Source: Polytrichum commune (Eukaryota; Streptophyta; Polytrichopsida; Polytrichales; Polytrichaceae). From it: a stretch of 64,000 bases of DNA. The translations under genes were made by a program, and so were the position numbers. Location: positions 71,871,554 through 71,935,553 of the forward strand of contig OX485803.1 in NCBI GenBank assembly GCA_950295325.1, read 5' to 3'. A model generated the notes under the pieces. It had not been told where the DNA came from. It did no database searches and saw only the letters and a list, made by a program, of their open reading frames with translations. This document shows positions 1 to 64,000 of this stretch, piece after piece; position 1 is the first letter of the stretch; each line of letters starts with the position of its first letter.

Positions 1-796
1 GCGAAAACAAGAAGACAAGACAAGTGAAGACTAGAAACAACAAAAGAATGGTCAAACTTGAAACTTTTCCAAAACTGCCCTTTTTAGGCATTTTTTTTAT
101 AAAAAAATCAGCACATTCACTTTTTGGTGCATGGACATTCCTCCTTGTCCGCATTTGGTTTAAACCTACTGTATTGAGGGGCCCAAATACTTTGCAAATT
201 GCTTTTTTTCAAGAAATCATACCACGGAAGTTGGACCGTGGGAAAAAAGGCCATCTTCATTCCATGGTCCATGGGTGCATGCAAGCCGGCCCTAATATAA
301 GTTGCACGTTTTCGTGACATTTGTTGTGTTTGAATTCTCAATTCTTTTCTTTTCTTTCATCATCGTGTGGCAAGTCGCATTTAAGGAGTTCATCCCATGA
401 GACACATCAAGTGGGTAATGATTATGTGGCAAGTCGCTTGCTTAACAATGAATGATGATGAACATTAATGGCTCGGGGGGACATGTTATGTCTCACAGAG
501 CCCAGACAACTCTGGCAGCCTGCCCTTTCCCCCAACAAAAAGCATTTGATACTGACCTTTTCAAATTCGACTGAGGAAATAATACCTTCGTTGGACTTAC
601 ACCCCTGACAATCTTGCAGCCTAGCCTGCACCTCTGCTACTCTTTTCTCTGCATTTATACATTTATTTATTTTGATAATTTTATTTTTGATGAATTTGAA
701 TCAATAAGATTTTGATCTGTAAGAGTTTTGGAAATTCTTGCTGTGACTGAACAACTCCCCCTTCTGCCTCCAGTGCAGTCACCAGGTTGGTGTAAC
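1..796. other. Gene-free flank
   Basis: AT-rich DNA with short open frames on both strands, none with recognisable domains or plausible splice structure. I see no repeat here shared with the rest of the window. Confidence 0.5.
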
Positions 797-799
797 TCA

Positions 800-1596
800 G
801 GGCCACTTCACACACAAGCCAAGTGCCGGGACCATGAGATTGTGAGAGCCCAAACACACCTCCAAAATCATGTCGTGCGGTCACGGGCCCTCAAGTGTAG
901 TGTGAAGCCGTAAGTGACCGGGCCCTCAACCCAATGCCATTTCAATGAATTTCTATTCACACGGGTCTTCACACATGATCAAATTCGAAGAAACCAACGG
1001 TTGTGAGCGTTCGGAGTGTCATGGTCTCCCGGTCTGGTGGTAGGCATGCCTCCGAGAGGCGGTTTTTGAGAATAGTCCAAGTGACCATGAAACACGATCC
1101 ATTCGATGCCACGTAGGAATCCACCCATGTAGACGTTACCTCCATCTTGCTGCATCCACTCACATACTCACTCCGTTGGTCCCTCAAGCGTAGCGTGAAG
1201 CGAACTTGGACCGGCTCCGCCTCCGCCGTTTCCACCAACGAGAGTGCTTGAGGTGTAAATTATCACGGGCTCGCAGTCTCACGTGCTATGATCGGGGGAA
1301 AACCGGCGGTTAGCTACAAATGAACCGGTTGAGTTTAAGAAATAAGCGGTTGAAGTTCAAAACTGCAGGAAAATTAATGAATCAGTTAGGTTTAAGAAAT
1401 AAGCGATTGAAGTTCAAGACTGCAAGAAAATTACCGATCATTTAGAGGACTTTATAAAATATACCCCAATTCAATAAAGGAAAACCGAAGGATGTCGTCA
1501 ACATGTAACCAGTTGGACTTGCAAACACGAGGATCTCAACCGATTAGTATAATGCCCAAAAACCTCCCCCGTCACTGCTCGTGTGTGAAGGGGCCC
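800..1596. mobile_element. Tourist-like (PIF/Harbinger-type) element, copy 1, interrupted
   Basis: The left end GGGCCACTTCACACACAAGC and the right end, read inward, GGGCCCCTTCACACACGAGC form terminal inverted repeats. TCA flanks both sides (797-799 and 1597-1599), a 3-bp TSD close to the TAA/TTA of PIF/Harbinger elements. The interior matches, in reverse orientation, the complete copy at 32776-33275. About 275 bp of another repeat (1294-1570, GGGGA family) sits just inside the right end, which explains why this copy is about 800 bp rather than 500 bp. No transposase is present, so it is non-autonomous. Confidence 0.8.
1294..1570. repeat. GGGGA-ended dispersed repeat, copy 1
   Basis: It begins GGGGGAAAACCGGCGG and ends AACCTCCCCC, so the ends are short inverted repeats. 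It is inserted in the Tourist-like element around it. Internally a ~57-bp unit (around GGTTGAGTTTAAGAAATAAG) is repeated in tandem. Related copies lie at 34440-34610 (reverse) and 60331-60541. A short related piece that begins GGGGAAAACC and ends TTTCCCC is at 1631-1675. The class is unknown, since no clear TSD could be defined. Confidence 0.6.
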
Positions 1597-2634
1597 TCAT
1601 TCGGTAGCCTCGGCACCGGATTCTATGTTCGGGGAAAACCAACGGCTAGTTCATTATCAGCCGATGGATTTCCCCTCATGGCGGGTCCAAATTTCCAACC
1701 ATCGGATGGCAATCCAACTGTAATTTCAATCCTCCGGCAATTAGCCGATGGACCAGAAAATGTCCCGGAAATGTAGCCGATTCTTCTTGTGAGTTACTGG
1801 ATTTTAGCCGAAAGCATCCAGAGCGCTATTTGTCTGGGGCATCTAATGATGCACTTGAGGAAGTACCCTAAACCTTAAACTTTTTGAATTATGCAACCTT
1901 TTCATGACCAAATCCAATTGCTTCTATGAAGAATTGGGGGACCCTTGGCCTTCAAGCGGTGAAAGCATTGCTAGGTTCAATTCCTACCAAGGATATTAAC
2001 TCTTCAAATTTAAAGTTTTGAACATGCCATTCTTTTCAGTTATTCAAGATGTTGTACTAAGAAATGAATTCTAATAACTTTTCATACATTTTTTAAACAA
2101 TTAGTGCCGATATGAATTCCATTTAATCGGATATTGGCCAATGAAAATATGAAAATATAGGCAATTGGCCAATTAATTTTACACAAGACCGGCTGTTGCC
2201 GATGTAAATTGGGAAAAATCCGACCCTTCGTAGCAACTACCGGCAATTAGCCACTAAGGCTTCAAAAACTTCCCAAACTCTGACCGGAGTAAACGTGAGG
2301 TTCGCGAGCCTCCATTTCACGCTCCCCACCTCCAGTGCAGAGGGCGACGTGGGTTGAGGAGCGTTTGTGCATGTGTTTTGGTAAAGGAAACCCAGCAGGC
2401 TATCCATGGCAATGTGTAGCTTCGGCATTGGCAGTCAACACCTATTCACCGTGCTAGTCAGCCTAGGGTTTCTGTGCTTTTTCCCCCGGGAATCAAATTC
2501 CTTAACAGCATTGTCAGTCTTCCTGACTCCTGAGATTAGCCCCCAGCCAATGAGCGAGTCCGCCCTACAAAATTCGTTATACAACAGATCATACTGAGGT
2601 GGGCGGATGCTAAACGCTTAATCTCCCCAACTAA
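1597..2634. other. Gene-free interval
   Basis: It contains the short GGGGA-family fragment at 1631-1675, several GCCGAT-rich words, and a tRNA-like scrap near 1950-2005 (complementary CCTTGG and CCAAGG ends, a T-loop-like GGTTCAATTCC, no anticodon arm). No gene is supported. Confidence 0.45.
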
Positions 2635-3488
2635 GGTAATTTAGAAATACCATAACCCGTGAAAGTAAGGTGATTTGCATTGAAGATCTGGTCTGACAAT
2701 CATGAGATAATTTTCCAAGATAGACGAGAAGGATTCATGAAGAATGCAAGTTGTTTCATATTTTTCTGTCTTGTACAAAAAATGCTACAAATTTTCAAAG
2801 TGAAAAGTTGTCAAACCCCCTACTCGTTCACTAGATTCTTCCTACACCGAACACGGTAATCCGCATTTCCATACAGAACATCGCCTAAATCGGTTACCTC
2901 ATGAGTACATTAACACTTGACTCCCATTGGCTACACTAAGGGCATGCCCAGGAGAGATAGTAAGCAACCCGCCAAAAATAATGTATTATATGGTGTTTAG
3001 GGTGTTTGGGGAGCCCTCCATCTTGGGCGGGGCAGCTCATCTTGAGTCAGAGCCCACCAAAGCCTAGGCATACCCCCGGTATAATTAGGAAGCAATCAAT
3101 AAGACAACGACACCTATTATCTGACATGGGATAAAGTAGGATATCGGAGTATCTGATGTTAAAGTAATCTCTTGGCGGGCCGGAGGAGGGTCGCCATATG
3201 AACCATTTATGGCGTTGGAAGGCCTTTACTATACCCGGGCCGGTTCTAAATTATGCCGGACCGGACATTGGTGGGGCTCAATTTATGCCGGTACCGCCAC
3301 CTAAGAACCCGGGATGCCCCATTTTTGGCGTTGGCATGCCCCATGGCGAGGCTGCTGGGGACGCCCTAAGTGTGCACGCATTGAAGTTGCCGCCGAGCCA
3401 TGATCCGTTTTAGAAATAACACTTCACCATTATGACGGCGATCTAGTGCACGGCTAGAGGGTGGTTAACCGCTTATGGTATTTCTACC
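2635..3488. mobile_element. GGTAGAAATACC inverted-repeat element, copy 1 (contains a nested element)
   Basis: The ends read GGTA...GAAATACCATAACCC on the left (with a 5-bp insertion near the tip) and GGTATTTCTACC on the right. The body is nearly identical to the neighbouring copy at 3493-3916 except for a 427-bp nested insertion at 2940-3366. Without that insertion it would be about 427 bp. It abuts the second copy through a shared TTAA. No protein is encoded. Confidence 0.75.
2940..3366. mobile_element. Tourist-like (PIF/Harbinger-type) element, nested
   Basis: 427 bp flanked by TAA on both sides (2937-2939 and 3367-3369). The left end GGGCATGCCCAGGAG and the right end, read inward, GGGCGTCCCCAGCAG form a 15-bp imperfect inverted repeat. 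The adjacent copy of the host element at 3493-3916 has the uninterrupted sequence at the matching spot, so insertion with a 3-bp TSD is seen directly. A TAA duplication and GGG-starting ends are the hallmarks of Tourist MITEs. No transposase is encoded. Confidence 0.85.
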
Positions 3489-3492
3489 TTAA

Positions 3493-3916
3493 GGTAGAAA
3501 TACCATAACCCGTGAAAGTAAGGTGATTTGCATTGAAGATCCGGTCTGACGATCATGAGATGATTTTCCAAGGTAGACTAGAAGGTTTCATGAAGAATGC
3601 AAGTTGTTTCATGTTTTTTGGGCCCTATACAAAAAAAAATATCACAGTTTTTCAAAGTGGAAAGTTGTCCAATGCCCCTACTCGTTCATTGGATTCTCCC
3701 TACACCGAACACGGTAATCCGCATTTGCATACGAAGCATTGCTTAAATCGGTTACCTCGTGAGTACATTAACGCTTGACTCGCATTGGCTACACTGAGCG
3801 TACACGCATTGAAGTTGCCGCCGAGCCATGATTCGTTTTAGAAATGGCACTTCACCATTATGACGGCGGTCTGGTGCACGGCTAGAGGGTGGTTAACGGG
3901 TTATGGTATTTCTATC
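3493..3916. mobile_element. GGTAGAAATACC inverted-repeat element, copy 2 (intact)
   Basis: 424 bp with 21-bp terminal inverted repeats, GGTAGAAATACCATAACCC plus two bases, matched at 20 of 21 positions. It carries the empty site for the nested element of copy 1. The flanks are TTAA on the left and TTAT on the right, so the TSD length is unclear. It is a MITE-like, non-coding element. Confidence 0.75.
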
Positions 3917-3944
3917 TTATCCCACTTCCTCCTAGGACATGAAA

Positions 3945-4640
3945 CACACGATTAGTACGAGATAGTTCGCAAAATCCAAATCAAGGTTGTTAGCCGTTCT
4001 CCTCGTAATAAGTGAAGATTTTTGCACTCATTAAATGGTCGTATAGGTCCCCTCCCCCTCTCAATTGTGTTGACTGCTAGGACGAGAATGATTATCATAT
4101 TTTGAGCAAGCAATCCAATCTTTTGTGAAGTAGGAAAACCGAGAACAGTGAATGACCACTACTAGTGCACTAGACTAGGGGCAACATGATTCTGGTGCGG
4201 ACCCGAAATGGCTAATTGTAAAAGTGGTGGCCCGAAAAGGATGCAGTGATAGGTGGGATGCAGTGATTGGCCGGATAGGTGCTATTTCACACTAAATGTG
4301 ATCACTTTTGGGTGCCGTTGAGTTAACCATTTTGTGTGCATTCATATCCAGAGTAGGATATTTTGATGCTCAATCTAGACAAGTTTGACTTACTTGCCTT
4401 TCCAAAACAAATGTGACTAATTGTTTGCATGGAGTAGAATTATGAAACGACTTGCATTCCTTCACCCATTTCCTCTACTCCATCTTTGAAAAGTATTGCA
4501 CAAATTTCAAGCCACTCCTTCTAGCTAAATCAACTTATTTTTCACCGTTTTCCGTATATCTACCTTGAACATGTGTATTTTTGGTAGTCATTCTTGGAGC
4601 CACACCAAAACACATATCAATCAAATATAGGTGTCCAAGT
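3945..4640. repeat. Dispersed repeat, shared with 15855-16240
   Basis: Blocks such as GCAAAATCCAAATCAAGG and the GGTCGTATAGGTCCC / GGTCATATAGGTCCC segment recur in the same order near 15.9-16.0 kb. Both copies end near ATATAGGTGTC. The copies are diverged by indels, and no coding function is visible. Confidence 0.55.
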
Positions 4641-4920
4641 AAGATAAGTAACCAATTATGCACATCTACCTAAATTACTCCCAGCCCATACTTTTTTGTG
4701 GTCAAGAGCCATGCCTATACTTAGAGAGGAAACATAGGCAACTACACCCCCTATGCAAGTTCCTAGCACAACTTCAAACCCCACATCAAATTAACATACC
4801 CTGTTCATACCACCACTAGGGGGGGATCACATGATCATAACACTACAACGATTAAAGTTAGTTACACTGGACGTGCATTCTAAAATTTCACAACGATTTT
4901 CAATCCCATGGGGTGCACTA

Positions 4921-5013
4921 GATTTGGGCGAACCAACCCATATACTCATTCCTTGTTGGATGCCTAAACCCTTATCTCCAAGGAACCAGTGTATGGGTTG
5001 GTTCGCCCAAGCC
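4921..5013 (-). mobile_element. 93-bp foldback element, copy 1
   Basis: A near-perfect hairpin. The arms pair TTGGGCGAACCAACCC with GGGTTGGTTCGCCCAA and extend to about 32 bp (29 of 32 paired) around a 23-nt loop that holds, in reverse, AAGGGTTTAGGCATCCAA less two bases. It is flanked by a 10-bp TSD, GGGTGCACTA (4911-4920) and GGATGCACTA (5014-5023), with one mismatch. Two further copies at 17883 and 27321 are exactly the same length. 9-10 bp TSDs point to the Mutator-like superfamily. Confidence 0.85.
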
Positions 5014-5023
5014 GGATGCACTA

Positions 5024-8000
5024 TATTTACAGATTCAAATTGACATGAGTGGGAAATGATGCTATCTTAACGCTTATTTCCACCTACCATGATCATTTTT
5101 AGGGTGTTTGTTTTTGGATAGTATCCCATTACTTGCAATTTTTTCATTTGACAAAATAATCTCAATTAGAAAGAACAAAAGTGGCCTTCAAAACTTGCAT
5201 GTAAGTTTGAACTGAAATATCTCATTTTTCTTTTGAAGAATTATAGAAAGAAATTGACAAGACAAAATAGTTACAACTTTTGTTATCATATAGAATTTGC
5301 ACAAGGTTTAAGATGTACGTGTTTTCTTCCATATTTTCTCATAAAGGTTATAAAAGTAAATGGTAGGGGGGGGGGGTCAAAAGTACCCACTCAAGTCACT
5401 TTGGTTCTCTACCATTGAGTGCGCCCCCTAAGTTTCAATCCAGTAGAAATATTGAAACCTACAACGTGGACCTTTGATGTTAAATGTGTTGTGGGTTGGT
5501 AAATAGGTTGCACCCACAATGCTATCCTCGGACTTTTTTTTAATGAGGAACTTAGTTCAACAGTGCCCACATTATTACCATGTAGGCTCAATATATATAG
5601 TTCCATCTCTTGCACTAGATCGTTTTACAGTCTGCAAAGATGGTTACAAATACTCAGAAGAAGAAAAATAAATTAGTCATGTAGAGGAAGATAACTTCAC
5701 TAAATAGTCCATTAGTGTGGTGAAAAATTCATATGGGAATAGGTAATGTGGGCCAAAGACCCTGTGCCTTCCCCTAAGTCTTCCGGGAGACTTCCGACCA
5801 ACACCCTGAGTATTAGGTCAAGGACAGAAGTATCCACAAAAAATAGTAACCCACATCAATTTTATTAGACAAACAATGAAAGCCGCCCACACTAATTTCA
5901 AACTAGAGATAAATTGGCATGGGGTGTAAGTATGTTAAAGTGGGTCAAAAAAAAGCGCTATGGTTTATTGATACCATAGCAATTTTGGTCAAATGCCTAG
6001 AAGTAGATTCAAGTTTTCAATATGACCGAATGACTACATATCCTAAGCAAGTTTTGCCATGGAAACTATGCACAAATTAGCATGGCAAAGAAAAACACTC
6101 TCTTACCCACAATATGTACAAAAGAAGAGCCTGGTGATGGTTGTGCACCATATTCCATTTGTAATCATGTAGAGCTTGACCGCAGTAGGCATTAACGTCT
6201 TCACCAGAATGCAGTGTCATGAGAGGTGGTAAAATGTATATATCGTTAAGTACCTGAATTCCTCTATGTGTGGCGTCTCTTGCAACGCACAAGATCAACC
6301 TGTCTATCCGACAACAAAGGGAAACATGCAAGCATAACTTCTACTCGTAGATGTGTGCCCAATTGTTTGCGCTCGGAGAGGAGGTCATAAGCCACCCAAA
6401 ACCGCAGGAGCATCATGACCTGCATATTTCCATGTGGACGCTAAATCATATCAGTGTGCACATCCAAGTGGGCAAGGTGCAAAGAAGCCCACACCACAAA
6501 TGATGAAATGGAGATGTGCCAACTATGGTTAAGCTCGCGCAAAGAGTGCAGCAATGGGAGGTTGTGGAAATGTTGATTCATAGAACCGGTAGAGACTCAT
6601 CAAGAAAGATGAGGCATGGCACAATGGCCATGAGCACAACATGATTGGGCAACCTTTCAATGAAGTACCCAAATCATGTTGCCTCATCATCCATATGGGT
6701 GTGATTATGCGGGGATACTATGAAAAGAAAGGAGAGATACAAGGTTTGTGCCACATATGGTTGTGGGTCTTGTGTGGAAGATGATGAGGCAAAACAAGAG
6801 GTGAGAGTGGGAGGATGCAACGTTGGAGTAATTTAACGTCGTTTAGGGTAATGGCTAAATCATGATGTGATTGACTCACCTAGGAGATGGAAAGATCTTA
6901 GAGCCCAACAACATATTAATGAGAGAAAATGAGATTAATAACATTAATGAGTACATACAAAGACGGTCATATGTATTCTTCTATGGGTGTTGTGATGATT
7001 CTTGTATGTGTTTGTCATGAATTGATTTCCTCTATGTATAGTGTGAAATGAAGTTGTACAAATATACAGATTGTTGTGGGGAATTCAAAAAACACAAACA
7101 AGTATTTGGTGAGTGCACGCACAAGTTACCCAAAAAATGTTGAATTTGCAAATTTGATAAAAGCATGGTAGGTATGTCAAAGCAAAATAGGCCAACATCA
7201 ACAAGAATGAGGCCCCTAATCACTAATTTTGAGTTGGCCTAGGAGTGTTTGACACACCGTCTGCAACTATAGCACTGCAAGCAACTAAGGCAAGTTGTAG
7301 GGTACAATAGAAGTCATATAGTTTCGGGTAATATGTTATGAAGTCATCCAAATTTGTTTTGATTATGAGGACTTCATGGAGCTCTAAGAACACCTCCCAA
7401 GGGAAAGGTTATTTGTGGCCATCAAATGTGCAAGTTGGAACTTCAGTGATAGTTGGAGAAGACTTATGCCATTGGGATATTTTTATTGAAGGAATCACTT
7501 ATGTGGCACTCACGCTCACAGTCCTACATCTCCAAAAAAAAAAACGTCATAGCTCCAAAGAGGACATACAATGTTGACAACAACCACATTTTCTCACAGC
7601 TCAGCTTTAGGAACCTTCAATGGTGCATGTTGAAGGCACCCATCATCATGAAGGGCGGTTGAAGGGGTGGGGGACAATGCACACCCACCTTGAGGACAAT
7701 GTGCTTCTAGTGATAAGATGAAGTGGGAGAAGCCATAAGCTGACAATTGAGGGAAACTCGAATAAGAGTACTATTGGAAGAACAGATGACATCCGGGCCA
7801 CTTCAATAGACTGTGGGGATCAAGTAAGAGGTAATCATATTTTGAGATTCCAGACATCATTGATTTATATCCTGAATTACCATAAAAGAGTAAATGGAGC
7901 AACAACATATCGCAATAATACAAGGAATTACTTTTGAGGGAGTAAAATGGGAAACAAAATTACTGATGGCAGTTGAAAATGTATACATCGAACCATGTAC

Positions 8001-9000
8001 AAACCACATTGCCACTAGTAGGAAGCACCTATTAAAAATTTAATTAATGTAATTACTAAAGAGTCCCAAGAATAGTAATAGTATTGCCCTCCAAACTCTG
8101 ACATAGCAAAAAAACCACATAAACATGAGAGATTCCTTGTCATATATGACACTAACAACAAACTCCTACTGCATAAGCGAAGTTAATGTCACATATTTGG
8201 TGTTGGAAGTAGGAGGATGCCTTTGTTGTTATGAACCTCTAATGACTTGGAACTTTGCCGATTTAGTGACACCAAATGGCCCACTTTCCACTAGTGACTT
8301 GATCATGCTTGCTCCCCTAATGAGATCTTCGAATCTCCAATTATAGTCTATAATTACGACTATGGTATCGCCTTGCCATGGAAGATCCCAAAGAATTTAT
8401 GACTAGCAGCGAATTGATCCAATGCAATCTAAACCTAACTTGTGAAGTTGTTATAAACATCCTGTAAACTTAAAATTTCAAACTGTGTGACCACATCCCA
8501 AGCTTTATCTTTTTAGAGATACATTCATAGACATTCTTGTCATTTCCTTTTTTAGATAGTTTTTATCGTTATCAAGAATTTCATACAATATATAGGCTAC
8601 ATCTATACCTTGTGGCCAGTTTTGTGGCTAGAATAGTATGTTGTACCATTGTTTGCAGTTCCTGAACCCCTGGAGGCTGCCATGGCTGATGCGCTTGCAA
8701 TCTAGTAATAATCAATCAAAGGAGAATATCTAGTTAAGATCAAACTTTGGGCATTCCTATTGGTGAGAATTAGGAAATGAGACCCCAAATGAGCATGCAT
8801 GAAAAACTCATGTTTTGTGCAAAAAAAACTCATTTATCCAGATATTCAAACGGATTCAGGATGTCGGGTGCAGTACAGTGTAAGGTTAGTGAAGCGAGTG
8901 GACAGAGAAACATGTACTTAGTGCCTGTCTGATGCAATTTATGAGGTGACAAAAGTGCAGGCACTCAATCCATGCACAAAGCCATGACTGAAAAATAGAT
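5024..9000. other. Gene-free interval
   Basis: A run of 11 G at 5366-5376 is followed by sequence (GTCAAAAGT, then a GGGTTGGTAAATA block) related to 31733-32065, so a dispersed repeat is present. The rest is AT-rich with only short open frames. I see no gene, RNA gene or clear element. Confidence 0.4.
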
Positions 9001-11700
9001 AAATAGGTGTAAACCGTAGATTGGGTGGTCGGCTACAATGCAGTGATTATTTTGTCAGGGCCACCAAATTTTGACAAGAGTTTTCCATAAAAACCAGCCG
9101 ACGTGGCCACATAGTAGTAAAGGCACTAAGGACTGGACAGTTCTTTCAAGCAACATGGAAATCGACAAAAACGCTTGCAGGAAATTGTGGCACTTTGGAT
9201 GACAAAAGCTTACACAGTTTCCTGCCTTATGACCACATAAGCCACCATTGCAGAATGACTCATCGACATCCCCATTGAATCCAGAGGCTTGTCCCTCCCA
9301 ATTTCCTGTTCTTTGGGCCGACCCTTCTTCATGAGCACCCAGCCCTGTGAGCCTAAGCCTTTTTGTCTGAAGATCCGCCTGCAGACTAAGTTTTGTCCCT
9401 CCTCCTTTTGACAACTCAGCACTCGCCTCTCAACCTTTTTCCTGTGAGTTTCAGCAATGTGCAGATTGGAGTTCCAACTCAAAATGTTTTCCGTGGCCGG
9501 CCTCATAATTGTACTCTGACGCCCCGCGGTATTCCTATTTCTTTCTGGGAAAATAATATGCTACCTTTTGGGTGTCAATACTATTTCTTTTTGGAAATTA
9601 TGCGCAACCTTTTGGATGTCAATACGTGTATCATTGAATACATGTCTGATCTCTATATTACTGCCCACTAGGCTGCTGTAGATCACATCAACTGAGAGGT
9701 TTGCACCACAGAATATTCCATAAAGACTGTTTCTGAAGATGTAACATTATCCCCCATCAAAATGGCTTTAAATTGATTGTGGCGTGATATTTCCAATGTG
9801 TCCGAGAACGATTGTTAATCTCTTCAGCATATATTTTAATTCTGGTGAGAGGTCAATAATAGTGGCCAGCCTTATCCACAGGAGTGCAAGATGGGAGCCG
9901 CTAGATTTGAAGCGTATCCCAGCATGAAGTTTGAGGCGATGCTAGCTCAGCGTGCCTGTGAATGAAAAAGTTGTCAAATAGATTGTTGTAACTTGTGTGC
10001 TCCGACCTTCTCAAACTGACTTGGATGTATGCACTTTTTGAAGTGGGTGGGAGGCTAGGGCGGGGCAACTTTACTAGCTTTCTAAGATTCAAGAGTTCAT
10101 GTGCACTAAATGACACCTGCTGACCATATGCTCCTGCTGTATGGTGGCAATTCAGAGATGTACATACATGAGTAATTAAATTATGACTAGCTTGACAGCC
10201 TCTGGACTGAAAACCATGCTCAGTGTCCTTAAATCTGCAATGAACTCACTCATTGTGTACCTTACTTTATCAGATGAGGAAGAATGCCCAGGTGCCTCAG
10301 AGGAGGATTGACATTCATGCCACCGTTGTTAGGAGTTGGAGCCTTGATGGCATGGAATTAATACTTTAGATAATATAATAGTAGTAACTCAGGCACGACA
10401 AATTTCGGAGCACTATTTCTAACGTCCCAGTTGTTGATCCTAGCTAGCGTCAAGTCATGCATTGCAATGCTTGTGTGGATCTATGATCAATAGATTTTCC
10501 CCATATTTCCAGAACGCATGACGTGCACTTGTGACCTACGAAATGTCAAGAAATGAGTTATCTAATGGTTGAGTGTGGAGAGGACAGCCTAGAGTGGCCT
10601 GGCTTATACAGTGGGTTCGGTTTTCAAAGCTGACAAGTGTGGCTCTACACAAAAGCTGGCATGTAAGCTAATCTCACCCTTGGACTTGAAGGGGCACCTT
10701 TCCCTCAACAAAATTTGGAGCTGTAGCAAAGCTGCAAGCCCAATGACAACAACCAGGTGTGTTGGGCGCCAAGTGGTTGGAACACTGGACGAGATTATCT
10801 CTAATGAGACTAGGTATCTAGCTACCAAGGATCCTGAAATATATTTTACCTCCTCGTGATGATTCATGTCTTTCATCAAATAGCATTCCACAGCGTGGGC
10901 ACCCCTAGTTTATAGCCTGCTTCTGATAAACCATGTTTCTAAGGTTCACTAAGTTGATCGACTTCCGATGAAGAAGCCGGACATCTGACAAAGATAGTTG
11001 GCAGCAATGCACGAATTTAATCTTTATCTTGGGAGAAGAACGCTTAGTGGAAGTACATGACCTTTATCGACCTGTTATTCCTTCTACCCTTATTATTCCT
11101 TGGCATCGTGCATCACCTTTTCCTCATTTTTGATGACAAAGCTGACATCTCATATATGCACTTATACGGGTGGACAGCCATCCGGTAACAAACTTTGTCA
11201 CTGGAGACCAATCGAAAGAGACAAGATGGAATGGTCAGTGGCATTTAGAGAACATGCATGCCCTCGGTTCATCATCAGCTTGCTCCTTAACTTATAACCT
11301 AGCTGGTATGTAACTATTATATGTGGTGCTAAGATAAGATAGCTAGATTCTCCTTGTTATTCTTTTCTCTTCATGATATTTGAAATGGTGCATTTCAGCC
11401 ATTAACCCTTTGTTGCCAGAGGATGGTGCATTCGAATGGACTTGGAACTTTCATTCCACCCTTGGACCCTTGATGTTTTCGGCAATTCAACTCACTCTCA
11501 CCAACTTAATTGATGATCTGCGACTTCTATGTGGAAAACCAACTCCAATGTAAAGATATGGAAAGAAAAATCTCTTCATTTCAGCAAAATTTGGGAAGAT
11601 CCAACGGTCGCAATGTCACCTTCATTAAGGCCACCTTCTAAGAGTTTCAAAAAAAAATTAGAACCTCAATCTCCTCTAATTACAACAACATCAAACAAGA
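9001..11700. other. Gene-free interval
   Basis: The minus-strand frame 9414-9055 contains CGHKAGNC, which resembles the end of a CCHC zinc knuckle, but the first two cysteines are out of register. It may be a remnant of a retroelement protein. Nothing else is recognisable. Confidence 0.3.
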
Positions 11701-11779
11701 CTTACGCCTATTAAATGATATTGGTCCTTGATGCAATACAAGCTAAAAAGTTGGTCTTTAATAACCCAACAACACTCTT

Positions 11780-12700
11780 TGTGTACAGTAATTTAAGCAT
11801 TAAGAAAGCTTGGGTGATTTTTTGTTAATTCCTCATTGGTTCTCATAAACTCAGGATTTGGGACTAAACTCATAGTTTCATATGCTTTAAGAATAAGAAT
11901 AACTCTAATTTCTTGAGCAATTTGACAAAGCAATGGGATGTATGTGATATTATTTGTCATTGATGGGTTGATCTAGTGATAAGGTTAAACTTGGTCACCG
12001 CGGCCCCCACTCACTAAAATTGTATTACATGCGCATACCCTATTTTAGATCAATTGTAAATGACATTGGTCCTTGTATTACATCAAGGATTTAGGACAAT
12101 GGATCTCATGCGCATACCCTATTTTAGATCCTACAATTTTCTCAAATTTTAAGACCCAACTTTCAAAATAGGATCCAAAACATGGCAAGCCAATGAGCTC
12201 TTAATAGAAAATTTTCTCAAAAGAAGGATCAAACCCACAGTTTCATCCCTCTTTGAGGGACTTTACCGATAACTCTATTAGCTTGCTATAATAGGGAGGA
12301 TTTTGTATACATGAAGAGTTTCCTTTCATGCAACACCACCATATTGATCGAGGTACACGTGTCTAAAGTGGGTACTTTTCTTTACCACAAATTAGTGGTA
12401 TGTAGTTTGGTGTGGCTCCAAGAATATACACCAAAAAGCCATATGTTTAGAAGAATTTGGTAGTGTGTTCAAAACATGGCGGGGTGGGGTGGGGGGTATG
12501 ACCATTAAACGAACATGAGAATATATGCTTTGATAATGAATTAAAGATATTCATACAAGCTCCAAAGATTATGAGGAAAGTAGTTATTTGTGAAGTAAAG
12601 CAGATGAAACCATGGGTTCAATCTTGAGTTTATGAGAATCAACACAAAGCCATTCAACTAAGTTAAGCTTTCTTAATGCTAAATTACCTCCCACAAAAAG
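11780..12700. repeat. Inverted-repeat region with internal dispersed repeats
   Basis: The segment around GCATTAAGAAAGCTT and TTCTCATAAACTCA (11795-11880) recurs in reverse complement at 12590-12690, about 800 bp away. Between them lies a repeat with the words GCATACCCTATTTTAGATC (also near 12815) and CTCAAAGAAGGATCAAA, the latter shared with 20740-20955. It probably represents one or more decayed inverted-repeat elements, but no TSD was found. Confidence 0.45.
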
Positions 12701-13144
12701 TGGTGATGGGATAATATTAGAAATGGAGTTTTTTAGCTTTGCCCTAAGTACTAGAATGGGTGGGCCATTCTAACCTTGCAAGGCCGATCCAGGATTTAGG
12801 ACAACGGAACCCATGCACATACCCTATTTTAGATCATGAAATTCTCTCAAAGTTTGAGAGGTGAAAAGATTTACACAACTTTCTAAATTTTAGCGTGTCT
12901 CTGCTACCTTGGTAAAGCTAGATGGACTTTTCAATTGCTTCAATTCTATGGGCGGATCCGTCGATACACTTTGACGTGCTCAAATTTCTTGGGAGTTATG
13001 TGAAACTTTAGTGTGACTTGAATAATATGCTTTTAAAACATAATGAAAACTAAACCAAGTATCTATTTTATGATGATTAAATTATATGATTAAATGTTGA
13101 ATGGTGAAGATATAATCAAAACAGTTACTATAATGTTATCATAA

Positions 13145-13554
13145 CACAGGTAGATCACTCCATTGTCAAGTTGAACACCACGTGCGACCAAAAAAAATCT
13201 TCTTTTGGTAAGTTGCACCACCAAAATGGGTCAAAATTTTATCAATTTTTTTTCATGAGTAGATACACACAGTACCTATGACATAGTTAAAAGTGGTAAC
13301 TAAATTTGATGATTTGTTTTTTTCATAAAACATACCGTTTCTAACTAGAATGACACAGAATTGAACTAAAACAATTACTAAAAACAATAAAGATGACTAA
13401 AATTTTCAAAAATATATACAAAAGATACTATCAATGGTTATGTATATGTAGAAAAAATGTCATAAATTTTAAAGTTATATATGGCATGTAATATAGGGGT
13501 AGCAAACTTTGTCCGCATGTGGTGTCAACTTGACAATGAAGTGACCTCCCCGTG
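13145..13554. mobile_element. hAT-like non-autonomous element
   Basis: 410 bp flanked by a perfect 8-bp TSD, TATCATAA (13137-13144 and 13555-13562). The ends are imperfect inverted repeats of about 45 bp: the left starts CACAGGTAGATCACTCC and the right, read inward, CACGGGGAGGTCACTTC, both continuing ATTGTCAAGTTGA. An 8-bp duplication with CA(C/G)GG-type ends fits the hAT superfamily. The interior is AT-rich and non-coding. A left-truncated relative is at 49075-49390. Confidence 0.8.
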
Positions 13555-13562
13555 TATCATAA

Positions 13563-15000
13563 TCAATTCTACATATTCTATTATAGGATTTTCCCATACA
13601 ATCCTATTGGAGGATCCTATGGCAGAGTTCAACATATTATAATTAAGGACTTGGACTTCGTCCAATTTCACTTAAATATCAATTAGACTTCTGAGTTGTC
13701 CTTTGAAAGTTGGAACCCTTAGAGGGCTAAGTTTATTGATTGTTGACCAAATGCATAATGTACAAGGACAAGAATATTTACCAAGGTAGTTGACACTAAA
13801 ATTGTCACTTAAGCATATATATATAAACAAAATCGTTTATTCATTTGAAGATTGTTATTAGCAGTTGATAAGGAATTTCAAAGCACCACATTCTATCTTG
13901 CCAATTTTTAAAGAGTTGGAAATTCTCAAGAGATAACCCAAAACCAACACAAGGACCTAATACCAAGGTGGTGAACATTCTCAAAATCGATGTGTACTCA
14001 TTATGCATGATTTTAAGGTGTCGGTTTTTGGGTGGGGTGTTGGTTTTCGCACCCTCTACCTTACGTACCCAACTAGAGGATTACCCAACTCCTTTATGGA
14101 CTCATTGTCATTATTTACATTAGAGTGTCCCCTATATAACCCCATCAAGAATAAGTTTTCATCATTGTTGGAGAATGTAGTATTAGAAAGCCACGAGTCT
14201 TTCTTTTCATTGGACCATTGAATAGACATTAGTCTCTATCTCATGGAAGTCACCACACTCGCCACTGTAGAGAATTAGCCAGATTGAAACCATCATTGTA
14301 TACTCCTCTCAACCCCATTAGCCTTTTGATGCCCCGGACTTTAGAATCAATTTCATTTCATTTCATTGGCAATATATAAGTGTATATATATATACATGTA
14401 TATATGGCATTCCGTCCAGAGTCGTGGCCGGGGCAATCATTCCCTAATGAATGAGGTAAACAATGCTTGTCGAGCTTTACTGCAGCAAATATGCCAGGGA
14501 TCCTGACTCCCAACAGGACATCATTTTGCATCATGTAAGATAGTCAATAATAATGTCTACCGTTTCTGTCTGTCAAGTGTTTGGAATTTACTCACGACTT
14601 TTGCAAACTTATTTACTGATGAAGAATTCAAGAACGATGTCAGATGTGAGCTCATGATCATGTGAATCCCCCTTACCCTACCCTGGCCTGCATCTCCACC
14701 CGTGAAGAACGGAAGTAGTTTGTCTTTGCAGAATATCATGTAATATTATTACTATTCTTATTAGTAGTAGACTAATTAAATGCATCACATGTGCTTCGAC
14801 TATGTTTCATTAGTCTCCTTCCTTCCTTGCTTCCTTTTCTTTCGGTCCACCTATTGAAAGATGCGCATTATCCATTGGTCGTGATAAATATGGACTCACG
14901 TTTATAGTCCAAAGGTAACTGACTCATAGTTGTAATGAAACATGTTTATGTCTGTTTCAAATCGGATGGAAACATTCGTTTTAAATGGTGTTTCGAAACA
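13563..15000. other. Gene-free interval
   Basis: The block GTGTCGGTTTTTGGGTGG to CACCCTCTACCTTA (about 14010-14065) recurs near 17565-17615. Otherwise only short frames are seen. Confidence 0.35.
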
Positions 15001-15005
15001 AGAGT

Positions 15006-15050
15006 CTAGGTTTAGGGTTTAGGGTTTCGGGTTTCGGGTTTTGGGCTTTG
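15006..15050 (+). repeat. Interstitial telomere-like repeats
   Basis: Two TTTAGGG units followed by three degenerate ones (TTTCGGG, TTTCGGG, TTTTGGG). They lie about 60 bp upstream of the decayed coding segment at 15114, the position of a telo-box in some plant promoters. A similar track precedes the AT-hook ORF at 62.6 kb. Confidence 0.7.
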
Positions 15051-15113
15051 TTGTGGTTGTGCATGTGTAGAATTGGGCGGTCTTGAGCTCGATACAAACC
15101 CACAAAATGCAGC

Positions 15114-15623
15114 ATGGTATCCTTGTTTCATGTGAAAAAGTTGGTTTTCATTCAAACGAACTTGAGGATGTTGGAGAGCGTGGGAACTAATGATGCCATT
15201 CAAGAATCAAATGTCAATGACATTGACATTACCAAGGTTCCTACTTTGACTTCTCGGTTGGGGATTGAAGATCAACATTTTTCCTTGTGCGAAAAAAAGA
15301 AAAAGATCAACCATCTCAATGTGTGCCAAAGAAACGGGAATCTAAGAGTTTGAGTGACGTGTTGACTATCCTAGCTTTAGCAAATGAATCTCACTTTCAA
15401 GGAACCTCTACTTCATGCCAAACTTAGCCTTTTGGAAGCAAGCAATCTTGAAAGCAACGCTCATGATGAAGATGATTTCAAAAGTTGCAGTCATGATGAC
15501 CATTTGAGTATTTTAGATTATTTAATTGCTTATAGATCGCAAGAATATGACAGTTATGAAGACCCTCGGGCTTATTCTCCCAAAAAACCATGTTCTAGCC
15601 TTGTTAGGGTTTTGTACAAGTGA
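15114..15623 (+). pseudogene. Decayed coding segment of unknown family
   Basis: Two successive open frames (15114-15353 and 15384-15623) with coding-like composition. Around the A-rich tract at 15291-15305 the frame appears to slip: the next frame reads KKRESKSLSDVLTILALANE and the following frame LSILDYLIAYRSQEYDSYED, consistent with one protein broken by frameshifts. The basic KKKK and KKR clusters suggest a nuclear protein. The flanks carry repeated GAAAC/GTTTC words in opposite orientation (14937-15000 and 15678-15745), so it may lie inside a transposon. I do not recognise the family. Confidence 0.35.
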
Positions 15624-15854
15624 TAGATTGTAATCCTAGAGTTTCTAACATATTCTAGTTTTTTCCCATGAAATTTGTGTGTTTCAAAAAGTCTTGAAAC
15701 AATTCAAATCATTTTTTAAATGTGTTTCATTTGTTTCAAAATGCACGCTGCCACCGCGAACTAACCTAACAACAAACATACCATTTCACATCACTATGGG
15801 ACACCAACATCAATGTAGATGTGTCTTAAATGGTTACTTTTTTCAACTAGCTCA

Positions 15855-16240
15855 CTTCTCATAGGAGAGGAAACACCACAACTAGTACAAAATGGTTAGC
15901 AAAATCCAAATCAAGGACGTAGCCAGTTTCCTCATAATTTTTAAAAGGCATCTAAATTTTTTTCATCATCAAAATGAAGATTGTCATGCTTATTACATGG
16001 TCATATAGGTCCCTCAATCACGTTGATTGTTGAGCCTATGATGGCTATCATTTGATGAGCATATACTCCAATCTCTTTTGAATGCATGTCTTTTTAGTAT
16101 CGTTCTTGGACACACACAGACACACACACCCCACCACCACCACCACCACCACCAAAACAAAACCGACAAAAAACAAAATGCACACACAACAACAATAACA
16201 ACCACCGTCACTCAAAATATAGGTGTCTCGATAAGAGTTT
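15855..16240. repeat. Dispersed repeat with internal microsatellite
   Basis: The counterpart of 3945-4640. Where that copy has a short CACACC stretch, this one has (CA)n, then (CCA)n at about 16130-16154, then (AAC)n-rich DNA, so simple repeats have expanded inside a dispersed repeat. Confidence 0.55.
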
Positions 16241-16560
16241 AGCCAAACTTTTTGGTCAAGGCTCTAGTTAGAATAAGTAGCCACTCAAATTAGTTATATT
16301 GTGCTCACATTGCATGGTTAAGAGAATTAGCTAACATATGAGGTAGCTAGCTTGTATAAGAGCTAATCAATTTTACGCCCGCACCATCTAGTTGAAATTA
16401 AGATTTAGATGAAAGTTAGCTAACTTTTTGGACCTTCTTTTTGTGAAGAATATTAACTCATCCAAATTCTCTTAACTAGGTAGTGCAACTAGACCCTAAG
16501 AGAAGTAACCCGATAAAGATTGTTTGCCTTATTTTTTCTTTCTACAGTTAGAGATCAGTA

Positions 16561-16939
16561 CACTAAATATTATATTTAGTGCCATATGGTATTTTATGTC
16601 ACTTTGATAACTTTTCTTGTGACACTTCTTACGAATAAGTTTACAAGTATTGTCATCCCAACTTACTCTTCTTTTATGCATATGCCAATTTTTGAAACAA
16701 GATTTGATATTTTCCACATTCTAGCATTTCTACGATGAATGTCATAGATGATTAATATTTGGATGAAAATCACTTATTAAGTGACAAAAATTGCAAATCT
16801 ATAATACCCAAATTTCTTTACAAGGAATGATAAAAAATGTTAAGTTTTACATTTAGTGTTAGTGACACTACATAGGCAACTTACAATTAGTATTGAGCAA
16901 GACAATCAGAATTGGTGACACTAAGCACAATATTTAGTG
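16561..16939. mobile_element. TA-flanked inverted-repeat element (CACTAAATATT family)
   Basis: About 379 bp. The left end CACTAAATATTATATTTAG and the right end, read inward, CACTAAATATTGTGCTTAG are inverted repeats, each flanked by TA. A TA duplication fits Tc1/mariner (Stowaway-like) elements, although the CACTA start could mislead. Related ends occur at 32440-32650 and, more loosely, at 20385. No transposase is present. Confidence 0.55.
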
Positions 16940-17882
16940 TAGTTATACATTTTGAGGCATATGTTATGTTACATTGATGATTAACAACTTCATCATGAGT
17001 GTCATCTCATGACACTTGGCATTCAAGTGCGCTTACTAATATCTTGGCATGAGTATGTTCAATAGTGCAATGAGGTGCGTGCCTATGTTGCACAATGGGC
17101 TATAAGTTGACTAAAGTGTACACAAATGACACTTGCCATTAGTACACTCAAAAATATCTTCCCCTTGCATACTAAAATGGAAGACTATCATCTTATATCC
17201 CAATGTGTTGCTCTAAATGTCATAATGTAGATATTTTCACTCAAAGAAATTACTTATGTTGACAAATGGAATTACATTGGCAATTAGAGGGCGTGACACT
17301 TTTAGACCTCCATGCATCTAGTTTAGGCCCTTTGCAAGTAGTGTGCATAACACTAGTACTACCATAAACGGTGCAGTGCACTCATGAAAGCCTATAGCTA
17401 GGTATCATGTGACGAGACAATATGATAGCTCAAATCTTAGTGTGTTCTTTTGTGTAGGTTCCTAGCCCATAATTCTTAAATGTCTAGCTACTCATACAAC
17501 ATGCCACTTCTCAATCTCTTAAACGAATGAAATTAATGATAATCTTAAACGAATGAAAATTTCAAGGTGTTGATTTTGGGTGGAATGTTGGTTTTAACAC
17601 CCTCTACCTTATAGGGTGAGCATAATTTACTTGAGCTAAAACCAAGTTTTAATGCTGCCACATGGACATCCACCTAGGATCGACAAACATCGTTAATAGT
17701 AGTTGGAATACAAAATACGTAAAACTTCCCTACCAGCTAAAAACCCTTCGTCTAACATCAAGTGGAGAAGGGCCTTCACTTGCTTCCTCAAAATCTACTT
17801 CCAAGCAACTTTCACACTAAACATTGAAAAGCATTACTCAGTACCTCCCTTTGTAGATAACACGTGTGTGTCATCCTCAAGG
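16940..17882. other. Gene-free interval
   Basis: AT-rich. It contains the second CACCCTCTACCTTA block (near 17600) shared with 14.0 kb. No gene is seen. Confidence 0.35.
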
Positions 17883-17975
17883 GGCTGGGGTGAACCAACC
17901 CGTACACTCGTTCCTTGGAATCAAGGGTTTAGGCATCCAACAAGGAACGAGTGTACGGGTTCGTTCGCCCAAATC
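17883..17975 (+). mobile_element. 93-bp foldback element, copy 2
   Basis: Arms of about 30 bp (start GGTGAACCAACCCGTACACT) pair almost perfectly around the loop ending AAGGGTTTAGGCATCCAA. It is flanked by a perfect 9-bp TSD, TCCTCAAGG (17874-17882 and 17976-17984). It has the same length and loop as the other two copies and encodes nothing. Confidence 0.9.
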
Positions 17976-17984
17976 TCCTCAAGG

Positions 17985-20380
17985 TGACCTTTGAACACAC
18001 ACGTTGCATTGTGCACCACATTGGAGGCGCAACGACTACACCATTCATGGTATTTGGTGTCACTTTCTATTCGGATTTATGCATAGCTGTAGCGTTTTAT
18101 TGTTCATGTAATTTTTTTTCACCCAGTAAACATGTTAACGTTCTACACTGTTCAAACAACCAATTTGACCGTCGTTGGTGAAGAAAACGAGATCTACAAC
18201 AGAGAGTCAATGCACGATGTAACCCCGCATCGTAAGTGGCACTCAACACCATAAACGGTGCAGTATATGTTCATCACTGTTGATCAAATGACTGATTGGA
18301 CCGTAACGCTGCTGTATTTATAAATTGTGTATATATATATATGCATGCGGACCAATTCCCAAATCTCTGAGTCGGTAATCTTAATCCTCCTCGTGAGTGA
18401 AGATGATCATTCACATTATTATTACTGTGAAGGAAATGAAATTGCGGGGAAGAAATTCTGTTTGCCGTTGGACTTGGCGACATGCCTGCAGTGTGTCTCC
18501 CCCGAATTCGCTTCCCCAAGCACATGAACTTAACGCAATGGGAGTAGCTAGCTAGAGTAGGATGCATGCACAGACTACTGCTGCTGCTGCTGCTGTTGCG
18601 GATGTCCCGATTTTACACTTTAAAAATAATGCAAGCGTCAAAGCTCATCCCAAGGCTGTCATGACTCATGTGTGACTCCTCACGTTTGACTTCCTGAACA
18701 CAAACTCATTGTAACGTTGAGGAAGGCGCCAGGACTACTATATATATATATACAGATTAAAGAATCAAAGAGAATGATACGTAAGTTACAGAAGGGGCCC
18801 GATCGAGACAATGATCATCGATGGGGAGTTGAAACTGGATTAACTTAAAAGAGTGGTGGTGGTGGTGGTGGTGGAGCACGCGTCTTGTCCAAGTCAAGGG
18901 CGAACTTCCATGTGTTGGGTGTTCATGTAAGAGATATTGGATTTGTCACGTTGGCAAATTTTTGGACAAGCTTCATCGCGTTGGCAAACTTTTCGACAAG
19001 ATTTGTCAACAAAAGGTTCGTCAAATACTTTCATGTGGATTAGGGGGTTGATTTATGAAAGAACGTATATGTTTGATTATTTGGCATGTAAGTTGGAATG
19101 TGATTGGTGTCGCAACTAGTCATTTTGAATATATGTCAAGTGGGTTTATCAAACTTTATAGATCTTGAGGTACTAGGAAAATGTAAATAAATTCAAAAAT
19201 AATAATGGAAATTCTGGGCAAGTTTTGTTTGATAAAAATTTGCCACCTTTGGGAACACTGGGGGTAACATACAACGTCCTGCTACATATATAATTGCCCA
19301 CCGGTCCTTACAAATTTTGTTTTTGCTATGATCACATGTAAGTTTGTTGTAGCAAGTCAACCCTTGAACCTTGTTTCTACTAGATGATTCAACTTTAATT
19401 GAAGGTTGGAATAGGTTATAGTGGAAAGTCATGAACATAATTCTTGCATTTGTGCACTTCAATGAATTACCAAAGTAAAAATGTCAATAACTAATATTTA
19501 CTTTTATTCATCATGCAATGGTGGATTACTTGTGTGTGCAATGGAAGCTGAGTTAAACATACATATGTTACAAATAAACTATCAACCTAAAATTAGTGAC
19601 CTACTCGTCCAAATAGTTGCTTGACCACTGGAGAGCATTCACACACTTGGATTTCATCAAGTAGCCAACGTGGTTTGAAGGCAAGACCTCTAGCTAGACT
19701 TGTGGCCTCGCAACACCTCATGCATTCACTTGTCCTACACCCAAGACACTTTTCTCACACATATGCACACAAAGGCAAATATTTGACAAGATAATAGCTA
19801 GTTCAATATTTACTTACTCTCTTCATTGTTGGATACCGTAGCTCTCTAGCAGCTTGGGCACCTTTTTGCCTAATAATCAATTAAAGTGCGAAAGTAAATT
19901 AGGCAGCTCATAAAATAATATTCTAAAATTGGGAAAATTCAAAAAGTAACTTAAAATAAGTTAGACATTCATTCTTGTTTGCTTGTCTCATTCCCATTTT
20001 TATGGGCGTGTGTCAACATGACTTGTGGAGCAAATTCATGCTTGTATTGTTTTTAGACCATGAATGAGGTTGATGCCGCATGAAGACATTGTTGAAGTTA
20101 TTTGATGTTACCTTGTTGGATTTCAGTGAATGCCACTTGCATTATTATGATTTTAGGCATTCTTTGAATGTTATTCTTTTTTTTTGGAGACACTCAACGA
20201 AATTAATTTCCCAAAATTCTAGGCACCTTTAAAATTAATTATTTTTTGCCCAAGCTACTAGAGAGCTACGGTAGCCTAGAGTAACAAAGTTGCCTTGATC
20301 ACTTTGTGGCAAATAATCTAATTACACTACAACGTTTGATTGATGTCTAGTGTCTTTTTTTGCACCGGATCACCTATTGC
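17985..20380. other. Gene-free interval
   Basis: It holds simple repeats (CTG)n at 18578-18595, (TA)n near 18740 and (GTG)n at 18853-18874. No gene, RNA or bounded element was recognised. Confidence 0.35.
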
Positions 20381-20384
20381 ACTA

Positions 20385-20580
20385 TATTTAGAGTAGTCAC
20401 ATATTTAATGTCACTTACTATTTGCAATCACCTATTGCTATAACCATTTCCAATATATCTCATTTTTTGTTTTCTTGACAAAGGTCAAATTGGTTGTTTG
20501 GACACTCTAGAGCAATAATATCCTTACTTGGTTAAAATATAAATTAATAATAAATTTACATTAAATGGTGCTTTGGTGAC
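20385..20580. repeat. Partial relative of the 32.4-kb TA-flanked element
   Basis: The words GTCACTTACTATTTG, ATTGCTATAACC and GGTTGTTTGGACA occur in the same order as at 32455-32560 and partly at 21885-21905. Only one end is recognisable, so it is a fragment. Confidence 0.45.
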
Positions 20581-20739
20581 ATTTTTTTGAGGTAAAGATG
20601 AAGGGGATGCAGGGTGTCCCATTGGCATGCAATGCATCTCTAGGAGATAAAATCCTCAAAATGGTCCCTAATTACCTTTGCCAGGTTAGCTTGCCCACCC
20701 AGTTTAGTAGGACAAGCTAGAAATCCGGTTTTTAATAGC

Positions 20740-20955
20740 CCAAAACCACTATTTAGGCATGCCTTATTTTAAACCCTAAAGTTCTCTCAAAGTTCTTTAG
20801 ATGACAAGTCTTTGAAAAAATCCCCAAAATTTCACCCAACTTTCAAAGTAGACTTTGACACACAATGAGCTAATGCTTTTTGAATAGAAAGTTTCCTCAA
20901 AGAAGGATCAAATCCATGGTTTCGTCCCTCTTCAAGGTACTTTACAAATAACTCT
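20740..20955. repeat. Dispersed repeat shared with 12.1-12.3 kb
   Basis: The phrases CACCCAACTTTCAAAGTAG, CAATGAGCTAATG and CAAAGAAGGATCAAA follow the same order as at 12140-12270. No boundaries were found. Confidence 0.45.
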
Positions 20956-21352
20956 CATAACATTATTCAACTACATGGTTGTGTTCCATTCTATAGTTAG
21001 CATATGACATGAGCCTCCACTATCTTATCTTCATGGGAAGAAACTTAAAAAATAGGAAGAAATTGACGTTGGTGTGAATGATGAATAATGCCGGTATGAA
21101 GAATACGAATATTATGAACAGTGTAGATATTTCCAATGCCATGAATAACATTTTCACTGCATACTACCGAGATGAACAATACAATACGTGAATAGTGCCG
21201 AGAGTCTAACTCCACATAAATTTCCAAGTGTCAGCTTGAATGTATGAATAGTAGATGAATGTTGTCGCTTTGTTATGGGGAAGGGGCCATAGAATGTGAT
21301 TAACATATTCCCGTATAATGGAACCGAGCCACATGGCTGAATAATGTTTATG
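20956..21352 (+). mobile_element. CATAACATTATTCA inverted-repeat element, copy 1
   Basis: 397 bp. The left end CATAACATTATTCAACTAC and the right end, read inward, CATAAACATTATTCAGCCA are inverted repeats. The middle is an array of degenerate GTATGAATAGT / GAACAATGTT words of about 20 bp. Copies 2 and 3 are at 51495-51963 (reverse) and 52068-52690. The TSD was not resolved. Confidence 0.6.
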
Positions 21353-21782
21353 CTAATAAGAAAGGAATTGGGCCGGCTCCAAGTACCTGTGCGAGCCTAA
21401 CACACTCCTTTTGGAATATCGATCGATGGCCACCATGATGCTGCACATGTCACGATATCAAAGGACTCATGCCCGTTCCCTTTATAATGGTGGTGCACAT
21501 GTAACTATCGATCCAACGACCATGATGACAGCGCACATGCAGTAACTCCCGACTATATAGCATGAATCAATCTGGAGCCTGAGTGAGAAGGCTGCCAGGT
21601 AGGGAGAATGAATATAATAATAAAATAAGCAACAAACGTTAAAAAGGAAAGGGGGGGGGGGGGGAGGGATCATGGGGACGTGGGAGGGTGAAAAAGTAAG
21701 GGGAAAAAGAAAGGAAGAAAGAGAGGGGAGGGTAATAATTTGGAAATCTGCAAATGGAAAGCTCCGGTGGCTGCTAATTTCC
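21353..21782. other. Gene-free interval with a G14 tract
   Basis: It contains a run of 14 G at 21651-21664 within purine-rich sequence. No gene is seen. Confidence 0.4.
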
Positions 21783-22027
21783 CACACGTACTGATTATCC
21801 CAATTAGTGCGTGTTACTCTTCCGAGTTATGCAGTGCGACAATGTAATGTGTTATATATTCAGTCGTTCGGGTTCGATCTCTACTAACGAAAGTCCAATA
21901 AGTTGTTTGGACATTATAGAACGTAAATGACTTTGCTTGGTATACTATTACGTTCTCATTGAGTAGTTAAATAGCACGACGTAACTCCGAATTGTAACAC
22001 ACACTGATTGGGAGAATCGGTGTAGTG
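21783..22027. mobile_element. Short inverted-repeat element (ATTATCCCAATTAGTG family)
   Basis: About 245 bp with imperfect inverted repeats of about 54 bp: the left reads CTGATTATCCCAATTAGTG and GTGTTAC, the right read inward CGATTCTCCCAATCAGTG, GTGTTAC and GGAGTTACG. TA adjoins both ends. A second member of this end type lies at 35481-35930. It is non-coding. Confidence 0.6.
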
Positions 22028-22287
22028 GAGAAGCGAATTACATTGATCAGGAATGAAGAATAGAGATGAAAACGTGCGTATTCATCACGAGCATGGCAAT
22101 CTCGTCCGTTTTCCGGGGTGGTCATTTGGTGATTTCATCCATGGAGAAACCCAATATTTCGGAATATGATTCCTGATGAGAAATGCAGCCAAGAAGGAAA
22201 CACTACTGGATGGGAGTGGTCATGTGCCAGGCTTGCTTGCTTGCCCAAAGGAAAGGAGGTGGGGGCGGGGGAATGGCAGAGGAGGAG

Positions 22288-22297
22288 CTATATAAGG
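22288..22297 (+). promoter_or_regulatory. Distal TATA-box candidate
   Basis: CTATATAAGG stands in GC-richer DNA about 0.9 kb upstream of the dioxygenase start codon. It could drive a long-leader transcript of that gene or an unrecognised transcript. Several ATGs lie between, so a functional role in translation of the dioxygenase is doubtful. Confidence 0.35.
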
Positions 22298-23038
22298 CAC
22301 TCCACGCACATGCATTCTTGCTTCCATCGACCGCTCGCTAAGTAGTAGCTTATTAGTCCACATGAGCCACCACTGACTGACTCTCATCACATGAGCTCCC
22401 CAAGTGTAGCTGATGAATCATCCCTTCGGAGGAGTGTGGAGCTGCAGTACGTTAACTTATTGACTTACTTGGCATGCTCGCTGCACGTCGGGGGGTGGGT
22501 GGAAGTGATCGATCACGTTGAAAGGCATGCGTTGAAGTGGGATTAAGAAGCGGGGGGGAAGAGGGGGGTATTCGTCGTGTAGTATCGCTGCAGGTAAGAT
22601 TGAAGTGGCAGTGTGGATCAGCTGATCATATTCCGGGGATTGAGGTAGGGGCTGGGTTCTCGGGGCGTGTTCTCCGGGTTCTGCTACTGGTCGGCCTGCA
22701 TTAAGCAAGTGTGCGACGAACCAGTCCTGGTCGGCTAATTGACGGGCTGGAATACCCGGCGGGGCGACAAAAACCCGCAACGTCCGCGCCCGATCAGCCA
22801 ACGTCTCGGTGGGCGGTGTCTTTGTTTAGCGCGGGGAGGAAATTCCTCAAGATTTGGATTGGTGGTCGAGATCGTCGTCGCGGGTTCAGTGCTGCCTCCT
22901 GCCTGCCTGCCTCCAGCTGATTGCCGCCTGCGTGTCGCGCCCGATGAGCTAAACTTAGGGCCGGAGGAGTTGAACCTGACCCATACCATACCATAACATA
23001 CCAGCTCGGTTGGAACTCCAACGGGGCTGATCAACTGG

Positions 23039-23046
23039 TTTATAAG
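23039..23046 (+). promoter_or_regulatory. Proximal TATA box of the dioxygenase gene
   Basis: TTTATAAG lies 140 bp upstream of the chosen ATG at 23186. A start site about 30 bp downstream would give a leader of roughly 115 nt, a normal plant arrangement. Confidence 0.5.
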
Positions 23047-23185
23047 ACGGGAGAGTGGGGAGTTTCAAGGTTGAATCATCAGTAGAACCAGTTACTTCAA
23101 AGTTGCAGAGGAGCTGCAAGGTTTGGGTTGGTTTTACTTTGTTTTTTGGGTGTGTGTTTTGTCGAAGGCGACGGTGGTTTCTGGT

Positions 23186-24970
23186 ATGGCGATGCATTCC
23201 TTGGGTGCCGCTCGGCACAATGCGGCAGACCTGGCCGCCGTATTGGCAAATGCCAACACAACGTTGCGGAACGCAGGCCTGTTGTCTGCGCTGCTGCAAG
23301 GCTCGCAGCAGCTGCCTCCGATGTTTATCGACGCAGAAAATGTTCAGTCCACCGCCGCAGCCGCACAGCGTCAAAACCAAGCTATGGGTGCGGAGGAGAA
23401 GGGCCAGCTATCCTGCAGCAGTAGCAACCAAACCCAGATTCCGGTGGTGGACCTGTCGTTGCTGAGCGATCCGTCGGCGCGAGCTGGGCTGGTGGCCTCC
23501 CTCGCGGAGGCGTGTGAGAAGTTCGGGTTCTTCCAGGTGGTGAACCATGGGGTGGACAAGGGATTGATCGAGCGGTGCGAGGCGGAGGCACACAAGATGT
23601 TCGAGCTTCCTTTGGATGTGAAGGAGCGGGTGCACCGGCCTCCTGGAACGTCGTTTGGCTACGGGGCCAACACCTGGGTTAACCAGACGGTCATGCACTG
23701 GGCTGAGAGCTTCCATATGCAGCTGCACCCCACTTCCAACATCCGGGACTTCTCCGGGAAGCTTTTCTCCGAGGGCGATCCCTCCAAATTCAGGTACTCA
23801 CACCCCCTTCTCTCGATTCGTACAAATTAAATTCTTCAAAGCAATCATCACTGAGCAAAAGACTACAGTTGGATAACATTGTTCAAATCAGCTTCTCTTT
23901 TTACAATCAAGGAACAACTCTCCAAGAATGGGGGTCTTCATTTTGAGGAATGAATGTCGGGCAGAGCACAGTCAAATGGCAAACTCCGAGTAGTCGAACT
24001 CACCCCCATTATGAGAGGAGGAGAGGAGAGGAACGAAGTTTAAAACGTAAAGCCTTTGGCGCACATTGAGTCAGCAGATTGAGGCTTGAAATTGCACATC
24101 TTGTCCTACATGGGAATTTGATGTGCCTTTGGAAAAGGATTTGTTAATTTGGGGTAAGCTCTCAGCTGACACTGTTGTTGCAATGGCTCTTGCAGTTCCA
24201 CAGTGGAGGAATACATGGCGGAGATTGAGAAGCTGGCTCGCCAGTTGCTGGAGCTGCTCACCGAAGGCTTGGGTCTGGAGCCCACAACCTTCAATCACTA
24301 CGTGGAGACTGAGCGGATGATGTCAATGCGCTTCAACCTGTACCCGCCTTGCCCGCAACCGGAGCTCGCCATCGGCCTGCGAGCGCACACTGATCCCCAC
24401 CTGCTCACCATCCTCCACCAAGACGAGATTGCCGGTCTCCAAGTGCACATTAACGATCAATGGATCACTGTCAAGCCCCGCCCAGACTGCTTCGTCATCA
24501 ACATCGGCGACCTCTTCCAGGTATTCCTCGTTGTGTTGCTTGCTTTTGCTAAAATCTCCAATGTCAACTACCCCGAGCTCCAACAAGAAAGGATTTCCAT
24601 TTCCATTTCTGGGGGCCTAACTTAGGTCATTTTTGTCAAGAATGTGTTTGATCCAAACAGCTTTCAAGGATTGAGTGAATCTATTGTGCCTAACCCAGTT
24701 TCTGTCACCAATGTTGATCTGCAGGTGTTGAGCAACACAAGGTACAAGAGCGTCCTCCACCGAGCTGCAGTGAACGGCACCACAAAGCGCCTCTCCCTTG
24801 CGTGTTTCCTGAACCCGCCTTTGAGTGCCACAGTGGAGGCTCCTCCGGAGCTCATCACCGACGAGCGGCCGCAAGTCTACCGACCTTTCACATGGCTGGA
24901 GTATCTCACTAATGCATACAAGTTCCATCCTGCCAATGGAGGCGAGAGGCACGAGCGGTTCTTCAAATGA
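23186..24970 (+). CDS. 2-oxoglutarate-dependent dioxygenase, gibberellin-oxidase type
   Basis: Three exons, 23186-23793, 24196-24520 and 24725-24970, joined in frame with GT-AG introns of 402 and 204 bp, give 392 aa. The N-terminal dioxygenase domain starts at IPVVDLSLL. The catalytic Fe(II)/2OG domain starts near RFNLYPPCPQPEL and has the iron ligands H267, D269 (HTD) and H323 (VLHR) plus the 2-oxoglutarate-binding R333xS335 (RLS). The block LLTILHQDEIAGLQV and the tail YRPFTWLEYL resemble GA20- and GA3-oxidases, so it belongs to the plant DOXC class, a cytosolic oxidase of small molecules. The exact substrate (gibberellin-like diterpenoid, flavonoid or other) cannot be told. The start was chosen at the first ATG in frame; a second ATG follows two codons later. 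The first ~75 residues are Ala/Gln-rich and poorly conserved. All key residues are intact. Confidence 0.9.
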
Positions 24971-27310
24971 GAGAGTATTATATAAACCTTCGTTCATCAT
25001 CATTCGCAACAAAATCCTTCTTCAGCCCGCCCGTAGGTGTCTGTCTGTACACCAAATGCTTCCTCAAAAAACACCCATCTCGCGTGACTTACCGACGTTG
25101 CCCCGACATTTTCAGAGCAATTTTTTTTTTCCGAGCTCTTGGGAAGGGCTACACCGATCGAGAGGCTGACAAACAGACAAAGCAAAGTTTATGCTCGGAG
25201 ATTCGATCACTCACAGAGGGTGGGTTTTTAGCGGGGGCAGCAAATCAATTGACTCCATCAACTCGACCTACCTCAAACCTGACGACATCATCTGATCATA
25301 ATATTCTGTAGCATAAACATTGCAAGCGTAACCCATTTTGCCAATTATGAACTCATTTATAATGGCAATTCCTCTGACAGCGTACCCAGGCAAGGCAGTC
25401 GCTGCACATCGAAAGAGACGTCACGGTGGTCGAGGTACTCAGCATCACCTGGAGGTCCAAACGAATGCAATAGCTGGCAGTGCATGCCCATGGAGATCAT
25501 CAACTTCTGTACATTTGAAGAGAATGGGAGAACGCAGGGAGTGTGTCATTAAATTCGGAGACAATGAGTGACTGTTTCGGTGAAGCAGTCGATAAATTAA
25601 TCTTGATGAGAAATAGGGAGGTTATGTACCTGCAGTGGTTTAAATGTTGAGCCCTCTGTCGAGGCAGCAGGGAAATGAAACCGGGCATCATCAAAAGAAA
25701 CTAACCACAGGTCCTACTGTTGTAAAATAGTCCGTATGCGAACTTTGCTGTACATTACTGATACATGGGATGCTGGCTCCCATTTTTTTGAATAAACTTG
25801 TATTACTTGTCCTCGGACCTCTCTACTCCAATCCAATCTCCTGTGGCTAAGTCAATGTAACTCCCTCTTTCAGCAAAATTGCTGAGATTTTGGGCCCCTG
25901 GAATTGTCTTTGTCGATTATACAATACGAGTCTCAAATGCAACTATATACCTAGCTCGAATGGTTCTAGCTGATGATAGTTGCTGCTCAAATGACCCAGT
26001 ACAAGATCTCGAAACACAGTCGTTGAAGGATTGAGGTCGCCTTGTGGTTTTATTTCTAGTTTAATTTATTTTGAAATCTTTCCTGCAGCATTCATCGGTC
26101 AATCTTATGCCATCTGTGCATTAACCTGTTGCTTGCTCGCATCATCTCCTCTTCAGATGTGCAAGGCTGTAAGAAAATGCTGGAGCTGCCTCATTGGTGG
26201 CAAATGTCAGTCTGCAAACAACTGCAACTGTGCCGTATCATTCCCCATTTATTGATGATGTTCGAAGTACATTGATCTTACAGAGGCTGTCCTGATTTGA
26301 AATATTGGACCAGATTATACAAGCATTTCCAAAATCTGCAGTTTGTCACATGAGCAGTTCAGACACATCAATTGTCCTTGAGATCACGAACAATTCAAGC
26401 TCGACATCTCACAAGTCACTTTGATTTCCAAGTATGATGCAAGACAGTAGAGGATGTTAAAACTGTCAGTTTAATGAGAGCTGACTATTCTGTAGCTACA
26501 ACCTATTTACTATACTGTCAATCTTCAAACAATTCCCACTACCTAGTAATGGAAAGGGGATTCCAAGGCCTTACCAGAGTGAGTTAAGCCTCACTTGAAT
26601 TTTGTGTGCCAACATGGTTAAGAACCCAACACCATCATATGTTAGGTGCCTGACGTTAAGGTTTGGACATTTTCAAAATTAGTATGTACTTATTGTGTAA
26701 GATTTTAGGGTTTACAACTTCAAAGATCTAAAATGAACTTCAATATGAACTTTAAGGTGTTTAAGGTTATATTGAAAAGAAAAGAGAAGTTTGAAATGTC
26801 AAGTTTGACTCATCCAAAATTCAATTCACTTATCAAATGTAAAATTTCCTTATAATCATAACATGCACATACCGGTATCCTAAATGAATATTAGGGAATT
26901 TTGGACTCATACGTATGACCTAGATTTATATACTTATACCAAACACACACACCCACACACATATAAAAATTTGTTATCACGTTTGTTCCTATTATAATTT
27001 TCACACCCTCTTTGTCATATGTTGTGTTTATTACTCAATTTGATTCAATATCATATACCAAATACACTTTTACTTCAAGGCTTGTTTTGGGTTCATAGAG
27101 TGTACCCCTTGTAAGAAGGGCTAATTTCAAACACGAAGCCGCACAAAAACTTCCATCAATTACCAATCTTGCCACGGTTAGTCACCCACCTTCATTGTGC
27201 ATTTTGAAAATACATGTGTTTGAACAGAGTCTCCAATTTATGTGGATTGGATGACTTATCAACTCATGAACAAAATCTTGACTCTAAAGTTTCTACAATT
27301 ATGCCCACTG
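24971..27310. other. Downstream region without a recognised gene
   Basis: Immediately 3' of the dioxygenase. An AATAAA-like word at 25791 could serve as a distal polyadenylation signal, though it is far from the stop. Open frames here (for example 26031-26255, Cys-rich) show no domain or splice context. Confidence 0.35.
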
Positions 27311-27320
27311 GTAGAGTTGT

Positions 27321-27413
27321 AGTTGGGGCGAACCAACCCGTACATTGGTTCCTTGGAGGCAAGGGTTTAGGCATCCAACAAGAAACAAGTGTATGGGTCG
27401 GTTCGCCCAAATC
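27321..27413 (+). mobile_element. 93-bp foldback element, copy 3
   Basis: The arms start GGCGAACCAACCCGTACATT and pair with the right arm around the shared loop AAGGGTTTAGGCATCCAA. It is flanked by a perfect 10-bp TSD, GTAGAGTTGT (27311-27320 and 27414-27423). It has the same orientation as copy 2 and opposite to copy 1. Confidence 0.9.
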
Positions 27414-27423
27414 GTAGAGTTGT

Positions 27424-30400
27424 GGATCTCACAAAATGTAATAGTATTCAGTCTTTAATAACACGAAGAAAATTGAAAGCCTCCACGTCTGCATTCTATC
27501 CAATGTTCGTATTTCAAGGGAGAACTTTGCCATGTTCAAGTTTGTTATCCAAAATGGATCAAGAGAATCCGAAATGACATGGAGCCTACACAACTTCACA
27601 TGGATAATGTTAAGCATTCAATTTCTTTGAACTTTGTTTAAGCCTACGGTCCTACCTCAAGATAGAGGATGGAGTTGGGAGAAAACATAGAAAACAATCA
27701 ACACAAATTCACATATATATATATATATATATATATCTCATAATTGTATGCTAATTTATTTTCTTCTTGATGGTATAATTAGATGAATTTGGTCCACTAG
27801 TTCCATCATCCCGCAACTAAAGTGACCAATTCAATCAGTTATGGGCTTTTAATGATGTTGAGTTGGTTTTAGGAGGCAAGCAGGGACCCATAGAGGACCA
27901 TTTGAGGAACACAACTAAGTTATAGGTTTGTAATATATAATGAAAACTATTTACATAGATTCAAACATTTCATACAATTTCATTTGACGTAATCTAAAAA
28001 CATTCTAAATTTATATTGCTTTTACTTAGACAATTTATAGAGGGAATGAACTTCAGATGGTGGGATTTATAGTCGGCAAATGGCACTAGATAATAAATGC
28101 TTGATATAGGTCAAGCGGGTCATTAATTTATCACAAATTGATGAAGTGGTATTTGTAGTTAGGATTTTGGATATGACAAAAAACCAAGGAAGTAATCAGG
28201 GAAGATTTAAAAGGTGATTCCTATATCATTCAGGTGTCTCAAATTAGTTTTATTAAGACAATCACATGATCATTTCATGGTAGTTCAAGATTCAGACTTA
28301 CAAGTTGTTTCTTTTAACATACAAAATTCAAAATCGCTCAATCATAGTACACATAATTTGTGACAGTCACTCAACTTCACACTGCAATAGTCTGGCAGTG
28401 AGTTCATTTTAAATGAACCAAGTGCGGTGCATAAGCATAGGCCCAACCATCGGCAATAATCTTGCATTAGTATCTTATTGGAGTCTCATTACCAAAGCCA
28501 ATAGCACTTTGGTGTAGTCAATTGTCTTGTGTTAATCAAACTCGTTTGATATAACTTGAAAAGGCAATGCAGTCATCATTACATGATTCTGCATTCTCCT
28601 TCATTAGTTTTTAATTTATTAACATAGTCGAGCAATGGTCTTTACCAAGTCTCGGCCATTGTATCTCTCATTTGAAACCACATAACAACCACCTCGTGAT
28701 CATTGAATTAGAATTCAGTTTCTTATTTTGTTCCTTTTAATTGGAACCTTAGTCCTTTCTCGAGTTATTATTCATCTTAGGTTTCTTCACATTGTTATAT
28801 ATCTGTAGACTATGGCCTAGCATCTTAAATTGACCATTTTCTTGTACAATTTTGATTCAAGTTACTTAGTAACCTTTAGGACTTACTTGGATACATTCTT
28901 CTCCACCTCTTAAGTTATTTAGTGAACTTTCGTAGTCCATGGCCTTTACATAATAACCTATCGGTCATCGCAAACTATCAACCTTCCAACTTTCTTCTTC
29001 TCCAAATAATCTCACGGTAACAATCAAGTTAAAAATTATCATATACTACAATGGCATCCACTATTATTTAAGAGTGAATCCTCTAAATCCAATCTGATAT
29101 AGAATTATTGCAAGACAATAGTCTCCCTTAGGACTACTCCATATTTCATTTAATATTGTTCTTCTATAACATTGATGAAGGATCCAAGTTTAATTCTTTA
29201 ATTCATCAATCTTACAAGATGATTCACAATTGGATGCTCAAGATAATTTGACCTTTATGAATGATTTCTTAAAACTATATTAGACACTTGGTCTTGATCA
29301 ATTATTCCTAATTTATTACAATTATTACATATTCTCTTTGTTCCAACACAATATTTCTCTTTTGGTAGCTTTGTTGTAGAAATTCTCATACCATGGCCTC
29401 GTAGGCAATGACCTTCACCAAATATTTATGATAATTCATACCTTGATATTAATTGCAAAAATTATGTATCCATACTTAAGAATACTTTATCCAACACATG
29501 AATTGAGTTATGGCGCAGATGATATAGATTAGTCTCCTTTTCAGTTGGAGCAATTTAATAACATAAGGTTTCAAATGTTTCAATCTTGACAAACTATAAT
29601 TTCCTTATGTGAATCCCTCACATCCATTAAGACAACAACCTCACCCTTACAACCTCATTGGTTGCTGATATCACTCATAGATCATTGATTGTATGTCTAT
29701 GATTGTACATAAGCAATTTCATCATCACACAACCATAAACATTATTAGATCTCCCTCTCATAATTATACACACATTTTCATGGGATACTACTCAAAGTAT
29801 AGCTTTAGTCATGTAATTTCATTAACAACAATGTATCTCAAATTAACTTCATCATTGAGTGATGTCAAGATAGTTTGTGCATAAGATGGATCAAAGAAAT
29901 CACTCCTTCATTGTAGACATATAGCCAATAGCTCTCTCAACCAGAGTAGACCTAAAAATAAACAAAGATCAATCCCTGATCATGTAGGAGGAAAATATGT
30001 AGCACATGCAAGTGATGGGAGAAATTGGAAAGGAACTCTTACAACCTAAACCACTTGGTTAGAGCCTAGTATTTGGCACCACGAACTTGAAACCAAGTTT
30101 ATGTGTCGATTTGTGGATCCTTGAAAGTCAACTTGAACCAAATGGTACCAATGGATTGTCAAGCCAAAAAAATGGCCACTTTCTCCTTGACATGACTTTT
30201 AATATGCTCTTATGTTTTAGAGGTTTAAGGGTTTACCATTTTCTAATATGCATTACAAAACAACAATTTCAAGCATTTACAAGGACTTATGATTTTATGG
30301 TTTGTTTTGTTATGTCAAATAAGAGAACATTGTGTGCAAAGTGACCTTATGGTCTTTACATGTCCCTTGCTTTCAACATGTGATCATGAATACAAGTTGT

Positions 30401-32439
30401 AAGCTTTTCACACAAACAACAGTTGTGTACATAGGACTATTCCATGACCACGAAACAACAATGACATGGACCTTGTTTATGGTTTAACCCCATATCAACA
30501 AAAAATTAATCAAATTAGATGTGAAAAACCCAAGTATATTATGTATGAGCTTTCAAAACAACAACAACAACAACAACAACAATCAAAGTTGAACAAGTTG
30601 AACAAGTGGCTCTAGGTAATATTCCAATGTTTTGAACTCGCACAAGTTTATATGTGGTTTGAAGAATGGCCATGGCCGAGGACAACATGGTGCAGTCTTT
30701 TGGTAAGGTCTTCTTACAAGCAAAAGAACACAAGCGAGACTAAAACCAAAGCAATAGAATCATGAACATGACTAATATTGTTGAGGATAGATCATAAAAT
30801 GTAATTGACATCTTTCTATGCATATAATGTATATAACATAAGTGACACTACACCGCAAGGCTTCATGTCTTAAAAAACTAAATGATACTATGATTCATAA
30901 TTTAGAATTTTTTGATATACTATTCATGCTTGTCAAAGGTAAATAATCTTGAATGGGGTGGGGTGGGGGGAGATAGACTCTTTGTACAACAACAACATGA
31001 ATATATTTTAAAAAATCATACTATTTGAAAATTTTAATGATTATTCTATCATATATTTATGGGAGCCATGTTTAATTATGAGAACTTTAAGACGATTACC
31101 TACTTCAAGTTGTTGCCAATAAAGGTTGACCCATCTTCCTATGTAGTTTTTAAGTGCACCAATAGATGTTCCTCCAACTTGGGTCACTAATTACCAAAGA
31201 TGTGGTATCTACACAACTGGCTTGGACTCGTGTTGTCCATGTTAGTTACACCCATATCCCATACACGAATCAATATCCTAGGTCAACCCAATCCTATACA
31301 CTTATGCAATCATATGCTCCTTATGGCCTTCATGCCTAGCGTACCCACCATATGCATGTGTGTTCATGTCCATGCTCATGAGCCCCCCATGACCCATCAC
31401 CATGTCCAAATGTCCATGCCCCCCTGCCCATGCAATGTTTGCCACCTCCCTTGGATTTCATTCATAATACCAACCCTCTACCCATGCCATCTTGGCTTGT
31501 TGTACATGTGCATATGAATTGATTGTAAAAGACACGTTATTAAAAATTTGGTTCAAACTTTTCATTTTCATATTTTTCCCCACCTAACCCAACCCTCTAC
31601 CCGTATCCCACTTTGTAGTTAACTACACTTGCTTTTATATAGCCCTTAAGTGTCCGAGAGGTCCATTGGTCTCTCCATGCATGAAAGCATGTTTTTGACC
31701 TTCATTTTGGGTTTTTTTTTGTGTGTGTGTGTGGGGGGGGGGGGGGGGGGGCGGTCAAAAGTTACCTATCAAATTCTAACTCAATCTTTCGGTGCACTTT
31801 TTGGATCGGTTGAATATGTTGATATTCTTGAAGATTTCAATTCCACTACACAACATGAATGGCCTTGGATGCAATACATATGTTATATTCTCATCATCAA
31901 TGTTAAGTATAGGTATAAAATAAGGTTTCAAACCCATAAATACATAGAACATGAATTTTGAACTTGGTGAGGCTTGTGTAGATTGTGTATATGGCCATAT
32001 TTAGAGACCATGAGTTCTTTAAGGGTTGAAGACTATAGGTTGGTAAATATTGTGTACCCACAACATTAACCCCAATGTTTTTGGTGCAAAAATAAGCTTG
32101 ATGTTGTTTCCCAATTTTTTTTACAATAATAATTATATTCCATATAATAAGAACATGATTATGAATATATGAATATTATAAAATACATATTAACAATATA
32201 TTTTTACAATATTAGCAAGATATTCCAGTTTAAATAGATAAAACTACAAAAATTAAATTAAAGTTTAAACTAAAAGAAAAAGAAAAAGAAACATAAACCC
32301 CCTCCTTCAGAATAGCGTACAATCATTATACATTGTCATGCCCTTGTGATATACCCAACTCCTTCCCTTAACTTAAAAGTCTTCAAATGGACATTATTTT
32401 TTACGCAAACCTCTCATATAAAAATAATCTTGATTGATG
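27424..32439. other. Long AT-rich gene-free interval
   Basis: It holds (AT)n at 27713-27736, (CAA)n at 30557-30582, a GT tract followed by 19 G at 31733-31751, and the dispersed repeat continuing to about 32065 that is shared with 5374-5560. The 31200-31517 frame is low-complexity CCATGC DNA, not a gene. No coding signal is seen. Confidence 0.4.
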
Positions 32440-32650
32440 AGTACGATATTTAGTATCACTTACTATTTGAAATTACACAATGCTATAACTTTTTATTGTG
32501 TATCTCTTTGTGCCAACAAAAGTCAGATTGATTGTTTGAATATTATAGAACATTAACATCTTTAATTGGTAAAATAACAATATAAATATATAGCATTGTG
32601 TAACTCCAGATAGTAAGTGACACTAAGTACAATATTTAGTGTAGTGTGCA
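32440..32650. mobile_element. Short TA-flanked inverted-repeat element
   Basis: About 210 bp. The right end read inward, CACTAAATATTGTACTTAG, then GTCACTTACTATCTGGAG and TTACACAATGCTATA, is mirrored on the left by ATATTTAGTATCACTTAC and TTACACAATGCTATA, although the extreme left tip has diverged. Partial relatives are at 20385 and 16561. It is non-coding. Confidence 0.55.
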
Positions 32651-32775
32651 TACACTATATTCTCCTAATGTTTTTAATGTAGAAATAAGCTCAATAACCT
32701 GGAAGATCCAACATACAGTCAAGAGCTCTACCTCGCCCATCCATGGTTGTTCCAAGTGAGGGCGAGGTTATCTAA

Positions 32776-33275
32776 GGGCCACTTCACACACGAGACTGAG
32801 AGCCTATGACCATTACACTTCAAGCACTCTCGTTGGTGGAAAAGGCGGAGCCGCTCCAAGTTCGCTTCACACTATGCTCGAGGGACCAACATAGTATGTG
32901 AATGTAAGATGGATGTAAATTCTACATGGATTCCTACATGGCATCATATGGATCATGTTTCATGGTCACTTGGATTGTTCTCATAAAACCACTTCTTGGA
33001 GGTAGGCCTAACACAAAATTGGGAAACTATGGCACTCCGAACGTTCACAACCGCTGATTTATATTATTTTATCATGCGTGAGGACCCGCATGAATAGAAA
33101 TTCATTGAAATAGCATTTGGTTGAGGGCCCGGTCACATACGACTTCACACCACACTTGAGGATATGTGACCACACTACATGATTTTGGAGGTGTGTTGAG
33201 ACGGCCTTTAGACACTTTCTTTTAGGCTCTCACAGTTTCATGGTCACGGCTCTTGGCTCGTGTGTGAAGTGGCCC
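32776..33275. mobile_element. Tourist-like (PIF/Harbinger-type) element, copy 2, complete
   Basis: Exactly 500 bp. The perfect 19-bp inverted repeat GGGCCACTTCACACACGAG continues imperfectly to about 40 bp. It is flanked by TAA on each side (32773-32775 and 33276-33278). The interior matches the interrupted copy at 800-1596 in reverse. No transposase is present. Confidence 0.88.
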
Positions 33276-33278
33276 TAA

Positions 33279-34439
33279 GTATGTTATCAACAATTTGAAA
33301 TGAAGCATTTTTGGGAAAAAAAAATTTAAAAAAATCCTAATCATTGGCACATCTTGGGCCTCCAATCATGTTGTTGCTCTAAGACTTGAAGAAAAAAAAT
33401 TAAACATGTTACACACAGAAAATGACAAACCAATTTATGAATCAAATTGTTCACCGTTTAAGTAGGTACTCAACCAAAATTAATATTGTGGTGTTATAAG
33501 CTCAATACTCACAGATCTTCCCCAAGCATAGTATTTGCCACATAGTTTAATACTTTCAAAATTTTGTTTATAAAAAAATATATAATAAAAGAAGAAGAAG
33601 AAGAAGAACTCTAGTCTCCGAGGGAGACCAAAGTGAATGACTGTCTATTTGTAAGACATTCTCTGGCCATATCCTAATGGATCATGATGTTAGATGTATA
33701 ACTTACTTCACCTTTTGCAGGGAGTAAACACTAATAAATCAAGGAACAATATCTTTTAATAATAACCATGGTTATTGGACGTTGTCTGAGAATATAATAT
33801 CGTAGAAGGTAGACTATAATTATTTTTTTGGTAATGAGTGGGCACCATGCCATTTAGCTTCATATTGGTTGGAAGTGAGTGTGAATTCCATACTATCTAG
33901 TCTGATTTCAATTCATGTAGAGCTCATTTGAGTGGATGTGTTTGTGAATAGCTTAGTGTTGCTATGTGAATATGCGCAAAAAATGTAGCTTCAACCAACG
34001 GCATATCCCTACACTAATATTAATCAAGCTTAAACAATGATTTGTGCCACTACCAACTTTTTGATTATGTTATAATAGATTGTGGCAGGTCTAGGGGGTT
34101 TGTGATGGGTTGTGTGTTTGCAAGTTGTAATGCATGTCTGACAAACAAGTAGTGTGTTTTGGGGACGGTTGGCAGGAAAAACCAACGTGGCTATCTTGGA
34201 CAAAACAAAGATCTCATTGGTCAAGCGGGGGGCAAGGGGATGCATTTATGGTTGTTTTCTACTGTGGCATGGGTACATGTGTCAAGAGGAGGTAGTTTTC
34301 AAGATTGGAACGTGGCAATACCGAGGCGAGGGACACTTTGACTCCCACGTTTTGTTGCAAGGATATTTTATTATTGCTCCCATTATGTTATTGCGCATGT
34401 GGGCTTTGAAGGGGTTAGAGGCTATTAGTTCTTGTGGTG
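33279..34439. other. Gene-free interval
   Basis: It contains (GAA)n at 33590-33608. Frames at 34154-34444 show no domain. Nothing else is supported. Confidence 0.35.
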
Positions 34440-34610
34440 GTTAAGATGAACCAAGTCCAACCGCTTGAATGTTGTGATCTTTCAATTTTTCTTTATTCAT
34501 TTTAGGTATACTCCACATATTTGTCTACATTAATCGTTGAAGTGTTGAACATCAACTGTTTACTTCTCAAACTCGATTGGTTCATGTGTAATTAGCAGTT
34601 GGTTTTCCCC
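34440..34610 (-). repeat. GGGGA-ended dispersed repeat, copy 2
   Basis: Read on the minus strand it starts GGGGAAAACCAACTGCTAAT and continues with CATGAACCAATCGAGTTTG, matching the start of copies 1 and 3. The other end is poorly defined. Confidence 0.5.
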
Positions 34611-35480
34611 GTTCATTTTCACTCCAACTGTGAACACACTGCACTTCGAATTTGCTACAAAGAGTGCAATGTAAGGTGTAAGAATCTTCATTTACACCTT
34701 CCTAAAAAGCTATGAATTTGTTGATAGCATGTAGAAATCAAGTTTTTGGGGTTTAAGAAAGAGGCGTGACATGAAGATTTCATATGCACTACACATTGCC
34801 CACAAATTCAAGAAACATTCTCACTACAACTGTGAACCACATTGCACTTCCATTTTGCTATGAAGGGCGCAATTTGAGGTGTAAGATACTTCAATACCAC
34901 CCTAAGATACATGCTTTTGTTGAGTGTCACATGCCTAAATTTTTTTTGTTTAGTATTCGGTCATGAAAACTTGGTGTTGAGGAGGTTCTTGGTTCATCCT
35001 TAGGTTCATGGCAGGGTTTACAAGACCCCCACACATGCTACATCAAAGTCACACATGGTAGAAGGCTACAAATAGTAGTTTTGCAATGCTCAATTGGGGA
35101 TTGCATGTAAGCAATGCTGCAATATTGTGATGAATGGAGAGGCACAACTGCTCTTTTTCTTGAGCAAAGTGAGAACCAAACATGATTATTTTGAAGACGC
35201 TTTATGGGTGGTAAATGTTTTTTTGGGGGAAATAAAATATGTTTATGTATGTGTATGTTGATGTGTCTTTTTATGGTGGTGTCTTTTATGTTGGTGCTTC
35301 CCTAAGGACCCCTTAATCAATAGAACTCTCAATATACACAATTGCGTTTCTAATGTTTATTTTTTGAATTATGATCTAAGGCAGGTCTTGGAGGTATGTG
35401 ACAATCAATTTAAAGATAAATGTATATTGTGAACTAGAATGCATGTGTGGGATGACTTAACAACATTGGATTGGATCAAC
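34611..35480. other. Gene-free interval
   Basis: It contains two similar stretches around CACATTGCACTTCCATTTTG and its relative (34635-34680 and 34825-34875), probably a short diverged tandem duplication. No gene is seen. Confidence 0.35.
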
Positions 35481-35930
35481 ACACTAATTATCCCAATTAG
35501 TGCATGTGCTACTAATTCCTGAAACACGCACTATTGTGCCAAATTTCAAAATGAGTGAGGGCTGATTTTTTTTACCAAGTATTCATGTATTCATGCATAC
35601 ATGCATACATGCTCATTTACCATACACTTCAAAAAAATGATTGCATGTTCTAAGGTGTTTGCATAATGCATGATGTGTTTTGGTGAGCTCAACAAGGCTT
35701 CTACTTCTTCTTCTTAGTTGGCACCACTCACTCCTAAGGCATCTCCTAACATTAAGAAATTGAAGATAGCTTGCAATGAGAGTTCTAGCACTTTGACACT
35801 TTGGACTCCCCAAACCCTAGATTTTTGGTGACACTACTTTCATAGCAATAAGAAATTTACTATCACCTTTACTAAATTTCCACATGCACTATTAGCCCAC
35901 CCTCACTAAATGGGATAATTAATGTAGTGA
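35481..35930. mobile_element. Inverted-repeat element (ATTATCCCAATTAGTG family), diverged
   Basis: The left end TAATTATCCCAATTAGTGC and the right end, read inward, TTAATTATCCCATTTAGTG are inverted repeats about 450 bp apart, like the element at 21783. The boundaries are approximate. Confidence 0.45.
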
Positions 35931-36595
35931 CTTGGCAAGTCATAGATTGTTTTCAATTTCAACTTATTATTCCAAAAGTTATTGTTCCGAGTGACTAACA
36001 CATGTGATTATTAAAACACTTTAGGTAAGTTACTAATCATCTTAAAGTCTTCAAGTGGGTACTTAGAGAGCTTCACTCAATTGGGCAACTTGTTTTCCAT
36101 TTTTATTCTTGTAGTGTTCACTCATTGGCTCATGCCGCATGGCGCTAGATGGTGGGGTGATGACCTCATCACTAGTTAGTTGGGCATGTGTCCATCTTTC
36201 ATAGACTTCCGTCACCACCACCACCATCATGAGCTCTATTGTATAAAGATTTATTGGGATATAATTGTTTCCATTCACTGGGCAAGGTAAAGATCAATCT
36301 AATAATCTTGAATTCTACAAGAAAATGTAATGACACAAACCGCCCAATCATGAAGAATGTGGAGTGGAGACTTGAGAGCAAGAAACACATAGAAAAAATT
36401 GACCTCTCTTGATCTCTTCCTCTACTAAGTAGAGAAATGAACCCCCCCTCCCTCCTTCCCTCCTCATGAGCCAAGGTTTTATTTCAATACCATATGAAAA
36501 TTCCTTAGTCCTATTCACATTGCACTAATTCTAAGTACTTTGATATAGCCCCTATAACATGAAAGTTGTATGTCATGTGTCATTATATACACAAG

Positions 36596-36958
36596 GTATG
36601 CGTGTGGTATTTGGTTATTTTTCTTAATCGGATCCCTATATCTGATTGGTGTGTGATTAGGTGAGAATAACCTAATCTCAATCACACATATTTAAAGAAA
36701 TTAAGCTACACCTTCAAATTTTATAAATTATTCCATAGTCAAATAATAAACACAATGGGGGGGGGGGGGAGCAATACATTCAGTTACAAATTCAACAAAC
36801 ATGTAACGTCAATAATCATAACTAAATAAGGGGTAACTTGATTTTCAATCCTATTTTTGACAATGCTTCATAAATTTACTAATGCAACACAAATTTTGAT
36901 GTGTAAATGTAGAAGTTGGTGAACCTGAAAACCAAACCGAATAACACCACATAGGTAT
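36596..36958. mobile_element. GGTATGCGTGTGG inverted-repeat element, copy 1
   Basis: The left end GGTATGCGTGTGGTATTTGG and the right end read inward, GATACCTATGTGGTGTTATT, are imperfect inverted repeats. The interior (AATAATCATAACTAAAT, GCAACACAAATTTTGATGTG) matches 60610-60985. A 13-G tract (36757-36769) lies inside. An end-only fragment of the same family, reversed, is at 37520-37605. Confidence 0.55.
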
Positions 36959-37519
36959 CTTTAGCTCAATGAAAGGAGATGGCTAATAACTTGCCGCTTC
37001 AAACAATGGCCAAATAAAATGCTTGCCCTTGCCCAAATTGAAGTTGGGCCATTGTAGTAGAGGTTCAGAACATTTTTATCCGGGCAGCGGGCAGCCCATG
37101 AAGCCCTGGGTTGATACCCTCCGGGTATAGAAGAGGGAAGGACAGGAAATGCATAGAGAGTGCTCCGAGACGCTTTGCAATGTCGGAGGTGATCACGAGG
37201 AGTGATTGGGATGCTGCAATTCGGAATTACGTTAAACAACACACGATGTAATTTTTTCTTTTCATCAGATTTACGTCTTCAAATTTTGCGTTGCATTACG
37301 AAATCTATGATGAAATATAAAATAACCAGATTGAAAACCAGACCTCCCCTGATTTAGTTACGGTTATCGAAAGTGCATGATTGTTAATTCCTTAACTGAA
37401 TACATATGTCTTTGCAATTGTGTCCCCTATTGAGTGTGGAGTAGTTAATAATGTTTGACGACGTAGTCCATTTTTTTTTTGAAACATGTGTGTTGTGTTT
37501 AAGATGTTTGTGGCGTTTG

Positions 37520-37605
37520 TTCTTTGATCCTCGCCTAAATACACACACCAATCGAATAGAGGTGTCCGGTTAAGAAACTAATCGAATAACACTTGCATAC
37601 TTCAG
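37520..37605 (-). repeat. End fragment of the GGTATGCGTGTGG family
   Basis: On the minus strand it reads GTATGCAAGTGTTATTCGAT followed by CCGGACACCTCTATTCGATTG, matching the left end of the 36.6-kb and 60.6-kb elements. The other end is absent. Confidence 0.5.
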
Positions 37606-37727
37606 GACTCACATCACATGTGGGACTCGTTTTTAGGTGCCTCGGTGCAATAGGGATTTGCTCAGTGTGTGAGTTGTGGAGGACTGGGAACTAAGCAATT
37701 GGGGTTGCTTGATCGATGGATGCTTAG

Positions 37728-37742
37728 GTTTAGGTTTTAGGG
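37728..37742 (+). promoter_or_regulatory. Telo-box-like motif upstream of TTI1
   Basis: TTTAGGTTTTAGGG lies about 40 bp upstream of the TTI1 start codon, so it would be in the 5' leader or core promoter. Telo-boxes (AAACCCTAA) are common near start sites of plant genes for growth and genome maintenance; this one is imperfect. Confidence 0.3.
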
Positions 37743-37779
37743 ATTCGCTCATTCTGTAGTAAAGTTGTGGAGGAATGCG

Positions 37780-40700
37780 ATGGCGAATGAGGAGGAGGGC
37801 GAGGTGAGGGCGAGGACATTCGCGGCGCTCCGCCCCGTATGCACGCGGTTACTGGAGCTTGCGACAAAACAGCCAGATGAGTGCGCAGTGGTGTTGGATG
37901 CCCTGCAGCAAGTGCTGAAGCGGCAGCCCGTGTGGGGCCTTCGAGCATGCATGGAGTAAGAATTTCCCTTTAATTTTCCATGTATGGGAGGTGCATCTTA
38001 ATCTGAATTTCATAAAAAAGATGGTCACTCCCCTGCAACTATTTGATGAGGTTTTATAGTAATCAAATCACGGGTGTCGGTGGCAGCTATGTATTGTTTC
38101 CAATTGTGCTGCTTCTGGATGCATCTGTTGCTTGCCGAGCCAACACAAGTTTGAGGACAGGGCACCAGCGGTTGATTGTGGGCGACAAAGTGGCAGAAGG
38201 AGTTCTAGCCTGCTTGAAGTTGGTTCTGGAGAGCTGCCCCTGCAATTCAGTTCTTCAGGTGCAGCTCCTCAGCTCTTCCGTACTTTAATTACCTCAATTT
38301 TAGTCCGAGCTTATGTAGAAATGCAAGCTCACGTGCTTCTTCTGCTCACTTGATGCACATGGACGTCCATAGCTGGATTTAAGAGTTAGGCTTTAGGGTT
38401 TAGTGAATCAAGACAGCTGGTTTTCTTCAGGTGCAGCTCTTCAGCTCTTCGGTTTTTCAATTATCTCAATTTTAGTCTGAGCTTGTGTAGAATGCAAGTG
38501 CACCTACCACTTCTGCTCACTGGATGCACATGTATGTCCATAGCGGGATTCAAGGGTTAGGGTTTAGGGTTTAGGGTTTAGTGAATCAAGGCAGCTGGTC
38601 TCATTTCTGTCGGCAATTCTGTGGAGGGGTATGTGAAGTCAGTGTGGATTCAAAGATTGGTTGAAGTTGGAAGTGCCCACAATTGGACCACATATCTTGA
38701 GTTGTATTGCTAGCTCAGCCTGTGGAAGACTTGTTGGGGTTGAGGAGCACACCAGGGATTTAGAGAGTGGGTGCTAATTTTTGCCATATCTGAACAATGT
38801 GCCTGCCTGTCCACTGTTGGATTCGGAAACTATGAGTGTTTACGACATTGCCTACATCCGAATGGAACATGGACTCTCCAAGGACAGGTCTATCTAGTTG
38901 CTTGGAAGTCCCTTTAAGTACTTAGGTCGATGTAGAATTTCACTTTCAGGTGTTTGTTGCAGATGACATCGTTACTCAAGAAGTTGACTGCAGCTGCCAT
39001 GCTCTCTCCCTCTGAGGCTTCGGAAGAGTTTCGGCATCATGTTGTCATGTGCCTACGGTCACTGTTCCAGGCCTTGCAATCATGTGGATCCTCCTCTTGT
39101 AGCTGCAAGCATGTGCTCCTGTCGCCCTTCACAATCTTGAAGCAAAACCCCTCAGTGTTGTATGAAGGATACACCTTCAATGAAGACATTCAAGAAGATT
39201 TTCTTGCCGAGGAGTTTATAACTGTTGAATACTCATCACTGGAGAAATGCCCTCTAGGATATCTGCAGGCGCTGGACATGGCTCCGGCAATTGGGCATCT
39301 GCTGTCTCTTCTTCTGCAGGTCCATGTTCATTCTTCTCTCTGGTTAGGAATATCCAAACCCCTTACACAGAGTGTCTTAGTGATAATGGTTCTGTAAGCT
39401 TATTGGTACGATGGAGCTAGTTAGTTGAATCCCAGGCAAAAGATCTGCGAACTTCAAGATCCAATGTAATATGCCTACTGGACAATCACATATGCACTTG
39501 AAATTTGGGTTCGAGCATCCAGTGCAGTGTTTGTCTACATGTTGGAAACGATTAAACTGCTAAGTGGCTCAGTATTTGTGAATTTTTGATTTTCATTAAT
39601 GATATAAAAAGCTGGTGAAGATACATTTTGCACCATCTTAAAGACTTCTGCAGTATGACTTGCTTCATTGTAATTTTGACAAACTGCATCAATGCTTTTC
39701 GCATGGAGCTACAAAGCTCACTGTACTTTGTACTTACCCAGATTGCTGATCGAGAGGTGGCACAAGGAGGAATTGGAAGTGGTAAACTAAGAGAAGATGC
39801 GCTATCAACACTTCGGCACATCCTAGTAAAGGTACAATCCTTGCTTTCACTCCTGTGTTGTTTTATTGAAATGCCCCATGATAGTAGCATGTCATTGCAA
39901 TGCATTTAAAGTTCACTGGGGATTGTTTAGTCACCTACATGTGGTAGAAGAACTAAGGGTGGGGTCCGGGTCCAAGAAACTTGGGGTCCAAAACGCCCCT
40001 CAATGACCTTACTTTCAGACTCAAGATTGACCCCAGCCTTGAAGATTGGTTTCTCAAATTAGGAGTATTTTCTTGAGTAGGGACCGATGAGATCTGGCGG
40101 AATGGTGATGCCACTTGGTGCCACCTCATTTTTTCATATCTTGGACCCGGACTACAATGTAAACTCCTTGGGCCCCAAATTTTGCTCTTGACAAATAGGA
40201 TTGCTTGATTTTTGGAGTTCCTTTGGTCTTGGACCCTATTATAAACCCACCCTAAGTTTCAGCACATGTTCAGGGCTATGTCTTAAGTTTGTTCATTGAC
40301 TTTGTTGCAGGTGGGTCATGCAGATGCCCTGGCCTTTTTCCTCCCCGGGGTGGCCAGTGGTCTTATCAAGGCAATACGTAGTTCCATGGTAACAAGTCGC
40401 CGGAAGTCGGCAACAGCAACTTATAAATCAGTGGGGGCAGCAGGAAGTACTGGGGCTTTAGAGGAAAGTGTGAGAGGATTAGCTGAGTTACTTGTTCTAG
40501 TATTAGCTGATGCTCGCAATTGGTCCTGCTTGCCAGAGTTGGCGTCCCAACACTCTCATGAAGGTCAAGACAGTGGTGAAGTAGAGTCTGCTTTGCAAAA
40601 AGTTCAGGATGTGCTTCTGCAGAAGCCTGGAGAGACGCTTAATGCAGAGGTGCTCCATGAATCCAATTTAGGAGATAGTGCTGAAGTTCAAGCAGGGGAA

Positions 40701-43700
40701 GGAGTGCATCCTTTGACAATGCGCTCAGAGCGAGACAAGAGATGGCTAGAGTCAACAGTTCTGCGCTTGGGATCCATGCTGTCTGAACTTTTGCCCCTGG
40801 TAAGAGGTTTAAGCATCATCTTCATAATTTGTGTTGATATACATGTGTCTCTAGAAGTAAAAGGTAAATGTGCCTAATTCAGTCACTTATCTTAATCTGT
40901 CACCTATATTTGAGTGGTGAGTGGTTACATGCGGATCTAAATATGGATACCAAAAAGACACGTGTTTAGAAGAGATTGGAGTACCTGCTTAAAATGTGTT
41001 AACCATTCTAAGTTCAATAGTCAACATATGGAGGGTGGGGGCTACATGGTTGTGCTTTGGCTCCAATGCTTTTGACTTTGAAAAATGATTGCAGCAACAT
41101 GGGAGATATTAAGATTCTATAGATTGTTGCTAAAATCTCATGTAACATTTGCAGATCCAAGAAAAGTCCTAGCTCTAATATCCAAGTTGAGAATCGTGGC
41201 AAACAACAAGTACTAACAATTTAAGACACGTTTACCTTATGGGATGTATTCTTATGCATAATGAATTCTAAAGAGCCATAGTCAAGTACAAATCGGTGAT
41301 GGTCTTTTGGGGTGTGTGATTAGCTCTGTGCACATCCTGCTCCAGCAGTGAGGCTTGCGGTTGTGGAATCTACTGCAGTGCTTCTCTTAACTTGTGGTGG
41401 CACGCTTGAGAACTGCACATATATATTCTTGGTAAGAATTATCAGGTGCCATTACTGATGAAAGTAGCAACTTCTGGCTTTTCTCATAATGTTTAAATCA
41501 TATAGTGTTTACTGATGGCAATGAAGTAATTTCACTAATGGCTAGCTTGCTAATTAACCACAAACTGCAGCTCTTGATGAAACAGTTTTAGCATTTTATT
41601 GCCTCTGTGTCTCATTGTGTCACGTTTTGAATGTGGAATTTAGTGTACTAGTGCCGAGACATTTGAACATCTATTGTATAATATCTGCCACAATGAGGTA
41701 TGGATAAATTGCTTGACATTGTATTTAACATACTGCTATTCAATTGTTACAGGATTGCTTATTGGCATTGAGTTGTGATGAATGGAGTCACGTTGCTTCA
41801 GCAGCTAACTCAAGTCTCATGTTCCTCACATCTGTTGGTGAAGGTCTTAAGAACGTTAATGGTGGTACTGATGTTGAGATATTACATCGATCTCGGTGCA
41901 TACATAGGTCAAGGTTCCAAAAACAATCTCTGCTCAATGTTCTTCAAAGGTATGGTCTTTCTCATAATACAAAACTGATTTCACTTTCTTCTATTGTGCT
42001 TTTGATTTGGGTGATGTGCATGGTTCTAATTCCTTAATATCTTGAATCTAGGTGTAGAACAAAACCATGCATGTTGAATACACTATTTTTGTCTTTCATG
42101 ATTGCAAGATTGCTGGAGAAACTTCCCCAAGCAGTATTTGCAGGAAATGAAACTATGGCAGTACTTCAGGCACGCCGATTAGCTGCTGCTATTTATTTCC
42201 TTGGTCCGGATGCCATTCACTCATTCTTTCTAGAGTCTCTGGTGAGTATGAAATTACTACTGGTTCTGCTACAGTTAAGCAACATGAATTTGGTTTTCTA
42301 TTCTAATCTTATCCACTGTGTTATAAGTTTGTATCATATTTGTTGTTACCTGAGAATCACTGTTTATCACTAAAGGGCCTCACGTGTGTTTGTGTGGCAT
42401 GGATGGTGTCCACAGGAAGCCTGTGAAAAGTTTGTGAGCATTATGTCACAGTGTTTGAGCTTTTCTTCTTCGTTCTCTGGCCCCATCAATTTGACCAGCT
42501 TGGCCACCTCATCAAAATCAAGCCCCCTTCTGGTTATGTCTGAACTTAAGACCAATGCAATTGATGAAGAGACTGTATCGTCCAAACTTCCCATACAATC
42601 AGAGCAAAAGCATGAGAGGGTGGAAGTTATTGTAGCAGCAGAGATCCTGCCGCGGATGCCACCGTGGCTTTCACAAAGTGCTCATCGGGTCTACAAAACA
42701 CTTGCATGTATCATCAGACTTGTTGGTGGAGCTGCAGTTTCTGGTGAGAGCTTGTTTATGTCAATCATGTTGAGCCACTTGCATGCATTATAGCATATGC
42801 ATGTATGTTTGAGGTGCTTAAAATCGTTTTTCTTTTTCATGTTCTAGGTAAGCCTGGGGATCCCGCACTGATGCGCATTGTGGAGATCCTCTTGGATACT
42901 CTACAACAAGCAGCGAGTGAGCTACGCGAACAACCAGAGGAAGCGAATCAGATCATACACTTTGGGGATGGTCGTTTGCAACGTGCTTCTGCCACATCAG
43001 TTTGTATTCTTAATGAATTTGTGTACGGTGCCTCAGGGCTTTGGACTGATAAATTGTCCAGCTTCTTTGGGGATTTCTCAACTAAAGAGGCTCATGAATC
43101 TGGGAAGTGGTGGAAAGGAAGTAATGTGGATGCAAAGTCCCACATTAGTGAGTGCATGGGCAATATATTGCATGATTACTTGTCACCAGAGATCTGGGAG
43201 CTTCCAGTTGAGGCTGTGGCACGCTCAGCACGCAAAGAATCCAGTTCAGATATGTCACTTCTGCATGTTCTTCAAGACAATGCCATGCTCCAACAGGTTT
43301 GTGAATATCAGATTGTTTGCAGTTCTCCAGTTTCTATGTTTGCCATCTAGAGTGCTAAATGTATCAAGTTTTATTGACGTTGGCAAATTGCTCTTGAGAT
43401 TGGGTGAAGGAGACATTTCAAATTTGCAGAGAAATTTGTACAGGTACTTGTGGAAGGTATCGGTGTGTTTGGAATAGCACTTGGTAAAGCATTTGAGAAT
43501 GGAGGGTTTCTGGCACTTGTTCTGTACCCCTTGCTGGAAAAGCTGGCTTCAACCAATCTGGATGTTAGTAGTGCTGCAGATATTTCTCTTCGTGCCATCT
43601 GTTATCACAGTGGTTATCAATCGGTATTTCAACCTACTCTCCTTTCCCTGATTTAGTGGCTTTCTGTTCATGCATAATCTTATGCCTTTGCCTATGTTTA

Positions 43701-46700
43701 CTCTTGATTTCTTCAAAGTGCCTCACGGAGCAGATTTGTAAAACCAGGTTAAGGAGCTAGTAATCCAAAACTCGGACTATGTGATCGATTCCCTGTGTCG
43801 GCAGCTCCGGCATCTTCCTCACTATCCATATGCCCCTTCCCTATTGGCAGCTATTCTAAGGCATACTGGCGCTGCCCCACATCTGCTTCCTCTTCTTGAA
43901 GAGCCTGTAAGAGAATCTTGTAACCTGATACCAAAGCCTGTTAAACCCCATGCTCAAGCTTTATGTTGTCATTGATTGCCACTTGCTGTAAAATTTACTA
44001 CAATATGCTTTTTGATTTTGTTATTCTGGGTAGTTCATTGTCATGACACCTTGAAGGTGATGCTTTTGCTGCAGATGCAAGGTATCGTGTTGGAGCTAGA
44101 AGTTCCAGCAAGAAGGAGGCACCCACAGTTAACTTTACCATTGTTACGGGTATGCTTTCTCATTCCAGTGTTAATTGGAAGCGGTGCTTCTTCTTAGTCC
44201 AACCTTTGCTCGAGTGTTTTTAGGATCAAATCTTGTTGCCATTATCCTTAAGAAATACTGTTCTCACCACATTGATCTGCTGGCTTTGGTGTCTCTCATT
44301 ATATTTTCACCATGTTTAAACTACAGTCATATTGACGATTTGTGTTCATGCAACTCCATTGTCCACCCTTTTAAATGGTCTATTTACACTCAAAACTACA
44401 GTAGTACATGATTTAGTTCCCTGTGATTACCGTGAAGTATAGTTTTAGAATTATTTCAGTTTCCTGATGGAGTACCAAAGCAACATGAAATCTTGTTCGC
44501 TGTCACTGATATCATATGAAGATGTCCTTTGTGTCTCTGTTGGACCTGCTTTTGTTCATGTTTTTAAACTCGATCTTTTCAGGCACTTCGAGAGATAGCT
44601 AAGGCAGCACGTGTTGAAGGATGTGCCATGTTTGCTGAAGCATCAAGTACTGTTGCTCGTATGAAAAGCACACTAGAAGCAGAACTGGATATTTGTACAG
44701 AAGCCGGGCAGATGGGCATTGAGAAACTGATAACTGAAGTTCAGGACACAGAGAGGCGTCGGAAATCAGTGGTGTCTGTGGCCACCTCTTGCCTCCATGC
44801 ATGTACACCTCTGTTGGCTTCCCAAGATCCAGAAACATGCCTACTTGTGCTTGATACAATTGAGGTATGCAGAATATGTTAGATTGAAAGGAAAGTTCCC
44901 AACATGAGATGAAGGTTGATCACATGGTTTCACTTTATAAACATGGTGGCAAAATTATCGTTTTTAATGGATTGATGGTGGGTGATATTCTTGAGTTTAG
45001 GGGTAATATTGATAATGAGGGTTAGCTTCTCTATGATTCAGGATGGAGTTGCTGGATTGGCAGATATGGAGGCAACGTTTCCTCATTTACAAGCCCAACG
45101 TACTGCAATTGAGGACTTCCTTGCGAGGAGTGTTAAGGATCTTGGTGATCCTGATGATGTGAAACCTTTTGGTTCCCAAGATGAGGGTAGCCAGAATAAT
45201 ATTCTCTTGCCAAGCATGAATAAAGTGTGGCCACAATTGGTACCGTGTCTTCGACACACCAAGCCTGCGGTACATAGTACAATCTCTCCTCTCAAGTCCT
45301 TCCTTTTTGCCCTTGTTATGTGTGATGGCTGGAAAGTTTGTCCCCAGGGTGAGTTTGAAATTTGCTCCCAAGGCTGCCAAATATTTCTGTTGATTTACCT
45401 AAGAGCTCCTTTCACCTGACTTAAGCAGATGGTTGGAGTTTAAACCATTATACAGGAAAATCGATGTATTGAATGCAAGGGGCAGCCACCTCCAGCTTCC
45501 TGTATTACTTGCATCTGCAGGAGCAAGCTACATTGAAATGAAGCTGAACCTGACAAGGAACACAATTAACCATATATGTTGGGTTCTATGATTGAGCTTC
45601 TTCTGAGATAGAAGAGTGCTTAGCAGAAATCATCATGCTATGCACTTCACTGTGAGAAAATATTAGAAACTGATGGTGGAATTGGTCAAGGCAGCAGGCA
45701 ATCATGAATTCTAGTCACCTCTTAGATTTATGTTTTGAGGATCAACAGTCCTGGCTGGTGTCTGAAAGCAAACAGAGGCTCACATGTAAGTAAAATGTGT
45801 TACAGATCCTTGTACGGGTGCTGGCTGTTATCTCAAGTATTATCCACAATTGTGGAGGTCATTTCTTTACCCGCCGCATTGCAAATGATGCCCTGCCTTT
45901 GCTGTTGAAGCTTCTTCGGGAAGGACCCGCATCAACCGTGACCCGTCCATCTGATAATTTGCGACCCAAGACTAGCAAAGAAATTCTGCTGCTTAAGAAT
46001 CAAGGAAGTGAGGTCCGCGAGATGGGAACTTCACCTTCAGCTGTTCTCAAGGTCCAGCAAGCAGTGTTGACATGTATTCAAATGATTGCAGGGGACAAGA
46101 AAAGTTCTCCTGCACTTGATACTGCGTACAAACCAATTGTAGCGTGGATTGTGGGTTTGGCATGTAAAGTGCAGGCCTTGTGGGCAGCAGCAGCTGAGGC
46201 CCTTGTTGCCCTTTCAAATGTTGACTCCGATCTAGTTTGGCTCCTTGTAGCAGACCTTGTTTACGGTAATTAACTTTTCCCAAGTTTAAAAAAGTTTCTG
46301 ACTTGATTTATCAGTATCATATTATTCTCCTTTTGCAGAAACTCTGAACAGCTGTGGTGGCACTTTGATATTTATGGTGAAGTATCTATCACCTAGTAAG
46401 CTAACGTTTGGTTTGTTTATCTGGATATTCACTCTCATCAATTTCTAGTGGTTTCACCAGTTTTTTAGCCACTCATAGTGAGTAAGAGATCACTTTAAGC
46501 AGGTCAGTGGCAGAGCCAACGTTAACCATAAAACATCTCTATTTGTGTACTCACTATGGTGTCCTATGATTTCATTGGTTGATCAACTTTCAACTGACAT
46601 GTAATCACTATGCAGGTGGACATACCCACGGCTTACAATCACCTGGAGAGGAATTTTTAAGCTTTGATCAAGTTTTCCCACCCCTTCCTTCTCCAAAAGA

Positions 46701-46812
46701 CGCACTTTGGGTTCAGTATTCTAGCCACAATGGTGACCCTACAATTGACAGAAGAGCTGCCCAGGAGTTGCTAATCAAGCTGGAGGCCACCTACAAGGAC
46801 AAACAAAGTTAG
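37780..46812 (+). CDS. TELO2-interacting protein 1 (TTI1) homologue
   Basis: Seventeen exons give 1359 aa: 37780-37955, 38087-38258, 38963-39319, 39742-39831, 40311-40799, 41324-41431, 41753-41949, 42109-42241, 42416-42743, 42848-43296, 43444-43623, 43748-43906, 44075-44149, 44583-44864, 45042-45269, 45806-46265 and 46616-46812. All introns are GT-AG and the frame is kept throughout. TTI1 is an all-helical HEAT/ARM-repeat protein that acts with TEL2 and TTI2 as an HSP90 co-chaperone for PIKK kinases (TOR, ATM, ATR). Recognisable blocks are TFAALRPVCTRLLEL (N-terminus), YVLFPIVLLLDA, VGHADALAFFLPGV (~266), LVEGIGVFGIALGK, NSDYVIDSLCRQLRHL (~901), HPQLTLPLLR (~962) and MNKVWPQLVPCLRH (~1123), which match plant TTI1 from memory. 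The length is near that of the Arabidopsis homologue. The least certain junction is the last: a small alternative exon near 46340-46377 would break the frame. Confidence 0.9.
38251..38600 (+). repeat. 172-bp tandem duplication across a TTI1 splice donor
   Basis: The end of exon 2 with its donor (TTCTTCAG then GTGCAGCTC, 38251) and the following intron sequence recur 172 bp downstream (38423). Both units end with telomere-type repeats: one degenerate in the first, four TTTAGGG-like units at 38554-38580 in the second. The second donor at 38430/38431 is intact, but its use would add 172 nt and shift the frame. Confidence 0.8.
38554..38580 (+). repeat. Interstitial telomeric repeats in TTI1 intron 2
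   Basis: About four units of TTTAGGG (first one GGGTTAGGG). This is the plant telomere unit, here inside an intron and inside a tandem duplication. Confidence 0.75.
39957..40252. mobile_element. Tourist-like element in TTI1 intron 4
   Basis: 296 bp flanked by TAA on each side (39954-39956 and 40253-40255). The ends GGGTGGGGTCCGGGTCC and, read inward, GGGTGGGTTTATAATAGGG then TCC are imperfect inverted repeats. It has no coding capacity. It occupies about 60% of the 479-bp intron without touching the splice sites. Confidence 0.75.
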
Positions 46813-48500
46813 TTTGTTTGGTTAATCTCAATGCAGATGGACCTTCACGCCACCCAGTCATTGGGTTGTGCATTGGCGAGAAAACTGGATTTATCACTCC
46901 AAAGAGAACGTCAATAGAGCACACCAACTGCTGCACTATGGTTAATGGAGCTCTGTGCAGTGGTGTTGTATGATGTACAGGAGGAATACGATTCCATTGG
47001 GGTCTCACCCTTTCCATTGCCAGGTTCGCTGATGTGGGTATATAAGATTTCAGAGGCAAAAGTTGCTGATGGGACATGTTCAAATCACAGCAGTTCCTAT
47101 TCATCGAGTGGGTAGTCTACTTATCCTCCTGTGCCCTTTTGGGCGGAGAGTAACACCTTTGATGTGACCTCAATGACGTAAAATTCACGATGATAAAAGG
47201 TGATGGACAGAGACTTGGCCAGACTTTGGAGGATTTGGGCATTACAAAAAAGTCCTCTTCGAGCAGCATCATTATCTCTATATGAAATGTGTTTATGAAG
47301 GTTGACATATGACAGTGTTGGATCTGGTGCTTGATGAGGATAGTTGTGATAAAAAAGTTTACAATCAAGCCAGCTCGATCTCTCTGGTCATTCATAAATG
47401 ACCTTATTTCAGGCGTGGAGTAGGTGAATGCAAGGCAAGCTACAGTTAGTCACTTCATTCCTTGGGGACTTCTAGTGGGGAAGGTTGTGCCATACCTTTG
47501 CAAGTTGGTTTGGAGCTAACAAGGCACTAATTTGAAGCATCTTTTTTCACTTTGACATACTTGATCTCATGGCTCATAATATTTTTCCTGGCTGTACTTA
47601 GTGCAGCAATGAGGCCCTTGCATAAGGAAGTGGTTTCTAGGTCACATGGCTCTTTCATGGTCATCTTCAGTTTGTGAGCCAAATGGTGCATTAATTGTGT
47701 GGCTGAAGTAGGACAGTCGCCACTTAATGAGACGAAGTCATGGACATTTATATAAGACCTACTTGAGAACAGCCTTCCATTCTATGATCAAGCATTGTGA
47801 TCACTAACCTGCTTAGAGGTCATTTTGCGCATCTTATCCACATGTTGGATCTCAAAATCAAACATACTGAATTGAAGGAATCTCGTTTTGCATTCTTGAC
47901 TTCATGTCAATTTAACATGAGAGTAGTCAAATTTGTATCATATGGACAAATCCCTAGACAAGTTAGGTGCAAGTCTGTAAACTGCAGATTGTATGGTGGA
48001 TATCAAGGGAGAGGACGGAGCTGGCGCAGCCCCATGTGATTCTTGCTTTTGAATTCTATAATGCATGTGGCATCCACTCCCTCGATTGAATGTCTGCACT
48101 GCTATTAGTTTAAATTGCGCTCATTTACAGTGTTTTCTTTGTCAATTCTGATACCTACAGTGACCTAAGAAGTCTGTTGTTAGTATTTTCTCTCTGGTAG
48201 CTGATGGATAGTGGGCAAATGTGCCTGTTGATCTTCTCTCCCCGGAGTTGTTTCTGCGGCTGCCCTGACATTGGGTGGCATAAGTAACCCTCCACTCTCA
48301 CATGCACAGTTTTTCTTCTTGTCATCTACTCCTGTTCCTCTCAATCTATGGAAGAGGACCAACCTCCGTCTGCCATGGATGAGGAGACTTGTTCGCAACC
48401 TCTGCAGGTTTCTCCCTATTATTCTGCACCCAATGCCTTCCCTAAGGGATCTAAACGTCTCATTCTTCAATCCGATCTTTTGACTGAGCAGTGCAGCCTG
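46813..48500. other. Region downstream of TTI1
   Basis: Probably begins with the TTI1 3' untranslated region. No clear polyadenylation signal or second gene was recognised. Short frames on both strands lack domains. Confidence 0.35.
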
Positions 48501-48529
48501 TGTTCATCTTCACTTTTTTTTTTTCAGTC

Positions 48530-48741
48530 TATTGAGATGAGAGAGGGTTTTTTCCAAACTTCATTTTCAAGAGGCCACTTTTAATTTATGGGGGTCTTCC
48601 CTCTCAATGCACTTGTTGCAGGTCTTTGGGACATATAATCAAAGATTGTCCTCATCTCAAACTTCTGGTGCAACCTACACAAATTTCCTCATCTACATCA
48701 TTCCACCACTTCTCCCCTTTGCCAGCCCCCTCTGATCAATA
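48530..48741 (+). pseudogene. Zinc-knuckle (CCHC) retroelement relic, LINE ORF1/gag-like
   Basis: One frame reads LLIYGGLPSQ followed by CTCCRSLGHIIKDC, a perfect C-x2-C-x4-H-x4-C zinc knuckle at 48608-48649, then PHLKLLVQPTQ and a Ser/Pro-rich tail to a stop at 48739. The lead-in resembles the segment before the knuckle in plant LINE ORF1 (DUF4283-type) proteins. There is no start, RNA-binding domain or reverse transcriptase nearby, so this is a fragment. Confidence 0.45.
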
Positions 48742-49074
48742 ATCCATTTCCGTTCAATTGCCTTCTCGCCCATTGTCACCTCTATCTGTCCTGTGCTCTT
48801 CCCCACCTCACCTCCTCACCCTCTTCCTCTAAGACCACCCTTCCCTCCAATTTCATTCCCACTCATGTAGTCCCCTTGCATTTGCAGGGACCCAACATTC
48901 TCCCCACCATCTCATTGAGTTCCTGCTAGCAATTTCCCTCCCTCAATCTCCAATGGCCAGGGGCACACATGTTGTGTTAAATGTCAATCACAACAATCAA
49001 CCTTGACCAGACATGCTCCTCTTTTAAGAACTAAGATTAACAGATGTAGATCGTTACTGCAAGACTCATGAGCT

Positions 49075-49390
49075 AAAATTTATCAAATTTTTGTCATGAG
49101 TAGATATACACAGTACCTATTACATAGTAAGAAATAGTAACTAAATTTGATGATTTTTTTAAAAATAAAAAATACCGTTTCTAACTAGAATGATGTAGAA
49201 TTGAACTAAAAACAATTACTAAAAAAGTGAAGATGACTAAAAATTTCAAAAAAAGATACAAAAGATATTGTCAATGATTATATATATATAAACATCATAG
49301 AATTTAAAATTATCTATGGCATGTAATATAGAGGTAGCAAACTTTGTTCGCATGTGGTGGTCAACTTGACAATGGATTGACCTCCCCATG
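49075..49390. mobile_element. hAT-like element, left-truncated copy
   Basis: About 316 bp matching the right three quarters of the element at 13145-13554 (TCATGAGTAGATA, TACCGTTTCTAACTAGAATGA, CAACTTGACAATG blocks) and ending CCTCCCCATG. The left inverted repeat is missing, so it can no longer move. Confidence 0.75.
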
Positions 49391-50490
49391 ACAAGATCCT
49401 TGTCAAGTAACTTTCAAACTCTTCATTCGATGCGACTGTCAACAATGTTGCCAATCACCATGTTGCAATGCCACCCTTGGTCGACAGTCTCGTCGTCAAC
49501 TTCTATGACGGTCCAATCTCCCCATGGTGTTGAAACCTTTATGCTACCTCTTTGTTACCAAGAAATCTAGGGTAATCACTCTTTTATCTTTTAAGGTAAC
49601 TTCCAGGATTAGAGTATCAGTTTAGTATAGATCTTATACTTCCCCTTGCTTCAATGGAAGGTTGAATTTTGAGCAGTGAGTTTTGCTTTGGCTTACTTCA
49701 AGCTCTGCTAAGGTATCTTCACATGGACATCACCCTGAGCTTTTTGTCTCTTCAACCTCAGGAACCACTCCTACCCAACAAGGATATTGACGCTCTAAGG
49801 ATCATCCTTATCACATGTACCACATTTGCCTAACACAAATTTGATAACAAAGAGGCTAATGCAATACTTCTTTTTGCCTCTCATCAGCTCCTTTGGTCGT
49901 CTACTACCGTATCCTCTCATGGAACAAGCCTTAACGTTTTGTTTTGCTTGTTTTTTTTTTTTTTCCACACTTTGTATTACATATATTGGTGGTGCCCAAC
50001 TCCAAAAGGCCATGACAATATCCAATCCCTAAAACTCCTTCTGAACCGACTATCCCGTTCCAAGTTCAATAAGTCATCTCAAATTTAAGGATGAATGCCA
50101 AGGCTGTCTCTCCTCTACAAATTGCGACTACTTGTAAACCTATGATGTTATGAACACGAACTCCTGTGACATCTGCCCAATCTTGTGGGCAATGTTGTTT
50201 GGTGTTTGGATGCGTGCATTGAACTCTAGGTAGACACTTCTGAACCCAAGGATTCGATTCTTTTAGAATTTCATGATGGGGTTGTGGGATTGTTGGTTGG
50301 CTGTTCCTTGCTTTGAATTCTTATTCCATTATTTGGCATAGGAGTTGAATTGTTAGTTGTTTTAGGTTCTGATCTGGTTATTTGGGTCTTGATTATTAGT
50401 TTTCCGATCTTTGTTAAAATGGTTGTGACCCCTCATGGCTTTGGGCCTTTCACTAGCTTTGGCCTCGGTGCAAACCATTTCCTTTTAAAA
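49391..50490. other. Gene-free interval
   Basis: Frames of 60-76 aa without domains. T-rich tract near 49951-49963. No element boundaries are seen. Confidence 0.3.
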
Positions 50491-50499
50491 TCCTGGCAG

Positions 50500-50690
50500 G
50501 AAATTTCCAAGTCTAAATGGTTAGGCTACTTGGGTTTCACCTAGGCAACCCATGTTCGAATCCCAAATATGGAATGACCTCTGAAGTATGTGAGGATAGC
50601 TCGATTGGGAGAACACAAAATTGAAGGTCATGCATTCTATCCACTCTCACTACATTTATTTCTCTCTTTTGCATAATGACTGATTGAACC
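50500..50690 (+). repeat. Possible tRNA-derived SINE remnant
   Basis: CCCATGTTCGAATCCC resembles a tRNA T-arm (RNA polymerase III B-box), and 40 bp later GGATAGCTCGATTGGGAGAAC resembles an A-box, followed by GGTCATGCATTCTATCC as a degenerate B-box. A T-rich tail follows. This looks like two damaged tRNA-like heads; no TSD or second copy was found. Confidence 0.3.
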
Positions 50691-51494
50691 ACTAATAAAT
50701 TGTTCCCCAACATTTCAAACTTTTATCCTTTTTTCATTTTTTTTAATGCAAATGAAAGTTCATTGTCAAAAGCACTATCTTATCCATGTCCCTACAATGT
50801 GCAAGTGGCATTGATGCTTGCAAGACAGTGAGAAGGTCTTGGACTACCATGGTAATCACCATTAGAGTGGACCACATTAATTGTCTCCATGCTAATTAGC
50901 CACCCACACTAATAAGACATTTCAGTGTAGCAGCAAGGTACAGATTTGAGCGTGCTTGTACTGTAACCTGCATGTGCTACTGACGGTGTTATATTCTTAA
51001 TGAGGTCTCAAAATGGAGGTAGATTTTGCACGCACATAGAAGTCCTTGATACATACATCTATCTCCTCACGTTTACATATTATTTTCATAGTCATGAATA
51101 ATAAGCGAATCAGACTATATTAAATTACATGGAATCTGAATGTTACAGCAATTTCAATGCCATGGTTTGGAAGCTTCTGCATGTAAGTAAGTAAGTACGT
51201 CGTTTTGGGAGCATGGTGCAAGGACATATGGTGTCTGAATTCCAATAAGTGAGGCCACCGAATCTACCTTACACATTACTGTGGCTGCATGTGCTACACA
51301 TGTGTGTGTTTGGAGTCACCTATGAAATTCAAGGACAAGGTGAGCGAGAGACGGAGCCTTGGGTTCAGTTCTTAATACGATACCCTGAGAAGATGTTGCA
51401 TCCATAACACTATTTCAGCCACGAGGGTTGGTACCATGACTTTCGAGTATGTTGATTATATGTGGGGGGTCTCATGAACAAAGTAAGAATATTC
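50691..51494. other. Gene-free interval
   Basis: No gene or bounded element is seen. Confidence 0.3.
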
Positions 51495-51963
51495 GTTCAC
51501 TACTTAGTATTCAAGCTGACACTTGGAAATTTGGGTGGAGTTATACTGCTGGCACTATCATAGAGGGCTCTCCATTTCATCTTTACATGTGCCGGAATGT
51601 AGTTCCCACGTGGAATACAAGTGGGTCGTGGTGAATGTGAGCATGAAACGTGACAAATTTTGAGGGGAGAAGAATTATTTTGTGTCGGAATAGAGAGCCC
51701 TCTGCGGTATTCACATGAATTAATGTTCATACCGACATTATTCATAGGAGATATTGTTCATCCTAGTATTGTTCACTAAAAATACTATTCATAGCAACAC
51801 TATCATTAAAAATTCCGACGTTGTTCACAATACTCGTACTATTCATACCGGCATTATTTATTTGTTCTTTCTAAGTTTCTTCCCCTGAAGGTAAGATAGT
51901 GGAGGCCATGTCATATGCTAAAATTGAGAGTGGAGCACAACCATGCAACTGAATAATGTTATG
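51495..51963 (-). mobile_element. CATAACATTATTCA inverted-repeat element, copy 2, with nested insertion
   Basis: On the minus strand it starts CATAACATTATTCAGTTGC (from 51963) and follows copy 1, including CCTCCACTATCTTACCTTC, the GTATGAATAGT word array and CAAATTTCCAAGTGTCAGC. At 51564-51706 it is interrupted by about 145 bp bounded by AGGGCTCTC and its reverse GAGAGCCCT, a small inverted-repeat insertion. Confidence 0.55.
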
Positions 51964-52067
51964 TCGGGTTTGTGTATAAAGGGAGTTTGGACTAATTGAT
52001 ATCGAGCCTTCAAGAAAATGATGTCAATGTTTCAAAAAAATACTCAACATGAAACTAATCAACATAT

Positions 52068-52690
52068 CATAACATTATTCAACCATATGGTTGACTTTGG
52101 TTTTTATATTTAGTATATGACATGGGCCTCTACTATTGTACCTTCGTGGGGAGAAAGATATTTGGAAAAAATTGATGTTGGTATGAATAATGGATTGTGC
52201 CGATATGAATAGTATGAATTTTATGAGTAATGTTGTGAACAATGTTTCTAGTGAATAGTGTTGGTAATATACACCCTAACCTATGTAATGACATCCTCCG
52301 TAATGTCACTCCCTCTCTTAAATCCCGAAACCCTAGGGAATGAATGTGCTCAATTTAAATCTCCCTCAATGTTGTCACATTTCCCTTGCATATATATGGG
52401 GTTTGGCATTAGAATAATCGACCAAAGAATTCAAACCACACACTTAGCACACATCACGTTGTCATCATTGTCATTATTGTAATGTTGCCTTTTTGTTATT
52501 TTATCATGTCACACACTAAACGAATTTTCTATTATCATGCATACATGTTAACACTACATACCTCCTTAATATCATGTGCACTTTGGTTGCCACATGCGTT
52601 ATATTAGGGAGGTTAGAGTGTAACTCCACCCAAATTTTCAAGCATTAGTTTATGTGTATGAACAATAACTGATTATTATGATTTTGTTCA
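52068..52690 (+). mobile_element. CATAACATTATTCA inverted-repeat element, copy 3, with nested insertion
   Basis: It starts CATAACATTATTCAACCAT and follows copy 1 through GACATGGGCCTCTACTAT, ATTGATGTTGGTATGAATA and AACTCCACCCAAATTTTC. It is interrupted at 52270-52622 by about 353 bp with ends TACACCCTAACC and, read inward, TACACTCTAACC. The right inverted repeat of the host was not found. Confidence 0.55.
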
Positions 52691-53734
52691 TGGGGGGTCA
52701 CAAAATAAAACTACTTTATTCCAAGGTCTAGTGAAGTAACCGAAATGACTGAGTAATGTGACGGTCATGTCACATAATTAAACAAGATACTCAATCAATC
52801 AATCATGTTCTCCACTTGTATTCATTTAATAGTGTTATTGTGAGGAGCACTAACTTATAGCCCACCCACACCTATTGGTGCGGGCCACCAAACAACGTGT
52901 TCTACGAACAATGGTTTCATCGAAACTCTCAGTGGCCTGATTGAAACTATAAGTGGTCCCTACTAGTAGAAGCCGTTTGCTAGTAGCCCACACTAGTAAG
53001 TGTAGGCATGCTATTACAGTGAACACATTCGATGCTTGGAGGTGTCCTTTGGGGGGGAGGGGAACAGCACCTTTCAGTTTCCAAGTCTCGTAAATCCAAC
53101 AGTTGTGCTTCATGTAACGCCATCTCTGGAAACTGCGACAAATGGGGGCCTGCGAATGCTTGAAAACAATAAGCAGATGTATACCTTCTCATGCGAGTAC
53201 AAACAAGCTAAAGTCATGTGGGGCAATGTGCATTTAACTTGTGGTCTTCTAATTCGATGATAAGAAAATGGTTTCTTCTGGGGCACCAGGTGGAAACAAG
53301 GATAATAAAGCAGAAAGGAAGAACACCACATGGGACGAGAGCATTGGACTCAATCGGTGGTCTCAGACGTGGCTGCCAGCACGACAGACATGCAATCACT
53401 CGATGTGAAAAGCTCTCGCCGGGCCATGCCAATGAGATTCAACTTAATTCAGGAAAGACATTTCGAATGAGAAAGGCCAGAGGTCGGGAATCAATCTCCG
53501 ATGAAGCCTTGAAATTCAACTTAGTACTACTAAAACACTATAGAATTGCAGTATCAATTATATAATATATTCCAGTCATTCTGGCAATCTTCGTCGAGAG
53601 TCGGAGCAAGTTGCGTAGATGCACCCCAAGATGGAAGAACTTCTGTGAAACCTGCCATGTGGGAACTTGACACAGGCGTTTCCTTGGGGACTTGCAGTGG
53701 ATGCCGCTGGCCACTTGAGTAGGTTACGTGTTGA
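52691..53734. other. Gene-free interval before the DGAT2 locus
   Basis: Several overlapping frames on both strands, none conserved-looking. It may include distal promoter sequence of the downstream gene. Confidence 0.3.
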
Positions 53735-54552
53735 ACTCGCTTTCTTTTTCTGGGCGTTGCAGCAATTCCTACCAGGTTGCAGATCATTGGTACTGGTGCT
53801 GTGCTGCGCAGGAGAAATCAAGGTGCAATCTTGCACAACGACTTGCAGGGGAATTGGTCCACCTAATCTGGGTTTTAGGTCCACTCACAACTCTTCTGAA
53901 TCCTGATGAGATTGAGTCGGGGAGATTCAGTTGATTTTCCTTTCTTTTTTGTGGGCGGTTGCAGATCAGTGGTACTGTGTTGCGTAGGAATGCGCTAGGT
54001 GCAATCTTGCACAACAACTCGCAGTGGATGTGGTGCACCAGTTTTGGGGTTTTTAAGGTCACTGTGGGTTCCGGGTTTTGGGTTTTGGGTTTCCACCCTT
54101 CTCAACCCTTAAAAATTCCGAAAGGAGAGATTGAGTCGGGGGATTCGGTTGAGATTCCTACCTTTTTGGTGGGCGTTACAGCAAATTCACACCGTCTTGC
54201 AGAATAGGGGTGTGCTGCGAAGAACCCAAGGTGCTATCTCGCACTACAACTTGCAGTGGAAGCAATCCAATTTGGGCTGGGGTCTTCCGAATTTTGAAAG
54301 GAGAAATTGAGCCGGGGATTTATTTGAGATTCCTTCCCTTTTGTGGGCGGTGCAGCAATTCACACCAGCTTGCAGATCACTGGTACTGCGTTACGGAGGA
54401 GGACTACTCAAAGTACAACCTTGTTGCACAACAACTTGCAGTGGAAGTGGTCCATCAGTTTGAGTTTTGGGCTCTGAGTTCCCACCATTCATTCACAACC
54501 CTACAGAAATCCGAAGAGATTGAACCCAAAACCCGACAGGGTTCCCACCATC
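53735..54552 (+). repeat. Four tandem ~200-bp modules upstream of the DGAT2 start
   Basis: Each unit contains a T-rich tract plus GGGCG (53752, 53953, 54171, 54345; spacings 201, 218, 174), then TTGCAGATCA-type, CACAACNACTTGCAGTGGA-type and GAGATTGAGYCGGGG-type words. The fourth unit runs to within a few bases of the start codon. The array must include the promoter and/or 5' leader. Confidence 0.7.
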
Positions 54553-57500
54553 ATGGGGAGCCTAGCCGGGTACGATCCGCAGCAAGTGGGACCTGAATCT
54601 GAATCCCTCAATGAACCAGCATCAGGTTATCATCACAAGCCGACCCAGATGAACGGTGATCACACCGCAACAACCAAACCAGATTCTTCATCCACCCCGA
54701 AGATTCGCTACTTCAGTCCTCCCAACTCCACCACCATTGGTGTTATCCTAACGCTCATCTTCTACCACATGCTGCCGTTCACGGCGCTCCCGCACCTAGC
54801 TCTCATTTACTTGGGCTACTCGCTCTACCACCGCTCTCTGCTCGCCTTCTCGTCTTACATCGGTTTCTTGCTCCTGCTGGTTGTTGTTCCGCTCTACTAC
54901 TCCCGCAATGTGCGACAGAGTGTTCGACCCCTATATGAGGCTCTGGCTACTTACTTGCCCAGCGCTAGGTACATCGTCCCCGAGGAGGCTCTCCCTGCGG
55001 GGAAGGCCTATATATTTGCCATCCACCCGCACGGCCGCATGTTCTACGCCAACGCCTTGTTCTCGCAGCTCCACGAGATTTGGAGAGTGCCCATGAAGCT
55101 CACCACGGGTACTGAACATCCCGATTCCTTATCGCCAAGAACTTGACTGCCTTGATTGATTGATTTCTGCAAGGAATTGAATGACCTTGGCTGTCGTACG
55201 AGGGATAATTGTTGTGCATGTTGACATATCGCAGATTGCAGTGATCGAATTTGATTTCAATGCTGTTGATTTGTAGTAGGGTAAGTCGCGGTCGCCAAGA
55301 ATTTGATACCTCGATAAGTTGATTACTGCAAGAAATTCAATTTATCTCGTGTTCCCCTCCTCTCCCCTTGCATAGCTAAGTTAGTTCCATTTACAGGGAA
55401 CCTTACATGTTCCATTTCAAATAATATCATTGCAACAATCTGCGACGTGTCATCATACACAACGATTCACCCTCGTGTGAGACATACATAGTGGAAACTG
55501 ATTGCCTTGATTAATTACTGCGAGGAATTCGATGTCCCCTCTTTCTGTCACTCGAGGGCGAATTGTTGTGCTTGTCGACACATAGCTTTGAATTGAATGT
55601 AACATGTATAGCTAACCCTGGAAATGGTTAGTCCCCATTTCCAGGTTATGGTTAGCTATACAAAAGGAGAGGAGGGAAATAAGAGAGATTATCTTCTTTT
55701 GGACAATTCTTCCTTTGAAGCCTCTTCTCTATAGCCTGTGGTTGGGTGGTTCGTGTCATTGCAGTCTCCTCTAGAATTGCAGGAATGTTGGATTGGTATC
55801 ACTGCAAGGAATTCTCCCCCCTAGCTAGCAAGCCTCACACGAGGCTTAATTGTTGCGTGCATGTTGACACATCACGGTTTGCAATGATCAAGCTTGAATT
55901 GAATGTTGTTGATTGAGAGGGGTCCTGACTTACGAATTTAAAGGTTCCATGTAAACGAGACTTAGTTTGATAGCTATAGAAAAGGAAATGGAGAGGAGAG
56001 GACTGGCAAGAAATATCATCTTTTTGTGCATGGTGCCTACTCTTGAACCTCTTTGAATCTCACGGTTGGCTGATTCGTGCCATTACAATCTCCTCTAGAA
56101 TTGCAGGAGTGTTACTTACATTGGTGTCATTACAAGGAATCACTTCTCTAACAAGCTCAATCTTAACCTTGCACTTGTGCAATCATAACAAGTCTTGCAT
56201 TTGAGCGATGTGGCCGAGGAATCGTTTACTCTTTGTCATGACGTGGATTCCTATTATTTCTTCCTCTTGCTAAATCTTTTTGGCTGGCATGGGAGGGTTT
56301 GCAATCTTGATGTATTGATTGTGAATTTGGCACATGAAAACAGGAGATGTGTTTCAGACGGCCGCAGGAGGATTCTTCCAGGTGCCATTTGCCAGAAATT
56401 GGTTTGCTCTTATCGGCATCATTCCGGCTGACAAGCACCGAATTGTCGCCAAGCTCCGCAACAAAGACCACGTCAGGCCTCTCATACTTGCCCAATTAAC
56501 ATATTCAAGTCCCTCCAATTTTAGAAGTGCTATTAGAGTTCGTTCTTTTGCATACAACACTTTCCATGTTGGGTAAGCTTTTGGTGCATGCTTGGATTTG
56601 GTGTGGAGGTTTGAATGAAAAGCATTCTCTGTCGGTTCATTGAAGGCCAAATATAAAATGTTCTCATTCAAAATGTGTCCTCAATGAACAGATATAGAAT
56701 GTTCTCCGTTTAAACCTCCACACGAGCTCCAAGCTTGCAGCAAAATCTTACCCAACATGGAGAGTGTTGTATGCAAAACAACCAACTCCCGACCAAAAAT
56801 TTAAGGGCTAACTCTATTGTAAAAAGATTTTCCTAACCTGCCTGCCTGTTTGGATCTGTGTGAAATGTGGGTGGGGAGTCAGAATTTTTGGTGTTGTGAC
56901 CCACTAAATGTGACTCTTATTGATTGATCTGTGAAGGTTACAATCGCAGTAGGCGGTGTTCGGGAAGTTTGTTTGGGCACCCAAGATGATGCGGACTTGC
57001 TGTACTTAAAAAGGAGGTAGATCTCCTCTTGTCAACTACGGGACCTCTAATGTTCGAAGTTCTAGTAAACTTTTTTGTGCAAATGTTTCTGAGCGAATCG
57101 AAGACAACTACTAAGCCCGGCCCGGTTTGTAGCTGCGAAAGCATTTTCAAGAGGCATTAGTTTGAATCTGCTTTTGTATTCTAACCATTTCAATAGCACA
57201 AATTTTGAATTTTTTTGTAAATTCCTTTATTGAAGTGAAAACATTGCTGAGGAGGCTGGGTGGCGACTCAATGGTTTAGAAAACTGCATCTACTTAGTTC
57301 TAAGATTGGCATTTGAAATTCAAGCGTTTTCAAATTCAAACACAATTGGTATCACTGGATATCTCCCGATGCCTTATTTCCTTTCAAGCATGCTACTCTT
57401 CTTTGTGAAACCACAACTCATTAGGAGGCATCATAAGTGATTGTAAACAATGGTTCTAAAGAGAAGACTTGCCACCCTGGGCTAGCTACTAACATTGTTT

Positions 57501-59944
57501 CTCTGGGGGCATTGTGCCTCTTGTCAAGGTTTCTACGTGAGGTTTCTACATTTATATTGATATTTCAATAACCATGTTTGTGCACAATGGCGCAGGAGGG
57601 GGTTCCTTCAGATAGCCATGGACGAGGGAGCAGGTGTTGTGCCAGTGTACGCATTTAATGAAAATCAGGTCCAACCACTTTCTCACTGTCTTTCTTTCTT
57701 TCTTTCTTTCTTTCTTTCACCCCTTCCAAGTGGTATGAATTGGGATTCTACCAAGTTGAAGAAGATCCTGAACTTGTTATGCCAAGTTTGGCAGCAACTG
57801 TGTTGCTCCCATTTGTGGCGAGACAATGCAGATGATACAGCTTCACCTGAAAACTTGTGAGACCCACTCTTTGCTTGTCCATGTGGATCAAAGAATGTGG
57901 TCAACTAATTTGACACATCCAAACTGCCCCCAGCAGCTGGTTGGCAATTGCCAAGTGGTGCCCCCGGCTCTAATCCCTCCTTTGCCCATCAGTCCTACTC
58001 TATGACTGCATACTACTAAGGGAGCAGTGCGTATCGCAAACACTTTGAACACTACGGTCCCTTGCCTAACCCACACAAAATACTCGATATTTTATTTGGA
58101 TTCTTAATCACTTTATGAACAAAACGACATTAAGCTTACATGATTCAGAGCACACCAAATTCTTATAGAAACGTTCAAAGTCGTAAATCTCATGTGATCC
58201 TTCCTAGCCACATTGACAACCCCCTCCCCCCCCCCCTTTTTCCCCCCAACAAAAAATAAACAACGATGCTTATTTTTGTACATTATGTGTCCTTCAAACA
58301 ATGGCCTGCAGTTTTAGTCCTCAAAATAATGCAATTAGTGTTCATGAAGGAGTATGCAGTTGCTCACTTTGAGAGAAAAGTTAGGTGTTTGAAGTGGGGT
58401 CACTGGTGGAGTTGGGGGCTACATCAGCAACCATCTCAACTTCATTCCTAAAATGAACAAATATGGATTGGTCACTAGGCAAGTAAACGATGACCCGCCC
58501 TCCGGCAATATATGGTTAAACTCCTAAGAGCGTAGTTATTACTTGATGCCGGTAAGGGCTGGCTTTCATATCATTATGTTGTACATGCACTCAAAGTGTT
58601 TCATGGGCTAAAATTGTTGTCATCACAAAGACTAATTTTCCATGTTAAATCCTCTGTGTGTTAATTGCAGTTGTTCAAGCACGATCCTCGAGTAGTACTT
58701 GACTTCTGGGCATGGGTGAATAAGCATGTAAAGGTTGGAGTCCCGTTCATGCGCGGCTACTACAACTTGCCCATGCCATATCGCAAGTGAGTCACTTCCC
58801 CTCAACCCTCTCCTTTCTCTCAACACAAAATAATTATGTTTGTAAATACTATCTTAAAAGTGCATCTCACATACACCAACCCTATACACTCTAAGTTCTT
58901 ACACTATTTACTTGAACACACTAATTTTAAGCATCCACATATTCAAATGAATGTGGACTACAATAATTATTTAATCAACACTTCAAATTTCTTACAGAAC
59001 AATGGTGTATATCAATGTGAACCACACAAACAACTTGGTGCTCAAAGTTATAGGCGGTAAGGTGACGTCAATCAATGTAAAGGATCTTGTGTTTATGCCA
59101 TGTGGCACCACTATTGTCCGCAATGAGCATCACACCACAATACTTGACATGAGACATTTTGTGCTCAAAAGATGTATAAGGGAGTCAATCGCTTGAAACA
59201 TCTTGTCCATATGTCATATAGCACCACCACCTTTGTCCGTAGTGTGCACTGCACATTTCTATAACTTGCACTATCAGCATATGATTCCTAGGCAATCGTC
59301 TTGCACAATGCAAATCCACCACCATGGTAGATTTGTAGATTTTTTGACAACACATGACAACTGCCCACCACTCAATATGCTTGTAGTGTTGTCATGATTG
59401 CACCTTCAATGCAATATACAAATCATTCCAAGCCATGCCACTAACCATGTCACTTGTGATTTTGTTGATATGTCACTACTGTAGTCCACTCTATTTATTA
59501 TCTGCATCATCCGAAGTTCACACTTGTGAAAGCAACATTGTATATTCCAAGTGAAGTCTTGCATTTATGGGGAGTCTTTGGATTTGGTGTATTGTTCAAC
59601 TAATAATTTTATGGCAAATTTCATGCTGCATTGGTTCCTTTACCTGCTGCCATTTCTTAAGCCCCTATTGAAAGTTCACAATTGCTAACCAGTCAAAAGA
59701 ATTGAGCCGTGTGCCTGGTATTTTTGTACTTTCACCAGAGTTGATGATCTTTTAATTTGTGTATCTATCTATGTATAATTTTATGCACAGGGACCTTCTT
59801 CTCGTCTTTGGGAATCCGGTATTTGCCAACGAGGGTGAGACGATTGAGGAATTTCATGAAAGATACATAGAGACTGTAAAGAAGCTATTTGAAGAGTATG
59901 TTCAGCTATCTCCAGACCCCAACCACAAACTTATCATCAAGTGA
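54553..59944 (+). CDS. DGAT2-family acyl-CoA acyltransferase
   Basis: Six exons, 54553-55108, 56344-56471, 56937-57016, 57596-57668, 58671-58786 and 59791-59944, keep the frame with GT-AG introns and give 368 aa. DGAT2 enzymes add an acyl group from acyl-CoA to diacylglycerol in the ER membrane, the last step of triacylglycerol synthesis. The polar N-terminal ~57 residues are followed by hydrophobic membrane segments (about 61-116). The catalytic motif HPHG is at 158-161 (YIFAIHPHG). Then come PFARNWFALIGIIPA, VTIAVGGVREV (~229-239), RRGFLQIAMDEGAGVVPVYAF and the C-terminal LLVFGNPVF...HERYIETVKKLFEEY block. A monoacylglycerol or wax-type acyltransferase of the same family cannot be excluded. 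The donor after NKDH (GTCAGG) is weak but restores the conserved VGG block. Flowering-plant DGAT2 usually has EPHS here instead of HPHG. Confidence 0.88.
55140..56160 (+). repeat. Degenerate tandem repeats in DGAT2 intron 1
   Basis: Three to four units carry ACTGCAAGGAATT (55170, 55325, 55520, 55800, 56130), GTGCATGTTGACA (55216, 55573, 55857) and CTCCTCTAGAATTGCAGGA (55766, 56090). The last pair of units is offset by about 324 bp. They fill most of the 1235-bp intron. Confidence 0.6.
55602..55664. repeat. Small hairpin in DGAT2 intron 1
   Basis: TGTATAGCTAACC and CTGGAAATGG on the left are mirrored by CCATTTCCAG and GGTTAGCTATACA on the right, with a short bulge and a 5-10 nt loop. It is a stable foldback of about 60 nt in the pre-mRNA. 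Confidence 0.6.
56546..56778. mobile_element. 233-bp foldback element in DGAT2 intron 2
   Basis: Arms of about 100 bp start TTTTGCATACAACACTTTCC and, read inward from the right, TTTTGCATACAACACTCTCC, then ATGTTGGGTAAG, GTGTGGAGGTTT and GTTCATTGA in both. Weaker pairing (AGTT.GTT) extends outward about 10 bp. No TSD was found. The arms would make a long RNA hairpin in the intron. No reading frame. Confidence 0.7.
57687..57718 (+). repeat. (CTTT)n microsatellite in DGAT2 intron 4
   Basis: About eight CTTT units, 19 bp after the exon 4 donor. Confidence 0.85.
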
Positions 59945-60330
59945 CATATTACACCAGCAGTTTGGGTTGGAAAGCAAGCAAATCTTAGGGTTCAGTAGTC
60001 TGAAAAGTGCAGTTCTGTAAGGCTTACATCAGCATCTCTGGCCAGTTTAACGTGGCTCTCATGGGATTTGTCGGAAGAGAAATGTACATAGTATAGTGAG
60101 CCAATGGGACATGAAAATGTTGATCCAATTCCTCCATGATTTTTAATTGCTCACAACTGAGTGATTTTTGGCAACCCTGCTTGCGAATTGCCCAAGCAAG
60201 TATCGTCATGACAATCCAGATGCGACTCCATATTACTATTTCTAACCCGATAAAATGCGATCCATTGGATCCTCATAAGGCTAAATTGTTACTTTTGCTG
60301 ACATCTGTTTTGTTCGTCATACTCATTGAA
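59945..60330. other. Downstream flank of DGAT2
   Basis: Probable 3' untranslated region. No strong polyadenylation signal was identified. Confidence 0.35.
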
Positions 60331-60541
60331 GGGGAAGAATCGACGGCTAGTTACAGATGAACTGGTTGAGTTTGAGAAATAACTGGTTGATGTTCGAGAC
60401 TTCAGGAGGATTACCGATTTTTGAAGAGGAATTGATGGAATATACATTCATTTAATAAAGAAAAACCAAAAGATCACAACACGTAACCAGTCAGACTTGG
60501 AAACACTAGGATCTTGACCGATTGTGGCCAAAAATCTCCCC
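60331..60541 (+). repeat. GGGGA-ended dispersed repeat, copy 3
   Basis: About 211 bp from GGGGAAGAATCGACGG to AAAATCTCCCC. It matches 1294-1570 through TGAACTGGTTGAGTTTGAG and CACGTAACCAGTCAGACTTG, but carries only one of the two ~57-bp internal units. Confidence 0.6.
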
Positions 60542-60609
60542 AGAACACCGGTCATATTTACATTGTTTTTGTGCTGTCAGAGGATGAAACTCCTGGGTGT
60601 TCCAAAAGA

Positions 60610-60985
60610 AGGCATGTGGGTCTTTTTGGCTACTCTTCTTAATTGGACACCTGTATTTGATTGGTGTGTGGTTCACTGAGGATCAAAGAACACCACCATA
60701 AGGAGACCTATTTAAAAAGATATTGGACTATGCCTGCAAGTTCAACAAACTTATGACACTTAGTAGCGAACACAATTGGGAGGACTTTTAAAGGTATCAT
60801 CAAACATGCACTTCCAATAATCATAATTAAATTAAGGGAGGTTCAAGTTTCAATTCGATTTTTATTGATACTTTATTATCGTATATTTGCTAATGCAACA
60901 CAAGTTTTATGTGTGAACCTAATCAGTATAAGTTGGCGAACATGAAAAATGAATTGAATAACACTTGCATACCTAATGTGTTGAA
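60610..60985. mobile_element. GGTATGCGTGTGG inverted-repeat element, copy 2
   Basis: It starts GGCATGTGGGTCTTTTTGG and ends AACACTTGCATACC; the interior (CCAATAATCATAATTAAAT, GCTAATGCAACACAAG) parallels 36596-36958. The ends are more diverged than in copy 1. Confidence 0.5.
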
Positions 60986-61990
60986 TGAGAATTTGAGATT
61001 GAATGATATTACTAGATGAAAGATTTTATATTTATACACAGCTTTTGGTAATATTAGGCTTGAATCCCCATTTGGTAACCTTCAAAATGCCAGAAAGCTC
61101 TAAAACATGGACACTAGAGTAGGGGCACCCATAACCAATCACTTAAGAGATTTTGCGCTAGGTGTGGAGAAGTCTCGGGGAGGTCACTCCCTATTTAATT
61201 AATGCATACACATGCGCTCAGGACTTATTTATCGAGGGGCTATTTACCTTGTAAAAAAGATTATAAGGTATGGTATTTCTCAAAATAAAGGTAAATGCTT
61301 GTTTTTTAATACACCCTATAAGTAATTATAATTTTTTGGAGAATCATTTCAAAAAACCCTATTTTACTTATACTGCCAAAGAAAATTGGAAAGAAGATTG
61401 CAATTCAAACAACGCGCTTGAAATTTTCCCTCTCGGCACGTAGGTAGAGAACATTAACTCCACATTGGATATGTTGGTTCAGTAACGTTCAAGCCAACCA
61501 ACATGCGAAGTCATTCATCCAAGCTTTTTCAACATAAAATTACCTCTTTTCATTCACTAGCATAGATGCTACCCTAGACCTACCACCCTAGTAATTGTTT
61601 CCACATTATTTTATATGTATTGACTAAAGAAAAGAGGCCATTATACGTGATGGTATTTTACATGTAAACATATTTTATTATTTAAAAACCCCCTATATTA
61701 CATGTATGTTTTTTGCAAAATTTGTTCATATTGCACGTTGTTTCTACAATTTCGTGGACAATTTCTTGAACACACCCCCCCCCCCATCATGGCAGTGATG
61801 GGTGCATTTTTGATGAAGTTAGGATGTTTTAGATTGGATGAAGAGCGATTTTATGACAGATGAAATAATGGACTTAGAATGAACTTTAGTGGTTTGTATA
61901 AATGAATGTAATACACGATTGAATGTGATGCGCAAATCAATGGGGAGTAATTGAACGATTATAGAATATAAAAGGTCATTGCTTAGAGGC
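60986..61990. other. Gene-free interval
   Basis: AT-rich with an 11-C tract at 61775-61785. No gene or bounded element is seen. Confidence 0.35.
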
Positions 61991-62070
61991 ATTGTTACCC
62001 CGGGTACGCAACTCCCATATTATACGCAGGGGGCATCGTATTAAAAACGGCTTAGAGGACGGCTTTTGTA

Positions 62071-62127
62071 AAAATTATATCAAATTATATCAAATTATAT
62101 CAAATTATATCAAATTATATCAAATTA
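62071..62127 (+). repeat. 10-bp tandem repeat inside the 1212-bp element
   Basis: About 5.5 units of AAATTATATC. Confidence 0.9.
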
Positions 62128-62130
62128 AAA

Positions 62131-62270
62131 TGATAAAAAAGTTGGGTGAAGACCAAATTAAATAAAATAAGATGAAAAAAAAGTTGGGTAAAGACCAAAT
62201 TAAATAAAATGAGATGAAAAAAAAGTTGGGTGAAGACCAAATTAAATAAATGAGATGAAAAAAAATTGGG
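62131..62270 (+). repeat. ~42-bp tandem repeat inside the 1212-bp element
   Basis: Units start at 62131, 62173, 62215 and 62255 (the last partial). Each contains GTTGGGTGAAGACCAAATTA and an A8 tract. Confidence 0.85.
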
Positions 62271-62320
62271 TTGCATATTTATTATAAAAAAACTCCAACG
62301 TATATAAACAATTGAAACAC

Positions 62321-62605
62321 CTAGTTTTTTAACCTTGTAGAGCGTCTAAGAGGGGTATTCAATGTAGATGTCGGATTAGCATTCACAAATGATAGAGGGT
62401 CCTTTCGAGGTCTCCCTCTTTTGGAAGGAGTTGTGGCAATTACAGGTGTAACATATTCCTTCTCCCTATCTCTACCTCCACTACATGAGCCTCTACGCTT
62501 CATCTCACAATCCATGTGTTTGTTTAAGCCAAGGATGGCCCTCTCAAATGAGCACAAGCACACTCCAAAGTGACGACACAAAGGCTCCAAAGCAAAGCCG
62601 CACAC
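62321..62605 (-). CDS. Small AT-hook protein within the 1212-bp transposon
   Basis: A 94-aa frame. Residues KRGRPRKDP contain the GRP core of an AT-hook, which binds the minor groove of AT-rich DNA; the C-terminus PLRRSTRLKN is also basic. A later Met (MDCEMKRRGS) may be the true start, because the DNA upstream of it contains imperfect tandem CTTTGGAGYCT units that look non-coding. It could be the first exon of a lost transposase, a captured host exon, or a functional accessory protein; I cannot name the family. It lies wholly inside the transposon ends. Confidence 0.5.
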   Translation of the reverse strand: MCGFALEPLCRHFGVCLCSFERAILGLNKHMDCEMKRRGSCSGGRDREKEYVTPVIATTPSKRGRPRKDPLSFVNANPTSTLNTPLRRSTRLKN

Positions 62606-62671
62606 TCCAAAGCAAAGACACAGGCTCCAAAACCGAACACAAAAGCTTCAAAGCGAATATATAGAAGCCTC

Positions 62672-62696
62672 AAACCCTAAGCCCTAACCCTAAACC
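62672..62696 (-). promoter_or_regulatory. Telomere-like (telo-box) track upstream of the AT-hook ORF
   Basis: AAACCCTAAGCCCTAACCCTA on the plus strand, that is TTTAGGG-type repeats in the direction of the ORF, about 70 bp upstream of its longest reading. AAACCCTAA is a plant telo-box core. Confidence 0.5.
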
Positions 62697-63218
62697 GGGA
62701 ACCCATGATATTTTGAAATACCCCATGATACCCTTGAGTAGTCGGGGCACCATATGATGTATATGGTCTTAAAAATACATACCTCAACTGTATCCTAACA
62801 CAAATCATTAGTTTTCTATCCCAACAGTTAGACCAATAAGTTGCATGTACATAATTTTAAAAAATCCACACGAATATTTGCCTCCAATTAGAATTATAAG
62901 CCACGAATAGTTGCCTCCCATTAAAATTATAAATCATTCACAATGTTAAAATTTTATTAAAAAGTCCAAAAAGTTGGGTAGTTTGACCTATGGTACATGT
63001 ATTAAAAAAATCATATAATTGGGTTTTTAATGCAATTATATGCTTCAAAATATATTCATTTCCTATATATAATTACATTTTTTGATTCCTTGTTAGAAGG
63101 GCTACAAGGGTTTCCTACATTAAAACAAATTGTATCACTCAATATTGGACTAAAACGCATCATAAGTGATTATAATCAGGACCATATAATACGGGAGTTG
63201 CGTACCCGGGATTGTTAC

Positions 63219-64000
63219 TTCAATTGGAGTAGCAATTGTCACCACATGCACCATTGTGTTGAAATTATTTCAAACATTCTTTTTGATGTACTTTCAAGGC
63301 ACTTTACATCTATTTTTCAAAAAGTTAATGTTACTTGCATATTTGAGGCATGCCATTTTTTTCCAACTTCTAGTTGGTCATTGTCACCTGTGACACCTTC
63401 ATTCTATTGGTAAGCGAAAATGTTTGACCTCAAATATTTTTCTCATGTGTTTATTGGTTATTTTCCATTCAGGGGTGACAATGATCAAGAATGGCTTGCT
63501 TGGACCAAGGACGTGAACAAAAGGGACAAGGATATCATTCAATGAGATGACTAGGTGTCGTATGACAATGAAGTCCTAGTACTTTTATTGCTGCCCCCCC
63601 CCCCCCCTCCCCAACCCCCAACCCCACCAAGTCAACTCCAAGAAAATAGCATAGGTTGTCCGAAGAACTAAAGACCAACTAACTTATACCTGATGATGTG
63701 GTGACATTCTTGATATGTTAGATCCTATTGTATTTATATCATTTTAACAAAAAGAGACCCAAAAAAGAAATCATTTCTAAATCATTATAAAAACAAGGAA
63801 CGAAAGAAATAATCAAATTTAAAGTAACTTAGGAAACAACACAATTGTCAATAAACAACAACACTACCTGGCATATGAAACTCAGGATTAAGTTGGACCC
63901 AATGACCACTCAATAAAACTTATCAAAGGCATTGTCGGTGAATGAGTTGGAAAGCTAAGTGAAACAACTCCCTTATATTACAAAGGACTCTGACAGGTAT
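63219..64000. other. Gene-free right edge
   Basis: It contains a 14-C tract (63594-63607) followed by CCCCAACCCC. Short frames without domains. Nothing else is supported. Confidence 0.35.

What the first reader, a model, noticed from the sequence alone, without database searches (positions are those of the whole stretch)
17874..17984. A family of exactly 93-bp perfect-foldback transposons with 9-10 bp target duplications
Three copies (4921-5013, 17883-17975, 27321-27413) are each 93 bp, almost entirely a hairpin of ~30-36 bp arms with a ~21-23 nt loop, and each is flanked by its own 9-10 bp TSD: GG(G/A)TGCACTA, TCCTCAAGG, GTAGAGTTGT. One copy is inverted relative to the others. The TSD length is that of Mutator-like elements, yet the whole element is little more than two TIRs back to back, unusually small even for a MITE. 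Three copies in 64 kb suggests very high copy number genome-wide.
Basis: partly seen in the sequence, partly recalled or inferred. Interest (0 to 1): 0.8.

Follow-up and report, generated by a model that had tools for sequence, protein, structure and literature searches.

The report
Tiny 93-base Mutator-type plant transposon
These three hairpin sequences are copies of a tiny 93-base jumping gene, present roughly 1,500 times in this genome and descended from the two ends of a rare, much larger (about 9.5-kilobase) Mutator-type transposon lineage that probably supplies the enzyme to move it; the kind is known, but this one is unusually small and its line of descent is unusually well preserved.

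Summary
In detail: three 93-bp hairpins with 9-10 bp target duplications at the stated places. The fold is good, not perfect (28-31 of the outer 38 positions pair).

A 24-base core of the element matches 1,477 times genome-wide (reversed control 0). Of 83 copies examined (80 from contig C1 chosen by the core alone, plus the window's three), 58 are exactly 93 bp and 76 are 91-97 bp. A 10-bp duplication dominates (41 of 83 at >=80% identity; 0.03% in cross-paired flanks). Paralogous empty sites were found for three copies.

A partner lineage exists: a low-copy MULE (26 left-end, 23 right-end matches), 9,543 bp in one copy, with a PF10551 domain, similar ~34-bp ends (25-29 of 36 positions) and a perfect 10-bp duplication. 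A 3.4-kb relative shares ~46 bp with the MITE, into its loop. A rarer sister MITE (92-94 bp) carries one end of each MULE type. The 93-mer is best read as an internal-deletion product of this lineage, spread by transposase in trans.

Verdict: a new member of a known kind (Mutator MITE), notable for small size, fixed length and preserved relatives. Two head-to-tail arrays remain unexplained.

The parts
17883..17975 (+). 93-bp MITE copy W2 (reference copy, family orientation)
17874..17882 (.). left target-site duplication TCCTCAAGG of W2
17976..17984 (.). right target-site duplication TCCTCAAGG of W2
4921..5013 (-). 93-bp MITE copy W1, inverted relative to the other two
4911..4920 (.). left target-site duplication GGGTGCACTA of W1
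5014..5023 (.). right target-site duplication GGATGCACTA of W1 (one mismatch)
27321..27413 (+). 93-bp MITE copy W3
27311..27320 (.). left target-site duplication GTAGAGTTGT of W3
27414..27423 (.). right target-site duplication GTAGAGTTGT of W3
16949..17179 (+). paralogous empty site: a repeat that in copy L036 carries the MITE but here does not (80% over 233 bp across the junction)
60617..60861 (+). paralogous empty site for copy L079 (67% over 257 bp across the junction)
36619..36851 (+). second paralogous empty site for copy L079 (65% over 244 bp across the junction)

Best explanation
The three sequences are copies of a 93-bp Mutator-superfamily MITE: two ~35-bp transposase-recognition ends around a ~23-nt spacer, with no coding capacity. 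The founder arose by an internal deletion in an element of a ~9-10 kb MULE lineage, keeping about 53 bp of one end and 40 bp of the other. A MULE transposase supplied in trans recognises the two ends, cuts the 93-mer out and reinserts it with a ~10-bp stagger, which gap repair turns into the 10-bp duplication. Repeated rounds gave about 1,500 copies of one fixed length. Shown by sequence: fixed length, duplications, empty sites, similar ends on a transposase-domain element, smaller relatives, and a sister ~93-mer. Inferred: that a transposase of this lineage moves the MITE, that movement is cut-and-paste, and the order of descent. The confidence is for a Mutator MITE of this lineage moved in trans; which MULE drives it is the first rival.
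For: 1,477 core hits, 0 in control. 58 of 83 copies exactly 93 bp and a dominant 10-bp duplication; 77 of 113 have an 8-11 bp duplication with <=1 mismatch, allowing 2-nt boundary play, against 0.9% of cross-paired flanks. Empty sites for L009, L036 and L079, and L081 inserted in the loop of another copy, whose removal restores a 93-mer. Partner: 2 of 16 fetched PF10551 loci (L087, L088) are independent insertions of one element, 8,840 and 9,543 bp, whose ends match the MITE arms at 25-29 of 36 positions with the same boundary (local alignment scores 33-43 for the 9,543-bp copy against maxima of 19-20 in 300 shuffles). PF10551 at E 3.2e-13 in a 483-codon open frame of the 8,840-bp copy, plus a sub-threshold SWIM match. 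Perfect 10-bp duplications in 3 of 10 elements tested: the 9,543-bp copy; C1:44.44 Mb, about 9.8 kb; C3:56.90 Mb, 1.9 kb. A 3.4-kb relative at C1:54.236 Mb aligns with the MITE over 46 bp, into the loop (score 55, shuffle maximum 20; loop part alone reached by 0 of 1,000 shuffles). Sister MITE: 5 of 5 fetched are 92-94 bp with 9-11 bp duplications (<=1 mismatch), one end GGGGAGGGC (MULE left type), the other GGYTGGGGC in 3 of 5 (MULE right type), 70-83 identities to the 93-mer. Loop forms intermediate between sister and main family exist.
Against: Six of ten large or intermediate elements tested show no convincing duplication (the 8,840-bp copy, P1, P2, P5, the 3.4-kb and the 2.2-kb element); P3 has 8 of 9. 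P1 and P2 span about 45 and 37 kb, so their ends may not belong together. End identity between the transposase-domain copies and the MITE is only about 70-80%, so these copies belong to the lineage but need not be the direct parent or current driver. The first open frame of the 9,543-bp copy is interrupted by a stop codon, and no copy was shown to be functional. The loop similarity is clear for the 3.4-kb element's right end only; of the other 11 subterminal comparisons, four gave P 0.014-0.039 uncorrected and seven were not significant. One end of the main MITE (GATTTGGGC) matches no MULE end seen here. 36 of 113 copies have no clear duplication. The core-drawn sample is all from contig C1. 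No transposition, expression or binding data.
Confidence: 0.9

Rival explanations
1. The 93-mer is driven by a different MULE family with similar ends, and the ~9.5 kb element is only a cousin (a rival on the driver, not on the kind of element).
For: End identity is about 70-80%, not near-complete. A second MULE locus (L095, 49% protein identity over 375 residues) carries an end-like match, 25 of 34 to the MULE ends and 24 of 34 to the MITE left arm, at one side only. 271 first-look PF10551 candidates exist and only 16 were read around.
Against: Same boundary and same 10-bp duplication, and the same left/right base difference at end position 27 (G in one end, C in the other) in the two full-length copies and the MITE, though not in every element of the lineage (both ends of the 3.4-kb element have G). 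The 3.4-kb relative and the sister MITE link the lineages.
Confidence: 0.3
2. The hairpin amplified mainly by a replicative or slippage route (self-priming hairpin, extruded cruciform, or tandem duplication across the duplications) rather than by cut-and-paste.
For: Two loci (L048, L125) hold three head-to-tail copies with the same ~9-10 bp sequence between copies; L067 and L078 hold tandem copies with 20- and 96-bp spacers.
Against: Arrays look rare: 72 of 80 core-drawn loci show a single copy in ~524 bp, and exact-end patterns give 3 direct adjacencies (two of them the loci L048 and L125), 0 tail-to-tail and 1 head-to-head place with spacers of 0-30 (exact matches only, so lower bounds).
Confidence: 0.07
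3. A conserved structural RNA or a domesticated regulatory hairpin rather than a transposon.
For: Strong fold; a survey reports MITE-derived miRNAs (abstract and passages of PMC12550479).
Against: No Rfam family at gathering score in the window. Copies carry target duplications and diverge (mean 7.4% outside the core; 9.4% in the left arm, 5.7% in the right).
Confidence: 0.02

Closest known systems
Mutator-superfamily MITEs of plants (e.g. BraMu-1 of Brassica, DTM63 of Citrus)
   Same: Short, inverted ends, 9-10 bp duplications (passages of PMC3991616; PMC6466647).
   Different: 93 bp here against a Citrus Mutator-MITE mean of 256 bp and about 150 bp for DTM63; for DTM63 the authors report finding no autonomous partner with the same ends.
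MuTAnT / AutoMuTAnT of Medicago truncatula
   Same: Small non-autonomous Mutator elements with a related putative autonomous element (abstract and passages of PMC4486113).
   Different: 90% of MuTAnTs are 200-300 bp and they target TA microsatellites; this family is 93 bp and its sampled targets show only weak base preference (C first, G last).
SaTar non-autonomous MULEs of guayule and rice
   Same: Non-autonomous MULEs with 10-bp duplications and some end-to-end arrays (passages of PMC5907723).
   Different: SaTar arrays join unrelated elements in microsatellites; the few arrays seen here repeat the same MITE with one ~9-10 bp sequence between copies.

Membership tests
MITE (miniature inverted-repeat transposable element) | Short (50-800 bp), non-coding, terminal inverted repeats | tested here: met
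   93 bp; 31 of 38 outer consensus positions pair; too short to encode a transposase (inference)
MITE (miniature inverted-repeat transposable element) | High copy number with uniform length | tested here: met
   1,477 core hits; 58 of 83 exactly 93 bp
MITE (miniature inverted-repeat transposable element) | Target-site duplications and empty sites | tested here: met
   empty sites for 3 of 83 copies in the sequence held; for W2 itself none was found
Mutator (MULE) superfamily | 8-11 bp target duplication | tested here: met
   10 bp dominant, 9 bp second
Mutator (MULE) superfamily | Ends shared with an element encoding a MULE (PF10551) transposase | tested here: met
   25-29 of 36 end positions identical, so similar rather than identical
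Mutator (MULE) superfamily | Mobilised by that transposase | not testable with these tools
   needs a binding or excision assay
Direct deletion derivative of the ~9.5 kb MULE | Both ends plus subterminal sequence collinear with the parent | tested here: inconclusive
   46 bp collinear with a 3.4-kb relative in which no transposase match was found; with the 9.5-kb copy similarity ends at about position 34-42
Foldback (FB/Tetris-type) elements | Long, often repetitive inverted repeats making up most of a longer element (definition recalled) | tested here: not met
   the arms are single ~35-bp MULE-type ends

The most novel reading that the evidence does not exclude
The 93-mer is near a physical minimum for a Mutator substrate: two recognition ends only ~23 bp apart, too close for easy looping, so the transposase may act on an extruded cruciform or on ends in trans. 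That mode could also leave same-site head-to-tail arrays, making this family a natural assay for the synapsis geometry of MULE transposases.
Probability: 0.1. Interest if true: 0.7.

Novelty: new member of a known kind. Interest (0 to 1): 0.38.

Why it matters
One genome holds what look like successive stages of miniaturisation: a rare ~9.5-kb Mutator element, 3.4- and 2-kb relatives, a rare 92-94 bp sister, and a 93-bp element in about 1,500 copies. That gives a candidate transposase-substrate pair for asking how little DNA a Mutator transposase needs. The Citrus study seen here reports finding no partner for its candidate active Mutator MITE (PMC6466647); MuTAnT of Medicago has a putative one (PMC4486113).

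Tried and rejected
Arm homogenisation (gene conversion between arms) at the non-complementary positions: position 27 changes G to C in 7 of 12 non-G, non-gap copies, but positions 5, 74 and 89 show no clear drift to the partner's complement, and 3, 20 and 67 are confounded by transition or CpG decay. Not pursued.

Structural RNA: no Rfam match at gathering score in the window.

Empty site for the finding's own copy: joined flanks of W2 found only the filled site plus a separate short repeat in the right flank.

Microsatellite targeting: sampled target duplications are mostly complex sequence, so a SaTar/MuTAnT-like preference is not supported.

The F element (C5:36.15 Mb) has a matching left end, but no right end or transposase match in the 9.95 kb read.

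Organism: not named by the tools. Gene content (2OG dioxygenase, TTI1-like) and seven large contigs suggest a land plant (inference); literature searches on guessed taxa (mosses also in 24 and 68) did not identify it.

An earlier count said 73 of 83 copies lie within 91-97 bp; the correct count is 76.

Full report
OBSERVATION. The three copies were read directly. Each is 93 bp, lies at the stated coordinates and is flanked by its own direct repeat (9 of 10, 9 of 9 and 10 of 10 bases). Folded as single-stranded DNA they reach -31.0, -31.3 and -24.7 kcal/mol; none of 200 dinucleotide shuffles did as well for any of them. The hairpin is imperfect: 31, 30 and 28 of the outer 38 positions are complementary. 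No Rfam family reaches its gathering score in the window.

GENOME-WIDE FAMILY. The window is part of a 408-Mb genome in 64 contigs. A 24-base core taken from the loop and right arm matches 1,477 times at up to 2 mismatches, against 0 for the reversed control. The tool listed the first 100 exact matches, all on contig C1. I fetched 80 loci covering 81 of them and later 14 more. These were chosen by the core alone, not by their ends or flanks. With the three window copies (83 in all), 58 are exactly 93 bp, 76 are 91-97 bp, and the extremes are 80 and 127. The copy scored as 80 (L031) is split by about 165 bp of other DNA. Mean divergence from consensus outside the core is 7.4% (5.9% without CpG positions); 2 of 83 show no substitution outside the core, gaps ignored. 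Three of 16 copies from other contigs, picked for similarity, match the consensus at 93 of 93, and a fourth at 92 of 92 aligned bases.

TARGET DUPLICATIONS. With element ends fixed by alignment, flanks agree at 10 bp in 41 of 83 copies (>=80% identity, 17 exact) and at 9 bp in 14 of 83 (8 exact). Cross-pairing flanks of different copies gives 0.03% and 0.01%. Allowing 2 nt of boundary play and at most one mismatch, 77 of 113 have an 8-11 bp duplication against 0.9% in cross-pairs; 36 of 113 do not. Base preference in 56 ten-base duplications is weak: C in 25 at the first position, G in 27 at the last.

EMPTY SITES. Flanks of the 83 copies, joined without the element, were compared with the sequence then held (window, the 83 loci, L083-L102). 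Three matched other sequence across the junction: L009 (in L099; small gaps in and next to the duplication), L036 (window 16949-17179) and L079 (window 60617-60861 and 36619-36851); identities are 65-80%. L081 is a copy inserted in the loop of another copy; removing it restores a 93-mer. The finding's own copy at 17883 has no such paralogue among the genome matches.

THE PARTNER. PF10551 (MULE transposase) gives 142 listed matches from 271 first-look candidates, 150 of them scored. I read 16 of these loci. Two (L087, L088) proved to be independent insertions of one element: 99% identical over most of their length, different flanks, same left boundary. With the adjoining stretches they are 8,840 and 9,543 bp long. 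In the 9,543-bp copy the ends read GGGGAGGGCGAACCGACAAGTACACTGGTACCTT (left) and GGCTGGGGCGAACTAACATGTACACTCGTACCTT (right, inward). The MITE arms read GGCTGGGGCGAACCAACCCGTACACTGGTTCCTT and GATTTGGGCGAACCAACCCATACACTCGTTCCTT. Identity is 25-29 of 36, the boundary is the same, and the G/C difference at position 27 between the two ends is the same in both full-length copies, though not in every relative. Local alignments of these ends to the MITE score 33-43, against maxima of 19-20 in 300 shuffles. The 9,543-bp copy has a perfect 10-bp duplication, AGCATCGTCT; the 8,840-bp copy has none that is clear. The 8,840-bp copy has an open frame of 483 codons with PF10551 (E 3.2e-13) followed by one of 343 codons with a sub-threshold SWIM match; in the 9,543-bp copy the first frame is interrupted by a stop codon. 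An opposite-strand frame of 265 codons is conserved in relatives. Genome-wide there are 26 matches to the left end and 23 to the right end. Of ten elements with both ends examined, three have a perfect 10-bp duplication (9,543 bp; about 9.8 kb at C1:44.44 Mb; 1.9 kb at C3:56.90 Mb), one has 8 of 9, and six have none that is clear. Two of the six pair ends about 37 and 45 kb apart, so the pairing itself is uncertain.

INTERMEDIATES. An element at C1:54.236 Mb (about 3.4 kb, no transposase match, no duplication found) ends in a sequence that aligns with the MITE over 46 bp, into the loop (score 55; maximum of 300 shuffles 20). In a test of the loop part alone, this end was reached by 0 of 1,000 shuffles; of the other 11 comparisons four gave P 0.014-0.039 (uncorrected) and seven were not significant. 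A 2.2-kb relative at C2:8.068 Mb has similar ends and no clear duplication. Querying the genome with the 3.4-kb element's end gave 34 matches. I read six of these places, among the better-scoring ones: one was the 2.2-kb element and five were a sister MITE of 92-94 bp with 9-11 bp duplications (<=1 mismatch in 5 of 5). It carries one end of MULE left type (GGGGAGGGC) and one of MULE right type (GGYTGGGGC in 3 of 5), and has 70-83 identities to the main MITE. A 32-base pattern from the sister loop gives 41 hits at <=3 mismatches; by my reading nine of these carry the main or an intermediate loop, leaving 32 of sister type.

MECHANISM. Best reading: an internal deletion in this MULE lineage left a 93-bp founder with about 53 bp of one end and 40 bp of the other; transposase in trans then spread it. 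The fixed length follows from descent from one founder. Shown: similar ends, duplications, empty sites, sister and smaller relatives. Inferred: the identity of the driving transposase, cut-and-paste movement, and the order of events.

WHAT DOES NOT FIT. Eight of 80 core-drawn loci hold more than one MITE hit in their ~524 bp; some are single copies split by an insertion, nested copies or partial copies. Two loci carry three head-to-tail copies with the same ~9-10 bp sequence between copies (L048; L125, whose copies are diverged). L067 has two copies with a 20-bp sequence repeated three times around them. L078 has two copies in a 188-bp tandem duplication. Exact-end patterns find only three direct adjacencies within 0-30 bp (spacers 10, 9, 5; the first two are L048 and L125), no tail-to-tail and one head-to-head place (spacer 10), where the second copy is only a 34-bp left arm (L127). 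Slippage or unequal exchange after insertion is the simplest reading for the direct arrays; reinsertion at the same site is not excluded.

LITERATURE. Seen as abstracts or passages only: plant Mutator MITEs with 9-10 bp duplications (PMC3991616); a Citrus Mutator-MITE mean of 256 bp, with DTM63 at ~150 bp and no partner found (PMC6466647); SaTar MULEs with 10-bp duplications and mixed arrays (PMC5907723); MuTAnT with a putative autonomous partner (PMC4486113); and a 207-genome survey giving 50-800 bp as the typical MITE range and Mutator as 41.5% of MITEs (PMC12550479). A search for papers holding MITE, Mutator, autonomous, 93 bp and terminal inverted repeat together found none.

On re-reading the calls I corrected the size of the insertion in L031 (about 165 bp), gave the sister family as 92-94 bp rather than 93, and added results that weaken the case (interrupted frame, non-significant subterminal tests, position-27 exceptions, uncertain pairings).

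Noticed in passing
L048:199-520 (G000:C1:35026222-35026745): Three head-to-tail MITE copies, each separated and flanked by the same 10-bp sequence (CACCCCGGTA, with substitutions); a fourth, inverted copy lies about 106 bp upstream.
   Followed up: partly
L125:1-340 (G000:C1:42347300-42347800): Three diverged head-to-tail MITE copies with CACGGCTTA recurring between and after them.
   Followed up: partly
L067:76-321 (G000:C1:46972526-46973049): Two head-to-tail copies with a 20-bp sequence present three times around them, twice the usual duplication length.
   Followed up: no
L078:202-590 (G000:C1:50126533-50127245): Two MITE copies inside a 188-bp tandem duplication that includes flanking DNA.
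   Followed up: no
L081:173-368 (G000:C1:51438500-51439023): A MITE inserted in the loop of another MITE, the loop sequence AGGGTTTAGG serving as the duplicated target.
   Followed up: yes
window 23075-24967 (+): Exons of a 2OG-Fe(II) dioxygenase gene (PF14226, PF03171), ending about 2.4 kb to the left of the MITE copy at 27321.
   Followed up: partly
window 42748-46270 (+): Exons matching the TTI1 (TELO2-interacting protein 1) TPR domains, the second one under the cut-off.
   Followed up: partly
window 1377-1536, 34451-34585 and 60356-60532: A different dispersed ~150-bp repeat, also found in many fetched loci (e.g. L014, L038, L039, L041, L068, L085, L091, L097, output cut at 60 lines).
   Followed up: no
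window 18030-18091: A short dispersed repeat just right of the MITE copy at 17883; 39 of the 41 matches listed are to it.
   Followed up: no
L087/L100 and L088/L099: The MULE carries a conserved opposite-strand frame of 265 codons, also present in pieces in the 3.4-kb relative that lacks a transposase match (34-40% identity); possibly a second element gene like mudrB (analogy only).
   Followed up: no
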